Below are positions 1-64,000 of a stretch of DNA of 64,000 bases, in pieces. The stretch spans positions 1 to 64,000 of the forward strand of contig NZ_NMZQ01000004.1 of NCBI RefSeq assembly GCF_010093125.1, in the 5' to 3' direction. Source of the DNA: Veillonella sp. R32 (GTDB lineage: Bacteria; Bacillota; Negativicutes; Veillonellales; Veillonellaceae). Each line of letters begins with the position of its first letter. The stretch's first letter is position 1. A model generated the notes under the pieces. That model worked only from the letters and a program-made list of their open reading frames with translations, had not been told where the DNA came from and did no database searches. Both the position numbers and the translations under genes were made by a program.

Positions 1-170
1 CGGGACGGATAAACGCTGAAAGCATCTAAGCGTGAAACCAGCCTTGAGATGAGGTTTCTCATAACAAAAGTTAGTAAGATCCCATGTAGACGACATGGTT
101 GATAGGCCAGGTGTGGAAGAGCTGTGAGGCTTGGAGCTGACTGGTACTAATAGATCGAGGGCTTTACTTA
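1..170 (+). rRNA. rrl: 23S rRNA, 3' end (partial)
   Basis: The sequence ends with the conserved 23S terminal region, including GGTACTAATAGATCGAGGGC, and is followed by a spacer and 5S rRNA. The gene begins outside the window. The exact 3' boundary (about 170) is estimated from the usual position shortly after this motif. Confidence 0.93.
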
Positions 171-301
171 TAAATAGTGAACCAAATTAAAATGGTAGTC
201 ACTAGACGGTAGCAACAAACTTCAATCAACGAATTATCTAATGTGTAACTTACAGCATCTACACTTCTATGTGGTTTTCAGAGTACAAGCTCTGACAGAT
301 T
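171..301 (+). other. 23S-5S internal spacer
   Basis: AT-rich spacer between 23S and 5S. A 6-bp hairpin (TCAGAG 278-283 / CTCTGA 290-295) lies just before 5S and may be a processing stem. No tRNA is present in the spacer. Confidence 0.6.
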
Positions 302-417
<116 letters not shown>

Positions 418-420
418 ATG

Positions 421-460
421 AAAATAAAAGGTCGTGTCGAAAGACACGGCCTTTTATTTT
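421..460 (+). terminator. rRNA operon terminator
   Basis: An 18-bp nearly perfect hairpin (arms 421-438 and 443-460) with a GAAA tetraloop, flanked by A and T runs, directly after 5S. Confidence 0.9.
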
Positions 461-507
461 TGTTACTCTAACGAGTAACAATCTGTCCAGGCGCTTCCAA
501 GAGGAGC

Positions 508-551
508 TATTAGTAGGAGTATCTCAATAGGTAGAGGTACAATAGAAGCGG
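508..551 (+). repeat. 44-bp direct repeat, copy 1
   Basis: Identical to 865-908. Begins TATTAGTAGGAG and ends AATAGAAGCGG. It precedes a hairpin module in both places, so it appears to be the leading part of a composite repeat. Confidence 0.85.
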
Positions 552-570
552 CGTGGAATAAATAGTGAAC

Positions 571-664
571 CCCATTTGAAGGAGCGCTAGCGACGCACAA
601 ATGGGTGTGAATCTTTTAGTTCGCAGCGTAAAATTCTTCGGAGAAGAATTCACAGCTGACGAAC
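571..664 (+). repeat. Structured repeat, hairpin modules B1 and C1
   Basis: Hairpin B1 has an 8-bp perfect stem (CCCATTTG 571-578 / CAAATGGG 598-605) and a loop with AGGAGC and GCGACGC. Hairpin C1 follows: outer stem GTTCGCAGC (619-627) with GCTG-A-CGAAC (655-664, one bulged A) and apical stem AATTCTTC (632-639) / GAAGAATT (643-650). The same architecture with different stem bases occurs at 927-1019. Confidence 0.75.
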
Positions 665-738
665 AGATAGGAAAGAATACAGTATTTTAGTTTATTCGTT
701 TCTACCTATCCGACCAGAAGCTGGGAAAAGTAGGGCAA

Positions 739-829
739 ACAATTTGAAGGAGCAGCGCGACGCGCAAATTGTATTGCATCACTTTCTTGCGAAGCGAGTG
801 AAACGAAGCGAAGCATGATAGGTAGTCGC
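739..829 (+). repeat. Structured repeat, module B2 plus tail D1
   Basis: Hairpin B2: ACAATTTG (739-746) / CAAATTGT (765-772), loop AAGGAGC...GCGACGCG. The tail (about 755-829) recurs at 1042-1115 with a few differences and ends in GATAGGTAGTCG, a string also found at the 3' end of 5S rRNA (about 400-412). This suggests partial derivation from, or recombination with, the 5S region. Confidence 0.7.
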
Positions 830-864
830 AAAGAATGAAGTACACAGAGCTAGTTTCCAGTTGT

Positions 865-908
865 TATTAGTAGGAGTATCTCAATAGGTAGAGGTACAAT
901 AGAAGCGG
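865..908 (+). repeat. 44-bp direct repeat, copy 2
   Basis: Identical to 508-551 and again located upstream of B and C hairpin modules. Confidence 0.85.
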
Positions 909-926
909 TCCTGGTATGCAGTGAGC

Positions 927-1019
927 ATAATTTATAGGAGCAAAGCGACGCATAAATTATTGCGAATCGCATAGTTTGGGGCGTAAGATTTCTCGAAGAG
1001 AAATCCACAGCATCCGAAC
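927..1019 (+). repeat. Structured repeat, hairpin modules B3 and C3
   Basis: Hairpin B3: ATAATTTAT (927-935) / ATAAATTAT (952-960), loop AGGAGC...GCGACGC. Hairpin C3: outer stem GTTTGG (974-979) / CCGAAC (1014-1019) and apical stem GATTTCTC (987-994) / GAGAAATC (998-1005) with a GAA loop. Stems differ in sequence from the first copy but remain complementary. Confidence 0.75.
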
Positions 1020-1041
1020 GGACGTATTTAAAATGTACTAG

Positions 1042-1115
1042 GCGCGACGCGCAAATTGTATTGCATCACTTTTTTGCGAAGCGAGTAAACGAAGCTAAGC
1101 ATGATAGGTAGTCGT
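1042..1115 (+). repeat. Structured repeat, truncated module B4 plus tail D2
   Basis: Begins inside the B loop (GCGCGACGCGC), so the left stem is missing. The rest matches 755-829 closely and ends in GATAGGTAGTCG. Confidence 0.7.
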
Positions 1116-1181
1116 AAAAAGACCTAAAAACAATCACTAGCCATAATTACAATATGGTACAGCTACGTTTTTAGGTCTTTT
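1116..1181. terminator. Bidirectional terminator before the MazG-like gene
   Basis: AAAAAGACCTAAAAAC (1116-1131) pairs with GTTTTTAGGTCTTTT (1167-1181), with a small inner hairpin CCATA/TATGG. A and T runs on both sides allow it to serve the minus-strand gene ending at 1197. Confidence 0.75.
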
Positions 1182-1196
1182 ATAGTATTTAATTAA

Positions 1197-1535
1197 TTAT
1201 GGTAAATCTCGTTCTTTTTCTTCTACGAAGTCCATAATTGCTTTTTCAAAGTCAATGCCCATACGATCGGCTAGGGCTGCTAGCCACCACACACATTCGC
1301 CTAATTTATGAGGTAAGAGAGTTTTTAAATCGCCTTCAGTATCTGCTGTAGGCCAAGTTTTTTCATAGGCCATAGCAAGGCGCCCCACTAAGGCCGCATC
1401 TGTTAAAAAGCCTAATGCATCTTCTTCAATAGTCCAACGTTTGCCATTTAGAGAGTCTTCTAATTTGTGATACGATTCGCGGATGGCTAAATTTCGTTTA
1501 ATTGCTTCCTGTAATGTTATGTGTTCTTTGCTCAT
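1197..1535 (-). CDS. MazG-like nucleotide pyrophosphohydrolase family protein
   Basis: 112 aa from the ATG at 1533-1535, which has AAGGAGA 5 bases upstream; a longer in-frame start at 1562 has no ribosome binding site. The C-terminal half (LGECVWWLAALADRMGIDFEKAI) resembles the alpha-helical MazG/MazG-like fold, whose members hydrolyse non-canonical NTPs. The typical EExxE metal-binding pattern is only partly visible (HKLGEC in place of an ExxDE motif), so activity is uncertain. It stands alone, between a terminator and a long non-coding stretch. The family call is moderately secure; the substrate is unknown. Confidence 0.6.
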   Translation of the reverse strand: MSKEHITLQEAIKRNLAIRESYHKLEDSLNGKRWTIEEDALGFLTDAALVGRLAMAYEKTWPTADTEGDLKTLLPHKLGECVWWLAALADRMGIDFEKAIMDFVEEKERDLP

Positions 1536-2117
1536 GAGAGTCTCCTTAATAGCTTTATCCACAGTCCACAGTCAATAATATTTGTATAGAGAATATTCGT
1601 ATGTTTTCATTATATCATAGATATATGCATTTGTTTCATGGTTAACTTAGGAATTAAGTATATATAGGGATTAGGGTATTAAATGAAATAAGTTATCAAT
1701 TATTGGAGATTAAGATAAAATTGATACTAGTAAGCTAAGACAAAAGCAATACTATTAAGTTGAGTGAAAAGTAATTCAAAGCATAGCGATGCTATTTAGC
1801 TAATAATAAAGGTAATGAAGATAAGGTTCAATCGATAAAATATAGGACTAATTACAGTTTTAATGACGGTTTATATAAGAGAATATATACACAACTATCC
1901 ATTTATTTAGCGATGAATATGAGAAAAAATATCAATTATTAGATTGATAAAATTAGATGGAATTCTATATTGTTTCAAGATATGCTCATATCCTATTGAC
2001 AATGTATGATTTAAAACGTAAAATTACAGACAGCTTTACATTTACGTGATACGTGTGCTTTAAATACCTGCTAAATTTATAGGAATTAACCTTAGTTTGT
2101 ATTATATAACATATTTC
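1536..2117. other. Intergenic stretch with no recognised gene
   Basis: About 580 bp of AT-rich sequence between the MazG-like gene and the sulfate cluster. No convincing ORF, tRNA or known RNA motif was seen on either strand. Confidence 0.5.
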
Positions 2118-2174
2118 GTGTTGTATTACATACTCAGTGCTGTACTACATACTTAGTGTTGTAGTACAAACTTA
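2118..2174 (+). promoter_or_regulatory. Three 19-bp tandem units with TGTANTACA palindromes
   Basis: Three consecutive 19-bp units (2118-2136, 2137-2155, 2156-2174) each contain a 9-bp palindrome: TGTATTACA (2122-2130), TGTACTACA (2141-2149) and TGTAGTACA (2160-2168). The central base varies while both half-sites are kept. This looks like a cooperative operator array about 110 bp before the first sulfate transport gene. The cognate regulator is not in the window. Confidence 0.6.
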
Positions 2175-2285
2175 GTATAACGCAGTAAAGATAGGGCACT
2201 TCATGTTTGAGAAAGAAGCGAGGTAGATTAGTTCAATGGTGTGCTAATCGAAAAAGAGAGAGTTAAAAAGATTGAAGGTATGTTT

Positions 2286-3308
2286 ATGAAACGAAGAGGT
2301 TGGTACATGCTTCTCGCCGTAGGCATAGTGGGGGCTATGATATGGGGAACACAGCAGGCTGTATCACCGCATGCGGAAGACGCGGTGACGACGCTGACGA
2401 ATGTGTCCTATGATCCTACACGAGAGTTTTACGAAGCTTATAATGCTGATTTTGCAGCGTATTATAAAGCACGAACCGGTAAAGACGTAGTGATTCATCA
2501 ATCTCATGGTGGCTCAGGAAACCAAGCAAGATCCGTTGTAGAAGGTTTTGATGCTGATGTGGTTACCTTAGCCTTAGCGCAAGATGTGAATTTATTACAA
2601 AAGGTTCACTTATTAGATCCGAATTGGGAGTCTGATTTACCTAATTATTCAGCGCCCTATACATCGACAATTGTATTTTTGGTGCGTAAAGGCAATCCCT
2701 TACAGATTAAGGATTGGAAGGATTTAATTAAGCCCGGTATTCGTTTAATTGCGCCCGATCCAAAGAGTAGTGGAGGTGCTTGTTGGATTTTTTTAGCGGC
2801 CTATGCCTATGGGGCAGGACCTAGTGATGATACTACGAAGGCGACTGCTTTTGTGAAACAGTTGTATGCAAATGTGGCTGTTATGGATGCTGGCGCTCGT
2901 GGAGCGACGACAACGTTTGTAGAAAACAAACAAGGCGATGTACTGCTTGCCTGGGAAAATGAAGCGAAACAGATACTAGAACATTATCCTGGTGAGTATG
3001 AACTTATAACTCCGTCAGTATCTATTGTGGCTGAACCGAGTGTAGCTGTTGTGGCTGAAATTGCAAAGAAACGAGGCACTTATGAAGTGGCTCGTCAGTA
3101 TTTAAGTCATTTATATGAGCCAAATAGCCAGCGATTAATTGCTAAATATGGATTTAGACCTACGGACCCTACCATTATGGCTGAGGTGGCTAATGAATAT
3201 CCTACACCACAACGTATGGTTACCATTCGTGATTTTGGTGGTTGGCCTGCTGCTTATGAGCGTTTCTTTGAAGATGGCGCCCTATTCGATACGATTCGGG
3301 ATGAATAG
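2286..3308 (+). CDS. sbp: Sulfate ABC transporter, periplasmic sulfate-binding protein
   Basis: 340 aa from the ATG at 2286 (GAAGG 7 bases upstream); an in-frame GTG at 2241 would add 15 residues before the signal peptide. The N-terminus MKRRGWYMLLAVGIVGAMIWG is a signal or anchor sequence. The body carries sulfate-binding protein signatures: VSYDPTREFYEAYN, HGGSGNQARSV and GADVVTLALAQDV-like text. It captures sulfate or thiosulfate for the CysTWA importer. First gene of a tight operon: the permease gene starts 9 bases after its stop. Family assignment is firm; whether thiosulfate is also bound cannot be told. Confidence 0.93.
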   Translation: MKRRGWYMLLAVGIVGAMIWGTQQAVSPHAEDAVTTLTNVSYDPTREFYEAYNADFAAYYKARTGKDVVIHQSHGGSGNQARSVVEGFDADVVTLALAQDVNLLQKVHLLDPNWESDLPNYSAPYTSTIVFLVRKGNPLQIKDWKDLIKPGIRLIAPDPKSSGGACWIFLAAYAYGAGPSDDTTKATAFVKQLYANVAVMDAGARGATTTFVENKQGDVLLAWENEAKQILEHYPGEYELITPSVSIVAEPSVAVVAEIAKKRGTYEVARQYLSHLYEPNSQRLIAKYGFRPTDPTIMAEVANEYPTPQRMVTIRDFGGWPAAYERFFEDGALFDTIRDE

Positions 3309-3317
3309 GAGGGGCTT

Positions 3318-4169
3318 ATGAAAAGACAAATACACACAAATGGTAAGCACCCTCGTTTATTGCCAGGCTTTGGTTTGACATTAGGTGTAACCTTAACGAT
3401 TTTATCCATTATTATTATTTTACCGGTAGGCACTATTTTAGGCTATGCGGTGCAGATTCCGCCAACTGTGTTTTGGCAAACGATTGCTAAGCCCGTAGTA
3501 TGGCATGCTTTTGCGACTAGTCTTATGACATCCTTTGTGGCGGCCGCCATTAATTTAGTCTTTGGTACATTGTTAGCTTGGATTTTAGTGCGCTATACGT
3601 TCCCAGGACGGCGTTTTATCGATAGCTTAATAGAATTGCCCTTTGCACTGCCTACCGCTGTGGCAGGGATTACTCTATCTAAGTTATATTCTGAGTCCGG
3701 TTTATTAGGGAGTACACTCGTGCAGTGGGGCATTTCCCTAGTATATACCAAAATAGGCATTATTATAGCCCTTGTATTTGTAGGGATTCCTTTCGTAGTA
3801 CGATCGGTGGAACCTGTGCTCGCTAAATTAGATGGTTCTTATGAAGAAGCGGGCGCTGTGTTGGGGGCGAATAATTTTACTATATTCCGTCGCATTATTT
3901 TGCCTGAAATTTTACCCGCTGGCTTAGCCGGTTTTGCCTTAGCCTTTGCACGAGGTCTTGGTGAATATGGTAGTGTTATTTATATTTCCGGGAATAGTGC
4001 GAAAGCGCAAACGCAGGTCGTGTCCTATGTAATCATGCAGAAATTAAACTACATTGACTATGAAGGGGCGACGGCCATGGCATTGCTTCTATTAGTGTTG
4101 GCCTTTTTAATTTTGCTGAGCGTTAATTTATTGCAATTGCGTCAGGCAAAGCGGTTAGGAGGTCGATAA
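3318..4169 (+). CDS. cysT: Sulfate ABC transporter permease CysT
   Basis: 283 aa, start preceded by AGGAGGGG. An inner-membrane permease with about six hydrophobic segments and the ABC-permease EAA loop (YEEAGAVLGANNFTIFRRIILPEILP, about residues 174-198) that contacts the ATPase. The segment LPFALPTAVAGITLSKLY is typical of CysT/CysU. It forms the channel with CysW, whose gene starts one base after this stop, so translation is probably coupled. Confidence 0.94.
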   Translation: MKRQIHTNGKHPRLLPGFGLTLGVTLTILSIIIILPVGTILGYAVQIPPTVFWQTIAKPVVWHAFATSLMTSFVAAAINLVFGTLLAWILVRYTFPGRRFIDSLIELPFALPTAVAGITLSKLYSESGLLGSTLVQWGISLVYTKIGIIIALVFVGIPFVVRSVEPVLAKLDGSYEEAGAVLGANNFTIFRRIILPEILPAGLAGFALAFARGLGEYGSVIYISGNSAKAQTQVVSYVIMQKLNYIDYEGATAMALLLLVLAFLILLSVNLLQLRQAKRLGGR

Positions 4170-4170
4170 G

Positions 4171-5007
4171 ATGAAACAGTCAAAGTTGGTAGAGTACAGC
4201 TTAATTACTTTAGGCTTCCTGTTCGTCATTTTGATGCTAGTATTTCCCTTAGTAACGGTCGTTGTCAGTTCGTTAGCACAGGGCTGGGACTTTTATATAA
4301 AAGCCATTACGACGCCTTATGTACTATCTGCATTAGGGCTTACCTTAGTGGCCGCTTTAGTGGCTGTACTAGTGAGTGGCTTATTTGGATTATGCGCGGC
4401 CTATAGCATTGGTAAATTTGATTTTAAAGGGAAACAGTTTTTAATGACCTTGATTGATGTGCCCTTTTCTATTTCCCCTGTTATTGCTGGGTTAGCCTTT
4501 ATTATGGTTTTTGGTCGCATTGGTTGGGGCTATGGCATTTTAGACAGTCTTAATCAATGGTTAGGCACTAATTGGCGCGTAGTGTTTGCCTTGCCAGGTG
4601 TATTTTTAGCTACGATTTTTGTTACCTTGCCATTCGTCTTCCGTGAAGTCATTGGGGTGATGCATACACGGGGGCGTGAAGAGGAAGAGGCGGCTGTGTT
4701 AATGGGTGCTTCTGGGATGACCGTATTTTGGAAAATTACCTTTCCACAAATAAAATGGGGCTTCCTGTATGGCGTTTTACTGTGTGCCGCTAGAGCATTG
4801 GGGGAATTTGGTGCAGTAGCGGCCTTATCTAAAGCGCGTGGAAGCACCTTTACTTTGCCGTTAGAAATTGATGCATTATATATGTCGGGGTCTGCTACGG
4901 GGGTAACAGCCGCCTTTGCTGCCTCGTCAGTACTAGTTATTTTATCTATATTATTGTTAGTCTTACGAGCCTATGTGGAACATCGCGTAGGTCACGCAGG
5001 GGATTAA
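4171..5007 (+). CDS. cysW: Sulfate ABC transporter permease CysW
   Basis: 278 aa, ATG at 4171 with AGGAGG upstream inside the end of cysT. Polytopic membrane protein with DVPFSISPVIAGLAF, a CysW signature, and an EAA loop (EEEEAAVLMGASGMTVFWKITFPQIKWG). Partner of CysT in the sulfate channel. Length and order (sbp-cysT-cysW-cysA) are standard. Confidence 0.94.
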   Translation: MKQSKLVEYSLITLGFLFVILMLVFPLVTVVVSSLAQGWDFYIKAITTPYVLSALGLTLVAALVAVLVSGLFGLCAAYSIGKFDFKGKQFLMTLIDVPFSISPVIAGLAFIMVFGRIGWGYGILDSLNQWLGTNWRVVFALPGVFLATIFVTLPFVFREVIGVMHTRGREEEEAAVLMGASGMTVFWKITFPQIKWGFLYGVLLCAARALGEFGAVAALSKARGSTFTLPLEIDALYMSGSATGVTAAFAASSVLVILSILLLVLRAYVEHRVGHAGD

Positions 5008-5038
5008 TATAGCCAAAGAGAGAGTTTGAGGTGATGAG

Positions 5039-6118
5039 ATGGAAGAAAGAGCCTCTCAATATGTAGCGATGGAAGGCATTTTTAAGCAGTTTGGTAATTA
5101 TGAAGCTTCCAAGGATGTAAATTTTCATATCGCCGAAGGTAAAATAGTGGCTCTCTTAGGGCCTAGTGGTAGTGGTAAAACTACTATTTTACGCATGTTA
5201 GCAGGTCTAGAGCATCCAGACCAAGGGGATATTTATATTGCTGGTCAACGAGTCAATTCAATCGTGCCAGCGAAACGAGGCATTGGCTTTGTATTTCAGA
5301 ATTATGCCTTATTTCGTCACATGACAGTATTCGATAATATTGCTTTTGGTCTGACTGTACAAAAAGAAGATCCTAAGGCCATAGAAAAACGCGTATTGGA
5401 GTTATTAGATTTGGTGGGTCTTGCTAATTTGCAAGATCGGTATCCTGGTGAATTATCTGGGGGCCAACGGCAACGTGTAGCCTTTGCTAGAGCCTTAGCG
5501 CCACGGCCTAATGTATTGCTTTTAGATGAACCTTTTGCAGCTATCGACGCCAAAGTTAAGCATGAGCTTCGGCAATGGTTAAAAGCGACCATTAAAAAAT
5601 CTGGGATTACCAGTATTTTTGTTACGCATGATCAGGAAGAAGCGGTGGAATTAGCCGATGAGATTATTGTAACGAATAATGGTCGAATTGAGCAGATGGG
5701 GACGCCTGAAGAAATATATGGTGAACCAGCAACGCCTTTTGTAGCGGGCTTTATGGGGAAGGCTAAGGGTATAATGCATTATGAAACCTTGACCGGTTTT
5801 GAACGGGAAGAGGGCTTTGAATGGGCCATTATTCGCCCTGAATTTGTGGCTGTGTTTAAAGCGGATGCGGATCACGAAGATAGAAGTGCTGTAGAGCAAG
5901 GCGTGGTAGAAGCGGTGGCGTTTCAGGGAACGCGCCTTAGTATGCGCATTCGTATTGGTGAACATTTAATTGAAGCGGAGCAGCCGATTGAAGCCGCCTC
6001 TTTTGAAGTGGGGGAAACCGTGCAAGTTTTGATTTATCGCCTGTTCTTGTGTAGTAACACGGATGTTCATATTGTGAAAAATAAAGCCCTTGAATCGGGT
6101 CAAGTATTCTATATTTAA
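5039..6118 (+). CDS. cysA: Sulfate ABC transporter ATP-binding protein CysA
   Basis: 359 aa. Walker A GPSGSGKTT at residues 41-49, Q-loop FQNYALF, ABC signature LSGGQRQRV, Walker B VLLLDEPFAAID and the H-loop histidine in FVTHDQEEA. A C-terminal TOBE-like domain of about 110 residues follows (from about residue 240), as in CysA/PotA. It energises sulfate import. It lies 31 bases after cysW and 55 before aprA in the same operon. Confidence 0.95.
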   Translation: MEERASQYVAMEGIFKQFGNYEASKDVNFHIAEGKIVALLGPSGSGKTTILRMLAGLEHPDQGDIYIAGQRVNSIVPAKRGIGFVFQNYALFRHMTVFDNIAFGLTVQKEDPKAIEKRVLELLDLVGLANLQDRYPGELSGGQRQRVAFARALAPRPNVLLLDEPFAAIDAKVKHELRQWLKATIKKSGITSIFVTHDQEEAVELADEIIVTNNGRIEQMGTPEEIYGEPATPFVAGFMGKAKGIMHYETLTGFEREEGFEWAIIRPEFVAVFKADADHEDRSAVEQGVVEAVAFQGTRLSMRIRIGEHLIEAEQPIEAASFEVGETVQVLIYRLFLCSNTDVHIVKNKALESGQVFYI

Positions 6119-6173
6119 AAAAATATAAGAAAACAGGTGTTTTACAGACTAGGAAATTAGGTGGGATAGACGT

Positions 6174-7871
6174 ATGAAATTTGAGAAACGAGAGCGAATC
6201 GATACCGATGTGCTTATTATTGGCGGTGGTACGGCGGGCTGTTATGCAGCGTTGACCTTACAAGCTCACAGTGAGGCCAAGGTACTCATTGTGGAAAAGG
6301 CAGCCATTCGTCGTAGTGGCTGTTTAGCGGCTGGCGTGAATGCCCTTAATGCGTATATTGTAAAAGGTCGTAAACCTCAGGATTATGTGGATTATGCGAC
6401 GAAGGATGCGGCCGGCATTGTCCGTCAAGACTTGTTACTCTCCATGAGTGAGCGTTTGAATGGAGTTACCAAAGTATTAGAAGATTTAGGTCTGGTTATT
6501 TTAAAAGACGCTAATGGCGAGTATATGGCTAGAGGCAATCGGAACATTAAAATTAATGGTGAAAACATTAAACCTATTTTAGCCGATGCAGTGTTACAAC
6601 TGCCAAACACCACTGTTATGGAACATGTTATCATGACAGACTATTTAGTGGAAGATGGGGAAATCAAAGGCGCTGTAGGCTTTTCCTTGCGGCATAACGT
6701 AGCCTATGAAATTTATGCACCTTATGTAATCTGTGCCACTGGTGGGGCGGCTGGTTTATATCGTCCTAATAATCCGGGGTTTTCAAGGCATAAGATGTGG
6801 TATTCCCCGTTTAATACAGGGGCTGGTTATGCTATGGGCATTCAGGCCGGCGCTGAAATGACGACCTTTGAAATGCGTTTTATAGCCTTGCGATGCAAAG
6901 ACACGATTGCACCAACGGGTACGATTGCACAAGGCGTAGGGGCTAAGCAGGTCAATGCTGATGGTGAGGTATATGAAACTAAATATGGCCTCACCACCTC
7001 ACAACGGGTGTATGGTACGGTAAAGGAAACGTTAGATGGTCATGGACCTTGCTATTTAGCTACGGAAGGCATTACGAGCGAACAGAATATGGACCTACTA
7101 AAAGCCTATCTGAATATGGCGCCCGGGCAGACCTTGAAATGGCTAGAATCTGGGGAAGGTCCACAACAGCAGAATGTAGAAATTGAAGGCACCGAGCCTT
7201 ATATTGTAGGCGGTCACACGGCTAGTGGCTATTGGGTGGATACGAATCGTGAAACGACCATTCGCAATTTATATGCGGCTGGTGATGTAGCCGGTGGTTG
7301 TCCACAAAAATATGTAACGGGTGCGTTAGCTGAAGGGGAAATTGCGGCACTAGCTATTGCCAAACGCTATGAAGCGGGCAAGCCTAGTGGGGTTCACGTT
7401 TCACCAGCCCTAGCGGCGCAAGCTCAGACTTATTTAGATGCGTATGATAGCTATCTGACGGGCGAGGCTCCTTTATATACGACAGAACAGTTAGAAGAAG
7501 CGATGCAGCGCACTATGGATAGCTATGCAGGGGGGATTGGTTCCTACTATCGGTTTAATAGTAAACAGTTGGCTAAAGCGAAGGCCCGCATTGAAGAGTT
7601 ACAAATCATGGCCAATCATTTGAAGGCGGATACTTTACATGATTTACTGTTCATTTATGAATTAAAAGAACGACTAGTTGTATGTTTAACCTTGATAGCT
7701 CATTTAGGGGCTCGGCAAGAAACGCGCTGGCATAGTTTTGCAGAAAATCTAGATTATCCTGAAACGAGTGATGAATGGCTTTGTTATGTCAATTCAGTAG
7801 CTACTGACAAGGGCATTGAAATTCGACAACGACCATTGGTGAAGGAGGATTATTATGAGCATCAGAATTGA
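6174..7871 (+). CDS. aprA: Adenylylsulfate (APS) reductase alpha subunit, AprA type
   Basis: 565 aa flavoprotein. N-terminal dinucleotide fold VLIIGGGTAGCYAAL (residues 13-27), FAD contacts around RRSGCLAAGVNALNAY, and the conserved YIVGGHTASGYWVD and NLYAAGDVAGG segments of the fumarate reductase/AprA superfamily. It should reduce APS to sulfite and AMP, taking electrons from AprB. It is shorter than the roughly 640-660-residue subunits of classical sulfate reducers. Placement between a sulfate importer and CysDN, without sat/qmo-type genes, points to assimilation rather than respiration (inference). It overlaps aprB by 17 bases. Confidence 0.88.
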   Translation: MKFEKRERIDTDVLIIGGGTAGCYAALTLQAHSEAKVLIVEKAAIRRSGCLAAGVNALNAYIVKGRKPQDYVDYATKDAAGIVRQDLLLSMSERLNGVTKVLEDLGLVILKDANGEYMARGNRNIKINGENIKPILADAVLQLPNTTVMEHVIMTDYLVEDGEIKGAVGFSLRHNVAYEIYAPYVICATGGAAGLYRPNNPGFSRHKMWYSPFNTGAGYAMGIQAGAEMTTFEMRFIALRCKDTIAPTGTIAQGVGAKQVNADGEVYETKYGLTTSQRVYGTVKETLDGHGPCYLATEGITSEQNMDLLKAYLNMAPGQTLKWLESGEGPQQQNVEIEGTEPYIVGGHTASGYWVDTNRETTIRNLYAAGDVAGGCPQKYVTGALAEGEIAALAIAKRYEAGKPSGVHVSPALAAQAQTYLDAYDSYLTGEAPLYTTEQLEEAMQRTMDSYAGGIGSYYRFNSKQLAKAKARIEELQIMANHLKADTLHDLLFIYELKERLVVCLTLIAHLGARQETRWHSFAENLDYPETSDEWLCYVNSVATDKGIEIRQRPLVKEDYYEHQN

Positions 7872-8169
7872 TCAGAACACCTGCGTAGGTTGTCAGCGTT
7901 GCGTTAATATTTGTCCTGGTAGCTTACCGGCTATGAATGAGAGCGGTAAAGCCTTTATGGCCTATCCTAAGGATTGCTGGGGCTGTATGGCATGCATTAA
8001 AGAGTGTCCTGTAGGAGCCATTGCCTATTTCCTAGGTCCTGATATGGGCGGTAAAGGCGGCGCCATGAAGGCGCGCCGTGAAGGGCATTTTTGGAATTGG
8101 GAATATACCTCGGCGACTGGTGAACATCAGACCATTGTGGTAAATGCGCAAGAATCCAATCAGTACTAA
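7855..8169 (+). CDS. aprB: APS reductase beta subunit, AprB-type ferredoxin
   Basis: 104 aa, start within the end of aprA with AAGGAGG upstream. Two 4Fe-4S motifs: CVGCQRCVNICPG near the N-terminus and CWGCMACIKECPVGAIAYFLG in the middle. The aromatic residues after the second cluster resemble AprB. It is shorter than AprB of sulfate respirers (about 150 aa), lacking most of the C-terminal wrap-around tail. It passes electrons to the AprA flavin. The donor is not encoded here. Confidence 0.87.
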   Translation: MSIRIDQNTCVGCQRCVNICPGSLPAMNESGKAFMAYPKDCWGCMACIKECPVGAIAYFLGPDMGGKGGAMKARREGHFWNWEYTSATGEHQTIVVNAQESNQY

Positions 8170-8220
8170 TGGGTACTAATCGGTATTAATCAGTATTAAT
8201 CGGTATAAATCAGTATTAAA
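8161..8220 (+). repeat. Six 10-bp degenerate tandem repeats at the aprB stop
   Basis: Six consecutive 10-bp units with consensus CRGTAYTAAT (first CAGTACTAAT, last CAGTATTAAA) run from the last codons of aprB into the spacer before cysD. Repeated TAAT supplies several stop codons. Confidence 0.8.
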
Positions 8221-8260
8221 AAGTTTTTTATAAACTACCTTAGTTAGGAAGTCCTAACAA

Positions 8261-8282
8261 GCCAGGGCTATGTAGCCCCTGA
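8261..8282 (+). promoter_or_regulatory. Intercistronic hairpin upstream of cysD
   Basis: AGCCAGGGCTA and TAGCCCCTGACT form a GC-rich stem around a TG loop, without a following T run. It may stabilise or partly terminate the upstream message between aprB and cysD. Function is inferred only. Confidence 0.45.
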
Positions 8283-8331
8283 CTGTTGTATTTAGGTATT
8301 AGACTACGAGTAAAAGAGAGAAGGTTGTAAC

Positions 8332-9231
8332 ATGAGTGAATACAGTCATTTAGATGAATTAGAAGCGGAAGCCATATATATAATCCGCGAAGTGGCCGCG
8401 CAATGTGAAAAGCCAGTTATGCTATATTCCATCGGGAAAGATAGCTCGGTTATGCTACATTTAGCGCGCAAAGCATTTTATCCAGAAAACCCACCCTTTC
8501 CATTTTTACATGTAAACACGACTTGGAAATTCAAAGAAATGATCAAGTTCCGCGATGAAACGGCGAAAAAATTTGGTCTTGATATGATTGAATATATCAA
8601 TCAAGAAGGGGTTGCTCAAGGGATTAATCCCTTTGACCATGGAGCCGCTTATACGGATATTATGAAGACGCAAGCGTTAAAACAAGCGCTTAATAAATAT
8701 GGTTTTACCGCTGCTTTTGGTGGTGGTCGACGGGATGAAGAAAAGTCGCGGGCAAAGGAACGTATTTTCTCTTTCCGTAATGCATCTCATGGCTGGGATC
8801 CTAAGAATCAGCGCCCTGAAATGTGGAAGCTATACAATGCTAAAATCAACAAAGGCGAAAGCATTCGCGTATTCCCCCTTTCCAACTGGACAGAAAAAGA
8901 TATTTGGCAATATATTAAGCGGGAAAACATTGATATTGTTTCCTTATATTTTGCTAAAGAACGACCCGTTGTATACCGTGATGGCAATATTATCATGGTA
9001 GATGATGATCGTTTTAAATTACGTCCTGGTGAAAAAATTGAACAGAAAAAAGTTCGTTTCCGTACCTTAGGTTGTTACCCATTAACAGGGGGCACCGAAT
9101 CTGATGCAACTACCTTAGATGAAATTATTGAAGAAACCTTATCCGCTGTTTCCTCTGAACGCACGACTCGCGTTATCGATAGTGAAGCGGCTGGCAGTAT
9201 GGAACGTCGTAAACGGGAAGGTTATTTCTAA
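8332..9231 (+). CDS. cysD: Sulfate adenylyltransferase small subunit CysD
   Basis: 299 aa, ATG at 8332 with AGAGAAGG upstream. The PP-loop motif [16 protein letters not shown] (about residues 34-49) and [21 protein letters not shown] are hallmark CysD segments, as is the C-terminal RKREGYF. With CysN it makes APS from ATP and sulfate. Normal length, 31 bases before cysN. Confidence 0.96.
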
Positions 9232-9262
9232 AATAGGTGTTGGGATAAGAGAGGATACAATC

Positions 9263-10951
9263 ATGAAAGGACTTTTAAAATTTATTACTTGTGGTAGTGT
9301 AGATGATGGCAAATCCACACTCATTGGCCACATTTTATATGATGCTAAATTATTATATGCTGACCAAGCGAAAGCTTTAGAATTAGAAAGTAAAGTAGGT
9401 AGTCGCGGCGGTGCTATTGACTATTCCTTATTGCTAGATGGTTTAATGGCAGAACGGGAACAAGGGATTACCATTGATGTGGCGTATCGGTATTTTACGA
9501 CGGACAATCGTAGTTTTATCGTTGCGGACACACCAGGTCATGAAGAATATACCCGTAACATGGCCGTAGGGGCGTCGTTTGCTGATTTGGCCATCATTTT
9601 GGTAGATGCGTCGCAAGGCATTTTAGTGCAAACTCGTCGTCACGCTCGCATTTGTGCCCTCATGGGGATTGAATCGTTCGTGTTTGCAGTTAATAAAATG
9701 GACTTAGTAGGCTATAAAGAAGAGGTCTTCCGCCAGATTGAAGCGGATATTGCAGACCTGGCTAAGGAAGTGGGCCTTACTAAGGTACAAGTTATCCCTG
9801 TATCGGCTACGGAAGGGGATAATATTACGACTAAGGCTACCACTATGCCTTGGTATGAAGGACCCGCTTTGTTGCCTTATTTAGAAACTGTAGATGCGTC
9901 TGGTACGGCGGAAGATGGTTTCTATATGCCTGTACAGCGCGTATGTCGACCAAACCATACTTTCCGTGGTTTCCAAGGGCAGGTAGAAGCAGGGCAAGTG
10001 GCGGTAGGAGATACCCTCACTGTATTACCAAGCGGGGAAAGCGCTAACGTAGAATCCTTGTTAGTGGGCTTCGATACGGTGCAGGAAGCCCGTTTAGGAC
10101 AACCATTGACGATACAGTTAGATCGTGAAATCGACGTTTCACGGGGCAGTGTATTGGTTAAACAGACAGGGATTGGCATTGCGCAGACAGCTAGCGTAAA
10201 ATTGCTCTGGATGGATGATGAACCATTAGAAGTGGGCAATGAATATTTGGTTAGCTTAGGGACTAAGCAAGTAGCCGCTACGGTGACTGACATTCAGTAC
10301 CAAATTGATGTTAATAGTGGCGAACACTTGCCAGCGGCTGAGCTAGGTAAAAATAGTATTGCCCTTTGCACTTTACATTTCCAAACCCCAGTGGTTATGG
10401 ATGAATTCCGCCATCACAAAACCTTAGGTGAATTGATTTTAATCAACCGTGTAAGCAATATGACGTCTGCTTGTGGGGTTGTGGAGGCCGTAGGTACAGC
10501 GGCGCAACAGCATACCTTTGAAGGGCATGGCTTAAATGCACGAGGCGATGTATTTGATGAATTCTACTACAATGTAGAAGGGCTTAAAGTGGATAAGATT
10601 CGCCCTACGCGAACGACTTTCCACGTAGGTGATAGCTTGCCAATCCATGGTGCTAGTTATGCGTATCCAAGTAACTTTGATGTGTTGGTAGTGCGTGATA
10701 AAGTGGCTATTTTAGTCCGTAATGGCCAGTTTGCAGATATTGTTGACCTGGCTGCTTACACCTATAGTGATGTGCCTGTTGTTAATGGTCGAGGCTTTGC
10801 TTTACAAGTAAATAGTGCAGTCGATGTGGCGCAGTTTATTGCGGAATCTGCTGATGATAGCTTGCAACATGATGGTGCTTGGCATGATAAATGGCTCCGT
10901 TTTGAAACGTATCGTAAAATTATTTTCCATGATTCGTTTTGGTCCATTTAA
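9263..10951 (+). CDS. cysN: Sulfate adenylyltransferase GTPase subunit CysN with a C-terminal extension
   Basis: 562 aa from the ATG at 9263 (GAGAGGA upstream); a longer open frame to 9119 only overlaps cysD. GTPase motifs: GSVDDGKST (G1, about residues 10-18), DTPGHEEY (G3), NKMD (G4). EF-Tu-like domains 2 and 3 follow to about residue 410. The last roughly 150 residues are an extra domain; this is not APS kinase, as it has no second P-loop. CysN drives APS synthesis with GTP hydrolysis. Last gene of the sulfate cluster, followed by a strong terminator. Confidence 0.93.
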   Translation: MKGLLKFITCGSVDDGKSTLIGHILYDAKLLYADQAKALELESKVGSRGGAIDYSLLLDGLMAEREQGITIDVAYRYFTTDNRSFIVADTPGHEEYTRNMAVGASFADLAIILVDASQGILVQTRRHARICALMGIESFVFAVNKMDLVGYKEEVFRQIEADIADLAKEVGLTKVQVIPVSATEGDNITTKATTMPWYEGPALLPYLETVDASGTAEDGFYMPVQRVCRPNHTFRGFQGQVEAGQVAVGDTLTVLPSGESANVESLLVGFDTVQEARLGQPLTIQLDREIDVSRGSVLVKQTGIGIAQTASVKLLWMDDEPLEVGNEYLVSLGTKQVAATVTDIQYQIDVNSGEHLPAAELGKNSIALCTLHFQTPVVMDEFRHHKTLGELILINRVSNMTSACGVVEAVGTAAQQHTFEGHGLNARGDVFDEFYYNVEGLKVDKIRPTRTTFHVGDSLPIHGASYAYPSNFDVLVVRDKVAILVRNGQFADIVDLAAYTYSDVPVVNGRGFALQVNSAVDVAQFIAESADDSLQHDGAWHDKWLRFETYRKIIFHDSFWSI

Positions 10952-10972
10952 TTCCTGACTCCTTTTCTTTTT

Positions 10973-11022
10973 AAAATAAGGACTTTTTCGAGATAGTATA
11001 ACACTCAAAAAGCCCTTATTTT
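10973..11022 (+). terminator. Terminator after cysN
   Basis: AAAATAAGGACTTTTTCGAG pairs with CTCAAAAAGCCCTTATTTT across a short loop, 20 bases after the cysN stop. Symmetrical A/T runs suggest it can act in both directions. Confidence 0.85.
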
Positions 11023-11087
11023 AGGTTTTAGGCGCACCTAAAAAAGTCTTTAATAAAGCTTTTTTAATATATTTATGTAGCTGTATT

Positions 11088-11260
11088 TATCTCGAATAGA
11101 CGCGTTCCAAATCACCTTTTTGACTTCGGCTATCCCATAAACGTTGTAAGGTATGTTTCCGTTTACTAGAACCCTGTACAATCGGAATATGTTGTTTATT
11201 AATTTAGTTCTTTGAATACATCATAACCTAAATAAAAAGCATTTTTTAAAGATATTTAAG
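11088..11260 (-). pseudogene. Degraded gene fragment of unknown origin
   Basis: On the minus strand two adjacent open pieces in different frames read like protein: SLKNAFYLGYDVFKELN (about 11260-11205), then a stop and frame change, then about 35 codons including SSKRKHTLQRLWDSRSQKGD ending at a TAA at 11088-11090. There is no start codon or ribosome site. It looks like the C-terminal remains of a lost gene, but I do not recognise the family and chance cannot be excluded. Confidence 0.3.
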
Positions 11261-11351
11261 TGCTCTTGTAAATTATTTTATTGGGAGAATAAGTTAAGGA
11301 ATATACGTCCTTTATAATGCTATGAAACATAGAATATAGAAGTATATAAAT

Positions 11352-11401
11352 AAACACATCTTTTGTGAGAGTAAATAGACCTTTACAAAAGATGTGTTTT
11401 T
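11352..11401. terminator. Hairpin terminator upstream of the secreted-protein gene
   Basis: AAACACATCTTTTGT (about 11352-11366) pairs with ACAAAAGATGTGTTTTT (11385-11401). No intact plus-strand gene precedes it, so it may be left over from the degraded locus, or act as a transcriptional barrier. Confidence 0.65.
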
Positions 11402-11501
11402 CGTTATCTTAAATATAAGATGAATTCAAAAACATTTCAAAAATTTGCTTTTTTATTAAGTCTGGTTAAACGGTTAGAAATTGATTTTTAGGGGGGATTG
11501 T

Positions 11502-12116
11502 ATGAGGAGATTTATTAAATCTATTGTTATGCTTATTTGTTTGTTTTCTTTATATATTCCCGTGAATGCATCTTTTGAATATATGGGGTCTAAGACTTTT
11601 ATGAGATTTGCTTATCCTGTTAAAGAAGAATCAGGCAATTTAAAGTCTAGGGATGGGGTTATAGATGCATCTTTTATTGGAAAAGTATTAACTATAAAGA
11701 TTAACAATAAGCAGGTGTTACAAAGAATATTTCCAACTTTTAGGCATGGAATGATAACTATAAGTTCTTTCTATGATACTACTACGGAAAAGAATTTTTA
11801 TAAGATTTTGCTTTATTTACAAAATACAAATAATCGTGACAATTTATATTTGACTCTTGTAGGATTTGATAAGAAAGGCAATCGTTTAGTAGACTATATT
11901 AATTTATACGACTTTAAGGATCCATTTGGAACTACTGCAGCTGGATATGCTGATATAGAAATTAATTCATTGAACTCTAATCAGTTAATTTTATTTTTAA
12001 ACGATTTTGAAAGTAATCAAGAGTATAGATATTATTTAGAATGGAATTCTAAAAAACAAAAATTTGATTTGGTTAAAGAAGGATATGCTATTAAAGATAG
12101 AACATATCACCATTAA
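11502..12116 (+). CDS. Secreted protein of unknown family (paralogue at 61.1-61.7 kb)
   Basis: 204 aa from the ATG at 11502, chosen because AGGGGGGAT lies just upstream. A clear signal peptide (MRRFIKSIVMLICLFSLYIPVNA) precedes the mature chain. I do not recognise the family. The protein aligns along its whole length with the minus-strand protein at 61073-61702: shared G.I.A...N-K motifs, NFY near the middle, DPF/NPF, and a C-terminal YxLxW...KF.....GY...DR pattern. No cysteines in the mature part. AT-rich and flanked by a degraded gene and a lipoprotein gene, it sits in an accessory-looking islet. Probable location is periplasm or outer envelope; role unknown. Confidence 0.7.
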   Translation: MRRFIKSIVMLICLFSLYIPVNASFEYMGSKTFMRFAYPVKEESGNLKSRDGVIDASFIGKVLTIKINNKQVLQRIFPTFRHGMITISSFYDTTTEKNFYKILLYLQNTNNRDNLYLTLVGFDKKGNRLVDYINLYDFKDPFGTTAAGYADIEINSLNSNQLILFLNDFESNQEYRYYLEWNSKKQKFDLVKEGYAIKDRTYHH

Positions 12117-12171
12117 AGGGGATATTATTAGTCGAGTGGTGTTTTATTAATTGTAGAAGGGACGTGTTAGT

Positions 12172-12741
12172 ATGAAACAAATGATTGAATATGTAATGTT
12201 AGCGGTAATGGCAGTCGCTATGGTTGTATTAGCTGGTTGCGGGGCAGAACCAGAAGATAAAATTGTAGGTCAATGGATTAAAGAAGAAGTAGATTTAAAT
12301 GGGGTGCGTTGGATTGATATAAAGAAAGATAAAGATAATCAATATATTATTTCTTATCATTCTTTTGGATATGAAGTAAAACAAACTAAAAATGATGAAA
12401 ACCCTTTAGGAACATTTCATTTAGAATTTCATAATGTATTAAATGAATGGAAAGGTACACGATCAGCCACCTATCAAAATAATACTTTAGTAGATAATGA
12501 AAGTAGAGATAGAGATAAATATACTTTTAATGAAAAAAATGATGAGTTAATTTTAAAAAGTTTAACAGGAAGTGGTGCTTATAAAAGATTTAACAGTAAA
12601 GATATGTTAAAAGAAAAAATTGACGAATTAAAAACTGTAAAAGAAAAAGAAATTAAAAGTCGAACTGAAGGATCAACTATGTTTAGATATAAGTATGATA
12701 ACTTTACTTATGATGATAGTGTATTAGATAATACTAAATAG
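12172..12741 (+). CDS. Putative lipoprotein of unknown function
   Basis: 189 aa, ATG at 12172. The N-terminus MKQMIEYVMLAVMAVAMVVLAGC has a hydrophobic stretch and an LAGC lipobox, so it should be lipidated at Cys23. After the cysteine, GAEPEDKIVGQWIKEE resembles the start of small lipocalin-like/DUF-type lipoproteins (V-G-x-W). The C-terminal 45 residues are highly charged (KEKIDELKTVKEKEIKS) and may be helical. It lies 55 bases after the secreted-protein gene, in the same direction, and may be co-transcribed with it. Confidence 0.65.
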   Translation: MKQMIEYVMLAVMAVAMVVLAGCGAEPEDKIVGQWIKEEVDLNGVRWIDIKKDKDNQYIISYHSFGYEVKQTKNDENPLGTFHLEFHNVLNEWKGTRSATYQNNTLVDNESRDRDKYTFNEKNDELILKSLTGSGAYKRFNSKDMLKEKIDELKTVKEKEIKSRTEGSTMFRYKYDNFTYDDSVLDNTK

Positions 12742-12752
12742 AAATAAGAGAT

Positions 12753-12809
12753 AAGGGACTGTAACTTAAATGACAGATAAAATCTGCATTTTGTTACAGC
12801 CCCTTCTTT
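12753..12809 (+). terminator. Terminator after the lipoprotein gene
   Basis: AAGGGACTGTAAC (12753-12765) pairs with GTTACAGCCCCTTCTTT (from 12793). Its stem sequence is related to that of the terminator at 28966-29014. Confidence 0.8.
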
Positions 12810-13103
12810 GTTTAGATACCTCTTAATCAGGCATAGGCTATACCCGTGATAAGGCCTATGTCATTTGGTTATTTGAATAATATAGAATATATTTAACTAT
12901 GCAAAAGAGGTATTTTAAAAATGACATTAGAATATATATAATAGTAAACACGAAGTGTAATATCTAAAATTATCAATATATTCTATAGACTTTACATCTA
13001 AAATATCTACACTCCGTGAATAGAATGTAAGTCATTAGTAGCTAACCACTGTTTGGATTTATTTTGTATTTTTAATACAGTATATTATATAAGGAGAAAC
13101 AGC
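12810..13103 (+). other. Intergenic region upstream of fixC
   Basis: AT-rich. Holds an imperfect inverted repeat (GCATAGGC / GGCCTATG near 12831-12860) and a widely spaced imperfect pair around AGTGTA (12955) and TACACT (13010). No gene was seen; the fix operon promoter should lie here. Confidence 0.4.
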
Positions 13104-14384
13104 ATGGAACGATTTGAAGCAATTGTCGTAGGTGGCGGCTTAGCAGGGGCAGCAGCGGCCTATCGTATGGCCAAAGCAGGTGTTAAGGTGCTCTTAGTGG
13201 AACGGGGGAGTTATGGGGGCGCCAAGAATATGACCGGTGGTCGTATTTATACGCATTCCTTAGAGGCGTTAATTCCTAATTTTCGTGAAACCGCACCGTT
13301 AGAGCGGAAAGTAACGAAAGAACGAATTTCCATTTTAGAAGGTGGCAAAGCGACCACCGTTGAATATGAAGCGGAGCCAGCTAAACCTGAAGATGAGTCC
13401 TATGTTGTATTGCGGAGTGTTTTTGATAAATGGTTAGTTGATCAAGCAGCAGCAGCGGGGGCTGTAGTAGTCAATCGCATTCAGGTAGATGCGCTTCTTA
13501 AAGAAGGGGAAAAAATTATAGGCATCCGTTGCGGTAAGGATACCATGCTAGCTGATGTGGTAGTCTTAGCTGATGGGGTAAACTCCTTATTAGCTGAGCG
13601 TGCTGGCCTTAGAGCGCCTATTACAGCCTCTGAAGTAGCGGTAGGGGCTAAAGAAGTATATACCTTTAATAAAGGTGTCTTAGAGGAACGGCTTGGTCTT
13701 GAGGCTAATGATGGTTTAGCCTGGCTTTGTATGGGCGATATTACCCATGGTTTAATGGGGGGCGGCTTCGTATATACCAATAAAAATAGCCTGTCCTTAG
13801 GCGTTGTCGTAGGTCTTGAACATATTGGTGAAGCGGATGCTACCATTGAAGATATGATGAATGAATTTATGAGCTATGGACCAATTGCTCGTTTATTAAA
13901 AGGTGGCAAATTGGTAGAACGTAGTGGTCATATGGTACCAGAAGCGGGCTATAAAGCCGTTACAACCTTAAGTGGTGATGGATTTATTATCGTTGGTGAT
14001 GCAGCTGGTTTCTGTATTAATATGGGCTACACTGTACGAGGTATGGATTTTGCCATTGCTTCTGGCATGTATGCAGCCGATGCGATTATTAAAGCGAAGA
14101 AACTCCAAGATTTCTCAGCCGGTGCTTTACGTTATTATGACATTTTAGTAGCGGATAGTTTCATTGGTAAAGATTTGAAAACCTATCGTCACTTCCCAGA
14201 ATTCCTTAATAATCCACGTATTTTCCAGAAATATCCAGCTATGGTCAATGGTATTATGGGCGATGTTTTCACTGTCAATGGCAGTGGAGCTAAGCCATTA
14301 GTACCTAAGTTGTTGAAACGAGCCACTGGTGTGGGTCTTGTGAATCTGGCTATGGATGCACTTAAAGGAGGGCGTGCCTTATGA
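13104..14384 (+). CDS. fixC: Electron-transfer flavoprotein-quinone oxidoreductase FixC
   Basis: 426 aa from the ATG at 13104 with AAGGAG upstream; the open frame extends to 13053 but that part has no ribosome site. FAD-binding VVGGGLAGAAAAYRMAKAGVKVLLVERG near the N-terminus and GDGFIIVGDAAGFCINMGYTVRGMDFA around residues 292-318 are typical of FixC/ETF-QO. It takes electrons from the FixAB flavoprotein and, with FixX, passes them to quinone. It overlaps fixX by 4 bases. Confidence 0.93.
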   Translation: MERFEAIVVGGGLAGAAAAYRMAKAGVKVLLVERGSYGGAKNMTGGRIYTHSLEALIPNFRETAPLERKVTKERISILEGGKATTVEYEAEPAKPEDESYVVLRSVFDKWLVDQAAAAGAVVVNRIQVDALLKEGEKIIGIRCGKDTMLADVVVLADGVNSLLAERAGLRAPITASEVAVGAKEVYTFNKGVLEERLGLEANDGLAWLCMGDITHGLMGGGFVYTNKNSLSLGVVVGLEHIGEADATIEDMMNEFMSYGPIARLLKGGKLVERSGHMVPEAGYKAVTTLSGDGFIIVGDAAGFCINMGYTVRGMDFAIASGMYAADAIIKAKKLQDFSAGALRYYDILVADSFIGKDLKTYRHFPEFLNNPRIFQKYPAMVNGIMGDVFTVNGSGAKPLVPKLLKRATGVGLVNLAMDALKGGRAL

Positions 14385-14662
14385 TGAATTTAGAAGAAAA
14401 ATTAGGGGTTAATAAATATTATGTTAACGAAGGGCATCCTCATATTGAAATCATCCATGATTATCCAGATATGAAGGAAAAAATGAAACTAGTTAATGCG
14501 TGCCCTGCTGGTTTATACACGCTTAATGAGGATGGCACATTGGCATTTGATTATGCCGGTTGTGTAGAGTGCGGTACTTGCCGTGTATTATGTGGTAACA
14601 CTATCGTGACAAAATGGGAATATCCTGATGACACGAAGGGTGTGGAATTTCGTCAAGGTTAA
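14381..14662 (+). CDS. fixX: Ferredoxin-like protein FixX
   Basis: 93 aa, overlapping the fixC stop (ATGA). Contains NACPAGLY and CVECGTCRVLCG, giving cysteines for one 4Fe-4S cluster as in FixX and the ETF-QO C-terminus. It relays electrons between FixC and its partner. Translationally coupled to fixC. Confidence 0.92.
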   Translation: MMNLEEKLGVNKYYVNEGHPHIEIIHDYPDMKEKMKLVNACPAGLYTLNEDGTLAFDYAGCVECGTCRVLCGNTIVTKWEYPDDTKGVEFRQG

Positions 14663-14676
14663 AAGGGAGGGCCATT

Positions 14677-15477
14677 ATGGAATTACTCGTATGCATTAAG
14701 CAAGTGCCTGATACGTCTGAAATAAAATTAGATCCTGAAACGAATACATTGATTCGTACCGGTTTACCAAGTATTGTGAATCCCTTTGACATGAATGCCT
14801 TAGAGGCGGCGTTGAAGGTAAAAGATACCTACCCTGGCACCCGTGTATCGGTGATTACTATGGGGCCGCCACAGGCTACGATTGCCTTAAAAGAATGTAT
14901 CTCTATGGGGGCCGATGAAGCCTATTTGATTACGGATAGAGCTTTTGCGGGAGCGGATACATTGGCCACTAGTTATACCATTGCACGGGCTATTGCTAAG
15001 GTGCAAGCAGACCAGGGTAAGCCCTTTGATATCATTTTCTGTGGCAAACAAGCCATTGATGGCGATACGGCACAAGTAGGGCCACAAATTGCGGAAGAAT
15101 TAGGCATTCCACAAGTAACCTATGTATGCAATATTGAAGTAAATGATGGTATTGTACGAACGCAACGTGAACACGAAGAAGGGTTTGAAGTATTAGATAC
15201 GCCTGTGCCTATGTTAATGACGGCGGTGAAAACCTTGAATGAACCACGGTATCCAACCTTGCATCATTCCATTCGGGCCACACAATATGATGTGAAGTTA
15301 ATTACGGCTAAGGATATGGAAACGGACCCTAAACGGTTAGGTCTACAAGGGTCGCCAACGCGCGTACGTAAGGTGTATAGCCCACCAATGCGTTCAGCTG
15401 GCACAATGCTTAAAGGACCTATCAATGAGTCCGTAGAAACGATTTTAGGCGTTTTACAACAGAAAGAACTTATCTGA
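14677..15477 (+). CDS. fixA: Electron transfer flavoprotein beta subunit (FixA/EtfB)
   Basis: 266 aa, AGGGAGG before the ATG. Begins MELLVCIKQVPDT and contains the family signature AVKTLNEPRYPT. Partner of FixB. The operon order is C-X-A-B rather than the A-B-C-X order of diazotrophs. It may belong to an electron-bifurcating NADH/ferredoxin/quinone complex, as proposed for FixABCX (family knowledge). Bifurcation cannot be proven from sequence here. Confidence 0.93.
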   Translation: MELLVCIKQVPDTSEIKLDPETNTLIRTGLPSIVNPFDMNALEAALKVKDTYPGTRVSVITMGPPQATIALKECISMGADEAYLITDRAFAGADTLATSYTIARAIAKVQADQGKPFDIIFCGKQAIDGDTAQVGPQIAEELGIPQVTYVCNIEVNDGIVRTQREHEEGFEVLDTPVPMLMTAVKTLNEPRYPTLHHSIRATQYDVKLITAKDMETDPKRLGLQGSPTRVRKVYSPPMRSAGTMLKGPINESVETILGVLQQKELI

Positions 15478-15497
15478 TCGCATAAGGAGGTATTACG

Positions 15498-16499
15498 GTG
15501 TTTGAAGAATATACAGGTGTTTATGTCATTGCCGACTGCTTTGATGGGCAGGCACGCAAAGTAACCTATGAATTAATTGGTCAGGCCCGCCTTATTGCTG
15601 ATCAGCTCAATGAAGAAGTGCATACATTGATTTTAGGAGCGCAAGTAGGGGCACAAGCGCAAAGCTTAATTGAATATGGCTCTGACCATGTTCATGTATT
15701 TGAGCATTCTTTATTAGCTCGTTATTCTACGGATGGCTATACGAAGGTAATTACTGATTTCTTTAGTCAAAATAAACCTAATGTTATTTTGATTGGTGCC
15801 ACGAATGATGGTCGTGACTTAGCACCACGCATTTCAGGGCGTATGAAAAATGGGGTTGTTGCCGACTGTACGATTTTGACGGTCAGTCAATCTGATGGAC
15901 TTGTAGAATGGACTCGACCTGCTTTGGGTGGCAATATTTTAGCAGAAATTATTTGTCCAGAACATCGCCCGCAAATGGGATCGGTACGACCTAATGTATT
16001 TAAAATGCCAGACCGTGTAGCAGGTCGTGCGGGGCAGATTCATCAAGAAACGGTAACCTTAGCTGACAGCGACATTCGCAATCGATTTGTTGAAATGATT
16101 AAAGTGGATATGAACGATGTGAATATTGAAGAAGCAGAAATTATTGTAGCTGGTGGTCGTGGTATGGGTTCCCCTGCTAACTTTAAAGTCTTGGAAGAAT
16201 TGGCTGATGTATTAGGCGGTGTACTAGGGGTAACACGTCCTATCGTTGAAAAGGGTTGGTATCCACTAAGTCGTCAAATTGGTCAAACGGGTAAAACCAT
16301 TGCGCCTAAGATTTATTTAGCTTTTGGGATTTCTGGGGCTATTCAGCATACAGCGGGGATTACTGGTTCTGAAACGATTGTAGCGATTAATACAGATCCT
16401 GAAGCGGCTATTTTTAAAGTGTGCGACTATGGTATCGTTGGTGATGCTGTAGAAGTGGCTAAGGAAATGATAGGGAAGTTTAAGTCCGCCAAGGGCTAA
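15498..16499 (+). CDS. fixB: Electron transfer flavoprotein alpha subunit (FixB/EtfA)
   Basis: 333 aa, GTG start at 15498 with AAGGAGG 8 bases upstream. The C-terminal FAD domain has the family's GWYPLSRQIGQTGKTIAPKIYLAFGISGAIQHTAG run (about residues 254-288). Forms the ETF heterodimer with FixA. Last gene of the operon; a terminator hairpin follows 18 bases after the stop. Confidence 0.94.
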   Translation: MFEEYTGVYVIADCFDGQARKVTYELIGQARLIADQLNEEVHTLILGAQVGAQAQSLIEYGSDHVHVFEHSLLARYSTDGYTKVITDFFSQNKPNVILIGATNDGRDLAPRISGRMKNGVVADCTILTVSQSDGLVEWTRPALGGNILAEIICPEHRPQMGSVRPNVFKMPDRVAGRAGQIHQETVTLADSDIRNRFVEMIKVDMNDVNIEEAEIIVAGGRGMGSPANFKVLEELADVLGGVLGVTRPIVEKGWYPLSRQIGQTGKTIAPKIYLAFGISGAIQHTAGITGSETIVAINTDPEAAIFKVCDYGIVGDAVEVAKEMIGKFKSAKG

Positions 16500-16517
16500 A
16501 TTATAAGTGGATAGACA

Positions 16518-16594
16518 GAGAGTGCCATAGGCACGAGAAACCTACGAGTCAAGCTCTGAAGGTATTCTCTAAGCCTATGGCACTCTCTTTTACT
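16518..16594 (+). terminator. fix operon terminator
   Basis: AGAGAGTGCCATAGGC (about 16518-16533) pairs with GCCTATGGCACTCTCTTTT (about 16573-16591) over a 40-base loop. The right arm and loop are part of the tandem duplication described next. Confidence 0.75.
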
Positions 16595-16730
16595 ACTACC
16601 TAATTTAGCGCCTTGACGGGACTTAAGGGAGAAGGGAAAGAAACGAGTCAAGCTCTGAAGGTATTCTCTAAGCCTATGGTACTCTTTTTTATTACTACCC
16701 AATTTAGCGCCTTGGCGGGACTTAAGGGAG
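16544..16730 (+). repeat. 88-bp tandem duplication across the fix terminator
   Basis: Copies at 16544-16631 and 16643-16730 (99-bp period) are about 90% alike, both starting ACGAGTCAAGCTCTGAAGG and ending ACTTAAGGGAG. The second copy has a right terminator arm (AAGCCTATGGTACTC) and T run but no left arm. Confidence 0.85.
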
Positions 16731-16809
16731 GAAGACGTTTATGTCAGAGAATTAGGAATTATGATATATGAATGCTTGTATTATAATGAAGTAATAGGAG
16801 GTGTAATAT

Positions 16810-17412
16810 ATGATAATATGTAAATTAAAAGATATTTTAGAAGAAAGAAATATTGAAAAATCAGTATTCTTAAAAGACGCGGGTCTTACAAGACCATTTA
16901 CAGAAAATTTATTAACAAATAGCTTCAAGGATTTAAATGTAGATAGTTTGGATAGAGTAATGTCTTATTTGAATCTTAATAGTTTAAATGATTTATTTGT
17001 TTATATTCCTTTAGATATTGAAAATCTTAAATTTGTAAAGTGGAAAGATGAAGCGGTAGATAGTGCATATTATTTGATGTTTGATATAACAGATTTAAAT
17101 TCTAACATGAGTAGTAAATTTAAAATCGAATTTGAGTTAAAAAAGGCGTTGTCTCAAGCGGTTTCTTTTCCAATAATAGAAATTTCTAGTATGGAAAATA
17201 ATAGTAAATGGAATGAAATTATAGCATTATATGGTGAAGAATTAAAACAATATATATTGGGGAAAATACAAAGTTATATAGAATCGAAATTTAAAACTAA
17301 ATTAGTCTTGATATTAACTGAAGAAGTAAAAAAAGAGTTAGTAGACAAATTACGAAAGGAACGGGCTACTTACGGTATTAACGAAAAAACAAAAGCTCAA
17401 GATAATGAGTAA
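16810..17412 (+). CDS. XRE-like helix-turn-helix protein with an unknown C-terminal domain
   Basis: 200 aa, AGGAGG upstream of the ATG. The first about 65 residues (LKDILEERNIEKSVFLKDAGLTRPFTENLL) look like a small Cro/C1-type HTH domain. Residues about 75-190 are of no recognised family: mixed beta strands, then a charged helical tail. Much more AT-rich than the fix genes, standing alone between the duplicated fix terminator and tRNA-Ser, which suggests acquired DNA. A DNA-binding regulator is plausible; its target is unknown. Confidence 0.5.
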   Translation: MIICKLKDILEERNIEKSVFLKDAGLTRPFTENLLTNSFKDLNVDSLDRVMSYLNLNSLNDLFVYIPLDIENLKFVKWKDEAVDSAYYLMFDITDLNSNMSSKFKIEFELKKALSQAVSFPIIEISSMENNSKWNEIIALYGEELKQYILGKIQSYIESKFKTKLVLILTEEVKKELVDKLRKERATYGINEKTKAQDNE

Positions 17413-17538
17413 CGGGTAAATAGTTATTTGAATAGTTCATTATAATTCAAAAACAAGACGGAAATTAGACGGAAAACATTGAATATTTAAGGATATTTCA
17501 CCCTTAATTGAGAACGAAAAATGTCTAAAAAAGGACAT
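17413..17538 (+). other. Intergenic, nothing recognised
   Basis: AT-rich sequence between the XRE-like gene and a terminator hairpin; no gene or known motif. Confidence 0.4.
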
Positions 17539-17539
17539 A

Positions 17540-17585
17540 AAAAGACCCCTACTCTCTAGGTATTTCCTGGTTTTGTAGGGGTTTT
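17540..17585. terminator. Terminator between the XRE-like gene and tRNA-Ser
   Basis: AAAAGACCCCTAC (from 17540) pairs with GTAGGGGTTTT (17575-17585). It is suitably placed to end the minus-strand tRNA transcript and the plus-strand gene. Confidence 0.75.
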
Positions 17586-17625
17586 GAATACTCTTGGCAA
17601 TTATCAGTCAAAAGTATAATAGCTA

Positions 17626-17716
17626 TGGCGGAGGATTAGGGATTCGAACCCTAGCGACGGTAACCCGCCCTAACGATTTAGCAAACCGTCCTCTTCAGCC
17701 TCTTGAGTAATCCTCC
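17626..17716 (-). tRNA. tRNA-Ser (anticodon GCU)
   Basis: On the minus strand a 91-base tRNA with acceptor stem GGAGGAT / ATCCTCC, encoded CCA end (TGG at 17626-17628), T-loop GGTTCGAATCC and the long variable arm typical of serine tRNAs. The anticodon loop TTGCTAA gives GCU, decoding AGC/AGU. Confidence 0.93.
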
Positions 17717-17950
17717 AAATCTAATTACTAAGATATCATATCATTTGAATTAGTATTTTGTCAAGATTATGTCTATATGAATTCTTTGAAATAATTTTGT
17801 GCTAAGGGTAAGTATTTTCAGTATTATGGATAATTACAAAAACAAACAAACTTTGATGTTATCTAGAGGATTTCTGTGCTATAATCAATTATTGCTAAAT
17901 AGTTACAAAGGTTTATTTGTAGCATACTTTATGAGAAAAGGAGAGATTAT

Positions 17951-18661
17951 ATGCCTGGGTTAGGTACCTTGCTTAACATGTTAATCATTGTAGTCGGGGG
18001 GCTCATTGGGTTAACTGCACGTAATTATTTGAATCAACGGTTGCTTGAAACCTTGATGGCTGCTATGAGCGCCTGTATTTTATTTATCGGCTTTGTAGGG
18101 GCCGTCAAAGAATCCCTTGTTTTAGTAGATGGCCAATTAGTGGTGACTAATATTATGATGCTAGTCATTACGTTTATTATTGGTACTGTCATTGGTGAAA
18201 TTTTAGATTTAGATAAAAAGCTAGCGCAATTCGGTACGTGGTTAAAGATTAAAAGTAAAAATGAAGGCGAAGGGGGCTTTATAGAAGCCTTTTTAACGGC
18301 GTCTTTTACCGTATGTATTGGTGCTATGGCTATTATTGGTTCTATTAAAGATGCCTCGGGGGATCCTACCATCTTATTAGCTAAAGCTATGATGGATGGG
18401 ATTGTAGTTATGATTATGACCACGACGTTGGGCAAAGGGTGCATTTATTCGGCCATACCGGTTGGTATCGTGCAAGGGGTGGTTACTTTATTGGCCTTTT
18501 TCATCACGCCTTGGTTGACACCGCAAGCCCTTAGCAATATTTCCTTTACTGGTTCCATCATGATTTTCCTCGTTGGTGTTAATTTATTGTGGGATAAACG
18601 GATTCGAATTGCTAATATGCTACCTACGTTGATTGTAGCGGCGTTATGGGCGTGGCTTTAG
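17951..18661 (+). CDS. DUF554 family membrane protein
   Basis: 236 aa, AAGGAGAG upstream. Starts MPGLGTLLNMLIIVVGGLIGL and has about seven hydrophobic segments, with the DUF554 features GTVIGEILDLD, TASFTVCIGAMAIIGSIKDASGDPTIL and MDGIVVMIMTTTLGKG. Probably an inner-membrane transporter of unknown substrate. It converges with the folate S component, the two coding ends overlapping by 18 bases. Confidence 0.85.
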   Translation: MPGLGTLLNMLIIVVGGLIGLTARNYLNQRLLETLMAAMSACILFIGFVGAVKESLVLVDGQLVVTNIMMLVITFIIGTVIGEILDLDKKLAQFGTWLKIKSKNEGEGGFIEAFLTASFTVCIGAMAIIGSIKDASGDPTILLAKAMMDGIVVMIMTTTLGKGCIYSAIPVGIVQGVVTLLAFFITPWLTPQALSNISFTGSIMIFLVGVNLLWDKRIRIANMLPTLIVAALWAWL

Positions 18662-19162
18662 GGCCGGAATAATACGCCCTAGTGTTTTATACACGGCAAA
18701 GAATAGGCCGATTTCAATAGGATAACAAATAATATTTTTAATTAAGCGGCCCATAAAAATAGCGGAGGCCGCTTTTTGATAGAAAATCACAAGCCACAAG
18801 GTGTTCAGACCTAGGTGAATGAAGATGGCAATGATAAGAAAGGGAATGGCTACTCGTTTTAAAGTAATGGGCTTTTGGTAGAGAAAGTGACCAAAGGTAT
18901 AGCCTACGAGAAATTCTGATAGTATAAAGCCTGGAAAGAATACGCCCTGTCCAAAGAGGAGCATGCCAATAAAGCAGGCAATGGCAGCCATTATGCCTGC
19001 TCGAATAGGGCCGTGCATGACGGCAAAGATTGCGGTGGACAAGAATCCAAAGGTAATATGAATAAAGGTCGTGTGGATGGCGAATATATAAGATAATAAT
19101 ACGGTTAAGGCAATGAATAAGCTTGTTTGGGTGATTAGGGAATTATAGGATAATTGTTTCAT
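18644..19162 (-). CDS. folT: Folate-type ECF transporter S component
   Basis: 172 aa, start preceded by GAGGT. Five to six hydrophobic segments in the small S-component fold. The features ITFGFLSTAIFAVMHGPIRAGIMAAIACFIGMLLF and PGFILSEFLVGYTFGHFLY match the folate family. It binds the vitamin and works with a shared EcfAA'T module encoded elsewhere. No tetrahydrofolate riboswitch was recognised upstream. The substrate assignment rests on family resemblance. Confidence 0.75.
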   Translation of the reverse strand: MKQLSYNSLITQTSLFIALTVLLSYIFAIHTTFIHITFGFLSTAIFAVMHGPIRAGIMAAIACFIGMLLFGQGVFFPGFILSEFLVGYTFGHFLYQKPITLKRVAIPFLIIAIFIHLGLNTLWLVIFYQKAASAIFMGRLIKNIICYPIEIGLFFAVYKTLGRIIPALKPRP

Positions 19163-19427
19163 AGATACCTCGTTTGTACTCGATTAGAAAATTTTAGTTA
19201 ACATTAAAATGAATAAAGTTTACCTTTAAATGTATTTGAATTGTGTTTAGGTATGCGCTTTTATTATATAAAGGATAGTGAGAATAGGCAAGCTTAATTA
19301 GTAGGGCTGATAGCATGTAAGATTGATACTGAAATGTATCATAATATGAGCAATACATAGGACGATAGGCGATATATACTAAATTTTAGGCTATGTATAA
19401 GATAAAGAATGATTTTTGGTGAGATAT
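19163..19427. other. Intergenic, folT upstream region
   Basis: AT-rich. It should hold the folT promoter; no gene or known RNA motif was seen. Confidence 0.4.
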
Positions 19428-19513
19428 AAAAAAAGACTGTTACCGTAGGATGGGTTACAAGCTAGTTGATAAACAACGGTTTATAACGCAGGGAGTGGTA
19501 ACAGTCTTTTTTT
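19428..19513. terminator. Large-loop terminator downstream of cfa
   Basis: AAAAAAAGACTGTTACC (19428-19444) pairs with GGTAACAGTCTTTTTTT (from 19497), enclosing about 52 bases with a smaller inner stem (GTTGATAAACAAC). Symmetrical A/T runs. It serves cfa on the minus strand. Confidence 0.8.
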
Positions 19514-19555
19514 AGAGTTATTAACTTAATTTATATAAATTGTAGAATGTATTGA

Positions 19556-20740
19556 TTAATACCAACGAGTTATTGGTAAGTCGTTATTAATGCCTTTAGT
19601 GGCTAGAATTTGATGTAAATCCATCATGCCATTGGCAAAGGCCGCCGCACAGCCATTGAGATATAAATCCCACATACGAATAAAGCGTTCATCGAATTTT
19701 TGACGAATTGTTGGTAATTGGGTACGGAAATTTTTATCCCATTCGAGTAAGGTCATATTATAATGCATGCGAAGATTTTCTACGTCTAATACGTGGAAAT
19801 TATCTTCTGTCATGTCCGTAATCATTTCACGAAGGCTTGGTAACATGCCACCAGGGAAGATGTATTTGCTCATCCATGCATCGCCTGGTTTTTCATCCAT
19901 GCCACTGATGAAATGAAGGAGAAAAACGCCACCATCAACGAGTACAGAATCTACACAATCGTTGAACAGTTGATAATTTTCACGACCCACATGTTCTACC
20001 ATGCCAACGCTGACAACGCGGTCAAATTGAAGTCCTGATTTAGGTAAGTCACGGTAGTCCATGAGTTTAACGGTTAGGTAATCTTCCAAGTGATTTTCCT
20101 TAATGCGCGCTTGGAATTTTTCGTATTGTTCATGACTAAGGGTAATGCCAGTACCTTTAATTTTATATTTTTTAGCTGCTTCAATGAGCAAGAAACCCCA
20201 ACCACAGCCAATATCAAGGAGACGAAGACCTTCTTTTAAATATAATTTATCGAGGATGCGGTGAATTTTATTCATTTGTGCTTCGTAGAGTGTGTCATCT
20301 GGGTGTTCAAAGTAAGCACAGGAATATTGCATCGTTTCATCAAGCCAGAGGGAATAGAAATCATTGCCAATGTCGTAATGGCTCTGCACTTCTTCGGCTT
20401 GATGTTTTTTGGTTAATGGATTGTGGGTTAATTTGCTAAGAACGTCGCCGGCTGTAGAGAACTGATCCATCTGACCAAGAAAATGGTTTAGTGCGAAGTA
20501 TAAATCGCCTTCAATTTCCAAATTGCCGTCCATGTATGCCTCGCCAAGAGCGATGGATGTGCTGGCTACGAGTTTGCTAGCAGGAATGGGTTCTTTCATA
20601 TATACGGTGAAAAGAGGAGCCCCTTCGCCAATTATATATTCATTATCTTTAAATTTTACTTTAAATGGATTGGCATCAAATCGTTTTAAGAAACTTATCA
20701 TCGCCTTCTCTTCTAATTTTTCTCCTAAGTTGCCTAACAT
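19556..20740 (-). CDS. cfa: Cyclopropane-fatty-acyl-phospholipid synthase
   Basis: 394 aa, AAGGAGG upstream. N-terminal lipid-binding region, then VQSHYDIGNDFYSLWLDETMQYSCAYF (about residues 119-145), the SAM-binding motif LLDIGCGWGFLLIEAAKKY (about 174-192) and GITLSHEQ, all diagnostic for Cfa. It methylates double bonds of membrane phospholipid acyl chains with SAM, usually under acid or stationary-phase stress. Monocistronic. Confidence 0.95.
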   Translation of the reverse strand: MLGNLGEKLEEKAMISFLKRFDANPFKVKFKDNEYIIGEGAPLFTVYMKEPIPASKLVASTSIALGEAYMDGNLEIEGDLYFALNHFLGQMDQFSTAGDVLSKLTHNPLTKKHQAEEVQSHYDIGNDFYSLWLDETMQYSCAYFEHPDDTLYEAQMNKIHRILDKLYLKEGLRLLDIGCGWGFLLIEAAKKYKIKGTGITLSHEQYEKFQARIKENHLEDYLTVKLMDYRDLPKSGLQFDRVVSVGMVEHVGRENYQLFNDCVDSVLVDGGVFLLHFISGMDEKPGDAWMSKYIFPGGMLPSLREMITDMTEDNFHVLDVENLRMHYNMTLLEWDKNFRTQLPTIRQKFDERFIRMWDLYLNGCAAAFANGMMDLHQILATKGINNDLPITRWY

Positions 20741-21065
20741 TATAGGTGTCCTCCTTATTAAAAATTTAACTATCTTGTTTTTATATACTAAAACTATCCT
20801 TTTGAAATGTCAAACTGTTTGGCGGTTCTAATATCTTATAACAGATATTGGAAATATAAATAGATGAAAAAATTTTGACTTATGATTATTTAAAATAATT
20901 AATAATGCTTTTGCCTATAAGGACTGTTGTTACAGGTATGGATATTGATAGGTTTAGATGTATTCTATTGGTTTATGGAATATGTTTATTAGTAATTAAT
21001 TATAATGAATAGAGGGCAAATCTAGTTTCACGAATTGTTAAAGGACATATTTTATAAGCAAAAGG
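20741..21065. other. Intergenic, cfa upstream region
   Basis: About 325 AT-rich bases between the cfa start and the megL terminator; should carry the cfa promoter. Nothing else recognised. Confidence 0.4.
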
Positions 21066-21101
21066 AAACAACCGCGAACGACATGTCGATCGCGGTTGTT
21101 A
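21066..21101 (-). terminator. Terminator after the methionine gamma-lyase gene
   Basis: AACAACCGCGA (21066-21076) pairs with TCGCGGTTGTT (21089-21099 region) around a short loop that itself contains GACATGTC. On the minus strand it is followed by a T-rich run. Confidence 0.75.
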
Positions 21102-21188
21102 GAAGTAAGTTATTCAAAGTAAGTTGTTAGTTATTAAAAATAAGCTGTTAAAAGTAAGTTATCAGAAAGGAGTCGTTAGAAGAGGTAA
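21095..21188 (-). repeat. Degenerate 14-bp tandem repeats after megL
   Basis: Six units, mostly 14 bp: GTTGTTAGAAGTAA (21095-21108), GTTATTCAAAGTAA (21109-21122), a 21-bp variant (21123-21143), GCTGTTAAAAGTAA (21144-21157), GTTATCAGAAAGGA (21158-21171) and a last 17-bp unit. They fill the whole gap between the megL stop and its terminator. Confidence 0.7.
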
Positions 21189-21194
21189 GGAGTG

Positions 21195-22391
21195 TTACGC
21201 GATGGTATTTAATGCTTGTTCTAAGTCGGCAATAATATCATCGGCATCTTCTAAGCCAACGGAAAGGCGAACTAAGCCTTCGCTAATGTTAGCGGCTGCT
21301 AATTCTTCTTTAGTATAGGTGGAATGAGTCATGGAAGCAGCATGTTCAATGAGGGTTTCTGCATCGCCTAGTGATACGGCTAAGCGACAAAGTTTTACGG
21401 AGTTCATAACTTGTGCCCCTTCTTTGACACCACCTTTTAGTTCAAAGGACACCATGCCACCAGGTAGTGCCATTTGTTGTTTAGCTAATTCATATTGAGG
21501 GAAGCTTGGGAGACCAGGATAGTTTACTGATTTAACGGCTGGATGAGCTTCTAAAAATTGAGCTACTTTTAAGGCGTTAGCACAGTGACGCTCCATGCGT
21601 AAAGCTAGTGTTTTTAGCCCACGGGCTACCAGGAAGGCATCAAATGGACTTAGTACAGCCCCTGTCATGTCTTTAATACCATAGAGACGCACTTGGGTAA
21701 GAAATTCGGTGGAGCCACATACGAAACCAGCAATTACGTCGCCATGACCGTTTAAGTATTTCGTAGCAGAGTGAACCACTACATCGGCACCTAGGCTAAG
21801 TGGTTGTTGAATATAAGGGGTGCAGAAGGTGTTGTCTACTACCACTAAGCAATCAGGTTGGGTATGAGCTATTTCACTAACCGATTTAATATCGACTACT
21901 TTTAACGTTGGATTGGCTGGTGTTTCTAAATATACTACTTTAGTATTTGGTTTCATAGCTTTTTTGACGGCTTCTAAGTCAGCCATATCAACAAAAGTTA
22001 CTTCTACGCCCATGCGGGTTAAACCATGATTGAGTAAGGCAAAGGTGCAACCATATAAGGTATCGCAAGCGACTACATGATCGCCAGCACGTAGAGCTGT
22101 CCATAAAGTAGCGGAAATAGCACCCATCCCTGAAGCGGTAGCCATACAAGCTTCAGCCCCTTCAAGAAGAGCCATTTTTTCTTCTAGCTGTGTATTGGTA
22201 GGATTGCCAAGGCGAGAATAAATATAGCCCCCTTCTTCAAGGGCAAAGCGACGGCCCCCTTGTTCAGCTGAATCAAAAACGAAAGTAGATGTTTGGTAAA
22301 TAGGAGCGGTTAAGGCACCAAAGGTATTAGGTGCTGCGCCACCGTGAATTGCTTTAGTAGCAAAGCCTTTGTTTTGTAATGATTGTTCCAT
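21195..22391 (-). CDS. megL: Methionine gamma-lyase
   Basis: 398 aa from the ATG at 22391, chosen because GGAGG lies 8 bases upstream and because 398 residues equals known methionine gamma-lyases. A PLP enzyme of the Cys/Met metabolism family: Lys211 in [11 protein letters not shown] for the Schiff base, Asp186, Tyr113 and, importantly, Cys115 in TLYGCTFAL, the residue that marks methionine gamma-lyase within this family. [14 protein letters not shown] and [10 protein letters not shown]-like segments also match. It splits methionine to methanethiol, ammonia and 2-oxobutyrate. Downstream of a LysR gene on the same strand. Confidence 0.9.
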
Positions 22392-22581
22392 GTTACGTAC
22401 CTCCTCATAAAGCCTAGATGCACTGTGTGTTATTGATATATGGCAGTGCATGTATGACGTTAACGTTTTGTTTGAGGTCAGTGTAACATAGGGTGAAGAA
22501 ACTGTATAATATCCCTTGAAGTGCGTTTAACATGCATTAAAACTATATCTAAAGTATTAAAAGTAATAGTCTTTTTATGGG

Positions 22582-23520
22582 TTATTTGATTCCATATTGT
22601 GGATGACTGAGGGTATCCAAGGAATCTTCTAGCATGTCCACATATTGAAGCATTTCAGGGGTCATATTAGTATTTTTAAGATGAATCCAACCAATATTAA
22701 TTAGGTCGAAAGGCCCCGCTAGGGGAATGGAGAGAATACGGTCTTCTGTAATATCCGGTAATAAGCAGCCACAGCCAATGGTATAGGCATCTGTGCAAGC
22801 TAAGAGGCGCAAGATTGTTGAACGATCAGATACGACAAGCAAGCGATTATCTTGGATGCCATGAACACTGATTTCTTCGGCATATTGGTAGGAGTCACTG
22901 CCTTGGAAGTATTTAATATAAGGATAGTCTTGTAAGTCTTCGATGGTAAGCTCTTTTTTATCTCGTAGCGGATGATTATGACCTAAATATACATAAGGTG
23001 GAAATTGTCGTAACGGTGTGAATTCAATGCCTTTTTGAGCAAAGAGGCGTTTCATAAACTTATTGGTGCCACGGGATAGGAATAGAATGCCTAGTTGACT
23101 TTGACCGAGTAAGACATCTTGAATGACTTGGGAGGTGCGACATTCGTTAAAGACAATGGTATAGTTGTGTTCTTTGTTTAATTGCTTTACAAAGGTTGTG
23201 AGGGCATCAATGGAAAACATATAGTGCTGGGCAGATACGGTGAGGGATAATTTGTTACTCTTGGTTTCAGGATTGAAATAGTTTTGTAAGCCATTCACTT
23301 GTTCGAGAATACGATGGGCATAATCTAAAAACTCCATGCCTTCCACTGTAAAGGAGACCCCGTGCCGTGTTCGTTCTAAAATGGTGATATGAAATTCTTT
23401 TTCCAGCTCTTTAATCGCTTTGCTTAAACTTGGTTGAGCAATGTAGAGTCGTTGTGCGGCCACGGTGATAGATTGGCATTTAGAAACTTCTACTAAATAA
23501 TGGAGTTGTTGTAAGGTCAT
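22582..23520 (-). CDS. LysR-family transcriptional regulator
   Basis: 312 aa, AGGAGG upstream. N-terminal winged HTH: LHYLVEVSKCQSITVAAQRLYIAQPSLSKAIKELEKEF (residues 5-42), then an effector-binding domain with LysR-type GQSQLGILF. Divergent from the permease at 23797 and upstream of megL. The likely targets are the permease, megL and itself. The inducer is unknown, perhaps methionine or another sulfur amino acid (inference). Confidence 0.88.
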   Translation of the reverse strand: MTLQQLHYLVEVSKCQSITVAAQRLYIAQPSLSKAIKELEKEFHITILERTRHGVSFTVEGMEFLDYAHRILEQVNGLQNYFNPETKSNKLSLTVSAQHYMFSIDALTTFVKQLNKEHNYTIVFNECRTSQVIQDVLLGQSQLGILFLSRGTNKFMKRLFAQKGIEFTPLRQFPPYVYLGHNHPLRDKKELTIEDLQDYPYIKYFQGSDSYQYAEEISVHGIQDNRLLVVSDRSTILRLLACTDAYTIGCGCLLPDITEDRILSIPLAGPFDLINIGWIHLKNTNMTPEMLQYVDMLEDSLDTLSHPQYGIK

Positions 23521-23638
23521 GGTGCGTACCTCCTAAGATATAAGCAAGTTATAGGTGATATAACTTTAAACTATAGTAATGACGAAATTTTATGTATTTC
23601 ACAAGTAGACATGCCCATGATATGCTGAGTGTAATAAA

Positions 23639-23662
23639 ACTATCATTAGACGTAATGATAGT
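23639..23662. promoter_or_regulatory. Perfect 24-bp palindrome between the LysR gene and the permease gene
   Basis: Arms ACTATCATTA (23639-23648) and TAATGATAGT (23653-23662) with a GACG spacer. It contains the T-N11-A layout of LysR sites. It is about 120 bp from the regulator start and 135 bp from the permease start, so it is the best candidate operator. Confidence 0.6.
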
Positions 23663-23730
23663 CCGTATGTAGTGGCCAGTCATATAAAGGGAGACCGATT
23701 TAATTGTAACAGGGAATATTAAAAATGTCA

Positions 23731-23739
23731 TGCTATAAT
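23731..23739 (+). promoter_or_regulatory. Extended -10 promoter of the permease gene
   Basis: TGCTATAAT is an exact extended -10 element (TGN-TATAAT), about 58 bp before the start codon. No good -35 lies at 17 bp, consistent with an activator-dependent promoter. Confidence 0.5.
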
Positions 23740-23796
23740 GATATATTTATTATGCAAATAGGTACTTCTGTGTCATAATAAAAAGAGGAGGTTTCA

Positions 23797-25134
23797 ATGG
23801 AAAAAGAATTGCAAATCAGTACACCTTTGTCTACTGTTGGTGTACAGGATAGTTGTGCCGAAACAAAGGCTATGCGCGCTCATATGACAGAAGCGGAATG
23901 GAAGGAGGCCATTCGCTTCGATAGCACTGACTGGGGCTGGATTATTATGAGTATTGGTATGGCCATTGGGGCAGGGATCGTATTTTTACCAGTACAAGTA
24001 GGGATTGTTGGGATATGGGTTTATTTATTGGCAGCTGCCATTGGCTATCCTGCCTTGTATTTATTTCAGCGATTGTTTGTTAATACGTTGGCCGTATCAC
24101 CGGATTGCACCGATTATCCGTCGGTTATATCTCATTACTTAGGGAAAAATTGGGGTATTTTCTTAGGGGCCATTTATTTTGTCATGATTGTCATTAGTAT
24201 TTTTGTGTATTCCACAGCGATTACGAATGATAGTGCTTCATTTTTGTATTCCTTTAATGTAACCGATTCTATTTTGTCCAATAATCCATTTTATGGATTA
24301 GGGGTTATTTGCTTATTGGTTGCTATTGCGGCACAGGGGGAAAAGATTTTATTTAAGATTTCCACTGGCCTTGTGCTCACGAAATTGTGTGCTATTTTGG
24401 TATTAGGTTTGATTATGGTAAATCATTGGGACGTAAGTAATATCCCAAGCTTGCCAACTTTGAAGGATGCATTATATCAAGCGTTCACTATGTTGCCACT
24501 TACGTTGACTTCGATTTTATTTATTCAAACGTTGAGCCCTATGGTCATTTCGTATCGCTCGCATAATAAATCGATTGACGTGGCTTGGCATAAATCGTTG
24601 CGAGCTATGAATATTTCCTTTGCTGTTTTATTTATTACGATTTTCTTTTTTGCTATTTCCTTTAATTTAGCTATGAACCAAGGGCAGGCTATTATGGCAG
24701 CGGAGCAGAATATTTCTGCCTTAGCTATAGCTGCTCAAGAAATGGATGGCGATACGGTTCGCATTTTAAGTTTATTGTTAAATATTTTCTCCATTATGAC
24801 AGCTTTCTTTGGCGTGTTCTTAGCTTTTAAAGAATCTTGCCAAGGGATCGCCCTTAATCTTTTGAAACGAGTTTACGATGAAAATCGTATCAATCGTAAA
24901 GCCATTGCTATGGGCACTTTAGTATTTGGTGTGCTAGTAGCCTGGGGCGCTATTATTTTAAATATCCCCGTTTTACGATTATTAACTTGGATGGGCCCTA
25001 TTATGGGGATTATCGGTTGTTTTATACCTACGTATTTAGCTTATAAATTAGATTTTTTAGCACGTTTTAGAAGTCCTACCTTAATGTTTATTGTTGCAGC
25101 TGGTGTTTTATTGACAATATCACCATTTTTCTAA
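23797..25134 (+). CDS. HAAAP-family amino acid permease (SdaC/TdcC-like)
   Basis: 445 aa, AGAGGAGG upstream. A soluble N-terminus of about 45 residues precedes about 11 hydrophobic segments. The first, DWGWIIMSIGMAIGAGIVFLPVQVGIVGIW, is characteristic of the hydroxy/aromatic amino acid permease family. A proton symporter for serine, threonine or another amino acid is likely. Context with megL and LysR allows methionine or a related substrate, but this is a guess. Confidence 0.8.
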   Translation: MEKELQISTPLSTVGVQDSCAETKAMRAHMTEAEWKEAIRFDSTDWGWIIMSIGMAIGAGIVFLPVQVGIVGIWVYLLAAAIGYPALYLFQRLFVNTLAVSPDCTDYPSVISHYLGKNWGIFLGAIYFVMIVISIFVYSTAITNDSASFLYSFNVTDSILSNNPFYGLGVICLLVAIAAQGEKILFKISTGLVLTKLCAILVLGLIMVNHWDVSNIPSLPTLKDALYQAFTMLPLTLTSILFIQTLSPMVISYRSHNKSIDVAWHKSLRAMNISFAVLFITIFFFAISFNLAMNQGQAIMAAEQNISALAIAAQEMDGDTVRILSLLLNIFSIMTAFFGVFLAFKESCQGIALNLLKRVYDENRINRKAIAMGTLVFGVLVAWGAIILNIPVLRLLTWMGPIMGIIGCFIPTYLAYKLDFLARFRSPTLMFIVAAGVLLTISPFF

Positions 25135-25252
25135 TTAGCTTGGTAATCGTTAGAATATGAGGCTTGCGGTTAACAAGCGGTTAAGCGATGGGGGCGCTTA
25201 GCAAAATGGTGTTATGTAATTTTATATAAGTATATACTTAGGAGGCTTTACT

Positions 25253-28200
25253 ATGCGTAAAATGAAGACGATGGACGGCAATCAGGCCGCAGCACATGTG
25301 TCCTATGGTTTTACGGAGGTGGCAGCGATTTATCCCATTACCCCTTCGTCCCCTATGCCAGAATTTGTTGATGAGTGGTCAGCGAATGGGCGAAAAAACA
25401 TTTTTGGTCATCCTGTTAAAGTAGTGGAAATGCAATCTGAAGCAGGGGCAGCAGGTGCTGTTCATGGTTCCTTGCAAGCCGGTGCCTTAACAACGACCTT
25501 TACGTCCGCTCAAGGTTTGTTATTGATGATTCCTAACTTGTATAAAGTAGCAGGCGAATTATTACCAGGCGTATTCCAAGTTGCATCAAGAGCGTTAGCC
25601 ACTCATGCATTATCTATCTTCGGTGATCATCAAGACGTGATGGCTGTTCGTGCTACCGGCTGTGCTATGTTGGCCGAATCATCGGTACAAGAAGTTATGG
25701 ATTTAAGTGCCGTAGCCCATTTAGCAGCGATTAAAGGGCGCGTTCCTTTTATTAACTTCTTTGATGGTTTCAGAACCTCTCATGAAATCCAAAAGATTGA
25801 AATGTTAGATTATGAAGAGTTAGCACCATTAGTGGATCAAGAGGCTGTTAAGGCATTCCGCAAACGGGCCATGAATCCTGATGCACCAGTTACGCGTGGT
25901 ACAGCTGAAAATCCAGATGTATATTTTACTCATCGTGAAGCGTCTAATTCATTTTACTTAAATATTCCACAAATTGTAGAAGAATACATGGCTGAAATTA
26001 GTAAACTGACAGGCCGTGAATACCATTTATTTAATTATGTAGGGGCATCTGATGCAACTGATGTAGTTGTTGTTATGGGTGCTGGTGCGCAAGTGGCTAA
26101 TGAAACGGTAGAGTATCTAATGGCGCAAGGTCGTAAGGTGGGGGCTCTTAATGTACATCTATTTAGACCATTTGCGATGGACCGCTTTATTGAAGCCTTG
26201 CCTAAGACGGTGAAACGTATTGCCGTTTTAGACCGCACTAAAGAACCAGGCTCTATGGGTGAACCATTATTCCTCGATGTGCAAGCCGCCATTGCTCGGG
26301 CTAAATTAGATGTACTCGTAGTAGGTGGTCGTTATGGTTTAGGGTCTCGCGATGTGATTCCTGCTGATATTGTGGCTACCTTTGATAATTTAGTAGCTGC
26401 TGAACCTAAGGCTGAATTTACGATTGGTATCGTAGATGATGTAACGGGTTTATCCTTGCCACGGCCAGATAATGTATGGATTGATGCCTCTCATATTACA
26501 GCTTGCAAATTCTGGGGTTTTGGCTCTGATGGTACCGTAGGGGCTAATAAAACAGCTATCAAGATTATTGGTGATCATACCGATATGTATGCCCAGGCTT
26601 ATTTTGACTATGATTCTAAAAAATCTGGTGGTGTCACCATGTCTCATTTGCGCTTTGGTAAACAGCCAATTAATAAGCCATATTTAGTAACACGTCCTAC
26701 CTTTGTGGCTTGTCATCGTCAAGCCTATGTAAATGAATATGATATTTTACAAGGCATTGAGGAAGGGGGCACATTCCTACTTAACTGTACTTGGAGTCCT
26801 GAGGAGTTAGCGGATAAATTACCAGCTGCTATGCGCCGCACCATTGCTACTAAGAAATTAAAATTCTATATTATCAATGCCGCTCAAATCGCCCAAGATA
26901 TTGGTCTTGGTGGGCGCATTAATATGATTTGCCAGGCCGCCTTTTTCAAATTAGCTAATATTATTCCTATTGAAGAAGCGGTGCAATATTTGAAAGACTC
27001 TGTTATTGCTACCTATGGTAAAAAAGGCCAAAAAGTGATTGATATGAATACGTTGGCTATCGATAAAGGGGTTAGTGCTATTATACCAGTAACAGTGCCA
27101 GCTGATTGGGCGAATGCTGTTGATTCAGTAACGCCAGTTGTAGTGGCGGTACCTGAACATGTAGCCGCGATTTGTAAGCCTATCAATGCACAACAAGGGT
27201 ATAGTTTGCCTGTTAGCACTTTCTTAGGCTATGAAGATGGGACCTTGCCAAATGGTACAGCTGCTTATGAAAAACGAGGTGTGGCTTTAGCGGTGCCACA
27301 TTGGCATAAAGAAAATTGTATTCAATGTAATCAATGTGCTTTCGTGTGCCCTCATGCAACGATTCGCCCCGTACTTGCAACAGCGGATGAAGTAGCGGCT
27401 GCACCCGCTGGTTTTGAAACGATTCCAGCCCTCGGAGCTGGTGATTTACAATTCCGTATTGCTGTCTCTCCATTAGATTGTTTAGGTTGTGGCAATTGTG
27501 TTAATATTTGCCCAGCACCAAAAGGTAAAGCTATTACTATGAGTCCTATTGATGAAGAATTGCATTTAGCGGATGCTTGGGCTTATGGCGTGGCCTTACC
27601 AGTAAAAGCAAATCCTATGAAGACAAATACAGTTAAAGGGAGTCAATTTGAAACACCTTTACTTGAGTTCTCTGGGGCTTGTGCAGGTTGTGGTGAAACG
27701 CCATATGCTAAATTAGTAACCCAACTTTTTGGTGATCGTATGATGATTGCGAATGCAGCCGGTTGTTCCTCTATTTGGGGTGGTTCCATGCCAACGTCTT
27801 CGTATACGACTAATCAAGCCGGTCATGGCCCAACTTGGGGCAATTCGCTCTTTGAAGATAATGCGGAATATGGCTTTGGTATGCGCATTGGTACGACAAA
27901 AATTCGGGAGCAATTAAGTCAGTATGTAGAACAAGCGATTTCAGAATGTACGACTAAAGAGCAAGAACCATTAAAAGAAGCCTTAACGCAGTGGTTAACG
28001 TACCGTGAACAAGGGGAAGGCACTAGAGAACGTTCTGATTTAGTGGTACAGTTATTAACTAAGGAAACCGATCCAACGGAGGCTATGCAGGCCATTCTTG
28101 AAGAAAAACAATATTTACCTAAACGGTCACAGTGGATTTTTGGTGGTGATGGTTGGGCCTATGACATTGGCTTTGGTGGCTTAGATCATGTACTCGCTTC

Positions 28201-28804
28201 CGGTGATGATATAAATATTTTAGTCTTTGATACAGAAGTATATTCAAATACGGGTGGTCAATCTTCTAAAGCCACACATACAGCGGCGGTCGCTAAATTT
28301 GCTGCTAGTGGTAAACGGACGAAGAAGAAAGACCTTGGCATGATTGCCATGTCCTATGGCTATGTGTATGTAGCCCAAGTAGCTATGGGGGCCGATAAAA
28401 ATCAGCTTCTTAAAGCCGTAACGGAAGCGGAAGCCTATCCAGGACCATCACTTATTATTGCCTATGCGCCATGTATTAATCATGGTATTAAGAGTGGTAT
28501 GGGCACGGCCCAAGAAGAAGCGCGTCGTGCTGTGGCTGCTGGGTATTGGGATTTGTATCGCTATAATCCAGCCTTACGTGGCACTGGTAAAAATCCATTT
28601 AGCTTAGATTCTAAAGAGCCAACTGAAAGCTTCCGAGACTTCCTCATGGGCGAAGTGCGTTATGCTTCGTTACAACAATCGTTCCCTGAAATTGCAGAAG
28701 AATTATTTGAAAAAACAGAGCAAGATGCAAAAGAACGACGAGCCTCGTATGTGCGTTTGCAAGCTGGCTTTGAACAAGAAATAGGTAAACACACTGTTAA
28801 TTAA
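25253..28804 (+). CDS. nifJ: Pyruvate:ferredoxin (flavodoxin) oxidoreductase
   Basis: 1183 aa, single-chain PFOR, AGGAGG upstream. Domain order: N-terminal pyrimidine-binding domain with YPITPSSPM (about residues 28-36); ferredoxin insert with CIQCNQCAFVCPHA and CLGCGNCVNICPAP (about 685-760); proximal cluster CAGCGETPY (about 809); TPP motif GDGWAYDIGFGGLDHVLASGDDIN followed by DTEVYSNTGGQSSK (about 965-1005). It oxidises pyruvate to acetyl-CoA, CO2 and reduced ferredoxin, and may accept 2-oxobutyrate from MegL. Monocistronic. Confidence 0.97.
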   Translation: MRKMKTMDGNQAAAHVSYGFTEVAAIYPITPSSPMPEFVDEWSANGRKNIFGHPVKVVEMQSEAGAAGAVHGSLQAGALTTTFTSAQGLLLMIPNLYKVAGELLPGVFQVASRALATHALSIFGDHQDVMAVRATGCAMLAESSVQEVMDLSAVAHLAAIKGRVPFINFFDGFRTSHEIQKIEMLDYEELAPLVDQEAVKAFRKRAMNPDAPVTRGTAENPDVYFTHREASNSFYLNIPQIVEEYMAEISKLTGREYHLFNYVGASDATDVVVVMGAGAQVANETVEYLMAQGRKVGALNVHLFRPFAMDRFIEALPKTVKRIAVLDRTKEPGSMGEPLFLDVQAAIARAKLDVLVVGGRYGLGSRDVIPADIVATFDNLVAAEPKAEFTIGIVDDVTGLSLPRPDNVWIDASHITACKFWGFGSDGTVGANKTAIKIIGDHTDMYAQAYFDYDSKKSGGVTMSHLRFGKQPINKPYLVTRPTFVACHRQAYVNEYDILQGIEEGGTFLLNCTWSPEELADKLPAAMRRTIATKKLKFYIINAAQIAQDIGLGGRINMICQAAFFKLANIIPIEEAVQYLKDSVIATYGKKGQKVIDMNTLAIDKGVSAIIPVTVPADWANAVDSVTPVVVAVPEHVAAICKPINAQQGYSLPVSTFLGYEDGTLPNGTAAYEKRGVALAVPHWHKENCIQCNQCAFVCPHATIRPVLATADEVAAAPAGFETIPALGAGDLQFRIAVSPLDCLGCGNCVNICPAPKGKAITMSPIDEELHLADAWAYGVALPVKANPMKTNTVKGSQFETPLLEFSGACAGCGETPYAKLVTQLFGDRMMIANAAGCSSIWGGSMPTSSYTTNQAGHGPTWGNSLFEDNAEYGFGMRIGTTKIREQLSQYVEQAISECTTKEQEPLKEALTQWLTYREQGEGTRERSDLVVQLLTKETDPTEAMQAILEEKQYLPKRSQWIFGGDGWAYDIGFGGLDHVLASGDDINILVFDTEVYSNTGGQSSKATHTAAVAKFAASGKRTKKKDLGMIAMSYGYVYVAQVAMGADKNQLLKAVTEAEAYPGPSLIIAYAPCINHGIKSGMGTAQEEARRAVAAGYWDLYRYNPALRGTGKNPFSLDSKEPTESFRDFLMGEVRYASLQQSFPEIAEELFEKTEQDAKERRASYVRLQAGFEQEIGKHTVN

Positions 28805-28965
28805 TAGGTAAACAGGCTGTACATTAGTAGACCTTTTAGTATAAGGCTTAATAAGACATTCAAAGTTAAGAGCTTATTCATTGAAAGGTATTCTATGATA
28901 ATTATAGGTATCTTTTTAACTCCTTAAAGGATACCGTGTAATTATAGCCTCATATAAAGCCTCAT

Positions 28966-29014
28966 AAGGAACTGTATGGAAATGAGCCATTGCAAATTTC
29001 CGTACAGTTCCTTG
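28966..29014 (+). terminator. Terminator after nifJ
   Basis: AAGGAACTGTATGGAAAT pairs with ATTTCCGTACAGTTCCTT across a short loop, followed by a T-rich run. It lies 160 bp after the stop; the intervening 28805-28965 holds nothing recognised. Confidence 0.85.
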
Positions 29015-29159
29015 CTTTGTTTTGTGATAGAATAAATACAAGCATATATTGATATGGCGAAGTACAGGAGTTATTACAAGAAGGCTTAATGTACGATCGC
29101 ATCATACATGAGCAGAAGTTTTCGTGATATATATTATTTTTAGTGAAAGGAGCAATACC

Positions 29160-32100
29160 ATGGCTATTTCCGCCTTTATAGGTCGGGCTGGGACAGGCAA
29201 GACAACGGCTTGTTTTGAACGGATCAAAGAGAATATCGCCACTTGTCCGGGAGAACCTATTATTTATATTGTGCCAGAGCCGGCGACATATACGGTTGAG
29301 CGAAGTTTAGCCGAATTTATGCCACAAGAAGGCTTTACGACAGTTCGCGTAGTGGGCTTTAATCGACTGGCCTATCAAGTATTTCAGTCGGTAGGTAAGG
29401 TGCGTGAAACGACTTTATCTGATGTGGGGCAAAAATTACTATTGCGACTCATCATGAAACGTCATAGTGGCTCGTTAGAGTTACTAGGGCAGGCAGCGCG
29501 ACAACCTCATTTTGCCGATGTATTACAAGGACTTCTTAGTGAATGTAATTCGTTTAAAGTAACGGCGCAGGATTTAAGACAAGGAGCTGAACAAGTAGAG
29601 TCCATGATTTTGCAACGTAAATTGCAAGAGCTTGCTCAGTTAATGGAAGCCTATGAAACGTTACTAGGTGAAACTTGCGGGGACGTAACGGATCGTTTAC
29701 AAGAGTTAATGGATGTGTTGCCCTCTAGCCCGCTTATGAAGGATGCCCATGTTATTGTGGACGGGTTTCATTGGTTTACGCCATTACAAATGGAATTGCT
29801 ATATACTTTATTTGATTTGGCGAAAGAGAGCATTATTACGCTTACTTTGCCACCAGATTTAGCGAAACTTACAGTACCAGAGCATAAGTTGCGAATTTTT
29901 GGACGCCCTCATTCGGTGTATAAAGATTTATATACTACCTATGGGTCGCAGTTAATGGTTCGCCAGTTTACTAAGAATGAGCGCTTTACAGAGCCGGTTT
30001 TAAAAGAATTAGAAAGCTCATATTTTAATACCCCGTTGAAAGGGAATAGCACAGCGGGGCAAATCCCTATTACGGCGGGCTATAATCGGGAACGGGAAGC
30101 AGATGCTGTATGCCGTCAGATTTTAAGAGCTATGACAGAGCCTAAGCGCCGTTGGAAAGATATTACCATTATGTTGCGCGAGTCTGAGACGTATGGCGAT
30201 GTGTTAGAAAAGGCCTTAAAGCGCTATGAAATTCCTTACTTTTCAGACCGTCGTCGCCCTATGGTGAGTCATCCTTTAGGTGAATTTTTAGTGAGCCTAT
30301 TGGAAGTAGTGCGTCGGGGCTTTGATCATGATGCGCTATTTCGCTTATTAAAAACTGATTTTTGGCCCATAAGCCGTGAAGCTGTTGATGAGCTGGAAAA
30401 TTATTGCCTTGAATTTGGCGTACGTGACTTTATGTGGCTTAAAGAAGAATGGCCGTATAAGCGGAAAGAGCGTTTTGCCAGTGAGGAGGACTCCACCCAT
30501 CTTACGGCTGAAACTGAAGATGCACGCCCTAGTATGACTGAAGAGGTAGTAGATGTAGAAGAAGTCCGCCGTTGGCGTGTTAATGAAACGCGGGTTTTAA
30601 TTATGAAGCATTTACAGCCTTTATGGGAATTTGCTAAGACGGAACACACCGGCTACGAATGGTGTGAAACACTTTTTAATATATTGACTGCCGTGGGCAT
30701 TCCTGCGCAATTAGCCCAGTGGTGTGAAAGAGCCGAAGCGATGGGGGCTGCTGAAACGGTAGCCGCTCATGAGCAAATGTATAAGCGGGTCGTGGCTTTG
30801 TTTGATGAAATCATGCAACTTAATTTGCCTGACCCTATGAATGTAGGCGATATGGAATTGCTCATTCAAGAAGGGCTTGAGGAAGTATCGTATTCGTTGG
30901 TGCCACCTAGTTTAGATCACGTTATGGTGACTACCGTAGAACGTGGCTATACCCATGAAAGCGATATTGTATTTTTGATGGGTCTAAACGAAGGTGTTTT
31001 TCCCCAGCACATGGGGGACGAAGGCATTTTAAATGATAAAGAGCGACAGGATTTAAAAGCAGCTGGTATTACGTTAGCTGAAGGCGCCTTAGTACGGGCA
31101 TTCAATGAAAATTTTCTCCTCTATTTAGCCTGCACTCGTGGCCGAAACGAATTATATTTGTCCTATGCGGGTGCTGATGAAGAAGGGGGCGCCTTAGAGA
31201 GTGCCTTGGCTATTAAGCGATGGCAACAATTAGGCTATAGCGGGGCGCCGCAGGTAGAGCCTTTAACTATTCCAGCAGATGCGACACCACAGTATTTATG
31301 GCGGCCTATGCAAAGTTTAGCGTTATTAGCTGGTCAGATGGGGCATGTTACGCAAGGTCAAGAGTTAAGCCCGCTTTGGCGTAGTTTATATGGTTGGAGT
31401 CTTATAGGTCCTTATCGGGAGGCGTTACGCATTGCCACCCGTGGTGTTACGGATACGAATGAAGTGCCTTTGGTGGATCGTTCGGTAGTACAAGCCCTGT
31501 TATTCCGGCAAGAGGCACTAAGTGGTTCCGTTACACGGTTAGAAAGTTATCAACGATGTCCCTTTGCATTTTATGCGAAATATGGTTTGAAATTAGAACC
31601 GCGTAAGGTGAAACAATTCGGGGCTCCTGAAATTGGTATTTTTCTCCATGAAAGTTTACGGGCTCTAGGGATGCAATTATTAGCTCAAAACAGACAGTGG
31701 CGCGATTTGAACGAGGCAGAAGAAGCTCAGTTATGTGAGCAAGTAGTGGCTGACATTAGTCAAGATTTATTGCTAGGTGAAGCGGGCGATATTTATGAAA
31801 CTGTATTGCAACAGCGGTTAGAAGCTACGTTACGCCGTACGATTCGACGCCTTAGTGATTGGTCTAGTAAAAGTGCATTTAATACGCGCTACTTAGAGAA
31901 AAACTTTGGTGGTGGCCCTAGTAGTTGGCCGGCTGTACAAATTCCACTAGACGACGGTAATTACATTCGGTTACAAGGCCAGTTGGATCGGGTCGATGAG
32001 TGGACCTATGAGGGCAAAACCTATGGTCTAGTGGTGGACTATAAGTCTGGTGGGGCCAGTGTCAAAGCGTCTGATGTGTATTATGGTTTAAAATTACAGC

Positions 32101-32675
32101 TTGTAACTTATTTGTTGGCTTTAGAAAAAGCGCAACGGACAGATCATATTGCACCAGCTGCCTTAGTGTATACCTATGTAAAAAATCCGCGCGTTTCCAA
32201 AAGCGAGGTATTGACGGAAGAAGGGGCGGCTACGTTGATGAATACAGAACCTGCTTTGCGCAATGCTGGTTACTATTTGAATGACCCTGAATTATTGACG
32301 AAGATTGATGAAACGGTAGGTAGTAAAACGACACCTTATGTGCCAGTGCGCTTGACTAAAGCGGGCACGGTGAATGGTAATGACAAGGATAAAGTAAAGA
32401 CGACGGAGCAGTTTAACATATTGACGGATTATGCACAAAAGGTGATGAAGCAGGCAGGACAACATATTTTAGCTGGTCACTTTCCCGTGAGTCCGTATAA
32501 TATGGGGCGCCGCATACCTTGTAATTATTGTCAGTATCGAGCTTTATGCCGTTTTGAAAATACCCGCAATGCTTATCGATATTTGGAAGGTATGGCGGAA
32601 GAGGCCTGTTTAGAACGAATGGCGGAAGGAGGCGATGTATATGAAGTGGACCGACGCCCAACAACTAGCGATTGA
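29160..32675 (+). CDS. addB: ATP-dependent helicase/deoxyribonuclease subunit AddB
   Basis: 1171 aa from the ATG at 29160 (AAAGGAG upstream); the 12 extra codons before it are unlikely. Walker A GRAGTGKTT at residues 7-15. The C-terminal nuclease domain has DYKSG and the iron-sulfur cysteines CPFAFYAKYG and CNYCQYRALC that staple it. With AddA it processes double-strand breaks for RecA loading and recognises Chi. It overlaps addA. Confidence 0.96.
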   Translation: MAISAFIGRAGTGKTTACFERIKENIATCPGEPIIYIVPEPATYTVERSLAEFMPQEGFTTVRVVGFNRLAYQVFQSVGKVRETTLSDVGQKLLLRLIMKRHSGSLELLGQAARQPHFADVLQGLLSECNSFKVTAQDLRQGAEQVESMILQRKLQELAQLMEAYETLLGETCGDVTDRLQELMDVLPSSPLMKDAHVIVDGFHWFTPLQMELLYTLFDLAKESIITLTLPPDLAKLTVPEHKLRIFGRPHSVYKDLYTTYGSQLMVRQFTKNERFTEPVLKELESSYFNTPLKGNSTAGQIPITAGYNREREADAVCRQILRAMTEPKRRWKDITIMLRESETYGDVLEKALKRYEIPYFSDRRRPMVSHPLGEFLVSLLEVVRRGFDHDALFRLLKTDFWPISREAVDELENYCLEFGVRDFMWLKEEWPYKRKERFASEEDSTHLTAETEDARPSMTEEVVDVEEVRRWRVNETRVLIMKHLQPLWEFAKTEHTGYEWCETLFNILTAVGIPAQLAQWCERAEAMGAAETVAAHEQMYKRVVALFDEIMQLNLPDPMNVGDMELLIQEGLEEVSYSLVPPSLDHVMVTTVERGYTHESDIVFLMGLNEGVFPQHMGDEGILNDKERQDLKAAGITLAEGALVRAFNENFLLYLACTRGRNELYLSYAGADEEGGALESALAIKRWQQLGYSGAPQVEPLTIPADATPQYLWRPMQSLALLAGQMGHVTQGQELSPLWRSLYGWSLIGPYREALRIATRGVTDTNEVPLVDRSVVQALLFRQEALSGSVTRLESYQRCPFAFYAKYGLKLEPRKVKQFGAPEIGIFLHESLRALGMQLLAQNRQWRDLNEAEEAQLCEQVVADISQDLLLGEAGDIYETVLQQRLEATLRRTIRRLSDWSSKSAFNTRYLEKNFGGGPSSWPAVQIPLDDGNYIRLQGQLDRVDEWTYEGKTYGLVVDYKSGGASVKASDVYYGLKLQLVTYLLALEKAQRTDHIAPAALVYTYVKNPRVSKSEVLTEEGAATLMNTEPALRNAGYYLNDPELLTKIDETVGSKTTPYVPVRLTKAGTVNGNDKDKVKTTEQFNILTDYAQKVMKQAGQHILAGHFPVSPYNMGRRIPCNYCQYRALCRFENTRNAYRYLEGMAEEACLERMAEGGDVYEVDRRPTTSD

Positions 32676-35600
32676 TTCACCACGGCAAGGGTCACTCCCT
32701 TCGCAGACTTTATTAGTAGCGGCGGCGGCTGGCTCAGGTAAGACCGCGGTTTTAGTAGAACGTATTATTCAGCGTTTACAAGCTAAGGATAGGCCCTTAT
32801 CCATTCAGGAACTGTTAGTAGTTACCTTTACTAAAGCGGCCGCCGCTGAAATGAGTGCTCGTATTGGGGCCAAATTGGCGGAGGTATTTAACCGTACAGG
32901 CGATGCTAAATTAGAAGAACAGTTAAGTTTATTACCGTCCGCTCACATTTCCACCTTACATTCCTTTTGCCAATGGGTCATTAGTAGCTATTTTTATAGA
33001 CTGGATATAGATCCTTCCTACCGCATTGGTAATGAAGGGGAATTAATGCTCCTTAAAACGGATGTACTGGCTAAGTTATTGGCTAAGGCCTATGAGGAGA
33101 ATAGCTATCATGTATTTGCCATTGCCGATATGTTTGGTGATGACCGCTCTGATGATGGCATTATGACACAAATCTTGGCCCTTCATCGGTTTGCGGTGGC
33201 GCAAGCCGATCCAGAAGCTTGGCTATTGGCAGCTAAAACACGCTATGCAACGGCGTTAGGGCAACCTATTTTAGATACTCTGTGGGGGCAGTATTTCTGG
33301 CAGCAGCAACAAGAGCTTATTAGTGAACTTACGACGCGCTATGAAACGATGCGAGAGTTGACGAGCTTACCTGATGGGCCCGCTAAATGGGCCGAGCAGG
33401 TGGATTCGGCACAATATATTATGGAGGCCTTAACCGCTGCTACCACTTGGGATGCTATGCATGAGGCAGTGGTGCTCATAGGGCAACATAAGTTTAAATC
33501 CTTTGATACGCGTTCGTTTAAAAAAGACTTAGAAGCAGGTATTCTCAGTGATGGCTTAGTATCTCAAGTGAAAGCGCTAGGGGTGGCTAATAAAGAAACT
33601 CTTCAGGCTATGCAAACAGGGCCGTTTATTATTACAGAAGCACAGTTTCACCGTCAAATTGAACAAATGCTCCCCTATGTGCAAGGCCTCGTTGATTTAA
33701 CATTAGCATTTATGGCTGAATTTACGGCGGCGAAACAAGAACTGGGCATGTTAGACTTTTCTGATTTAGAGCATCTTTGTTTAGCCCTATTGCGCACGAA
33801 ACAACCTGATGGAACTTGGGCGGCATCGGAAGTAGCCCTTGAACTGCAACAGACTTTTAAAGAAGTGATGGTTGATGAATACCAAGATACGAGCGGGGTA
33901 CAAGAAGCTATTGTAAATTTAGTATCGCGCAAGGATAATCGTTTCTATGTAGGTGATGTGAAGCAAAGCATTTATCGTTTCCGTATGGCGAATCCTTTGC
34001 TCTTTATGGAAAAATATCGCAGTTTTGGTCGTGATGCTGATGATGTGGAAATGCGCATTGATTTAGCGGAAAACTTTAGGTCTGATGCGAATATTTTACG
34101 ATTCACCAATTTTGTGTTCCGTCAAATTATGACAGAGGCAGCGGCCGAACTGGAGTATGGCGATGCAGAAGCTTTAAATCCAGGGCGCGAAGTAAAGGAG
34201 GCCCCAGAAAATTGGGTAGGCGGTCCGGTAGAACTACATTTAGTTGATGTAGGGGAGGGCACGAAATCTACCTTTGCCGACGAACGGACAGAGGATACTA
34301 CGGCCGTTAGTAAAGGACAAGGCTCTATGTGGGCTAAGGAGGCAGCTCGTGGTGCCGATGGCCCCGTTGGTGATTTGACCGATGATGACGATGCTGATTT
34401 GGAAAATGATGAGAAAGAAACGGCCTTCATTATTGAAAAATTACTAGAATTAAAAGCACAAGGTAAAGTGGTGCAGAATCCCGATGGTACGTATCGACCT
34501 ATGGCGTGGCGCGATGTGGTTATTTTATTGCGCTCCGTTAAAACTAAGGCGAGTCGTATGGTGGAAGCCTTGCGACAAGCAGGAATTCCTGCGTATGCAG
34601 AAGAAAATAGTGGCTATTTTAGTGCCCTTGAAGTGAAGCTACTATTAGCCTTATTGCAAGTTATTGATAATCCAGAACAAGATCTACCGATGGCGGCCGT
34701 GTTAGGCTCTCCGTTTGTAGGCCTAGATGCTAATGAACTGGGCCATTTGCGTATGAGTGGTGAAGGCTCTTTGTGGTCGTTGTTACCTAAGTATGGTGAA
34801 ACTACTGAAAAGGAAGCCGTTATACATTTTGTGGAACGGTTAGAACGGTGGCGCACCTATTCCCGGCAACATAGTGTGAGTGATTTACTATGGACTATTT
34901 ACGAAGAAATGAATTACTTGGAATATGTCAGTGCTATGCCTAATGGATTAGTGCGACGGGCTAATGTGATGGCTTTGTATGAACGGGCTAAGCAGTATGA
35001 AGCTGGTAGCTTCCGCGGCATTTTCCGCTTTTTACGATTCTTAGAAAGTTTACAAGCAGCGGGCCAAGATTTAGGCATTGGTAAAACCGTCAGTGAAGCG
35101 GATGATGTGGTGCGTATTATGAGTATCCATAAAAGTAAAGGCTTGGAATTTCCTGTTGTCTTTTTAGCTTCGGCGCAAAAGGGGTTTAACTTGCGTGATA
35201 TTCAGGCCCCTATGTTGCTTCATGGTGATAGTGGGGTGGCGGTTAAAGGCTATTTTGAAGAGTATCGCGTCTTGTATGGCTCTTTACCTTGGGTGCATAT
35301 GCGTGAGCAACTTCGTTTAGCGGCGAAGGCCGAAGAGGAACGCATTTTGTATGTTGCCTTAACACGAGCTCGTGATAAACTCTATATTACAGGCTTTGTT
35401 AAAGATTTTAAAAGTCTTTGTCAAAAACAAGCAGGCCCAGCGCTGGTGGCTAATTCAAAACAATTGCCTACCTCTTTGATTACAGGGGCTGACTCTTATT
35501 TGGATTGGTTTATCATGAGTTTGAGCCGCCATTTGGAAGGGAATCCAATTCGCGTATACAGTGAAGTAGAAGACGTGGCTCTTATGAATTTGCCAGATAA

Positions 35601-36525
35601 GGATTGTAGGCTTAGCATCATTTTACATGATGGTGCGCGTTATACTAGTACGCCGAAGCATAAGACTAAAGAACCGGCTTTATTAGCCGCTGTTGAGCGT
35701 TTAGAGCCGATTCAAGCAGACCCATTAGATGAGAGGATTGTAAATCGTTTTAATTTTAGCTACCCTTACATGGGGGCGGTGCAACGGGCTGCTAAGATTT
35801 CTGTTAGCGAGTTGAAACGACGTTTTGCAGAGCCTGAAGAGGAGGCTGCTAGCATAGTAGAGGCCTCAGTTAGTTCTGACCAAGCTTCTGATCAAGCTGG
35901 GCAAGAAAGAGAGTCTAAGGAAATAAGTATTGAGGCTTCCACTGCTATGGAGGAATCTGCTGATTTAGGGCCTTTTGGGGTTAAACCATTGGCATTGATG
36001 GCTCAAGAAGAGGTGACGTCAGGGGCGCGTTGGGGGACACTTATGCATGAAGCCATGCAGTGGTTGCCGTTAGAAACGTATACGGCCCAGCATTTGCGTG
36101 ATACCTTGGACCGCTTGACTTTAGAAGGGTATTTCACTGCGGAAGAACGACGAGTACTTAATGAGCGGGCTTTGCATCGTTTCTTTACGTCTGATTTAGG
36201 TAAACGGCTCTTGGCTTCGCCTCAAGTAGCTAGAGAATGGCCATTTAGTATGCTTATTGAAGGCCATGAAGTATATCCAGAGGTTGAACCTGGTGAAAAG
36301 CTATTCTTGCAAGGGATTATTGATACGGCCTTTTTAGAAGATAATCAATGGGTCTTAGTGGATTATAAAACAGACCGTGTTTCTGATGGGGAGGCCTTGA
36401 TAAAGCGGTATGGTGTGCAATTGCGCATATATAGTAAAGCGTTGGAGCGATTAACTGGCTTGCCGGTAAAAGCTTGTTATATATATTCGTTCCGCTTACA
36501 TGAAGCGGTGTTGATGCCCGAATAA
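32641..36525 (+). CDS. addA: ATP-dependent helicase/nuclease subunit AddA
   Basis: 1294 aa from the ATG at 32641, 9 bases after GGAAGGAGG; an ATG at 32635 is too close. UvrD-type helicase with Walker A AAAAGSGKTA (about residue 28), DEYQDTS, GDVKQSIYRFR, and SIHKSKGLEFPVVF; C-terminal nuclease motif WVLVDYKTD. Two non-conserved, strongly acidic or Ser/Glu-rich inserts lie near residues 535-595 (TDDDDADLENDEKE) and 1065-1115. Start overlaps addB by 35 bases. Confidence 0.96.
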   Translation: MKWTDAQQLAIDSPRQGSLPSQTLLVAAAAGSGKTAVLVERIIQRLQAKDRPLSIQELLVVTFTKAAAAEMSARIGAKLAEVFNRTGDAKLEEQLSLLPSAHISTLHSFCQWVISSYFYRLDIDPSYRIGNEGELMLLKTDVLAKLLAKAYEENSYHVFAIADMFGDDRSDDGIMTQILALHRFAVAQADPEAWLLAAKTRYATALGQPILDTLWGQYFWQQQQELISELTTRYETMRELTSLPDGPAKWAEQVDSAQYIMEALTAATTWDAMHEAVVLIGQHKFKSFDTRSFKKDLEAGILSDGLVSQVKALGVANKETLQAMQTGPFIITEAQFHRQIEQMLPYVQGLVDLTLAFMAEFTAAKQELGMLDFSDLEHLCLALLRTKQPDGTWAASEVALELQQTFKEVMVDEYQDTSGVQEAIVNLVSRKDNRFYVGDVKQSIYRFRMANPLLFMEKYRSFGRDADDVEMRIDLAENFRSDANILRFTNFVFRQIMTEAAAELEYGDAEALNPGREVKEAPENWVGGPVELHLVDVGEGTKSTFADERTEDTTAVSKGQGSMWAKEAARGADGPVGDLTDDDDADLENDEKETAFIIEKLLELKAQGKVVQNPDGTYRPMAWRDVVILLRSVKTKASRMVEALRQAGIPAYAEENSGYFSALEVKLLLALLQVIDNPEQDLPMAAVLGSPFVGLDANELGHLRMSGEGSLWSLLPKYGETTEKEAVIHFVERLERWRTYSRQHSVSDLLWTIYEEMNYLEYVSAMPNGLVRRANVMALYERAKQYEAGSFRGIFRFLRFLESLQAAGQDLGIGKTVSEADDVVRIMSIHKSKGLEFPVVFLASAQKGFNLRDIQAPMLLHGDSGVAVKGYFEEYRVLYGSLPWVHMREQLRLAAKAEEERILYVALTRARDKLYITGFVKDFKSLCQKQAGPALVANSKQLPTSLITGADSYLDWFIMSLSRHLEGNPIRVYSEVEDVALMNLPDKDCRLSIILHDGARYTSTPKHKTKEPALLAAVERLEPIQADPLDERIVNRFNFSYPYMGAVQRAAKISVSELKRRFAEPEEEAASIVEASVSSDQASDQAGQERESKEISIEASTAMEESADLGPFGVKPLALMAQEEVTSGARWGTLMHEAMQWLPLETYTAQHLRDTLDRLTLEGYFTAEERRVLNERALHRFFTSDLGKRLLASPQVAREWPFSMLIEGHEVYPEVEPGEKLFLQGIIDTAFLEDNQWVLVDYKTDRVSDGEALIKRYGVQLRIYSKALERLTGLPVKACYIYSFRLHEAVLMPE

Positions 36526-36542
36526 GGTGATTAGCCAAGCAT

Positions 36543-36639
36543 AATTCAGAAGATATGACCAATTATAATTAAGCTGTCATAAGTAATTGGTAATTAAGAC
36601 GACATAAGTAATGGCAATTAAGAAGATATAACTAATTAT
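36543..36639 (+). repeat. Four degenerate 24-25-bp tandem repeats after addA
   Basis: Units at 36543-36566, 36567-36591, 36592-36615 and 36616-36639, each starting AATTMAG and containing a GAYATAASTAAT-like core. The array starts 17 bases after the addA stop. Confidence 0.7.
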
Positions 36640-36673
36640 ATGTAGAACTGAATATATAGAACGGATCATAGGG

Positions 36674-36731
36674 AGAACCGACCCTTTACTGTTAGTTGTA
36701 AAAGTACTAATAGTAAGGTGGTCGGTTTTTA
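36674..36731 (+). terminator. Terminator after addA
   Basis: GAACCGACC with CTTACT-type extension pairs with a right arm ending GGTCGGTTTTT. Its GAACCGAC stem base resembles the terminator at 60889-60948. Confidence 0.75.
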
Positions 36732-37198
36732 TTTGCAATGAATTTCTTTTGTTCGCAATAAATTATCTTTTATTTAAAACTAATTATCAAATAGACTGAA
36801 GATGGTTATTTGATTAGTTAGGGAAAAGGAAATACAGAACTATTCAAAGACTTAGTATATTTAATGAATGTAAGCCTTGTCTGAATGGAGTTAGGCGTTA
36901 GTATGCATTTTAGTGATTATAAAATCTTCATGAAATTAAATTTGATATAACAGATTATCAAAATTATAAGAATATACAGAAAGTATAAGGGAAAATTACC
37001 TGCCGAAGAGAATTTATGTATGGTAATAATACGGTGGAAATATGAAAAACTGTATGACTAGAATATGGTTGTTTTGGGGCTGAAATCTGGATGGAGCTTG
37101 CAAAAATAGTATATGAAAATTGTATAAATATTGATGTAAAGAGGTTGAATTTGCTCCTTTAGAGGAGTATACTCACATCGTTAAATTCATGTAATCGA
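36732..37198 (+). other. Intergenic before the siderophore receptor gene
   Basis: About 470 bp of AT-rich sequence with no convincing gene. A small hairpin CTCCT/AGGAG lies at 37155-37168. Confidence 0.4.
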
Positions 37199-37214
37199 TA
37201 ATTGATTTCAATTA
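37199..37214. promoter_or_regulatory. 16-bp perfect palindrome upstream of the TonB receptor gene
   Basis: TAATTGATTTCAATTA (7-2-7) about 110 bp before the start codon. It follows GATAAT and is broadly Fur-like, but matches the classical 19-bp Fur consensus at only about half its positions. CATGTAATCG occurs just before it and again near 37285. An iron-dependent operator is plausible. Confidence 0.4.
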
Positions 37215-37323
37215 AGTGTTTGTTGGGAACTAGTGCACGAGTATTGATAATAGACATTTCGGCGTAATCGATACCATTGGTTTTACATGTAATCGTGTGA
37301 ATTGTTTGATTGTGGAGGTTCTG

Positions 37324-39453
37324 ATGAGTAAGAAGCAAATAGAGCAAATCATGTTAACAGCCAGTGTGTTAACGTTTCTATCATTGCCAGTCTATGCGGC
37401 TACCGCCGATACTGACAGTGCAACGAATGAGACCGCAGTGAGTGCTAAACAAAGTCAAAAAGTAGTACATATTGAGCCCATATCTGTTACGGCGGCAGGG
37501 TTTTCACAATTAGTTAAAGATGCGCCAGCCGATATTACGGTTATTTCTAAAGAAGAAATTGCTCGTAAAGGCTATACAGATTTTGCAGGTTTACTATCTG
37601 ATGTAGAAGGGGTTGATGTAAGAGCTTCAACGGGACGCATGGGTGCTGCTGGTGTAAGTATCCGCGGTATGGATGAAAAATACACTTTGATTATGGTAGA
37701 TGGAGTACCTGTGAATGGGGCCTCCTCACAAGATATTGGGCCTAATGGTTTCTACCAGCAAGTATATAGTTTTATTCCGCCAGCTAATAGCATTGAGCGT
37801 ATTGAAGTTGTTAAAGGGCCTATGTCTACCTTATACGGTTCAGATGCTATGGGCGGAGCCATTAATATTATTACTAAGAAGATTACAAATGAAGTGCATG
37901 GGAATATTAGTGTGGACCATACGTTTGAAACCGATAAAGGCCGTGGTGATACTAATCGTATTTCAGGGAGCATTCGCGGTCCGATTCAGGCGGATAAAGT
38001 GGGCTTAGAACTTCGTGGTAGTTATATTTTTCGCCAAGCCTCAACAGATGAAAATGGTGATGTCGTACGGGGTGGCATGCGCACGCCTTCTAAATTGAAG
38101 AACTCCAGTTTGGGCGGTAAATTAGTATGGACGCCAACGCAAAATAATACTTATTCCTTAGATTTAGACTTCTCCCGTGTAGATCAAAGCATGAATGGTA
38201 CGGCCAATATGGGGTATCGCTTTGACCGTGAAAAAGTGGTATTCGGTGCTGAAAATATTAAATCCTATGGGATTTGGAACACTACTTTAAGCTACAATAG
38301 CACCGTTATGCATGGGTATTCGTTAAACCAATATGACCCTTCCTCAGGGGAACGAACTATGAAAGATAGTAACTACATTGGGGAAACTAAGTTGGAAGTG
38401 ACCAAGTGGAAAAATCACCATGCTAATTTCGGCCTTCGTTATTGGCATGAAGAATTAGATGATGCTTTATTAAAAACTGGGGGCCGTTATGGTAAAACGA
38501 TTACGCCAAAACTAGGTGTTTTAGAAAATGACACCTGGGCATTATTTGCGGAAGATATGTGGAGCTTAATCCCTAAACTTGATTTTACATATGGTGTACG
38601 TTACGAACATCCTGATAAATTTGAAGATTATTTCACGCCTCGTGGTTATTTAGTGTATAAAGCTACTGATAAATGGACTGTTAAAGGTGGCGTAAGTACG
38701 GGCTTCCGCGTACCAACCTTAGCACAGGTGCAAAATGGCATCGTATCGTATTCTGGGGGCTATCAGACAGGGAATATTATTTCCGTTTATGGGAATCCTA
38801 ATTTGAAACCAGAAAAGAGCGTGAATAAGGAAATCGGTGTATATTATAGCGATCCATCTGGCTTACGGGGGAATATTACGGTCTTCGATACTACGTATAA
38901 GAACAAAATTACAACGGAAGAGTTAGATGCGTATAGCAATATATATCAAAATATTGACGGCGGTAAGGCCCATGGTGTAGAAATGGGGATTCGCGTGCCA
39001 TTAAGTGCTACCGTACATTTCAATGCGAATTACACGTACACATCCAGTAAAATTACGAGCGGTGAAAGTGAAGGCTATCCGTTGACGGCTACACCAAAAC
39101 ATATGGTAAATGCTAAAGTAGATTGGGATGCGAATGACCGGGCTAACGTTTGGTTTGGTATGGAATACCGCAATGGCATGGCTCGATATACAAGCAATGC
39201 GGATAATCGGGTGGTATCAGCCCTTGGCTTATATTACAAACCGTATTCTGTATTTTATTTAGGTGGTAGCTATAAATTTGATCATGGCCTTACGTTAACG
39301 GCTCAAATTAATAATATCTTTGACAAAGACTTTGATAAGACGGCGTGGGTAAATGGTACAGAATATAACTTGTATTACAGCGCTGGCAAGAGCACCAATG
39401 GTACCTACTTGTCAGGCCGTAACTATTGGGTATCCTTAAGTTATAATTTCTAG
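37324..39453 (+). CDS. TonB-dependent outer-membrane siderophore receptor
   Basis: 709 aa from the ATG at 37324 (GGAGG upstream), with a signal peptide ending near VYAA. Plug domain: ITVISKEEIARKGYTDFAGLLSDVEGVDV, IRGMDEKYTLIMVDGVPVNG and IERIEVVKGPMSTLYGSDAMGGAINIITKK. A 22-strand-type barrel follows and the chain ends in aromatic Phe (SLSYNF), as outer-membrane proteins do. Resembles FepA/colicin receptor type catecholate receptors. First of an iron-uptake operon; direct evidence for a diderm envelope. Confidence 0.93.
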   Translation: MSKKQIEQIMLTASVLTFLSLPVYAATADTDSATNETAVSAKQSQKVVHIEPISVTAAGFSQLVKDAPADITVISKEEIARKGYTDFAGLLSDVEGVDVRASTGRMGAAGVSIRGMDEKYTLIMVDGVPVNGASSQDIGPNGFYQQVYSFIPPANSIERIEVVKGPMSTLYGSDAMGGAINIITKKITNEVHGNISVDHTFETDKGRGDTNRISGSIRGPIQADKVGLELRGSYIFRQASTDENGDVVRGGMRTPSKLKNSSLGGKLVWTPTQNNTYSLDLDFSRVDQSMNGTANMGYRFDREKVVFGAENIKSYGIWNTTLSYNSTVMHGYSLNQYDPSSGERTMKDSNYIGETKLEVTKWKNHHANFGLRYWHEELDDALLKTGGRYGKTITPKLGVLENDTWALFAEDMWSLIPKLDFTYGVRYEHPDKFEDYFTPRGYLVYKATDKWTVKGGVSTGFRVPTLAQVQNGIVSYSGGYQTGNIISVYGNPNLKPEKSVNKEIGVYYSDPSGLRGNITVFDTTYKNKITTEELDAYSNIYQNIDGGKAHGVEMGIRVPLSATVHFNANYTYTSSKITSGESEGYPLTATPKHMVNAKVDWDANDRANVWFGMEYRNGMARYTSNADNRVVSALGLYYKPYSVFYLGGSYKFDHGLTLTAQINNIFDKDFDKTAWVNGTEYNLYYSAGKSTNGTYLSGRNYWVSLSYNF

Positions 39454-39501
39454 TTTTGCCATACACAGGTAGCAGCATAGAAGGATAAGGAGGTGGCGTC
39501 T

Positions 39502-40440
39502 ATGTGGAAATATATTCTCTTATTAATCATAGCGGCCATCGTCTCTTTATTAGTAGGCGTGGCCGATATTTCGTGGCAAACGTTAACAAGTGAACAGTTA
39601 CAAATCTTGGTTCAAAGCCGTATACCAAGGCTTATAGCCGTATTAATAACGGGCGCTACCATGTCTATAGCGGGTTTGATAATGCAGCAACTTTCACAAA
39701 ATAAATTTGCGGCCCCTTCCACATCAGGAACGATTGAAGCAGCTAGTTTAGGCCTTTTAGTGGCTATGGTGTTTGTAGGTGCTACCGCCATTTGGGCTAA
39801 GGTAGCAATTGCCTTTGTGTTTGCCTTAGGTGGAGCGTGGTTATTTATGACTATGCTCGATCGAGTGGTGTACAAAGATGCGCTCTTTATTCCGCTACTG
39901 GGCATCATGTTTGGCCGAGTTATTTCGGCGATGACTACGTTTATTGCCTATAAATATGATTTGGTGCAAAGCTTAAATGCTTGGATTTATGGTGATTTTT
40001 CGGGGGTCTTAAAAGGTCGCTATGAACTCTTATATTTAGGGGTTGTCGTTATTATTGTTACTTATTTGTATGCGCATAAACTGACGATAGCAGGGTTTGG
40101 TGAATCCTTTGCTCATAGCTTGGGCCTTAATTATCAAGCCGTTAAGCGCTTAGGGCTTACCTTAGTGGCCATTTCCACAGCGACAGTAGTGCTGACGGTA
40201 GGTGAAATTTCCTTTATTGGTTTAATTATTCCCAATTTAGTGACTATGTGGCGCGGTGATAATATACGAGCCAATTTGCCCTATGTAGCGATTATAGGTG
40301 CTTTATTCGTTCTTGCTTGTGATATTGTAGGCCGGCTTATTATTTATCCTTATGAGGTATCGGTCAGTCTTGTTATTGGCGTTATTGGTAGTATTTTATT
40401 CTTAACATTTTTAGTAAGGAGGAAGCAACATGGCTACTAA
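39502..40440 (+). CDS. Iron-siderophore ABC transporter permease, first subunit
   Basis: 312 aa from the ATG at 39502, 8 bases after AAGGAGG; an in-frame GTG at 39493 lies within the ribosome site. FecCD-family permease with RIPRLIAVLITGATMSIAGLIMQQLSQNKFAAPSTSG and SFIGLIIPNLV. Closest by feel to the CeuB/YclN group that imports catecholate siderophores. It overlaps the next permease gene by 11 bases. Confidence 0.9.
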   Translation: MWKYILLLIIAAIVSLLVGVADISWQTLTSEQLQILVQSRIPRLIAVLITGATMSIAGLIMQQLSQNKFAAPSTSGTIEAASLGLLVAMVFVGATAIWAKVAIAFVFALGGAWLFMTMLDRVVYKDALFIPLLGIMFGRVISAMTTFIAYKYDLVQSLNAWIYGDFSGVLKGRYELLYLGVVVIIVTYLYAHKLTIAGFGESFAHSLGLNYQAVKRLGLTLVAISTATVVLTVGEISFIGLIIPNLVTMWRGDNIRANLPYVAIIGALFVLACDIVGRLIIYPYEVSVSLVIGVIGSILFLTFLVRRKQHGY

Positions 40441-41386
40441 TCAAAGGCGGTTGCTTCTTTTAATAGGTCTTTTTATTCTCGCTTTAGGGGCCTATTTGAT
40501 GATTAACATGTCAACTGCTCAAATGGCGTATGCCTTGCCACGACGTTTAGAAAAAGTAGTCGCTGTGCTTTTAGCGGGCTTTGGCGTGGCCGTAAGTTCT
40601 ATTTTGTTTCAAACAATAACCCATAATCGTATTTTAACGCCATCTATTATAGGCTTTGACTCCCTATATTTACTCATTCAAGGTGGCGTATTGTTTATTT
40701 TTGGCAGTACGGTTACCGGCTTTTTAGATGAAAGTTATTATTTTCTGCTCAATGTAGCTTTAATGGTGGTCTTTGCGGAACTATTATTTCGGTTTCTATT
40801 TCAGCGTGAGCAATCATATATTTACTTTATTTTATTGGCTGGTGTAGTTTGTGGCATGTTATTTCGCAGTGCCTTTTCCTTTTTTATGCTTTTATTAGAT
40901 CCCGATCAATTTTATGTATTGCAAAATAAAATGTTTGCTAGTTTTAATTTGATTCCTACGAATTTATTGGGCCTAGCTGCTGTATTGACGGTGGTTGCGA
41001 TTATATATGGTTGGCCTTTACGGCGCGAGCTGGATGTATTTGTGCTAGGTCGTGAAAATGCACATAATTTAGGGATTGATACAGCTCGTTTACAAAAGCG
41101 TGTGCTTCGGGTAATTGCTTTGTTAGTAGCGGTGGCTACGGCTCTAGTAGGGCCCATTACTTTTTTGGGATTATTAGTCGTAAATGTAGCGTATCAGCTA
41201 TTGGCTACCTATCGACATAGCATTCTTATAGTTGGCACGGTCTTAATCAGTTGGGTTGCTTTATTACTGGGGCTTGTAGTTGTAGAGCATGCGCTCGATT
41301 TTGCAACCAATTTGACGGTCATTATTAACGGCATTGGTGGTTCGTATTTCTTATATTTATTATTGAAGGAGGGTAAATCATGCTAA
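40430..41386 (+). CDS. Iron-siderophore ABC transporter permease, second subunit
   Basis: 318 aa, GGAGG inside the end of the preceding gene. FecCD-type membrane protein with RRLEKVVAVLLAGFGVAVSSILFQTITHNRILTPSIIGFDSLY and GPITFLGLLVVNVAYQLL, of the CeuC/YclO group. It forms the permease heterodimer with its neighbour and overlaps the ATPase gene by 7 bases. Confidence 0.9.
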   Translation: MATNQRRLLLLIGLFILALGAYLMINMSTAQMAYALPRRLEKVVAVLLAGFGVAVSSILFQTITHNRILTPSIIGFDSLYLLIQGGVLFIFGSTVTGFLDESYYFLLNVALMVVFAELLFRFLFQREQSYIYFILLAGVVCGMLFRSAFSFFMLLLDPDQFYVLQNKMFASFNLIPTNLLGLAAVLTVVAIIYGWPLRRELDVFVLGRENAHNLGIDTARLQKRVLRVIALLVAVATALVGPITFLGLLVVNVAYQLLATYRHSILIVGTVLISWVALLLGLVVVEHALDFATNLTVIINGIGGSYFLYLLLKEGKSC

Positions 41387-42138
41387 CGTTGACACATATA
41401 ACTAAAGCATATCGTGATAAGACTGTATTACAGGACGTATCTGTTACCTTCCAACCGGGACGATTGGTTTCCATTATTGGCCCTAATGGGGCTGGTAAAA
41501 GTACCTTGCTAGGCGTTATTACACAACTTTCGCCACAAACAGGGGGAGAGGTACGGCTTGATGATAGGCCGATTACGGCTTATGACCGCCAAGCATTGGC
41601 TAAGCGTATTTCCTTTTTACGGCAAAGCAATGCTGTTAATGTGCGCTTAACGGTGCGGGAATTGATAGCTTTTGGGCGATTTCCTTATTCACAAGGCCGT
41701 TTGACAAAAGAGGATGAAGCTAAGATTGAAGGGGCTATTCAATATTTACAGTTAGAAGCCATGGCGGATCGCTTTATAGATCAACTTAGTGGTGGTGAAA
41801 GACAGCGTGCTTTTATTGCTATGACGTTGGCACAAGATACAGATTATGTGCTACTAGATGAGCCGTTAAATAATTTAGATATGAAACATTCCGTGCAGAT
41901 TATGAAGGCTTTACGGCAAATGGTCGATCAATTGGGGAAAACTGTTGTTATCGTTATTCATGATATTAATTTTGCCTCCTTTTACTCGGATGAAATCATT
42001 GCGATTAAGCAAGGTCAGTTGGTAGAACAGGGAGATACAGGGGTCATTATTAATGAAGACATGTTGCGTAATATTTACGATATGGATATACGAGTTACCA
42101 ATATAAATGATAAGAGACTATGTGAATATTTTCAGTAA
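41380..42138 (+). CDS. Iron-siderophore ABC transporter ATP-binding protein
   Basis: 252 aa. Walker A GPNGAGKST (residues 34-42), signature LSGGERQRAF, Walker B YVLLDEPLNNLD and H-loop VIHDINFA: the FecE/FepC subtype, CeuD/YclP-like. Overlaps the permease gene; energises periplasm-to-cytoplasm transport. Confidence 0.93.
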   Translation: MLTLTHITKAYRDKTVLQDVSVTFQPGRLVSIIGPNGAGKSTLLGVITQLSPQTGGEVRLDDRPITAYDRQALAKRISFLRQSNAVNVRLTVRELIAFGRFPYSQGRLTKEDEAKIEGAIQYLQLEAMADRFIDQLSGGERQRAFIAMTLAQDTDYVLLDEPLNNLDMKHSVQIMKALRQMVDQLGKTVVIVIHDINFASFYSDEIIAIKQGQLVEQGDTGVIINEDMLRNIYDMDIRVTNINDKRLCEYFQ

Positions 42139-42204
42139 TCATTTGTCCTATATGGTGATATAATAACGGTGTAATTCAAAGGTATGAAGAAAGGACGTAA
42201 GAGT

Positions 42205-43167
42205 ATGAGTAAATTGTTGAAGTATGTGGCGTTAGCTGTTTTTACGCTGGCGTTGGGGTTATTAGCCGGTTGTGGTAATGATAGTGCCTCAAATAGTACG
42301 GCGGATTCGGGAGCGACCATAACGATTCATCATAAATCAGGCGATACTACGGTGCCTGTAAATCCTAAGCGGGTAGTCGTGCTTGATTTAGCGACCTTAG
42401 ATACGATGGATCGGTTAGATTTAGAGAGCCATGTGGTGGGCATTCCTAACGATTTAATGCCTGCTTATTTAGATAAGTATAAAGATACTAAAACGTATAC
42501 TAGCGTAGGTAATCTAAAAGCAGTTAATTTTGAAAAGATTAGCCAGTTAAAGCCAGATTTAATCATTATTAATGGCCGCCAAGAAGAATCCTATAAAGAG
42601 CTGGCCGCTATTGCACCAACTATTAATTTAGGGCTTGATATGGCCCATTATTGGGATTCAGTGCAACATAATGTGAAAATCATCGGTCAAATTTTTAACA
42701 AAGAAAAAGAAGCTGACGAAGCCTTACTTAGTCTACAAAATCGTATTGATAATTTGAAAAAAGATACAGCTGATAGTGACAAACAAGGGGTTGTTGTCAT
42801 GGTAAGTGGCGGTAAATTGAGCGTATTTGGTCCTGGCACACGTTATGGCCTTGCCTTTGATACGGTGGGGGCTAAATCCATCTTACCAGTACCTACTGAA
42901 GGGAAAGAAACCCTTCATGGGCAACGAGCTTCCTTTGAATTTTTAGCTGAAAAAAATCCTGATTTTATGATTGTGATTGACCGAGATAATGCTATTGGCC
43001 AAGGTGGTTCGGCAAAAGATGTTATGAATACGCCTTTGATTAATCAGACAAAAGCGGCGCAAACCGAACATATTATTTATGTGGATCCAGGCCTTTGGTA
43101 CTTATCTGGTGGCGGTTTAGAATCTACCGCTTTGATGCTTGATGATATTGCACAGGCCATTCAATAA
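42205..43167 (+). CDS. Iron-siderophore ABC transporter substrate-binding lipoprotein
   Basis: 320 aa from the ATG at 42205 (AAAGGA about 9 bases upstream; the ATG at 42184 overlaps this site). Lipobox LLAGC gives acylation near residue 24. CeuE/YclQ/FatB-type features: VPVNPKRVVVLDLATLDTMDRL and INGRQEESYKELAAIAPTINL. It receives the iron chelate after the TonB receptor. Last gene of the operon. Confidence 0.92.
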   Translation: MSKLLKYVALAVFTLALGLLAGCGNDSASNSTADSGATITIHHKSGDTTVPVNPKRVVVLDLATLDTMDRLDLESHVVGIPNDLMPAYLDKYKDTKTYTSVGNLKAVNFEKISQLKPDLIIINGRQEESYKELAAIAPTINLGLDMAHYWDSVQHNVKIIGQIFNKEKEADEALLSLQNRIDNLKKDTADSDKQGVVVMVSGGKLSVFGPGTRYGLAFDTVGAKSILPVPTEGKETLHGQRASFEFLAEKNPDFMIVIDRDNAIGQGGSAKDVMNTPLINQTKAAQTEHIIYVDPGLWYLSGGGLESTALMLDDIAQAIQ

Positions 43168-43279
43168 TAGGGAGTATGGCTGTATTTAAAATGTATAGTT
43201 GTATTATTTAGCATTATCTAGTATGTATCGTTGTATTTATATAAGAGATAAGTAAATAAGAAAAATGTAAATAAATAAG

Positions 43280-43305
43280 AAAAAAGGCCCCCAGGGGCCT
43301 TTTTT
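43280..43305. terminator. Terminator between the iron operon and a solute-binding protein gene
   Basis: AAAAAAGGCCCC / GGGGCCTTTTTT with a two-base loop; symmetrical, so it can end the convergent genes on both strands. Confidence 0.9.
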
Positions 43306-43353
43306 GTGTGGTATTCATAGTGTAAGCCACAGCTTAGATTGTCAAGGAACGTC

Positions 43354-44145
43354 TTATTTTTTAGCAGCGCCAAACCATTTTTCATAGATTTTGTCGTAAG
43401 TACCATCTGCTTTTAATTCTTCCAACGCTTTATCAGCCTGTTCTTTTAGCTGTTTGTCGTCTTTGCGGAAGGCCCATACGAATGGTTCTGGATCTACTGG
43501 TTCACCAATGATTTTAGCATCAGCATCGGCCCCTTGTTTTAAGTAATAAAGGGCTACTGCATTATCAAGGACAATAGCATCAGCTGTGCCAGCATTTAAT
43601 TCGTTGAATAATTGAGAGTTGCTGTCTACCGATTTAATTTGTGCATTTGGAATCTTTTCAGCTACATCTAAGGCTACGCTACCAATTTGTACTACAATAC
43701 GTTTACCTGCTAAATCATTCATGCTAGTAGCAGTATCACTTTTTTTAACGATAGCTACGAAGCCACCTTTGTCAAAATATGGATTACTGAATAATACTGC
43801 CTTTTCACGTTCTGGTGTAGCGCTCAAGCCAGAAGCAATCATGTCGATGTCTTTACTTTGTAAAGCTGGGATTAAGGCATCAAAGCCCATGCTCTTGAAT
43901 TCCATTTTGTAGCCCATTTTCTTAGCTACGGCATCGGCTAAATCAATATCGAAGCCTACATATTTATCCCCTTCCGTAAATTCGAATGGTGGGAATGTTG
44001 TTTCAGCCCCTACTTTGAGAACTTTTTCTTGTGAATCGCTACCCGTGCTACTGCCACAACCAGCGATTAAACCGGCCGTTAAAAGGGCCGCTGTTAGTGT
44101 TACCACTACTTTTTTGCTTGCAAATTTTTTTAAACTGTTAAACAT
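43354..44145 (-). CDS. Polar amino acid ABC transporter substrate-binding lipoprotein, copy 1
   Basis: 263 aa, GGGGAGG upstream. Lipobox LIAGC (Cys30). Solute-binding protein family 3: LKVGAETTFPPFEF, YVGFDIDLADAVAKKMGYKMEFK, DMIASGLSATPEREKAVLFSNPYF, and C-terminal EELKADGTYDKIYEKWFG. Binds an amino acid, perhaps glutamine or another polar one. About 60% like the next upstream gene by eye. No permease or ATPase gene is nearby. Confidence 0.9.
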   Translation of the reverse strand: MFNSLKKFASKKVVVTLTAALLTAGLIAGCGSSTGSDSQEKVLKVGAETTFPPFEFTEGDKYVGFDIDLADAVAKKMGYKMEFKSMGFDALIPALQSKDIDMIASGLSATPEREKAVLFSNPYFDKGGFVAIVKKSDTATSMNDLAGKRIVVQIGSVALDVAEKIPNAQIKSVDSNSQLFNELNAGTADAIVLDNAVALYYLKQGADADAKIIGEPVDPEPFVWAFRKDDKQLKEQADKALEELKADGTYDKIYEKWFGAAKK

Positions 44146-44249
44146 AATAGCCTCCCCTATCTACATACTAGGTGAATTCAAAATTAAGTATAAGCATATT
44201 ATAGCCCTTTTTTGTATAAATATCAATAAAATAAAAATATTTTTGTATA

Positions 44250-44305
44250 TCTATTCAATGTCTTATGTAATGTCTATTTAATGCCTATTCAATATCTATT
44301 GAATA
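44250..44305 (-). repeat. Five degenerate 11-12-bp tandem repeats
   Basis: Units TCTATTCAATG, TCTTATGTAATG, TCTATTTAATG, CCTATTCAATA and TCTATTGAATA run from 44250 to 44305, upstream of the first binding-protein gene. Confidence 0.65.
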
Positions 44306-44326
44306 GGTGAAAGGTAGAATGTAGAA

Positions 44327-44372
44327 AAAATGAGCCTAGCCCATGTATATTTACATAAGCTAGACTCATTTA
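44327..44372 (-). terminator. Terminator after solute-binding protein copy 2
   Basis: AAATGAGCCTAGC pairs with GCTAGACTCATTT across an 18-base loop, with A/T runs. Confidence 0.75.
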
Positions 44373-44440
44373 TTGTAAGCTCTGATTTCCTTTAAGTTTT
44401 GTTTTTCTGGTTAGAATCTAGTAGGTTAGGGTAATCGATA

Positions 44441-45262
44441 TTAGTTTTCTGAAGGGCCAAACCATTTTTCGTAAATGGTTTTATAGGTACCGTCTGCTTT
44501 TAATTCATCTAAGGCTTGGTTGATTTTGTCACGTAAAGCCGTATCGTTTTGACGGAATGCCCATACAGTGCCACGTGCATCGGTAGGTTCACCGGCTAAG
44601 CGAAGATCTTGATAGGCATCTTGTTTTAAGTAATACATAGCGACTACTGTATCGATGATAACGGCGTCAGCATCACCTTGTTGTAAGGCTTTGAAGGCAT
44701 CTTCGTTATTTTTCATTTCTTGTACGGTAGCGCCAGGAATATGTTTAGCCATGTCTGTTGAAATAGTGCCACTTTGAGTGATGACTTTTTTGTCTGCTAA
44801 ATCATGCATATTATGGATGCTATCGTCTTCTTTGCGGACAACAGTGATGAAACCATTATCTTTGAAATAAGGTTCTGAAAAGATGACAATTTTAGAACGT
44901 TCGTCGGTAGGATTAATACCGGCAGCAATCATATCAATATCATTATTTTCTAGGGATGGAATGAGTTCATCAAAATCTACGCTCTTTAATTCCATTTTAT
45001 AGCCAATTTTCTTAGCAATCGCTTCCATCAAATCGATGTCAAAGCCTACATATTTTTTCCCGTCTTTAAATTCGTAAGGTGCAAACGTTGTTTCTGTACC
45101 TACGCGTAATACTTTTTCAGTAGAGGCTGTATTGGTTGACGTAGAGGTACTAGCGCTACTACTACAACCTGTTAGTAAACCGGCGATTAATAGACTCGCC
45201 GTAAGACCTAGCACCATTCTTTTACTGGCCATATTTTTAATGCACTTCATAAGATTCATCAT
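44441..45262 (-). CDS. Polar amino acid ABC transporter substrate-binding lipoprotein, copy 2
   Basis: 273 aa, GAGGAGG upstream of ATGATG. Lipobox LLTGC followed by a Ser/Thr-rich linker (SSSASTSTSTNTAS). Family 3 fold: LRVGTETTFAPYEF, YVGFDIDLMEAIAKKIGYKMELKS, DMIAAGINPTDERSKIVIFSEPYF and DELKADGTYKTIYEKWFG. Clearly a paralogue of the protein at 43354-44145, from a tandem duplication; each has its own terminator. Confidence 0.9.
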   Translation of the reverse strand: MMNLMKCIKNMASKRMVLGLTASLLIAGLLTGCSSSASTSTSTNTASTEKVLRVGTETTFAPYEFKDGKKYVGFDIDLMEAIAKKIGYKMELKSVDFDELIPSLENNDIDMIAAGINPTDERSKIVIFSEPYFKDNGFITVVRKEDDSIHNMHDLADKKVITQSGTISTDMAKHIPGATVQEMKNNEDAFKALQQGDADAVIIDTVVAMYYLKQDAYQDLRLAGEPTDARGTVWAFRQNDTALRDKINQALDELKADGTYKTIYEKWFGPSEN

Positions 45263-45820
45263 AATAAGCTCCTCCTCACTGCAAAGCGTATCCTCAGTTG
45301 TACGCTTTAGTTACTTCCTCTGCTTCTCATTGTTCCTTGCAATTATTGCAAATGAATTATCTTATGGGCTCATTATAGCCCTGTAAGCAGTAAATAGCAA
45401 TAGGGGGAGGAGCTGACAAAGTGAGTGTTCATCATGGTTTTAGGGCGATATATAATTTTTGCTTACCAATTATTTTTATTAATTTCTAATACTGATAAAT
45501 TGATTTTTAAGAACAATTATGATTTGCTAGCTTGAATAATATACTTGTATATAAAATTATTTTATACTGGGTATAAGATATATTTTGATTAAATTTCGGA
45601 TAATTTAAAGAAATATCGGAAAATTATAAAAAAGGGCCTAAAAACAAATATCAATAAATTAAATGATAGATATAAAAAAGTGCGTATAATAAAATGCGGA
45701 AATAGAGCGCTACTGCTTCTGTACGACCTTCTCTTTCTACCCTCATAAAGTTGTATAGTTAATAAGCTGGAAATAAAAAAAGAGTGACTATCTTTTAATT
45801 CTAACTATACGCTTTTACAC
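45263..45820. other. Intergenic between the binding-protein and symporter genes
   Basis: About 560 bp, very AT-rich. A widely spaced inverted repeat (GTATAGTTA near 45753 / TAACTATAC near 45802) could form part of the symporter terminator. No gene recognised. Confidence 0.4.
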
Positions 45821-47242
45821 TCACGCATCTTCATGTTTAGCATCTTTATGCCACCACACGATACCGTCCTGATTAGGCAAGGTACTGCGATCAAAAGTAG
45901 GTTCAACAATACCTGCTTTTTTCTGTTTAAAGTAGTCCACCATAGCCACTTTGCTTTGTTTCGCTAATAAGAGGATAGCTGTTAGATTGGTAAGTACCAT
46001 GAAAGCCATGAATAAATCAGCTAGATTCCATACTAGGTTTAAGGAAGCAATGGAACCAAAGTAGACCATAATAACTACGAAAATACGGAAAATATTGAGA
46101 TATAACGAGTTTTTTGTCAAATGAGCAATATTAATTTCGCCATAGTAGTAATTCCCTACGATGGAAGAAAAGGCGAACATGAAAATGAAGATAGCCATCA
46201 CACCAGGGGCCCAATCGCCCAATTGCATAGCCAAATCATGTTGCACAAGGGCAATACCAGTTAGGCCAGAGCCTTCATAATTGCCCGATACAAGTACGAT
46301 AAAAGCGGACGCTGTACAAACTAAGAACGTATCAACGAATACCCCAAAGCTTTGAATAAGGCCTTGTTTTACTGGGTGGCTTACATCAGCGGTAGCCGCT
46401 GCATTTGGTACAGACCCTTCACCGGCTTCGTTGGAGAATAAGCCACGTTTAATACCATTCATGATAGCGGCTCCGAAGAAACCACCAGAAGCAGCATCAA
46501 AGGTAAAGGCTTTTGTGAAAATAGCATAGAATACATTTGGTAATTCGGTAATATTTACAAGCACAATGTAGAGGGCTGTTAAAATATATACACCCGCCAT
46601 AAGAGGGACAAGCCATTCGCTAAGACGTGCTACGCGAGCAATACCACCGAAGATAACAAGGGCTGTTAAAACAGTAACGGCGATGGCTGTATGTTGTGGG
46701 TCAATTTGTACGGTTTGCAGAGCATTAGCTAAAGTGTTAGCTTGTACGGAGTTGTAAATAAGACCATAGGTAACACTGATTAATACGGCAAAGATAAAGG
46801 CGAATACAGGGCTTTTAAGGCCTAGTTTGATATAATAGGCAGGCCCACCGTGGAAACCACCTTTTTTAGAAGGTACTTTATAGATTTGGGCTAACGTACT
46901 TTCCACAAAGCCGGTAGCAGCGCCTAAAAAGGCAATAAACCACATCCAGAAAACAGCCCCTGGGCCACCTAGCACAACGGCGATGGCAATACCGGCAATA
47001 TTACCAACCCCTACACGGGAGGCAGAGCTAACGCAGAAGGCCTGGAAAGAGGAAATACGATTACCATTAGTTTTAGTACCAACCCCTTCACCTAATAGGC
47101 GAACCATTTCTTTAAGATAGCGAATTTGAATAAATCCAGTGGAGAAGGAGAACCAAAAACCAGCGGCTACTAGGTAGATGATGATAATATAATCCCAGAG
47201 AAAGCCGGTTACGGTCCCGATGAGAGAGTTGAACGCGTCCAT
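45821..47242 (-). CDS. Sodium:alanine/glycine symporter, AGCS family
   Basis: 473 aa, AAAGGA upstream. About ten hydrophobic segments and AGCS signatures: GNIAGIAIAVVLGGPGAVFWMWFIAFLGAATGFVESTLAQIYK, GGFHGGPAYYI and RGLFSNEAGEGSVPNAAA. It imports alanine or glycine with Na+. Monocistronic. Confidence 0.93.
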   Translation of the reverse strand: MDAFNSLIGTVTGFLWDYIIIIYLVAAGFWFSFSTGFIQIRYLKEMVRLLGEGVGTKTNGNRISSFQAFCVSSASRVGVGNIAGIAIAVVLGGPGAVFWMWFIAFLGAATGFVESTLAQIYKVPSKKGGFHGGPAYYIKLGLKSPVFAFIFAVLISVTYGLIYNSVQANTLANALQTVQIDPQHTAIAVTVLTALVIFGGIARVARLSEWLVPLMAGVYILTALYIVLVNITELPNVFYAIFTKAFTFDAASGGFFGAAIMNGIKRGLFSNEAGEGSVPNAAATADVSHPVKQGLIQSFGVFVDTFLVCTASAFIVLVSGNYEGSGLTGIALVQHDLAMQLGDWAPGVMAIFIFMFAFSSIVGNYYYGEINIAHLTKNSLYLNIFRIFVVIMVYFGSIASLNLVWNLADLFMAFMVLTNLTAILLLAKQSKVAMVDYFKQKKAGIVEPTFDRSTLPNQDGIVWWHKDAKHEDA

Positions 47243-47361
47243 ACTACATTCCTTTCATAACATAACGAAAAATAATATCTATAGAATATAAATCTATAGA
47301 CATTATACTATATAGAAAGAGTGACGTATATACATTTTGTATGTATACATTATTCGCAAAC

Positions 47362-47390
47362 TTGTCTTTTCCCCTTTATTAGTATATAAT
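47362..47390 (+). promoter_or_regulatory. Promoter of the SRP RNA gene
   Basis: -35 TTGTCT (47362-47367), 17-bp spacer, -10 TATAAT (47385-47390); predicted start about 47397, at the first paired base of the RNA. Confidence 0.75.
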
Positions 47391-47396
47391 AATATA

Positions 47397-47562
47397 GCTA
47401 GCCGTAATGCAGGACTGGATTATGGCAGTCTTGTGGGGCTCGTGCAATGGAAGCCTGTGAATCGTGTCAGGATCGAGAGATAGCAGCACTAAGCGGTTAC
47501 TTTCATGTGCCACGAGGGAACCTATGAGGCTGTCATAATCGAGTGTTGCAGCGGCTTTTTTT
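47397..47562 (+). ncRNA. ffs: Signal recognition particle RNA (4.5S-like)
   Basis: About 165 nt. The apical domain has the SRP helix 8 core GTCAGG...AGCAGCACTAAG around a GAGA tetraloop (47471-47485), as in GTCAGGTCCGGAAGGAAGCAGC of other bacteria. The two arms pair over a long distance: GGATTATGGCAGTCTT with AGGCTGTCATAATC, GGCTCGTG with CCACGAG, and AGCCG with CGGCT. The last stem plus a T7 run is the terminator. Its place before dnaX matches Bacillus. No clear Alu domain was seen. Confidence 0.88.
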
Positions 47563-47614
47563 GCTAGCTGGAGCAATGGATTGGATAGGAAATAAGCAAG
47601 AAAGGAGGTCCGTG

Positions 47615-49978
47615 ATGAGTTATGTAGCTTTGTATCGGAAATGGCGCCCCCAGACGTTTACTGATGTGGTAGGACAAAAGCAAGTGAGTGAAACCTTGAT
47701 GCGCGCAATTCGTGAAGATAAAGTAGCTCATGCTTATCTTTTTTCAGGGCCCCGAGGAACGGGCAAAACCAGTGTGGCTAAGATTTTTGCAAGGGCTATT
47801 AACTGTGAAAAAGGACCTACGGATCATCCTTGTAATGAATGTACTTCTTGTAAGCAGATCTTAAGCGGTCAGTCGATGGACGTGTTAGAGATTGACGCAG
47901 CCTCTAATCGTGGGATTGATGAAATTCGCTCTTTGCGTGAAAGTGTTAAATTTTTGCCTGTCGAAGGGCGTAAGAAGATTTTCATCATTGACGAAGCGCA
48001 TATGTTGACGAATGAAGCGTGGAATGCCTTACTTAAGACGATTGAAGAACCACCACCTCATATTATGTTTATCTTTGCCACTACTGAAGTGGATAAATTG
48101 CCGGTAACGATTTTATCGCGTTGTCAGCGCTATACATTCCGTCGTATTACGGCGGATGACATTGCGGAACATTTACTGCATGTGGCGGCGGAAAGTCAGA
48201 TTTCCTTAGCGCCTGAAGCAGCGCAATTAATCGCCATTCATGCAGATGGTGGTCTCCGTGATGCGCTGAGTATTCTTGATCAATGCTCAGGCATGGCTAC
48301 AGATATGATTACGTCTGAAACGGTAGAATCCATGATTGGTCTAGTTGGTAAAGAATGGATTATGACATTTTTAGATTATTTGCGACAAGGTGATGGCGCA
48401 TCGGTGTTAGTGGCTTGTAAAAAAGCCCTTAGTGAAGGTCGCGATAGCAAACAAATTATTGAAGCCCTCATTCAACATGTAAGAGCGTTAGTGATTGAAA
48501 AAGTATTGCCTACAGCGGAAGAATTAGCCTTATATGCTCCGTTTAAAGCACAATTTAGTGCACAAGCGGCCGCTTTTTCGGTGGATGATTTAAATTATTA
48601 TGTTAAAGAATTGCAGCAGATTTTAAATGATGCGAAACGAGTCGATAATCCACGCATTGTTATTGAAATGGGTTTACTTGGCATTTGCGCGCGCGTACAA
48701 GTAAGCGAAGAAGATGTGATTGAGCGCTTGGCTGCTGTAGAAAGTCGATTAGATTCGGCCGATAATCAGTGGAGTGCTCGGTTAGCGCAATTGGAAAGTC
48801 AACCGCCGGTTATGATGGCTGCCCCTGTATCCCCTATGGCAGGTGGTGTAGTAGAACCGAGTATAACGGCTAGTCTTAATGGTGCCAGTGCGGCGACGGG
48901 TATGGCCGTAGGCATGAAGCCCCCAGGTAGTGGAGCCGTAGGCGCTGTGCCACCTAGTAGTACTAGGCCGGGTATGACTCCGCCAGGGGCTAGGCCGCCA
49001 AAACGAGGAGCTAGTTCAAGTACGTCTAGTTCCGCTTTGTCGGCTATTGAAACAGCCAAGGTGGGAGTTCAATCAGGCATGGCTACGCAAAAACATGGTC
49101 ATGAGCCTATGTCTTCGGTAGAAGATAAAGACGTAGTTTTAGGAGAACGTATCATAAATCCTAAAACATATGGTAAAATAAAATCGGATATGTTAAATTA
49201 TGCATCTAGTCGTTCCTGGAATTTAGTGAGTGGCTTTTATAAAAATGCAGAACTTATCTATGCTGATGAAAGTCGAATTGTATTTTTGTTTTCTCAGGCC
49301 CCTTTGGTAGCGATTGCAGGCCATCCTGAGCGACTATATGAAGTTGAACAAAGTGTGCATCAAGCGTTAGGATATCCAGCGCGGGTGCAGTTATTTAGTA
49401 AGACGGAACCAGAGGCAAAAGAGTATTGGCAGGCTGCGAAGAATGTGGCTACTGGCGTAGCCAATCAAAGTGTTACTCAGGAACCGCCTCTTCAGCAGAG
49501 TATCGCGCCACAACCGGTGACTCAACAGAGTACAATGCCTAAGGTGACGCCACCAAAGGCTATGTCAGATAGTATTGATGATTTTGGCGCTACGCCAGCG
49601 GTGACGGGGCCTACCTCTACGGTACAACCTGTTGAGGGGACTAAGGCGGCGACGCCTGTAGTTGACGATTTTGGTGCTGGTGATTTTGAAACACCACCGC
49701 CACCAATCGATGAATATGAATCGGCAGAGCTTGCTGTGGATGACTTTGGAGCTACGCAGGCAACACCTATGGTTGATGATGCGCAAATGGCATCAGGTGA
49801 AAAAAAAAAGACCCTAACAGCCACGGACTTACAGAAACTCCCTAAATGGGATCCTAATCATTGTCGTCCTGAAGAACTGGAAAATCCTTTGTTACTAGGG
49901 GCATTAGCACATGCCGCGGCTGAAGGTAATGATATTTATGTAGAAGTTGTGCCTGATGATGAAGATGACGATATGTAA
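47615..49978 (+). CDS. dnaX: DNA polymerase III subunits gamma/tau
   Basis: 787 aa from the ATG at 47615 with AAAGGAGG upstream. AAA+ clamp-loader part: MSYVALYRKWRPQTF, Walker A GPRGTGKTS (about residues 44-52), zinc motif with CEKGPTDHPCNECTSC, DEAHML, and SRC (sensor/arginine finger). From about residue 390 a Pro/Ala/Gly-rich linker, then a tau-like region and, at residues 654-711, three copies of a DDFGA motif. A run of ten A (49800-49809) lies at about codon 729, before an acidic tail ending DDEDDDM. First of the dnaX-ybaB-recR-bofA series. Confidence 0.95.
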   Translation: MSYVALYRKWRPQTFTDVVGQKQVSETLMRAIREDKVAHAYLFSGPRGTGKTSVAKIFARAINCEKGPTDHPCNECTSCKQILSGQSMDVLEIDAASNRGIDEIRSLRESVKFLPVEGRKKIFIIDEAHMLTNEAWNALLKTIEEPPPHIMFIFATTEVDKLPVTILSRCQRYTFRRITADDIAEHLLHVAAESQISLAPEAAQLIAIHADGGLRDALSILDQCSGMATDMITSETVESMIGLVGKEWIMTFLDYLRQGDGASVLVACKKALSEGRDSKQIIEALIQHVRALVIEKVLPTAEELALYAPFKAQFSAQAAAFSVDDLNYYVKELQQILNDAKRVDNPRIVIEMGLLGICARVQVSEEDVIERLAAVESRLDSADNQWSARLAQLESQPPVMMAAPVSPMAGGVVEPSITASLNGASAATGMAVGMKPPGSGAVGAVPPSSTRPGMTPPGARPPKRGASSSTSSSALSAIETAKVGVQSGMATQKHGHEPMSSVEDKDVVLGERIINPKTYGKIKSDMLNYASSRSWNLVSGFYKNAELIYADESRIVFLFSQAPLVAIAGHPERLYEVEQSVHQALGYPARVQLFSKTEPEAKEYWQAAKNVATGVANQSVTQEPPLQQSIAPQPVTQQSTMPKVTPPKAMSDSIDDFGATPAVTGPTSTVQPVEGTKAATPVVDDFGAGDFETPPPPIDEYESAELAVDDFGATQATPMVDDAQMASGEKKKTLTATDLQKLPKWDPNHCRPEELENPLLLGALAHAAAEGNDIYVEVVPDDEDDDM

Positions 49979-50013
49979 TCGATTAATGTGTATGAATTGA
50001 AGGAGGAACAATA

Positions 50014-50349
50014 ATGTTCGGTAAAGGTATGCCAAATATGGGCAATATGCAAGGTATGATGAAAAAAGTACAGAAAATGCAAGCAGACATGCAGAAAATG
50101 CAGGAAGAATTAAAAACTAAGACGGTAGATGCCTCTGTTGGTGGCGGTGCCGTTACTATCGTAATGAATGGTGAAAAAATCGTACAATCTGTTAAAATCG
50201 ATCCATCTGTAGTAGATACAGAGGATATGGAAATGTTAGAAGACTTAGTATTATCCGCCGTTAATGCAGCTGGTCAAAAAGTTGACGACATGATGGCTCA
50301 AGAAATGAGTAAAGTAACTGGCGGCATGAAATTACCAGGGTTGTTCTAA
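50014..50349 (+). CDS. ybaB: Nucleoid-associated protein, YbaB/EbfC family
   Basis: 111 aa, AAGGAGG upstream. N-terminal Met/Gln-rich coiled coil ([18 protein letters not shown]), then the YbaB core [21 protein letters not shown]. Binds DNA as a dimer. Lies between dnaX and recR, the conserved order. Confidence 0.96.
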
Positions 50350-50350
50350 A

Positions 50351-50941
50351 ATGGCCAATCCGTTAGAACGGTTAGTAGAAGAATTGCGCCGTTTGCCTGG
50401 CATTGGCGCTAAATCGGCGCGACGCTTAGCGTATCATTTAGTGGAGCTTCCGAAGGAAGACGTGGATGCGCTCGTAGATACCATTGTACAAGCTAAAGAG
50501 GCCACTAAGCGTTGTTCCATTTGTTTTAACTTATCGGCTCAAGATCCTTGTGAATACTGTGCCAATGAGAATCGTGACCACAGCATAATTTGTGTAGTGG
50601 AAACGTCGCGAGATGTGATTGCTATTGAGCGCAGTGGTGATTATAAAGGGGTATATCATGTGCTCGAAGGGGCCCTATCGCCACTGGAAGGTATTGGCGT
50701 AGAAGATATTCGCATTAAAGAATTATTAGACCGCTTGCGGGATGAAACGGTGACTGAAGTCATTTTAGCGACTGATCCTGACCCTGAAGGGGAAGCAACG
50801 GCGTTGTATTTGGCACGGTTGCTGAAGCCTATTGGTATAAAAGTGACGCGCATTGCTCGTGGTGTACCGGTAGGTGGAGACATTGAATATGCAGATGAGT
50901 TAACTATCGGCGGAGCTGTTATGAACCGCCGAGAAATGTGA
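50351..50941 (+). CDS. recR: Recombination mediator RecR
   Basis: 196 aa, one base after ybaB. Helix-hairpin-helix LRRLPGIGAKSARRLAYHLV, zinc finger CSICFNLSAQDPCEYC, and Toprim domain with VVETSRDVIAIE and ILATDPDPEGEATALYL. Works with RecO/RecF loading RecA at gaps. Normal length. Confidence 0.97.
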   Translation: MANPLERLVEELRRLPGIGAKSARRLAYHLVELPKEDVDALVDTIVQAKEATKRCSICFNLSAQDPCEYCANENRDHSIICVVETSRDVIAIERSGDYKGVYHVLEGALSPLEGIGVEDIRIKELLDRLRDETVTEVILATDPDPEGEATALYLARLLKPIGIKVTRIARGVPVGGDIEYADELTIGGAVMNRREM

Positions 50942-50950
50942 GGCTTTTAG

Positions 50951-51184
50951 ATGGATTTAATAGTAACAGCCGTCGTTGCTGTCGTCGTTATTTATACGAT
51001 TTTTAAAGTGGCATTTTATACCGTAAAAAAGGTAGGCTTAAATTTAATTTTAGGCTATGCTGCGTTTTATATTTGTAATAATTTCTTCCATATCCCTGTG
51101 GATATGACAGTGCTCATGTGGTTTTTAACAGCAGTATTAGGGCCAATCCCTGTCATTGTGGTGGCTCTTATGCATAGTATGTAA
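50951..51184 (+). CDS. BofA-like (pro-sigma-K processing inhibitor family) membrane protein
   Basis: 77 aa, two or three hydrophobic segments and the family-type stretch VGLNLILGYAAFYICNNFFHIPVDMTV. Position after recR equals that of bofA in Bacillus. BofA restrains sigma-K processing during sporulation; nothing in this window indicates sporulation, so the role here is unclear. Confidence 0.75.
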   Translation: MDLIVTAVVAVVVIYTIFKVAFYTVKKVGLNLILGYAAFYICNNFFHIPVDMTVLMWFLTAVLGPIPVIVVALMHSM

Positions 51185-51199
51185 GGAGGCTAAGAGACC

Positions 51200-53770
51200 A
51201 TGTCGCAGTTAAACGAAGCCCAACAGCGTGTAGTGACAACGTTGGACAAGAATATACTGTTATTGGCCTCAGCTGGCACTGGAAAAACGAATACCTTGGC
51301 TCACCGGGTAGCTCACATTTTACAAAGTGGAGCGGCAAAAGGCGATGAAATTCTCTGCATGACCTTTACGAATAAGGCGTGCCGTGAAATGAAAGAACGC
51401 ATTTTAACCATGGCGGGGTCAGTGGCTAAAGCTGTGGAGGTTAGTACCTTTCACAGCTTTTGTTATAAAGTGCTACAAGAGGAAAGTAAGCGCAATGACA
51501 CGCTGTATATGGATATGTCTATTTATGACGAAGTCGATTGTCAGGAATTATTAGCCCCTTGGCTCCCCATAGGCATGCGGGAACCGGTGTTTATGAATCT
51601 AATTAGCCATGTGAAGGAATATCGGTCATTATGGGGTATGTATACAGATACACCAGCTGACGATTATCGCCATACCATTGATCGTTTGTTCTTAGAGCAA
51701 CGGGACACGATGGAACGATTTTTTAATGGCCTTACGATGAGTACGTTGGCCGATTTTCGTGAAACGGGCTATAAAACGTTAATAGCCTATGAAGAAGCGT
51801 TAGCTAATGTGCATGGTGTAGATTTCACGGATCTAATTACACAGGTTCATCGTTTATTTCAAGAAGAATCGATTCGTGAACGGTGGCGCAGTCGCTATTC
51901 GTATATTTCTGTTGACGAAATGCAAGATACTAGTGATTTAGAAGCAGAAGTGATGAAACTGCTTTGGCAGGGCAATCACATTTTGCTTTGTGGTGATTAT
52001 TTTCAAACGATTTACGAGTGGCGCGGGTCTAATCCAGAGCGCTTATTGGCTGCCTATAAACAAGAATTTCAGCCAGAAGTCATTGTGTTTTATGAAAATT
52101 ATAGAGCCAATCGACAGCTTTTTGATGTTTCTTTTGCCGTATTGCAACGCATGTTTCCTCGCTTGATTAATGAGTTTTATGAAAAGCCACCTTTTGCAGC
52201 GACTAAAGAAGAAGGGGAACCCATTATCGTCCATAAGGCACCTACGGAGTGGAAAGAAGGGGCTTATATTTTCGATATGATTCAAACCTTACCTAAAGAG
52301 GCAAATATTGGTGTCTTGGTGCGTAGTAATAAACAAGCTCAGTATTTGAGTGCTTTATTTAGTCGTTGTAATGATAATTTGCCCCCTGCGGAGCAACGAC
52401 AATTTATGATTATCGATGAATATAAATTCTTCCGACGTCAAGAAATCAAAGATGTGATGGCCTATTTTAAATTGCTTTTAAACCCTCATGATGCCCTAAG
52501 TGCTAAGCGTTTAATCAAGCGCTATGTAAAAGGGATTGGGGAGGCTCGGATTCAGCAGATTGAAAGCGAAACAGTGCGCACTATGGGCCTTCGATTGACT
52601 GACTTTTTAGATATGCAGATTTTTGAAAGCGAGCCTTACGATGGACTTATAAAAGGTTTAGCAGCGGGTAATATTATTGTGTATGATGTGGAAAGCACGG
52701 GCACAGATACGACTAAGGACGAAATTATTCAGATTGCAGCCTTTAAATTGAAGCCTGATGGCTCAGAAGGAGCCGTCTTTGAACGCTTTATTCGGCCTAG
52801 TAAGCCCGTTGGTGATTCGGAGTTGGTTCATGGATTTAGCGATGCCTATTTAGCTGACCATGGTGAAGACGCAGCCACTGTGTTAGCTGAGTTTAAAGAA
52901 TTTACCAAGGGTGCTATTATTGTGGGGCATAATGTAAACTATGATATTAGCATTTTTACGAGTGAACTACATCGTCACAATTTAGGAGACCCGCAATTTG
53001 CAGGCGTCTATGATACCTTAGATATATATCGCCGGTTTTATCCGCGCTTAGCCAATCATAAATTAGGATTTTTAAGTGAAACGTTTCCTATTAACTACAC
53101 GCCTACGCACAATGCTATGGATGATATTCGCGCTACAGCACGATTATTGTTGTATGCGATTGAAAAGAATATTGAGCCCACCGCTGATCAACGTAGAGCC
53201 TTGATTAGTAATTTTAAAAATGCTTTTGCTACTATGGCTTCACAAATGGCTACGTTGCGGCGTAAAATTGTAACGGATAAACCGTCAGCCCTATTGGCTT
53301 ATATTATGAAAGATATGGGCGTTTTGGCGTATTATACTGAGCGACGAGAACATGAGCGCGTTGAGTATATTCGTGATTTATATCGCCTTATGGTAGAGTT
53401 AGAAGGGCAAGATAGCCACTTAGCTGGTCGTGAATATTTACAACGCATGTTGGAACAAGCCGCTTTGACGGCTGGTGAACCGGATCAACGGTTGAAAAAT
53501 AATGACCGCATTCCTATCATTACGGTACATCAAGCTAAGGGCAGTGAATTTGATTACGTCTTTTTAGCTGGTCTGCGGGAAGGCGTATTCCCTAGCTTTT
53601 TAGCGCTAAAAGAAGGGAAACGTTCAGAAGAACAACGATTATTTTATGTAGCGATTACGCGCGCTAAACAGCGTTTATTTATTTCCTATGCATCGACCAA
53701 TGATCGTGGGAAGCCTTGTAAAGCAAGTGAGTTTTTACAATATTTACCGAATAGTGTTGTATGGGAATAA
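51200..53770 (+). CDS. UvrD/PcrA-type helicase with an embedded DEDDh exonuclease domain
   Basis: 856 aa, AAGGAGG upstream. Superfamily 1A helicase motifs: ASAGTGKTNT (residues 23-32), VDEMQDTSD, GDYFQTIYEWRGSNPERL, then near the C-terminus ITVHQAKGSEFDYVFLAGL and FYVAITRAKQRLF. Between motifs IV and V an intact DnaQ-like domain occupies about 491-655: Asp496 and Glu498 (VYDVEST), Asp582 (HNVNYDISIF), His637 and Asp641 (THNAMDDIRAT), the full DEDDh set. It probably unwinds and trims DNA 3'-5' in repair. It follows the recR region on the same strand and may be co-transcribed. Confidence 0.9.
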   Translation: MSQLNEAQQRVVTTLDKNILLLASAGTGKTNTLAHRVAHILQSGAAKGDEILCMTFTNKACREMKERILTMAGSVAKAVEVSTFHSFCYKVLQEESKRNDTLYMDMSIYDEVDCQELLAPWLPIGMREPVFMNLISHVKEYRSLWGMYTDTPADDYRHTIDRLFLEQRDTMERFFNGLTMSTLADFRETGYKTLIAYEEALANVHGVDFTDLITQVHRLFQEESIRERWRSRYSYISVDEMQDTSDLEAEVMKLLWQGNHILLCGDYFQTIYEWRGSNPERLLAAYKQEFQPEVIVFYENYRANRQLFDVSFAVLQRMFPRLINEFYEKPPFAATKEEGEPIIVHKAPTEWKEGAYIFDMIQTLPKEANIGVLVRSNKQAQYLSALFSRCNDNLPPAEQRQFMIIDEYKFFRRQEIKDVMAYFKLLLNPHDALSAKRLIKRYVKGIGEARIQQIESETVRTMGLRLTDFLDMQIFESEPYDGLIKGLAAGNIIVYDVESTGTDTTKDEIIQIAAFKLKPDGSEGAVFERFIRPSKPVGDSELVHGFSDAYLADHGEDAATVLAEFKEFTKGAIIVGHNVNYDISIFTSELHRHNLGDPQFAGVYDTLDIYRRFYPRLANHKLGFLSETFPINYTPTHNAMDDIRATARLLLYAIEKNIEPTADQRRALISNFKNAFATMASQMATLRRKIVTDKPSALLAYIMKDMGVLAYYTERREHERVEYIRDLYRLMVELEGQDSHLAGREYLQRMLEQAALTAGEPDQRLKNNDRIPIITVHQAKGSEFDYVFLAGLREGVFPSFLALKEGKRSEEQRLFYVAITRAKQRLFISYASTNDRGKPCKASEFLQYLPNSVVWE

Positions 53771-53851
53771 GCGTATAGTTTAGGCGTTACCTTCATTCGT
53801 TGAAGGGACGCACTATTATATAAAAGAAGCTACGGGACGAGGAGGTGTTGT

Positions 53852-54778
53852 ATGGCACGTAAAACTTGGCGCTCTGATGATGTAAATTTTTTATTAATGC
53901 CGGAAGAAGTGGCTGCTGGTATTACAACGGTAGGCGAATGGTTAGATGCAAAACATATGTCGCGGTCTGTGATGAAGCAGTTGTTTCAGGAAAAATTAGT
54001 CTTGTTAAATGGTAAAAAAACAAATCCAAAGGCGGCAGTGGCTTTGAGTGACGAACTTCGGTTACAGATGCCAAAAGAAAAACTAGACTATGAGCCTATA
54101 GAAGTGGCGTTGACTATTTTATATGAAGATGAGGATTTACTTATTTTAGATAAGCCCGTAGGCATTACGGTGAACTCTAAAGGGCAAGTATCTTTGGCTA
54201 ATGGGGTGGCACAGTATTTTAAAGCTAATGGTATTAAGCGTAAAGTACGCTTTTTAAATCGTTTGGATCGCGATACCTCAGGTTGTATTATTGTAGCGAA
54301 GAGTGGTTTAGCGCAGAGCTTTTATCAGAAGCAGATTGAAGAGCAACGCTTTGAAAAATGGTATACGACAACCGTGCAAGGCCGTTTAGAAGGGGTCAAT
54401 ATCGTGGAACTTCCTATGGGACGGAGTGAAGACGGTATTCATTATGAAGTGCGTGAGGATGGTAAAATGACACGGACCGCTTATAATGCTTTGGGGCTCT
54501 ATATAGATGAGGGGGCAACATTAAGACGAGTGAATAGTGAAGAATTAGCCCAATTATCAGCGGTTGATGCTGATAAGTTAGTGACTAAAGTGGATGTGCG
54601 GTTGTATACGGGTAAAACCCATCAAATTCGCGTTGCCATGGCTCATTTGGGGCATCCTTTAGTAGGTGATGCGCTGTATGGCTGTGAACGACCAGGACGA
54701 ACGTATCAGTTGCGGGCAAAACGAGTCGTCTTTACTTCTTTGCGGACGGGTCAAATGGTGACCGTAGAAGCTGATTAA
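53852..54778 (+). CDS. RluA-family 23S rRNA-type pseudouridine synthase
   Basis: 308 aa, GGAGG upstream. N-terminal S4-like region (about residues 25-75: VGEWLDAKHMSRSVMKQLFQEKLVLLNGK), then the catalytic motif NRLDRDTSG (136-144, catalytic Asp141) and YTGKTHQIRVAMAHLGHPLVGDALYG. Converts uridine to pseudouridine in RNA, target site unknown (RluD-like). Followed by the 3'-UTR cassette at 54808. Confidence 0.92.
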   Translation: MARKTWRSDDVNFLLMPEEVAAGITTVGEWLDAKHMSRSVMKQLFQEKLVLLNGKKTNPKAAVALSDELRLQMPKEKLDYEPIEVALTILYEDEDLLILDKPVGITVNSKGQVSLANGVAQYFKANGIKRKVRFLNRLDRDTSGCIIVAKSGLAQSFYQKQIEEQRFEKWYTTTVQGRLEGVNIVELPMGRSEDGIHYEVREDGKMTRTAYNALGLYIDEGATLRRVNSEELAQLSAVDADKLVTKVDVRLYTGKTHQIRVAMAHLGHPLVGDALYGCERPGRTYQLRAKRVVFTSLRTGQMVTVEAD

Positions 54779-54807
54779 AAGCATAAGAAATATATGTCAA
54801 GATGGGG

Positions 54808-54875
54808 TTATAGGACAAAATGTGTTGCTCAAAAGGTCGATGAAACTAGTATTTAATTGGTTTCATCGGCCTTTT
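54808..54875 (+). terminator. 3'-UTR element plus terminator, copy 1
   Basis: A 23-nt element (54808-54830, core TATAGGACAAAAT then TTGCTC) directly precedes the hairpin AAAAGGTCGATGAAAC / GTTTCATCGGCCTTTT. Both element and hairpin are homologous to 63844-63906 on the other strand. Confidence 0.8.
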
Positions 54876-55058
54876 AATTTTATGTAAGGACCTAGTTTTG
54901 ATATAGGGGCTGACATAGCAAAAAGTCGTAAAAAATACAAGTTTGTTCCATTGATAGCATAAACTTGTAAAAATAAAAAGGTTTTGCTATGATGGGCGTA
55001 AAATTTGGATTATTAAAATATATAAAGAGAGTGTATTAAATAAGGGAGTGAAGCAATA

Positions 55059-55595
55059 GTGGATATTATGGCTATAGTGTATATAATTCTTCCCGCTTTA
55101 GTTGGAAGTGTATGTGCAATAGGTGTTAATTGGGTAAGAGATTTCTATAGTGTTAGTAAAAAGATTGAAGAAAATAGAAAAGTGGCAGTTTTTAATATGA
55201 TAAATAGAGTAAGGGAGTTTAGATTTTTAACAAAAATATTATATATGGATCATAATGATGCTATATCATCAGCTCAACGAGGTGAAGATGGTAGATTTTT
55301 TTGTTTTAATGGAAGGTTTTTAAGAGCGGAAGATATTATTTTATTGAATACTGAAATTCAACGAATTGAATTGATTAATCAAGAAATTATATTTAAATAT
55401 TTGGCATTAGCAAGAAAAGCAATATATTTAAAGAGTGGTATAAAAAGTATGTATAATGTATTGGATGAAGATATAGCGTTTAAAGAGATAAAGAAAGAGT
55501 TATTAAAGGTATTGGAAGATGCACTAGAAGTAGAGAAGTGTATACAAAAAGAATATAAGATAAAACTTATTGATGAAGTTTGGGAAAATCATTAA
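55059..55595 (+). CDS. Hypothetical membrane-anchored protein
   Basis: 178 aa, GTG start with GGGAGTGA upstream (an ATG three codons later is also possible). One N-terminal transmembrane helix (IMAIVYIILPALVGSVCAIGVNW), then about 150 residues that are largely helical and charged, likely cytoplasmic. No family recognised. Very AT-rich and enclosed by terminators, so probably an independently acquired gene. Confidence 0.6.
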   Translation: MDIMAIVYIILPALVGSVCAIGVNWVRDFYSVSKKIEENRKVAVFNMINRVREFRFLTKILYMDHNDAISSAQRGEDGRFFCFNGRFLRAEDIILLNTEIQRIELINQEIIFKYLALARKAIYLKSGIKSMYNVLDEDIAFKEIKKELLKVLEDALEVEKCIQKEYKIKLIDEVWENH

Positions 55596-55597
55596 AC

Positions 55598-55648
55598 AAA
55601 AAGGATGTAGGTCTTATTGTAATTAAAGAGACCTGCATCCTTTTTAGT
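55598..55648. terminator. Terminator between the hypothetical gene and the transporter gene
   Basis: AAAAAGGATGTAGGTCT pairs with AGACCTGCATCCTTTTT; suits the plus-strand gene and the convergent transporter gene. Confidence 0.85.
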
Positions 55649-55694
55649 TAGTTGAAAAATGTAGTTGAAAGAGTATTACAAATTTTTAATACCA

Positions 55695-56957
55695 TTAAAC
55701 AATAAAAGATAATATAAAACTTACCCCAATACCTACTAATAGAGCAGGACGTTCCCACTTATTAGCTAGTTTTTGGTTAGTTCCAGGAATTACACCAGCA
55801 ACAACTGGTAAAGCGGTTAGAGCACCACCAGTAAGGAATAATTGCATAATAGCAGCACCCATGATCGCGGCAAAACTTATGGACATTGGATCTAAATTCA
55901 TGCCTATTAAAATTTGAACGAATGGGAGAATAATAGCTGCTGAAGCTGCATTGGATTGTGTGATTAGCCCTGCGACTGTAGAAATAATAAAGAGTATTTG
56001 AATAGGAGCGATAGCTAAGAAAGGTTTTAAGTATTCTGATAAGACACTTACTAATCCAATTTTATTAATTACTACAGACATAAACATCAAACTAATGATA
56101 GCTACTATAGGAATTGCAATTTGAGCAACGCCTGATATCATAGCTTTTTCTCCATCTGCTAAAGAGTATTTAGCCATGATAATAACAAGAATACTACATA
56201 CAAAACCAACAATAAATACAGGTACACCCATAAAGAAAGCAATACATAAGGCTAAAAATGGTAAAACTGCTTTTGTAAAACTTGGAGCATCATCTGGTAA
56301 TATAAAATCTTTATTTGAATTTGCATTTTCTATATCAGGAATATGATGTCCTTCTGTTTTCATTTCTTTTTTAGCACGCCAATAAGCAAAAATATAAATG
56401 CCTATACTACCTACAAGCCCCCAAACATTAATTAGGCCGAAAGAGATTCCTGTTAACCCTAGTATTGCTAGCATTGTAGGATGTGTAAAACCACAAGAGT
56501 TTGCTACTGTATTAGCCATAGAAATAATGGCTGCTGTTTTATTAGGATGTAAACCGAGTCTGGTAGCAGCAGGTCCTGCTATAGTAGCAGTGATTACAGG
56601 TTGAGTAAATGCGGTTAAAGCGCCAAGTAAAGCCGCCGCTAAGCCCGCAGCTGTTGCGATTCCTGGGGCACCACCTTTTTGTTTACCGACTTCCATAATT
56701 TTATAAATAATAACATTTAGAAAACCACTTTTTTGCATAATGCCAATGAATAATAGAACTCCTAGCATATCGATTAGGACCGGGTTCATTGCAGCAATAA
56801 GTAATTTGCCTACGGAATTAGGATCTTTACCAATAAGAGGAAAACCAGCGGCAATAGCGGCTAAAGTACTACCGATAGTCGCTGTAATATAGAGTGGCGC
56901 ACGACCGAGTATCATAACTAATAAGGTAAGAAGCATAATTATTTGGGCGGCTATCAT
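55695..56957 (-). CDS. Ion-transporter-superfamily carboxylate transporter
   Basis: 420 aa, AAGGAGG upstream. About eleven hydrophobic segments, with repeated features MNPVLIDMLGVLLFIGIMQKSG, GALTAFTQPVITATIAGPAATRLGL and ITQSNAASAAIILPFVQILIG, as in GntP/CitMHS-like transporters of the IT superfamily. Probably imports an organic acid or its amide. Last gene of an operon with the DUF2848 and nitrilase genes. Confidence 0.75.
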   Translation of the reverse strand: MIAAQIIMLLTLLVMILGRAPLYITATIGSTLAAIAAGFPLIGKDPNSVGKLLIAAMNPVLIDMLGVLLFIGIMQKSGFLNVIIYKIMEVGKQKGGAPGIATAAGLAAALLGALTAFTQPVITATIAGPAATRLGLHPNKTAAIISMANTVANSCGFTHPTMLAILGLTGISFGLINVWGLVGSIGIYIFAYWRAKKEMKTEGHHIPDIENANSNKDFILPDDAPSFTKAVLPFLALCIAFFMGVPVFIVGFVCSILVIIMAKYSLADGEKAMISGVAQIAIPIVAIISLMFMSVVINKIGLVSVLSEYLKPFLAIAPIQILFIISTVAGLITQSNAASAAIILPFVQILIGMNLDPMSISFAAIMGAAIMQLFLTGGALTALPVVAGVIPGTNQKLANKWERPALLVGIGVSFILSFIV

Positions 56958-56999
56958 GGGGAACCTCCTTTATAAAATTTTATAGTGAATTACTATTAA

Positions 57000-57671
57000 T
57001 TAGTGTTCGTTGATGATTTGAATTTTATAATTTAGGTTAATAGTACGATTTAGTTTTTCATCAATTAATTGGCAAGAGAAAGCTTCTCCATATTGGAAGC
57101 CGTTCTTTAGAGGTACTGTACCAGTAAAAATTAGGCTATTTTCAATATCTATTTCTTTTTTTAGAGTGTTGATTATTGTATCTAAAGATAGTAGATCTGA
57201 AGTTAAGCCTTGTTGATAATCTATAGTTTGGCCATTTAAAATCTGTGTTGATTTTAGCTTAATGTTATCAAAATGATTTTTTATCTCTTCATAAGGCCAG
57301 AACGTTGTCGCAAAGGGTTTTAAGCAAAGTTGCTTTGATTTATGGATACTTACTGCTTCTAATTCGCGATCGGTATGGTCGCTACCTACGCCTATATAAT
57401 AATTACCCTCATGAACTAGAATAAGGTATTCTACTTCACCGCTTGTTTTATTACCAATCACTTCAATATTGTCTGAAGTGGTTAATAATTCTTTTGAACA
57501 TTGATAAAGAACAGGGACTGATTTTGGACATTTTATTCCTTCTTCTTCTAATTCACGGATATGTTCCATAGTTTTATCTATATCTTTACCTGCAAATCCA
57601 ACAACTAATAAATGATTTAATTGTAGATCAAGAGATTTAGTGCTATTTAAAGTTTCGATAGTAATATTCAT
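57000..57671 (-). CDS. DUF2848 family protein
   Basis: 223 aa, AAGGAG upstream. LLVVGFAGKDIDKTMEHIRELEEEGIKCPKSVPVLYQCSKELLTTSDNIEVIG is characteristic of DUF2848, which is distantly related to the fumarylacetoacetate hydrolase fold; later YYIGVGSDHTDRELE and SLIFTGTVPLKNGFQYGEAFSCQL fit. A hydrolase of a carboxylate intermediate is likely by fold, but no reaction is known to me. Sits between the nitrilase-like and transporter genes. Confidence 0.7.
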   Translation of the reverse strand: MNITIETLNSTKSLDLQLNHLLVVGFAGKDIDKTMEHIRELEEEGIKCPKSVPVLYQCSKELLTTSDNIEVIGNKTSGEVEYLILVHEGNYYIGVGSDHTDRELEAVSIHKSKQLCLKPFATTFWPYEEIKNHFDNIKLKSTQILNGQTIDYQQGLTSDLLSLDTIINTLKKEIDIENSLIFTGTVPLKNGFQYGEAFSCQLIDEKLNRTINLNYKIQIINEH

Positions 57672-57736
57672 GGAGAAACTCCTTTTCTTTAATTTAAGGT
57701 TATAAGGTTAATTAACTTAAAAAAATAATTTATAGT

Positions 57737-58528
57737 TTATAGTTTATATAAATCAGGTTTTCTATCTCTGAAGACATTAATTGATTCTCTAATATCTTTG
57801 ATAATACTTACATCAATATTGCCATAACCAATACTTTCGGTTTCATTGAGATGGCATAGTTCGTCACCCCAAGGATTAATAAGTAAAGAATTACCGCCAT
57901 AAATGGTATTTTCTGTTTTGCTACAAGCATTAACTGCGCATACATACATTTGATTTTCAATTGCACGTGTAGTGACTAGGTTAATCCAATGTTTTTTTCT
58001 GATTAAAGGCCAATGAGCTGGGACAAACAATAGATCGAGACCTTGTAAAGCGAGAGAACGTACTAATTCACAAAAGCGAATGTCATAGCAAATGATAATG
58101 CCGCATTTTAGCCCCTCTAAATTGAATGTAACTAAGTTTTTACCACCTGTATAATAGTTATGTTCTCCAGAAGGAGTAAAACTATGAATTTTGTCATATT
58201 CAGCAATAAGGTTGCCATTTTTATTAAAAATATAGGCGGTGTTATAAATATTATCATTTTTTAAAGTAGTTACGGATCCCGCCACAATGCTTACTTTATT
58301 TTCTTTTGCATAGGAAGAAAATAAAGTTTTTGTTTGTTCTCCATTTTTATCGGCTAATGATTTTAAATTAGCAGTAGGAAAAAATCCGGTATTAAATGTT
58401 TCGGGAAGGACTAAAATGTCAGGATTCTCTTTCATGGCTTTATTTAGCAAATCTAAAGCATGAGAAAAGTTTTTAGTTGGTTCAGCAAAAGCTGAATCCA
58501 TCTGTATTAATGCAATTTTTGGGTTCAT
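57737..58528 (-). CDS. Nitrilase-superfamily (carbon-nitrogen) hydrolase
   Basis: 263 aa from the ATG at 58528 (AAGGAGT upstream). Catalytic triad visible: Glu43 in VLPETFNTGF, Lys113 in YDKIHSF and Cys147 in ICYDIRF. The pattern resembles omega-amidase/N-carbamoylase-type hydrolases. It should cleave a C-N bond of a small amide. First gene of the minus-strand operon and divergent from the GntR gene. Confidence 0.85.
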   Translation of the reverse strand: MNPKIALIQMDSAFAEPTKNFSHALDLLNKAMKENPDILVLPETFNTGFFPTANLKSLADKNGEQTKTLFSSYAKENKVSIVAGSVTTLKNDNIYNTAYIFNKNGNLIAEYDKIHSFTPSGEHNYYTGGKNLVTFNLEGLKCGIIICYDIRFCELVRSLALQGLDLLFVPAHWPLIRKKHWINLVTTRAIENQMYVCAVNACSKTENTIYGGNSLLINPWGDELCHLNETESIGYGNIDVSIIKDIRESINVFRDRKPDLYKL

Positions 58529-58546
58529 AATTGACTCCTTTTTACA

Positions 58547-58580
58547 ATTGATATACCATTTGGTTAAATTGTATACCAAT
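58547..58580. promoter_or_regulatory. Candidate GntR operator, two TATACCA sites
   Basis: ATTGATATACCA (58547-58558) and ATTGTATACCAAT (58568-58580) share TATACCA 20 bp apart, about two helical turns. The second contains a GTATAC palindrome. They lie 20-50 bases upstream of the amidohydrolase start. Confidence 0.5.
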
Positions 58581-58691
58581 AATGAAAAATAGTCAATAAT
58601 ATTAGAAGTAAATGTAATAATTTATATAAGATGAAGAAATATAAAAGAAGTAGTGATATAATATAAATAAAATATAAAAGTAGGTGAATAT

Positions 58692-59366
58692 ATGAATTTA
58701 GACGACCGAAAATCATTGCAGCAACGTGTATATGTACATTTAAAAGAAGCTATTAATGAACAGATTTATAAGCCTGGAGATATTTTAAATGAGAGAAAAA
58801 TATCTGCGGAATTAAATGTAAGTCGTACTCCTGTTAGAGAGGCATTTAAAGCATTAGAAGCGGAAGATATTGTTGAATATATACCATATCGTGGTGTTAT
58901 GGTAAAATCATTGTCTTCTGAGGATTTAAAATATATTTTTCAAATAAGAGAAGCACTAGAAGTATTAGTTATAAAGCTAGCTATTGATAAGATTAATAAT
59001 GAAACTCTTAGACGCTTACAACAATGTGTAATTAAACAAGAAGATTTGAAGGCAGGAAATGAAAAAAGAATTCAAGAATTTATTAAATTAGATATGGAGT
59101 TTCATAATATTCTTGCTGATACATCAGGAAATCCTTTTTTGAAACAATTAATTTTAGATATTAGGGACAAAGTGGCTAGATTAGGTGTGACAGCTTTATA
59201 TAGTGGGCCACAAAGATTTGAAGAAACAATTGAAGAACACCGTAATATAGTTAGTACCTTAAAGGCAGATGATTCAAAATTAGCTTTAGCTGCGATGGAA
59301 CAACATATTCAAAATACATATGAAAACGCAATGAGGTATATTGAGTCTTTAAATGAAAATAAATGA
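58692..59366 (+). CDS. GntR-family (FadR/FCD subfamily) transcriptional regulator
   Basis: 224 aa. N-terminal winged helix: LQQRVYVHLKEAINEQIYKPGDILNERKISAELNVSRTPVREAFKALEAEDIVEYIPYRGVMV. The C-terminal FCD helical domain has FIKLDMEFHNILADTSGNPFLKQL and the histidines EEHRNIV and EQHIQN typical of metal-binding FCD sites. It probably represses the divergent operon until its organic-acid substrate is present. Confidence 0.9.
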   Translation: MNLDDRKSLQQRVYVHLKEAINEQIYKPGDILNERKISAELNVSRTPVREAFKALEAEDIVEYIPYRGVMVKSLSSEDLKYIFQIREALEVLVIKLAIDKINNETLRRLQQCVIKQEDLKAGNEKRIQEFIKLDMEFHNILADTSGNPFLKQLILDIRDKVARLGVTALYSGPQRFEETIEEHRNIVSTLKADDSKLALAAMEQHIQNTYENAMRYIESLNENK

Positions 59367-59412
59367 AAAACACCCAATAATTAGGTTCTGGCCTAATTAT
59401 TGGGTGTTTTTT
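59366..59412 (+). terminator. Terminator after the GntR gene
   Basis: AAAACACCCAATAATTAG pairs with CTAATTATTGGGTGTTTT, a perfect 18-bp stem immediately after the stop. Confidence 0.9.
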
Positions 59413-59543
59413 CATCATAGGTGTGGAAACAGATATTACTATCTATACAACAAAATTAGAAGACTTATAGTCAAAATAATATTTTTATAATATAATTAAC
59501 AAAGTATTTAATTATATGTTTTTAGGTTGAAGGAGGTTTTACA

Positions 59544-60869
59544 ATGAGTGAAGCGTTACAAGCCACGAAAAGTCGTTTTCTACGCTTGCAGATGCATTCA
59601 TTAATTGGGATATGGATTGGCTATGCTATGTACTATGTAGTGCGTAGTAACTTTAATTTAGCTTTACCATATTTGTCGGGAGAGATGGGATTAACTAAGA
59701 CACAGCTAGGCTTATTGACAAGTTGTATGTTAATTACTTATGGACTTAGTAAAGGTTTTATGAGCGTATTAGCAGATAAAGCAAATCCTAAGTATTTTAT
59801 GGCTACAGGCCTAGCACTTTGTGTTATTATTAACATTATTATGGGGTTCACTACACATTACAGTCTGTTTATTGCACTTATTATTTTATTAGGATTGTTT
59901 CAAGGCATGGGTGTAGGACCTTCTATTATTACTGTAGGCTATTGGTTCCCTCGTTCCCAACGTGGTCGTGCTAGTACAATTTGGAATATGTCACATAATC
60001 TAGGTGGTGGTATTGTAGCGCCTATCGTTGGGGCTGCGGTTGGCTACTTAGGGGCTGAACATTGGCGTATGGGGACTTTTGCGGTACCTGCCTTGTTGGC
60101 CGCTATAGGGGTATTGTTAATTTTATATTTTGTTCGTAAACGTCCGGTCGAAGAAGGTTTACCAACCGTGGAAGAAATGTATCATGAAGAAGCAGCTGGT
60201 CAGAAATCGGCTAAAATGGATAGTGAACGGCCAGAAAATATGAACGCCTTTCATGTATTTTTCCATTACGTTTTTAAAAATCCTAATTCTTGGTATTTAG
60301 TACTTATTGATGTTTTTGTATATATGGTACGCTTTGGTATGTTAACCTGGATTCCATTATACTTGTTAAAAGTAAAAGGTTTCAGCAAAGCGGAAATGAG
60401 CGTGGCCTATATGTTGTTCGAATGGGCAGCTATTCCATCGACAATTATTGCAGGCTATTTAGTTGATAAATACTTCAAAGGTCGCATTATGCAGTTACCT
60501 ATTTATTGCTTAATTGTTATCTTTGCTTGTGTTATCGGCTATATGAATTCGGAGTCTATTTTATGGGCGACTATTTTTGCTTGTATTACGGGTTGTTTAA
60601 TTTACATTCCGCAATCTATGATTCCAGTACAGGCGATGGAAGTTATTCCGACGTTTGCATTAGGATCGGCCGTAGGTTTACGAGGTCTTATGAGTTATTT
60701 AGTAGGTAGCTCTTTGGGAACGACTCTATTTGGCTTTGTTGTGGATCATTATGGCTGGGATATGGGCTTTTATACCTTGCTAGTTGGGGTAGTTCTTTGT
60801 ATGTTTGCTTGTTACTTATCTAATCGTGGTGTTCAAAAGATTTATAAACAAGCAGCTGAGTTAAAATAA
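59544..60869 (+). CDS. OPA-family organophosphate:phosphate antiporter (GlpT/PgtP/UhpT-like)
   Basis: 441 aa, AAGGAGG upstream. Major facilitator with 12 segments. The family motif YYVVRSNFNLALPYLSGEMGLTKTQLGLLTSCMLITYGLSKGFMSVLADK and FQGMGVGPSIITVGYWFPRSQRGRASTIWNMSHNLGGGI match the OPA family. The two arginines (in VRSNFN and, further on, MVRFGML) are the expected phosphate-binding pair. It exchanges a phosphorylated compound such as phosphoglycerate or glycerol-3-phosphate for Pi. Exact substrate not assignable. Confidence 0.85.
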   Translation: MSEALQATKSRFLRLQMHSLIGIWIGYAMYYVVRSNFNLALPYLSGEMGLTKTQLGLLTSCMLITYGLSKGFMSVLADKANPKYFMATGLALCVIINIIMGFTTHYSLFIALIILLGLFQGMGVGPSIITVGYWFPRSQRGRASTIWNMSHNLGGGIVAPIVGAAVGYLGAEHWRMGTFAVPALLAAIGVLLILYFVRKRPVEEGLPTVEEMYHEEAAGQKSAKMDSERPENMNAFHVFFHYVFKNPNSWYLVLIDVFVYMVRFGMLTWIPLYLLKVKGFSKAEMSVAYMLFEWAAIPSTIIAGYLVDKYFKGRIMQLPIYCLIVIFACVIGYMNSESILWATIFACITGCLIYIPQSMIPVQAMEVIPTFALGSAVGLRGLMSYLVGSSLGTTLFGFVVDHYGWDMGFYTLLVGVVLCMFACYLSNRGVQKIYKQAAELK

Positions 60870-60888
60870 AATATAACAAGACAATAAT

Positions 60889-60948
60889 ATGAACCGACTC
60901 TTAAAGTTAGATTTAATAATTTTAAGAGTCGGTTCATAATTTTTTTTA
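60889..60948 (+). terminator. Terminator after the OPA transporter gene
   Basis: ATGAACCGACTCTTAAA (60889-60905) pairs perfectly with TTTAAGAGTCGGTTCAT (60921-60937), followed by a T8 run. Confidence 0.9.
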
Positions 60949-61072
60949 GAAGCGTGTTTTTATAAGAGCATTTTTATATCATTACATTTAACCATATGGG
61001 TGGCCCCATGCTTAGCTATCTTGGTTGCATTTAATAATTCATTTAAAAAGTGAAAATTGTAGAACGATTGAA

Positions 61073-61702
61073 TTAATAATCATTTCTATCTTCATGACTA
61101 TAACCTAAATCTTCATATGTAAATTTAAATTCTTTTTCATGCCAAGTTAGTGCATATTTATATTGCATTTTATGATTATTTTTTACGTGCTCAAGAATTA
61201 AGACATTAGGGTTATTAGGTGTAATTGCAAAATAGCTAGAGCTAGGGGCAGAATCTTGACTAAATGGATTATAATAATTTTTAGTATCTATAAGTGTCAA
61301 AAGAGAGGTTGAAGGTGACTCAGGATATGATGTATATAAATAAGTATAGTTTGGTGTATTAGGTTCAAAGTTGATTATTGTGACAGCATAGAAATTTCGT
61401 TTAGATTGATCATCATGGAAAGCAGAAATAAGGGCTTGGCCACTTTTGAAATTTTCAAGGGGGATAATTTGTGCAATTTTTTTATTAACATATAAAGAAA
61501 ATGTATATTCTGTAAGTTCAGCTGTAATTTTACCATCACTGGTTTTTATCGTATTTGGCTCTGGTTTCATAAATTTATAGACTGGATAGCGGAGTGAATA
61601 GTTACCTTGATAGGTAATTTGAGCGAAACTTAAAGAGGTAAAACTTAGGAAACAGATAAAAACTAATAAAGGAATCCATTTGAACTTGCCGAAGTTTTTC
61701 AT
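61073..61702 (-). CDS. Secreted protein of unknown family (paralogue of 11502-12116)
   Basis: 209 aa, GGAGG upstream. Signal peptide with hydrophobic core WIPLLVFICFLSFTSLSFA. The mature part has ITYQGNYSLRYPVYKFM, DGKITAEL, SLYVNKKIAQIIPLENFKSGQALISAF, KRNFYAV and a C-terminal YALTWHEKEFKF...GYSHEDRND, paralleling the 11.5-kb protein across its length. No cysteine in the mature chain. Stands alone on the minus strand in AT-rich sequence. Function unknown. Confidence 0.7.
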   Translation of the reverse strand: MKNFGKFKWIPLLVFICFLSFTSLSFAQITYQGNYSLRYPVYKFMKPEPNTIKTSDGKITAELTEYTFSLYVNKKIAQIIPLENFKSGQALISAFHDDQSKRNFYAVTIINFEPNTPNYTYLYTSYPESPSTSLLTLIDTKNYYNPFSQDSAPSSSYFAITPNNPNVLILEHVKNNHKMQYKYALTWHEKEFKFTYEDLGYSHEDRNDY

Positions 61703-61967
61703 AATATGACCTCCAATTATTAATACAAAATTTTTTAAAATTGATAATATTATAATTTTAGTATATCATTTTAGGAGATAAAATTGTGAAATATTTATGA
61801 AAGAGTTATAAAGAAAAGCTATTTATTTGGCAGGTATTTCTTACCGAAATATATACTACTAGTAAGCCTCTTTACTAGCTTGGTATAGTTACCTTTAGTA
61901 TAATAAAAGCAAAGAACTACCTATTATAATACAATTGACTAAGAGATTCACCATGAAAGGAGTTTTT

Positions 61968-62945
61968 ATGCGTTACACTACAATTCCTACTACCGATATT
62001 AAAATTTCACCACTTACGGTGGGTTGCATGAGCTTTGGTAAAGATGTACTAGGGCAGAAGTGGAGTTTAAACCCCTCTGAAACATATGATATGGTTAAGT
62101 TAGCTCTTGATTTAGGACTTAATTTCTTTGATACAGCTAATCAATATGGTGACGGCACTAGTGAAGAATATTTAGGACAAGCGCTTAAAAAGCTAGTGAC
62201 TCGTGACCAAGTGGCGATTGCTAGTAAAGTATATTTTAATGAAGGCAAATTATCTAAAGACGCCATTGCCCGTGAAATTGACGGTTCTTTGAAGCGCTTA
62301 GGTACAGATTACCTTGATTTATATATTATTCATCGCTTTGATTATGAAACGCCTGTGGAGGAAACCATGGAAGCGCTACATAATTTAGTGAAAGCAGGCA
62401 AAGTAAGAGCTTTAGGGGCTTCCTCGATGTTCGCGTTTCAGTTTCATACTATGCAACAAGTGGCGGAACGGAATGGTTGGACACCATTTGTGGCTATGGA
62501 AAATCACTATAATTTATTGTATCGTGAAGAAGAGCGTGAAATGATTCCTCTTTGTAAACAACAAGGGGTTATGTTGATGCCTTATAGTCCTTTAGCGGGC
62601 GGGCGATTAGCGCGTACAAATTGGCAAGAAAAAACAAAGCGCAGCGAGATTGATACGATTGCAAAACGTAAATATGATAGTACTGAGGAGCAAGATTTGC
62701 CTATTGTGCAACGGGTCGCTGAATTAGCAAAAACTCACGAGGTTACTATGTCACAAATTGCCTTGGCTTGGCAATGGGCGAAAGGCATTACGGCGCCTAT
62801 CGTAGGGGCTACTAAGGCCAGTCATATTGAAGACGCTGTAAAAGCGCTTGATGTGACTTTAACAGGTGAAGAAGTAACTTATTTAGACGAATTATATGTG
62901 CCTCACAAGATGATGGGCCCTATTCCTGTGCCTGCTGATAAATAA
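61968..62945 (+). CDS. Aldo/keto reductase
   Basis: 325 aa from the ATG at 61968 (AAAGGAG upstream); the frame extends to 61935 without a ribosome site. Catalytic tetrad visible: Asp and Tyr in FDTANQYGDG, Lys in IASKVYF, His in YIIHRFDYETPVEETMEAL. NADPH site IVGATKASHIEDAVKAL near the C-terminus. Reduces small aldehydes or ketones; substrate unknown. Monocistronic, followed by a terminator. Confidence 0.92.
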   Translation: MRYTTIPTTDIKISPLTVGCMSFGKDVLGQKWSLNPSETYDMVKLALDLGLNFFDTANQYGDGTSEEYLGQALKKLVTRDQVAIASKVYFNEGKLSKDAIAREIDGSLKRLGTDYLDLYIIHRFDYETPVEETMEALHNLVKAGKVRALGASSMFAFQFHTMQQVAERNGWTPFVAMENHYNLLYREEEREMIPLCKQQGVMLMPYSPLAGGRLARTNWQEKTKRSEIDTIAKRKYDSTEEQDLPIVQRVAELAKTHEVTMSQIALAWQWAKGITAPIVGATKASHIEDAVKALDVTLTGEEVTYLDELYVPHKMMGPIPVPADK

Positions 62946-62986
62946 ATGGAATCATATTTGAGGTAAATATTTAATAAAATATAAGC

Positions 62987-63077
62987 TTATAGGGCAAAAT
63001 ATCATATAACAAAATATAATACAACATAATAAAAGCAAAAAGGTGTAATCGATGGGAGAATTCGATTACACCTTTTT
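62987..63077 (+). terminator. AT-rich 3'-UTR and terminator after the aldo/keto reductase gene
   Basis: Hairpin AAAAAGGTGTAATCGA (63037-63052) / TCGATTACACCTTTTT (63062-63077). The UTR starts with TTATAGGGCAAAATAT (62987-63002), a possible diverged third copy of the 54808 element, then imperfect CAAAATATMATA repeats. Confidence 0.8.
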
Positions 63078-63110
63078 ACATATTTAGTTTATATATTTAG
63101 TTTGTATAAC

Positions 63111-63545
63111 TTAAGCTAAGCTAGCGCGTAAGAACCAAAGTTGTTTTTCATAGTATGCCAAGTGATCTTCCATAAGGGATACTAAGGCAAAGTTGTCTTC
63201 TTCATCAGCTACGCTACGGATTTCTAAGGCAAGGTCAGACATAAGTTTAAAGTCTGCTTGTAGAATTTCGTATACTTCTTTTACGCTGAAATTGCGACCG
63301 TCTAATTCTTCAATAGACGCGATTTTTAAGTATTCAGATACACGAACCACTGGTTCTTCACCTTTCATTTTTAGAAGTTCTGCGACTGCATCGTAATATT
63401 CGAAGGCATTGTCGTATACACTTTCTAAGTATTCATGAGTTGGTACAAATTGAGAACCAACTACATTGAAGTGTAGGTTGTGTAATTTTACATTCCAGAT
63501 GGCTAAGTTTGCTAAATATTTGTTTACTTCTTGTACGTTTTTCAT
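63111..63545 (-). CDS. dps: Dps-family ferritin-like protein
   Basis: 144 aa, AGGAGG upstream. The inter-subunit ferroxidase residues His25, His37, Asp52 and Glu56 have exactly the spacing of Dps proteins (12, 15 and 4 residues), in LHNLHFNVVG, THEYLESVYDNAFEYYDAVAELLK. It stores iron as ferric oxide using peroxide, protecting DNA. Usually a 12-mer. A PerR/Fur-like box lies about 137-151 bp upstream. Confidence 0.93.
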   Translation of the reverse strand: MKNVQEVNKYLANLAIWNVKLHNLHFNVVGSQFVPTHEYLESVYDNAFEYYDAVAELLKMKGEEPVVRVSEYLKIASIEELDGRNFSVKEVYEILQADFKLMSDLALEIRSVADEEDNFALVSLMEDHLAYYEKQLWFLRASLA

Positions 63546-63837
63546 AATATGCTTCCTCCTAGTTTTGAAACTGACTGTATTTACAGTCCTTTTGATTTAA
63601 AATTATATTTTACAATTTGTGTTGCTTTTTTAGATTAGCAACGAGTTTTTTATTAGCTGGTTAAACTAATTTAGATTCAATTTATAATCATTATCCGTTG
63701 CTATGTGTATATCATAACATAGACAATTATCGATGTCAAATAATTAATAATAATTTTCCGTTAATTTTAAGTATTAGTTTGTTGTATTATTTTTTAGTGA
63801 ATGAATTTTGATTATTTTGTGATTCTTTAATTATACT
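63546..63837 (-). other. dps upstream intergenic region
   Basis: AT-rich; holds the PerR/Fur-like box and presumably the dps promoter. No gene recognised. Confidence 0.4.
63682..63696. promoter_or_regulatory. PerR/Fur-like box upstream of dps
   Basis: TTATAATCATTATCC matches the Per-box consensus TTATAATNATTATAA at 13 of 15 positions and contains the ATAATCATTATC half of the Fur consensus. It lies about 137 bp upstream of the dps start. Confidence 0.6.
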
Positions 63838-63906
63838 AAAAATGGCGATGAACTCAGTTAAACACTAAGTTCATCGCCAGTAAGAGCAACATATTTTGTC
63901 CTATAA
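63838..63906 (-). terminator. 3'-UTR element plus terminator, copy 2
   Basis: Read on the minus strand: the 23-nt element (63906-63884; one mismatch to the 54808 copy), five bases, then hairpin GGCGATGAACT / AGTTCATCGCC (63878-63868 and 63854-63844) and a T run. Starts 12 bases after the stop of the minus-strand membrane protein gene. Confidence 0.8.
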
Positions 63907-63917
63907 GTTTATTTTAA

Positions 63918-64000
63918 TTAACATTTTATACCAGCCGCTTTACGCGCATAGAACCAGTAGGTTAAGACAATTGTAATAACCATAAAGATTAAAATAATAT
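63918..64000 (-). CDS. Membrane protein, C-terminal end only (partial)
   Basis: The minus strand reads open from the window edge to a TAA at 63918-63920, encoding IILIFMVITIVLTYWFYARKAAG followed by IKC. This is a last transmembrane helix with a short positively charged tail, typical of a transporter C-terminus. The rest lies outside the window, so the family cannot be told. Confidence 0.6.
   Translation of the reverse strand, partial: IILIFMVITIVLTYWFYARKAAGIKC

Follow-up and report, generated by a model that had tools for sequence, protein, structure and literature searches.

Four genes lie between positions 55695 and 59366 of the stretch analysed here, 64,000 nucleotides of Veillonella sp. 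R32 (NZ_NMZQ01000004.1) that we call the window, and all four were confirmed in position. Together with the sites around them, they are as follows.

54779..59466, unstranded, limits approximate: accessory segment, consisting of the cluster and one hypothetical gene, from blastn against two relatives
55600..55645, unstranded: hairpin AAAGGATG..AGGTCT / AGACCT..CATCCTTTTT at the transporter end, read by eye
55695-56957, minus strand: carrier, 420 aa, with no Pfam family above cut-off
57000-57671, minus strand: DUF2848 protein, 223 aa, PF11010; predicted remote member of the FAH superfamily
57737-58528, minus strand: Nit2/omega-amidase-like C-N hydrolase, 263 aa, PF00795, with its triad
58552..58558, unstranded: operator-like site TATACCA/TGGTATA, downstream of the operon's -10
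58568..58596, minus strand: promoter-like site TTGACT-17-TACAAT of the operon, 10/12 matches
58572..58578, unstranded: operator-like site overlapping the -10 hexamer of the promoter-like match
58692-59366, plus strand: GntR/FCD regulator, PF00392 and PF07729, divergent from the operon
59366..59411, unstranded: terminator-like hairpin on the regulator side, 20 pairs counted, called on the minus strand by the scan

The initial annotation saw here an AT-rich, self-contained unit, and both parts of that description hold. The GC content of the cluster is 0.321 against 0.396 for the window, and GC3 is 0.16-0.22 against 0.31-0.37 for three flanking genes. The segment limits come from a blastn comparison of window positions 50001-64000 with loci of two relatives that do not have the segment (L161 of genome G022 and L162 of G023), where the RluA-type gene directly adjoins the PgtP-type transporter gene. 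The matches to the two end at 54778 and 54776, respectively, and restart at 59466 and 59515, the repeat at 54915-55001 being the sole part inside the segment that matches elsewhere. Presence of the cluster is patchy, at two of 28 family genomes, and the cluster and the helicase gene are separated by about 1.9 kb in the window and by about 3.4 kb in the second Veillonella (G027). We asked whether each of the two Veillonella genomes had received the cluster independently; given these distances, a single acquisition followed by loss or rearrangement is equally likely. Synteny in other genomes supports the view that transporter, DUF2848 protein, C-N hydrolase and divergent regulator act as one regulated unit.

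The divergent GntR/FCD regulator is borne out by its scores on PF00392 (64.9 bits, cut-off 27) and PF07729 (96.5 bits, cut-off 24.3), and a relative of it lies within 7 kb of DUF2848 at 25 of the 52 DUF2848 loci surveyed below, the window locus included (tblastn, E up to 1e-8). As for the twin TATACCA sites of the initial annotation, the word by itself is not rare, with 15 occurrences on both strands of the window, one of them within the regulator gene at 58880. What stands is the pair at 58552 and 58572, 20 nt apart, since word and spacing are both kept in the second Veillonella, as is the register of the promoter site. The promoter-like score of 10/12 is the top one, equalled by two other sites of the stretch. 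From the position and conservation of the operator-like sites we infer that the GntR/FCD protein would repress the operon through both, one of them over the -10, until an acid ligand is present, and so would be a repressor that senses substrate or product. The operator-like sites also bear on the start of the hydrolase. ATG 58528, preceded by AAAGGAGT, is very likely the true start, and TTG 58579 is disfavoured because a start there would fall inside the twin sites. Of the two hairpins, that at 55600..55645 was missed by the scan because its loop is too long, and that at 59366..59411 has a T run on both strands.

The hydrolase scores 153.8 bits on PF00795 (cut-off 23.2) and is a nitrilase superfamily member, so that the earlier label 'amidohydrolase' is wrong in the superfamily sense. 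The intact Glu-Lys-Cys triad claimed for it is there: all 15 aligned proteins have Glu43, Lys113 and Cys147, as well as a second Glu, Glu122 (residue numbers count from ATG 58528). The closest solved relative is 3p8k, followed by mouse NIT2 (2w1v; 127.5 bits with phmmer) and the yeast protein 1f89. The hydrolase remains under every curated subfamily cut-off, with 125.7 against 249 bits on PRK10438 (YafV-type), which we take to be the YafV model, and 129.2 bits against 355 on the model for deaminated-glutathione amidase. With the omega-amidases, NIT2 and E. coli YafV (annotated as 2-oxoglutaramate amidase), it shares the nitrilase family, the triad and the second Glu; unlike YafV, to which it is only 30% identical, it is below the cut-off and adjoins DUF2848 and carrier genes. 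Family and triad together suggest that it would hydrolyse an omega-amide.

What kind of protein is DUF2848? The protein scores 186.2 bits on PF11010 (cut-off 23.4), and PF01557, the Pfam FAH model, does not find it at E 0.01. Profile comparison with two single FAH sequences gave weak probabilities, 5.1% and 0.4%, and was therefore repeated with an alignment of 27 FAH proteins and with controls. HHalign then matched the two profiles over 182 columns with 93.6% probability (E 2.1e-7), whereas the reversed and 10 shuffled controls reached at most 1.0% and the unrelated C-N hydrolase alignment 0.4%. Matches of the DUF2848 profile to solved structures were weak (best E 0.031), nine of the 12 being FAH-family entries. 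The HxxE, ExE and DxxxR motifs and a Gly-Thr stretch are in register between the profiles. H37, E40, E79, E81 and D98 are present in 30 of 30 DUF2848 proteins and R102 in 29 of 30, and all 27 FAH proteins agree in the six corresponding columns. The FAA-hydrolase-like character first proposed is thus upheld, and by its profile DUF2848 is a predicted remote member of the FAH superfamily. The active-site residues of FAHD1 are given, in the available text of PMC8398924 and PMC7115867, as H30/E33, E71, D102, R106 and K123, plus Q109. With FAHD1 and Cg1458 (acylpyruvase and oxaloacetate decarboxylase; PF01557) DUF2848 shares the HxxE dyad and the residues of the metal site, but it differs from both as follows. 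At the Gln109 position, Gln in 26 of 27 FAH proteins, it has Glu105 in 30 of 30; in the profile alignment its K113 and the FAH lysine fall in different columns; and its ExE-to-D spacing is shorter. An AlphaFold model built from two sequences, those of the window and of L003, has a mean pLDDT of 33.9.

The family was said to have no assigned reaction, and we agree: the protein has no NCBIfam match at E 0.01, and our literature search found no paper naming DUF2848, while the three papers retrieved with PF11010, IPR021269 or pfam11010 deal, by title, with malaria or with other apicomplexan parasites. The family extends over several bacterial phyla and includes one plasmid record of the archaeon Natrinema; the viral contigs scanned held zero relatives.

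Gene neighbourhood statistics had been proposed as a check, and they proved informative. At 52 DUF2848 loci from several phyla we sought an amidohydrolase within 7 kb, and 48 have one of four kinds: nitrilase-type (30), amidase-signature (15), caprolactamase/oxoprolinase-type (1) and PxpABC 5-oxoprolinase (2), a third PxpABC locus lying alongside a nitrilase. The 28 genome loci, from the window's phylum, have a C-N hydrolase at 25, PxpABC only at two and none at one, which is at a contig end; the 24 plasmid loci have a C-N hydrolase at five, an amidase-signature enzyme at 15, the caprolactamase/oxoprolinase type at one and none at three. The 2.24-Mb genome of the window holds two C-N hydrolases over the cut-off, so that the chance expectation is about 1% per 14-kb stretch. 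One might think that DUF2848 takes no catalytic step on the amidase pathway, being regulatory or part of an adjacent, separate pathway, as the four loci with no amidohydrolase within 7 kb (L019, L024, L038 and L091, the last at a contig end) would allow. The co-location of four amidohydrolase kinds at the 48 other loci, together with the invariant putative catalytic residues, makes that idea very improbable. We hold with high confidence that DUF2848 and the amidase form one pathway module, and that four kinds of enzyme for opening amides or lactams replace one another beside DUF2848 argues for one kind of intermediate.

The companions of the module give some indication of that intermediate. 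PxpABC-type genes of the 5-oxoprolinase operon adjoin DUF2848 at L141-L143, once with a C-N hydrolase and twice with a D-glutamate-cyclase-type gene. Genes of the D-glutamate cyclase family are found at L022, L025, L042, L142 and L143, a caprolactamase-type gene at L022, and KorABC-type genes (2-oxoacid:acceptor oxidoreductase) with the module at L030, L032 and L035. The Veillonella DUF2848 has no PxpABC-type gene within 7 kb; compared with the PxpABC operon, the Veillonella cluster has the C-N hydrolase and another carrier instead.

That a transporter accompanies the two enzymes is borne out in the form of the carrier, whose match to CitMHS is sub-threshold (E 0.046, 13.3 bits against a cut-off of 31.9) and which has no relative in the plasmid collection at E 1e-3. 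Leaving aside four weak relatives (in G074, G079, G285 and G415), an asparaginase or DUF2848 is present at 14 of 15 carrier loci, with both at one: in one set at 11 of 11 loci (six and six, L087 having both), and in the other set an asparaginase at three of four. These carrier-asparaginase pairs of related genomes have the same carrier family, at 45-50% identity, and, at L085 and L087, a GntR relative as well; they differ in that the asparaginase replaces DUF2848 and the C-N hydrolase, L087 holding both sets. By the neighbours of its relatives, the carrier would bring in an omega-amide or a dicarboxylate-like compound.

Asparaginase-family genes, next to the carrier family at nine of 15 loci, point equally to C4 amides, which have no such five-membered lactam. 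Pyruvate is usable by Veillonella. Might the operon then import the keto acid of asparagine, 2-oxosuccinamate, from which the C-N hydrolase would release oxaloacetate, with DUF2848 acting second, as a FAHD1-like tautomerase/decarboxylase, to yield pyruvate? A fumarase/aspartase-superfamily lyase (L069) and a DcuA/B carrier (L070) each occur once with the carrier-asparaginase pair, the two asparaginases tested score best on the type II model, below its cut-off, and FAHD1, whose HxxE dyad, ExE, D and R recur in DUF2848, is an oxaloacetate decarboxylase. However, the neighbours acting on five-membered lactams, of the PxpABC type and D-glutamate cyclase family, misfit a C4 amide, and the family-wide Glu replaces a Gln whose mutation, in the available text on Cg1458, nearly abolished decarboxylase activity. 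We regard this C4 scheme as unlikely.

The asparaginase, 5-oxoprolinase, D-glutamate cyclase family and 2-oxoacid:acceptor oxidoreductase neighbours narrow the substrate class, and some 2-oxo-acid omega-amide or lactam is probable. The initial annotation is therefore partly right: its amide-processing pair is well supported, and the phrase 'not yet described' holds, in these searches, for the reaction, but less so for the substrate, as its class can be narrowed from the neighbours.

Within this class our leading proposal, to which we give a probability of a little under 0.4, is that the accessory operon imports 2-oxoglutaramate as its lactam, that DUF2848 opens or tautomerises it, and that the omega-amidase then yields 2-oxoglutarate and ammonium. 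In detail, the 420-aa carrier would import a 2-oxo-acid omega-amide, likeliest 2-oxoglutaramate in the form of 2-hydroxy-5-oxoproline. In DUF2848 a divalent metal at E79, E81 and D98 would bind the 2-oxo/2-hydroxy-acid end, and the lactam would be opened, or shifted to the open keto form, by K113, the H37/E40 dyad and the Glu105 specific to the family. The Nit2-like C-N hydrolase (E43/K113/C147) would then cleave the omega-amide. Of the 'uptake and two-step hydrolysis' first suggested, only the amidase step has sequence support; the step of DUF2848 may be lactam opening or a proton shift instead of hydrolysis. In nicotine-type pathways an omega-amidase reportedly acts in the same way on ring-derived 2-oxoglutaramate, and DUF2848 is not known from them. 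According to the available text of PMC10452834, 2-oxoglutaramate is 99.7% lactam, a form inert to omega-amidase, and opens slowly near pH 7.2, so that an enzyme that opens the ring would be useful. A bolder and rather doubtful extension is that DUF2848 would be the ring-opening enzyme still missing from the glutaminase-II (transaminase/omega-amidase) route, converting 2-hydroxy-5-oxoproline and related five- and six-membered 2-carboxy-lactams, derived from pyrrole- or pyridine-carboxylates, to the open 2-oxo-omega-amide, the Gln-to-Glu change in its FAH-type active site serving to handle N-H instead of C=O.

Other companions of DUF2848 hint at ring chemistry of another kind. Within 7 kb there is an HpaB-type monooxygenase at 6/52 loci, a Mo hydroxylase at 3/52, a PreA-like reductase at 3/52, an OYE at 2/52 and a small cupin at 12/52; a further cupin, at L018, is fused to the C-N hydrolase, and L032 has a BenE-like carrier just under cut-off. 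These would suit an operon that uses a breakdown product of other microbes, with DUF2848 acting on N-heterocycle acids after ring opening, such as those from pyrrole-2-carboxylate or picolinate, by hydration, C-C hydrolysis or enamide cleavage. We consider this quite unlikely for Veillonella, as none of those genes is in its operon or the syntenic relatives, where the neighbours are carriers, asparaginase and 5-oxoprolinase-type genes; nor did any pathway paper among the matches listed describe such a cluster, by title. The clusters with HpaB-type monooxygenase, Mo hydroxylase and PreA-like/OYE reductases suggest that at least some members of the family act on other substrates, perhaps C6 compounds, as an acyl-CoA dehydrogenase at L035 has glutaryl-CoA dehydrogenase as second-best model, below cut-off. 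For the Mo-hydroxylase clusters we considered the routes of trigonelline, homarine and anaerobic picolinate breakdown; among the matches listed for homarine catabolism, no title or beginning of an abstract mentions such a cluster. HpoH of the 2-hydroxypyridine route was considered as a possible DUF2848 protein and dropped, being of another kind.

Is an outside substrate involved at all? PMC6302742 describes these keto amides as reactive compounds that might cause metabolic accidents, and this, with the oxoproline-type neighbours, would fit a repair pair that clears spontaneous cyclic or enol by-products of glutamine and asparagine metabolism and has no role in growth. But an operon with its own carrier and regulator and a patchy presence fits catabolism better, and the genome has a second C-N hydrolase elsewhere, 54% identical to that of the cluster. 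We think repair improbable.

Our preferred reading, 2-oxoglutaramate catabolism, suggests, if true, a niche in which Veillonella uses outside keto amides as a source of carbon, energy and nitrogen. The cluster hints at a job for the DUF2848 family, and the pairing of DUF2848 with four kinds of amide-opening enzyme offers concrete, testable chemistry for a family with no assigned reaction in these searches.

The four genes of the cluster were all found in the places assigned to them by the initial annotation:

55695-56957, minus strand, 420-aa transporter (the carrier)
57000-57671, minus strand, DUF2848 protein
57737-58528, minus strand, C-N hydrolase
58692-59366, plus strand, GntR/FCD regulator

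The minus-strand genes run in the order C-N hydrolase, DUF2848, carrier, with intergenic gaps of 65 and 42 bases, and the regulator is divergent from them. Pfam scores over cut-off are found for PF00795, PF11010, PF00392 and PF07729; the Pfam search gave no family over cut-off for the carrier. The most probable start of the C-N hydrolase is ATG 58528, which has a ribosome site, rather than a longer TTG start. The hairpin scan finds a 20-pair hairpin closing the regulator side, and on the carrier side another hairpin can be read by eye at the end of the unit.

What kind of protein is DUF2848? When a profile built on 30 DUF2848 sequences was compared with 27 sequences of the fumarylacetoacetate hydrolase (FAH) superfamily, the match had a probability of 93.6% over 182 columns, while the reversed and ten column-shuffled controls gave 1.0% or less, and the C-N hydrolase alignment 0.4%. 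Matches of the profile to single FAH sequences were weak (5.1% and 0.4%), and nine of its 12 weak matches to solved structures are, by name or by our assignment, FAH entries. On this profile evidence DUF2848 is a FAH-type protein, as the sequence had earlier suggested. H37, E40, E79, E81, D98, E105 and K113 are invariant in all 30 proteins, and R102 is present in 29. In FAHD1, the FAH member used for residue comparison, the H30/E33 dyad is described as holding a water, D102 and K123 as taking part in a proton network, residues E71 and R106 as part of a hydrogen-bond network, and Q109 as steering the substrate carbonyl (PMC8398924, PMC7115867). By alignment and by spacing (D, R at +4, residue at +7), Glu105 of DUF2848 takes the Q109 position, which is Glu in 30/30 DUF2848 proteins but Gln in 26 of 27 FAH proteins; the change suggests a related but different reaction. 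K113 is out of register with the FAH lysine in the profile alignment, so that their equivalence is a guess. The literature search found no paper naming DUF2848, in keeping with the view that it has no assigned reaction, and the three matches to PF11010, IPR021269 or pfam11010 concern, by title, malaria or other apicomplexan parasites.

Gene-neighbourhood statistics for DUF2848 had been proposed as a check. Of the 52 loci tabulated, 28 lie in genomes that belong to the window's phylum and are every place found when one set of 398 genomes and one of 380 were searched (the window's own, 11 from one search and 16 from the other); the remaining 24 are plasmid loci, chosen for variety among 56 matching plasmid records. 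An amidohydrolase lies within 7 kb of DUF2848 in 48 of the 52: a C-N hydrolase in 30, an amidase-signature enzyme in 15 (about 6 kb off in L047), a caprolactamase/oxoprolinase type in 1, and PxpABC alone in 2. None was found within that distance in L019, L024, L038 or L091, the last at a contig end. The source genomes are related to differing degrees and the 52 loci are not 52 independent events, so that the four kinds of enzyme and the several phyla are a stronger argument than the counts. Also within 7 kb are a GntR relative (25/52), the carrier (13), a small cupin (12), a D-glutamate cyclase family member (4) and an asparaginase (3); KorA is found in two loci, and lies slightly farther off in L032, as does a D-glutamate cyclase type in L022. 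Neighbours were labelled by hmmscan of examples and by tblastn for the remainder, the labels PreA, PxpC, caprolactamase and BenE falling under the curated cut-off. In L141-L143, DUF2848 adjoins PxpABC 5-oxoprolinase-type genes, the L142 copy having an in-frame stop. The small cupin, elsewhere a separate neighbour, is fused to the C end of the C-N hydrolase in a Priestia megaterium plasmid (L018:8855-10024). In a genome of the window's order (L136:2397-8881), one DUF2848 gene lies among two C-N hydrolases and two carrier copies, with an asparaginase upstream.

The intact Glu-Lys-Cys triad noted for the C-N hydrolase is kept in the proteins aligned with it: E43, K113 and C147, together with E122, are unchanged in all 15 DUF2848-linked enzymes, the window copy included. 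Its closest solved chain is 3p8k (179 bits), named merely a C-N family hydrolase, followed by mouse NIT2 (127.5 bits) and yeast YLR351C (119 bits); E. coli YafV, annotated as a 2-oxoglutaramate amidase, is 30% identical. Because this likeness to NIT2 and YafV comes with no curated subfamily cut-off reached, omega-amidase is our best guess for its function, not a result. A second C-N hydrolase elsewhere in the window genome (L160:5343-6149, contig C28), 54% identical to the cluster copy, may be a housekeeping omega-amidase. Some distance after it are two genes that by eye resemble MetQ-type lipoproteins.

Carrier relatives occur in 9 of 398 phylum genomes, its own included, four of the nine being weak matches; among 200 genomes of the class, 14 have one. 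Leaving out the four weak relatives, 15 neighbourhoods (4 + 11) were read; an asparaginase is present in nine and DUF2848 in six, with both in L087 (GntR, carrier, asparaginase, DUF2848, C-N hydrolase) and neither in L067. For two carrier-linked asparaginases tested, the type II model scores best, yet under its cut-off. A fumarase/aspartase-superfamily lyase is a further neighbour in L069, as is a DcuA/B carrier in L070. Adjoining the carrier in four loci are members of a protein family, roughly 400-440 aa long, that have a GHAGVGHCHSH..IQDDSGG-like stretch close to the start:

L067:2288-3532, family copy
L069:9248-10495, family copy
L070:5990-7198, family copy
L085:5736-7070, family copy

In three of these four the gene lies between carrier and asparaginase; no Pfam family was over cut-off in three copies tested.

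The accessory character of the cluster is apparent from its distribution. DUF2848 is present in 2 of 28 family genomes, both Veillonella (2/7 of the genus). In G022 and G023, the two relatives whose PgtP-type gene is a close match, that gene directly follows an RluA-type pseudouridine synthase gene, and the window from 54779 to about 59466 is absent, except for a 76-87-base repeat matched elsewhere. The repeat-like stretch, 54915-55001, matches 3' of the PgtP gene in both. The same segment holds a hypothetical 178-aa gene (55059-55595) with zero Pfam or NCBIfam matches at E 0.01. Cluster GC is 0.321 versus 0.396 for the window, and GC3 0.16-0.22 versus 0.31-0.37 in three flanking genes. The cluster lies about 1.9 kb from a helicase gene, and about 3.4 kb from the same gene in G027, the second Veillonella with the cluster, so that a single gain with loss elsewhere is possible.

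Between the C-N hydrolase and regulator genes, TATACCA occurs at 58552 and 58572, and G027 keeps both sites, their 20-nt spacing, and a promoter-like register TTGAC(T/G)-17-TACAAT. The bare word is frequent, with 15 in the window. The promoter-like site scores 10 of 12, a top score that two further sites of the stretch also reach, and the promoter scan found 28 such sites versus 21.3 expected, so that its weight comes from conservation, not score. The operator-like site at 58572 overlaps part of the -10 and the one at 58552 is directly downstream, which would be the usual layout for a repressor.

What, then, is the substrate? The sequence itself shows what the genes are, the triad, the kinship of DUF2848 with FAH proteins, its recurrent pairing with amidohydrolases, the conserved pair of operator-like sites and the accessory segment; we infer the direction and substrate of transport, the DUF2848 reaction, the order of steps and the regulator's ligand. 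An omega-amide is what both asparaginase and omega-amidase remove. Lactams like 5-oxoproline are substrates or products of PxpABC, caprolactamase and D-glutamate cyclase, and a 2-oxo acid would be what KorABC takes up. 2-Oxoglutaramate would unite these neighbours, because it is at once an omega-amide, a 2-oxo acid and a 5-oxoproline-type lactam. It is reported to be 99.7% in the lactam form, unusable by omega-amidase, with slow opening near pH 7.2 (PMC10452834), and one review says of this lactam that its fate "has seldom been explored" (PMC6302742). FAH-type enzymes bind 2-oxo acids via a metal and move protons there, and opening of a 2-hydroxy lactam would lie within such chemistry for DUF2848. 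We thus favor import of a 2-oxo-acid omega-amide, likely 2-oxoglutaramate as lactam, followed by opening by DUF2848 and omega-amidase cleavage.

It might instead be that DUF2848 serves several ring-derived acids, as suggested by clusters bearing an HpaB-type monooxygenase (6/52 within 7 kb), Mo hydroxylase subunits (3/52) or an Old-Yellow-Enzyme type ene-reductase (2/52); a two-component pyrrole-2-carboxylate monooxygenase is reportedly known. A PreA-like reductase lies within 7 kb of DUF2848 in 3/52. L030, L032 (354-9959) and L035 (1-13918) bring together DUF2848, a C-N hydrolase, a cupin, a PreA-like Fe-S flavoprotein and KorABC-type genes. Mo hydroxylase genes are present as well in L032 and L035, and L035 further has an acyl-CoA dehydrogenase, an MttB-family gene and a BCCT-type carrier. 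Under the lactam-opening reading, the HpaB, Mo hydroxylase and ene-reductase clusters would feed pyrrole- or pyridine-carboxylate-derived lactams into the same last steps. The L030, L032 and L035 clusters may encode a so far undescribed anaerobic pathway for an (N-methylated) pyridine- or pyrrole-carboxylate.
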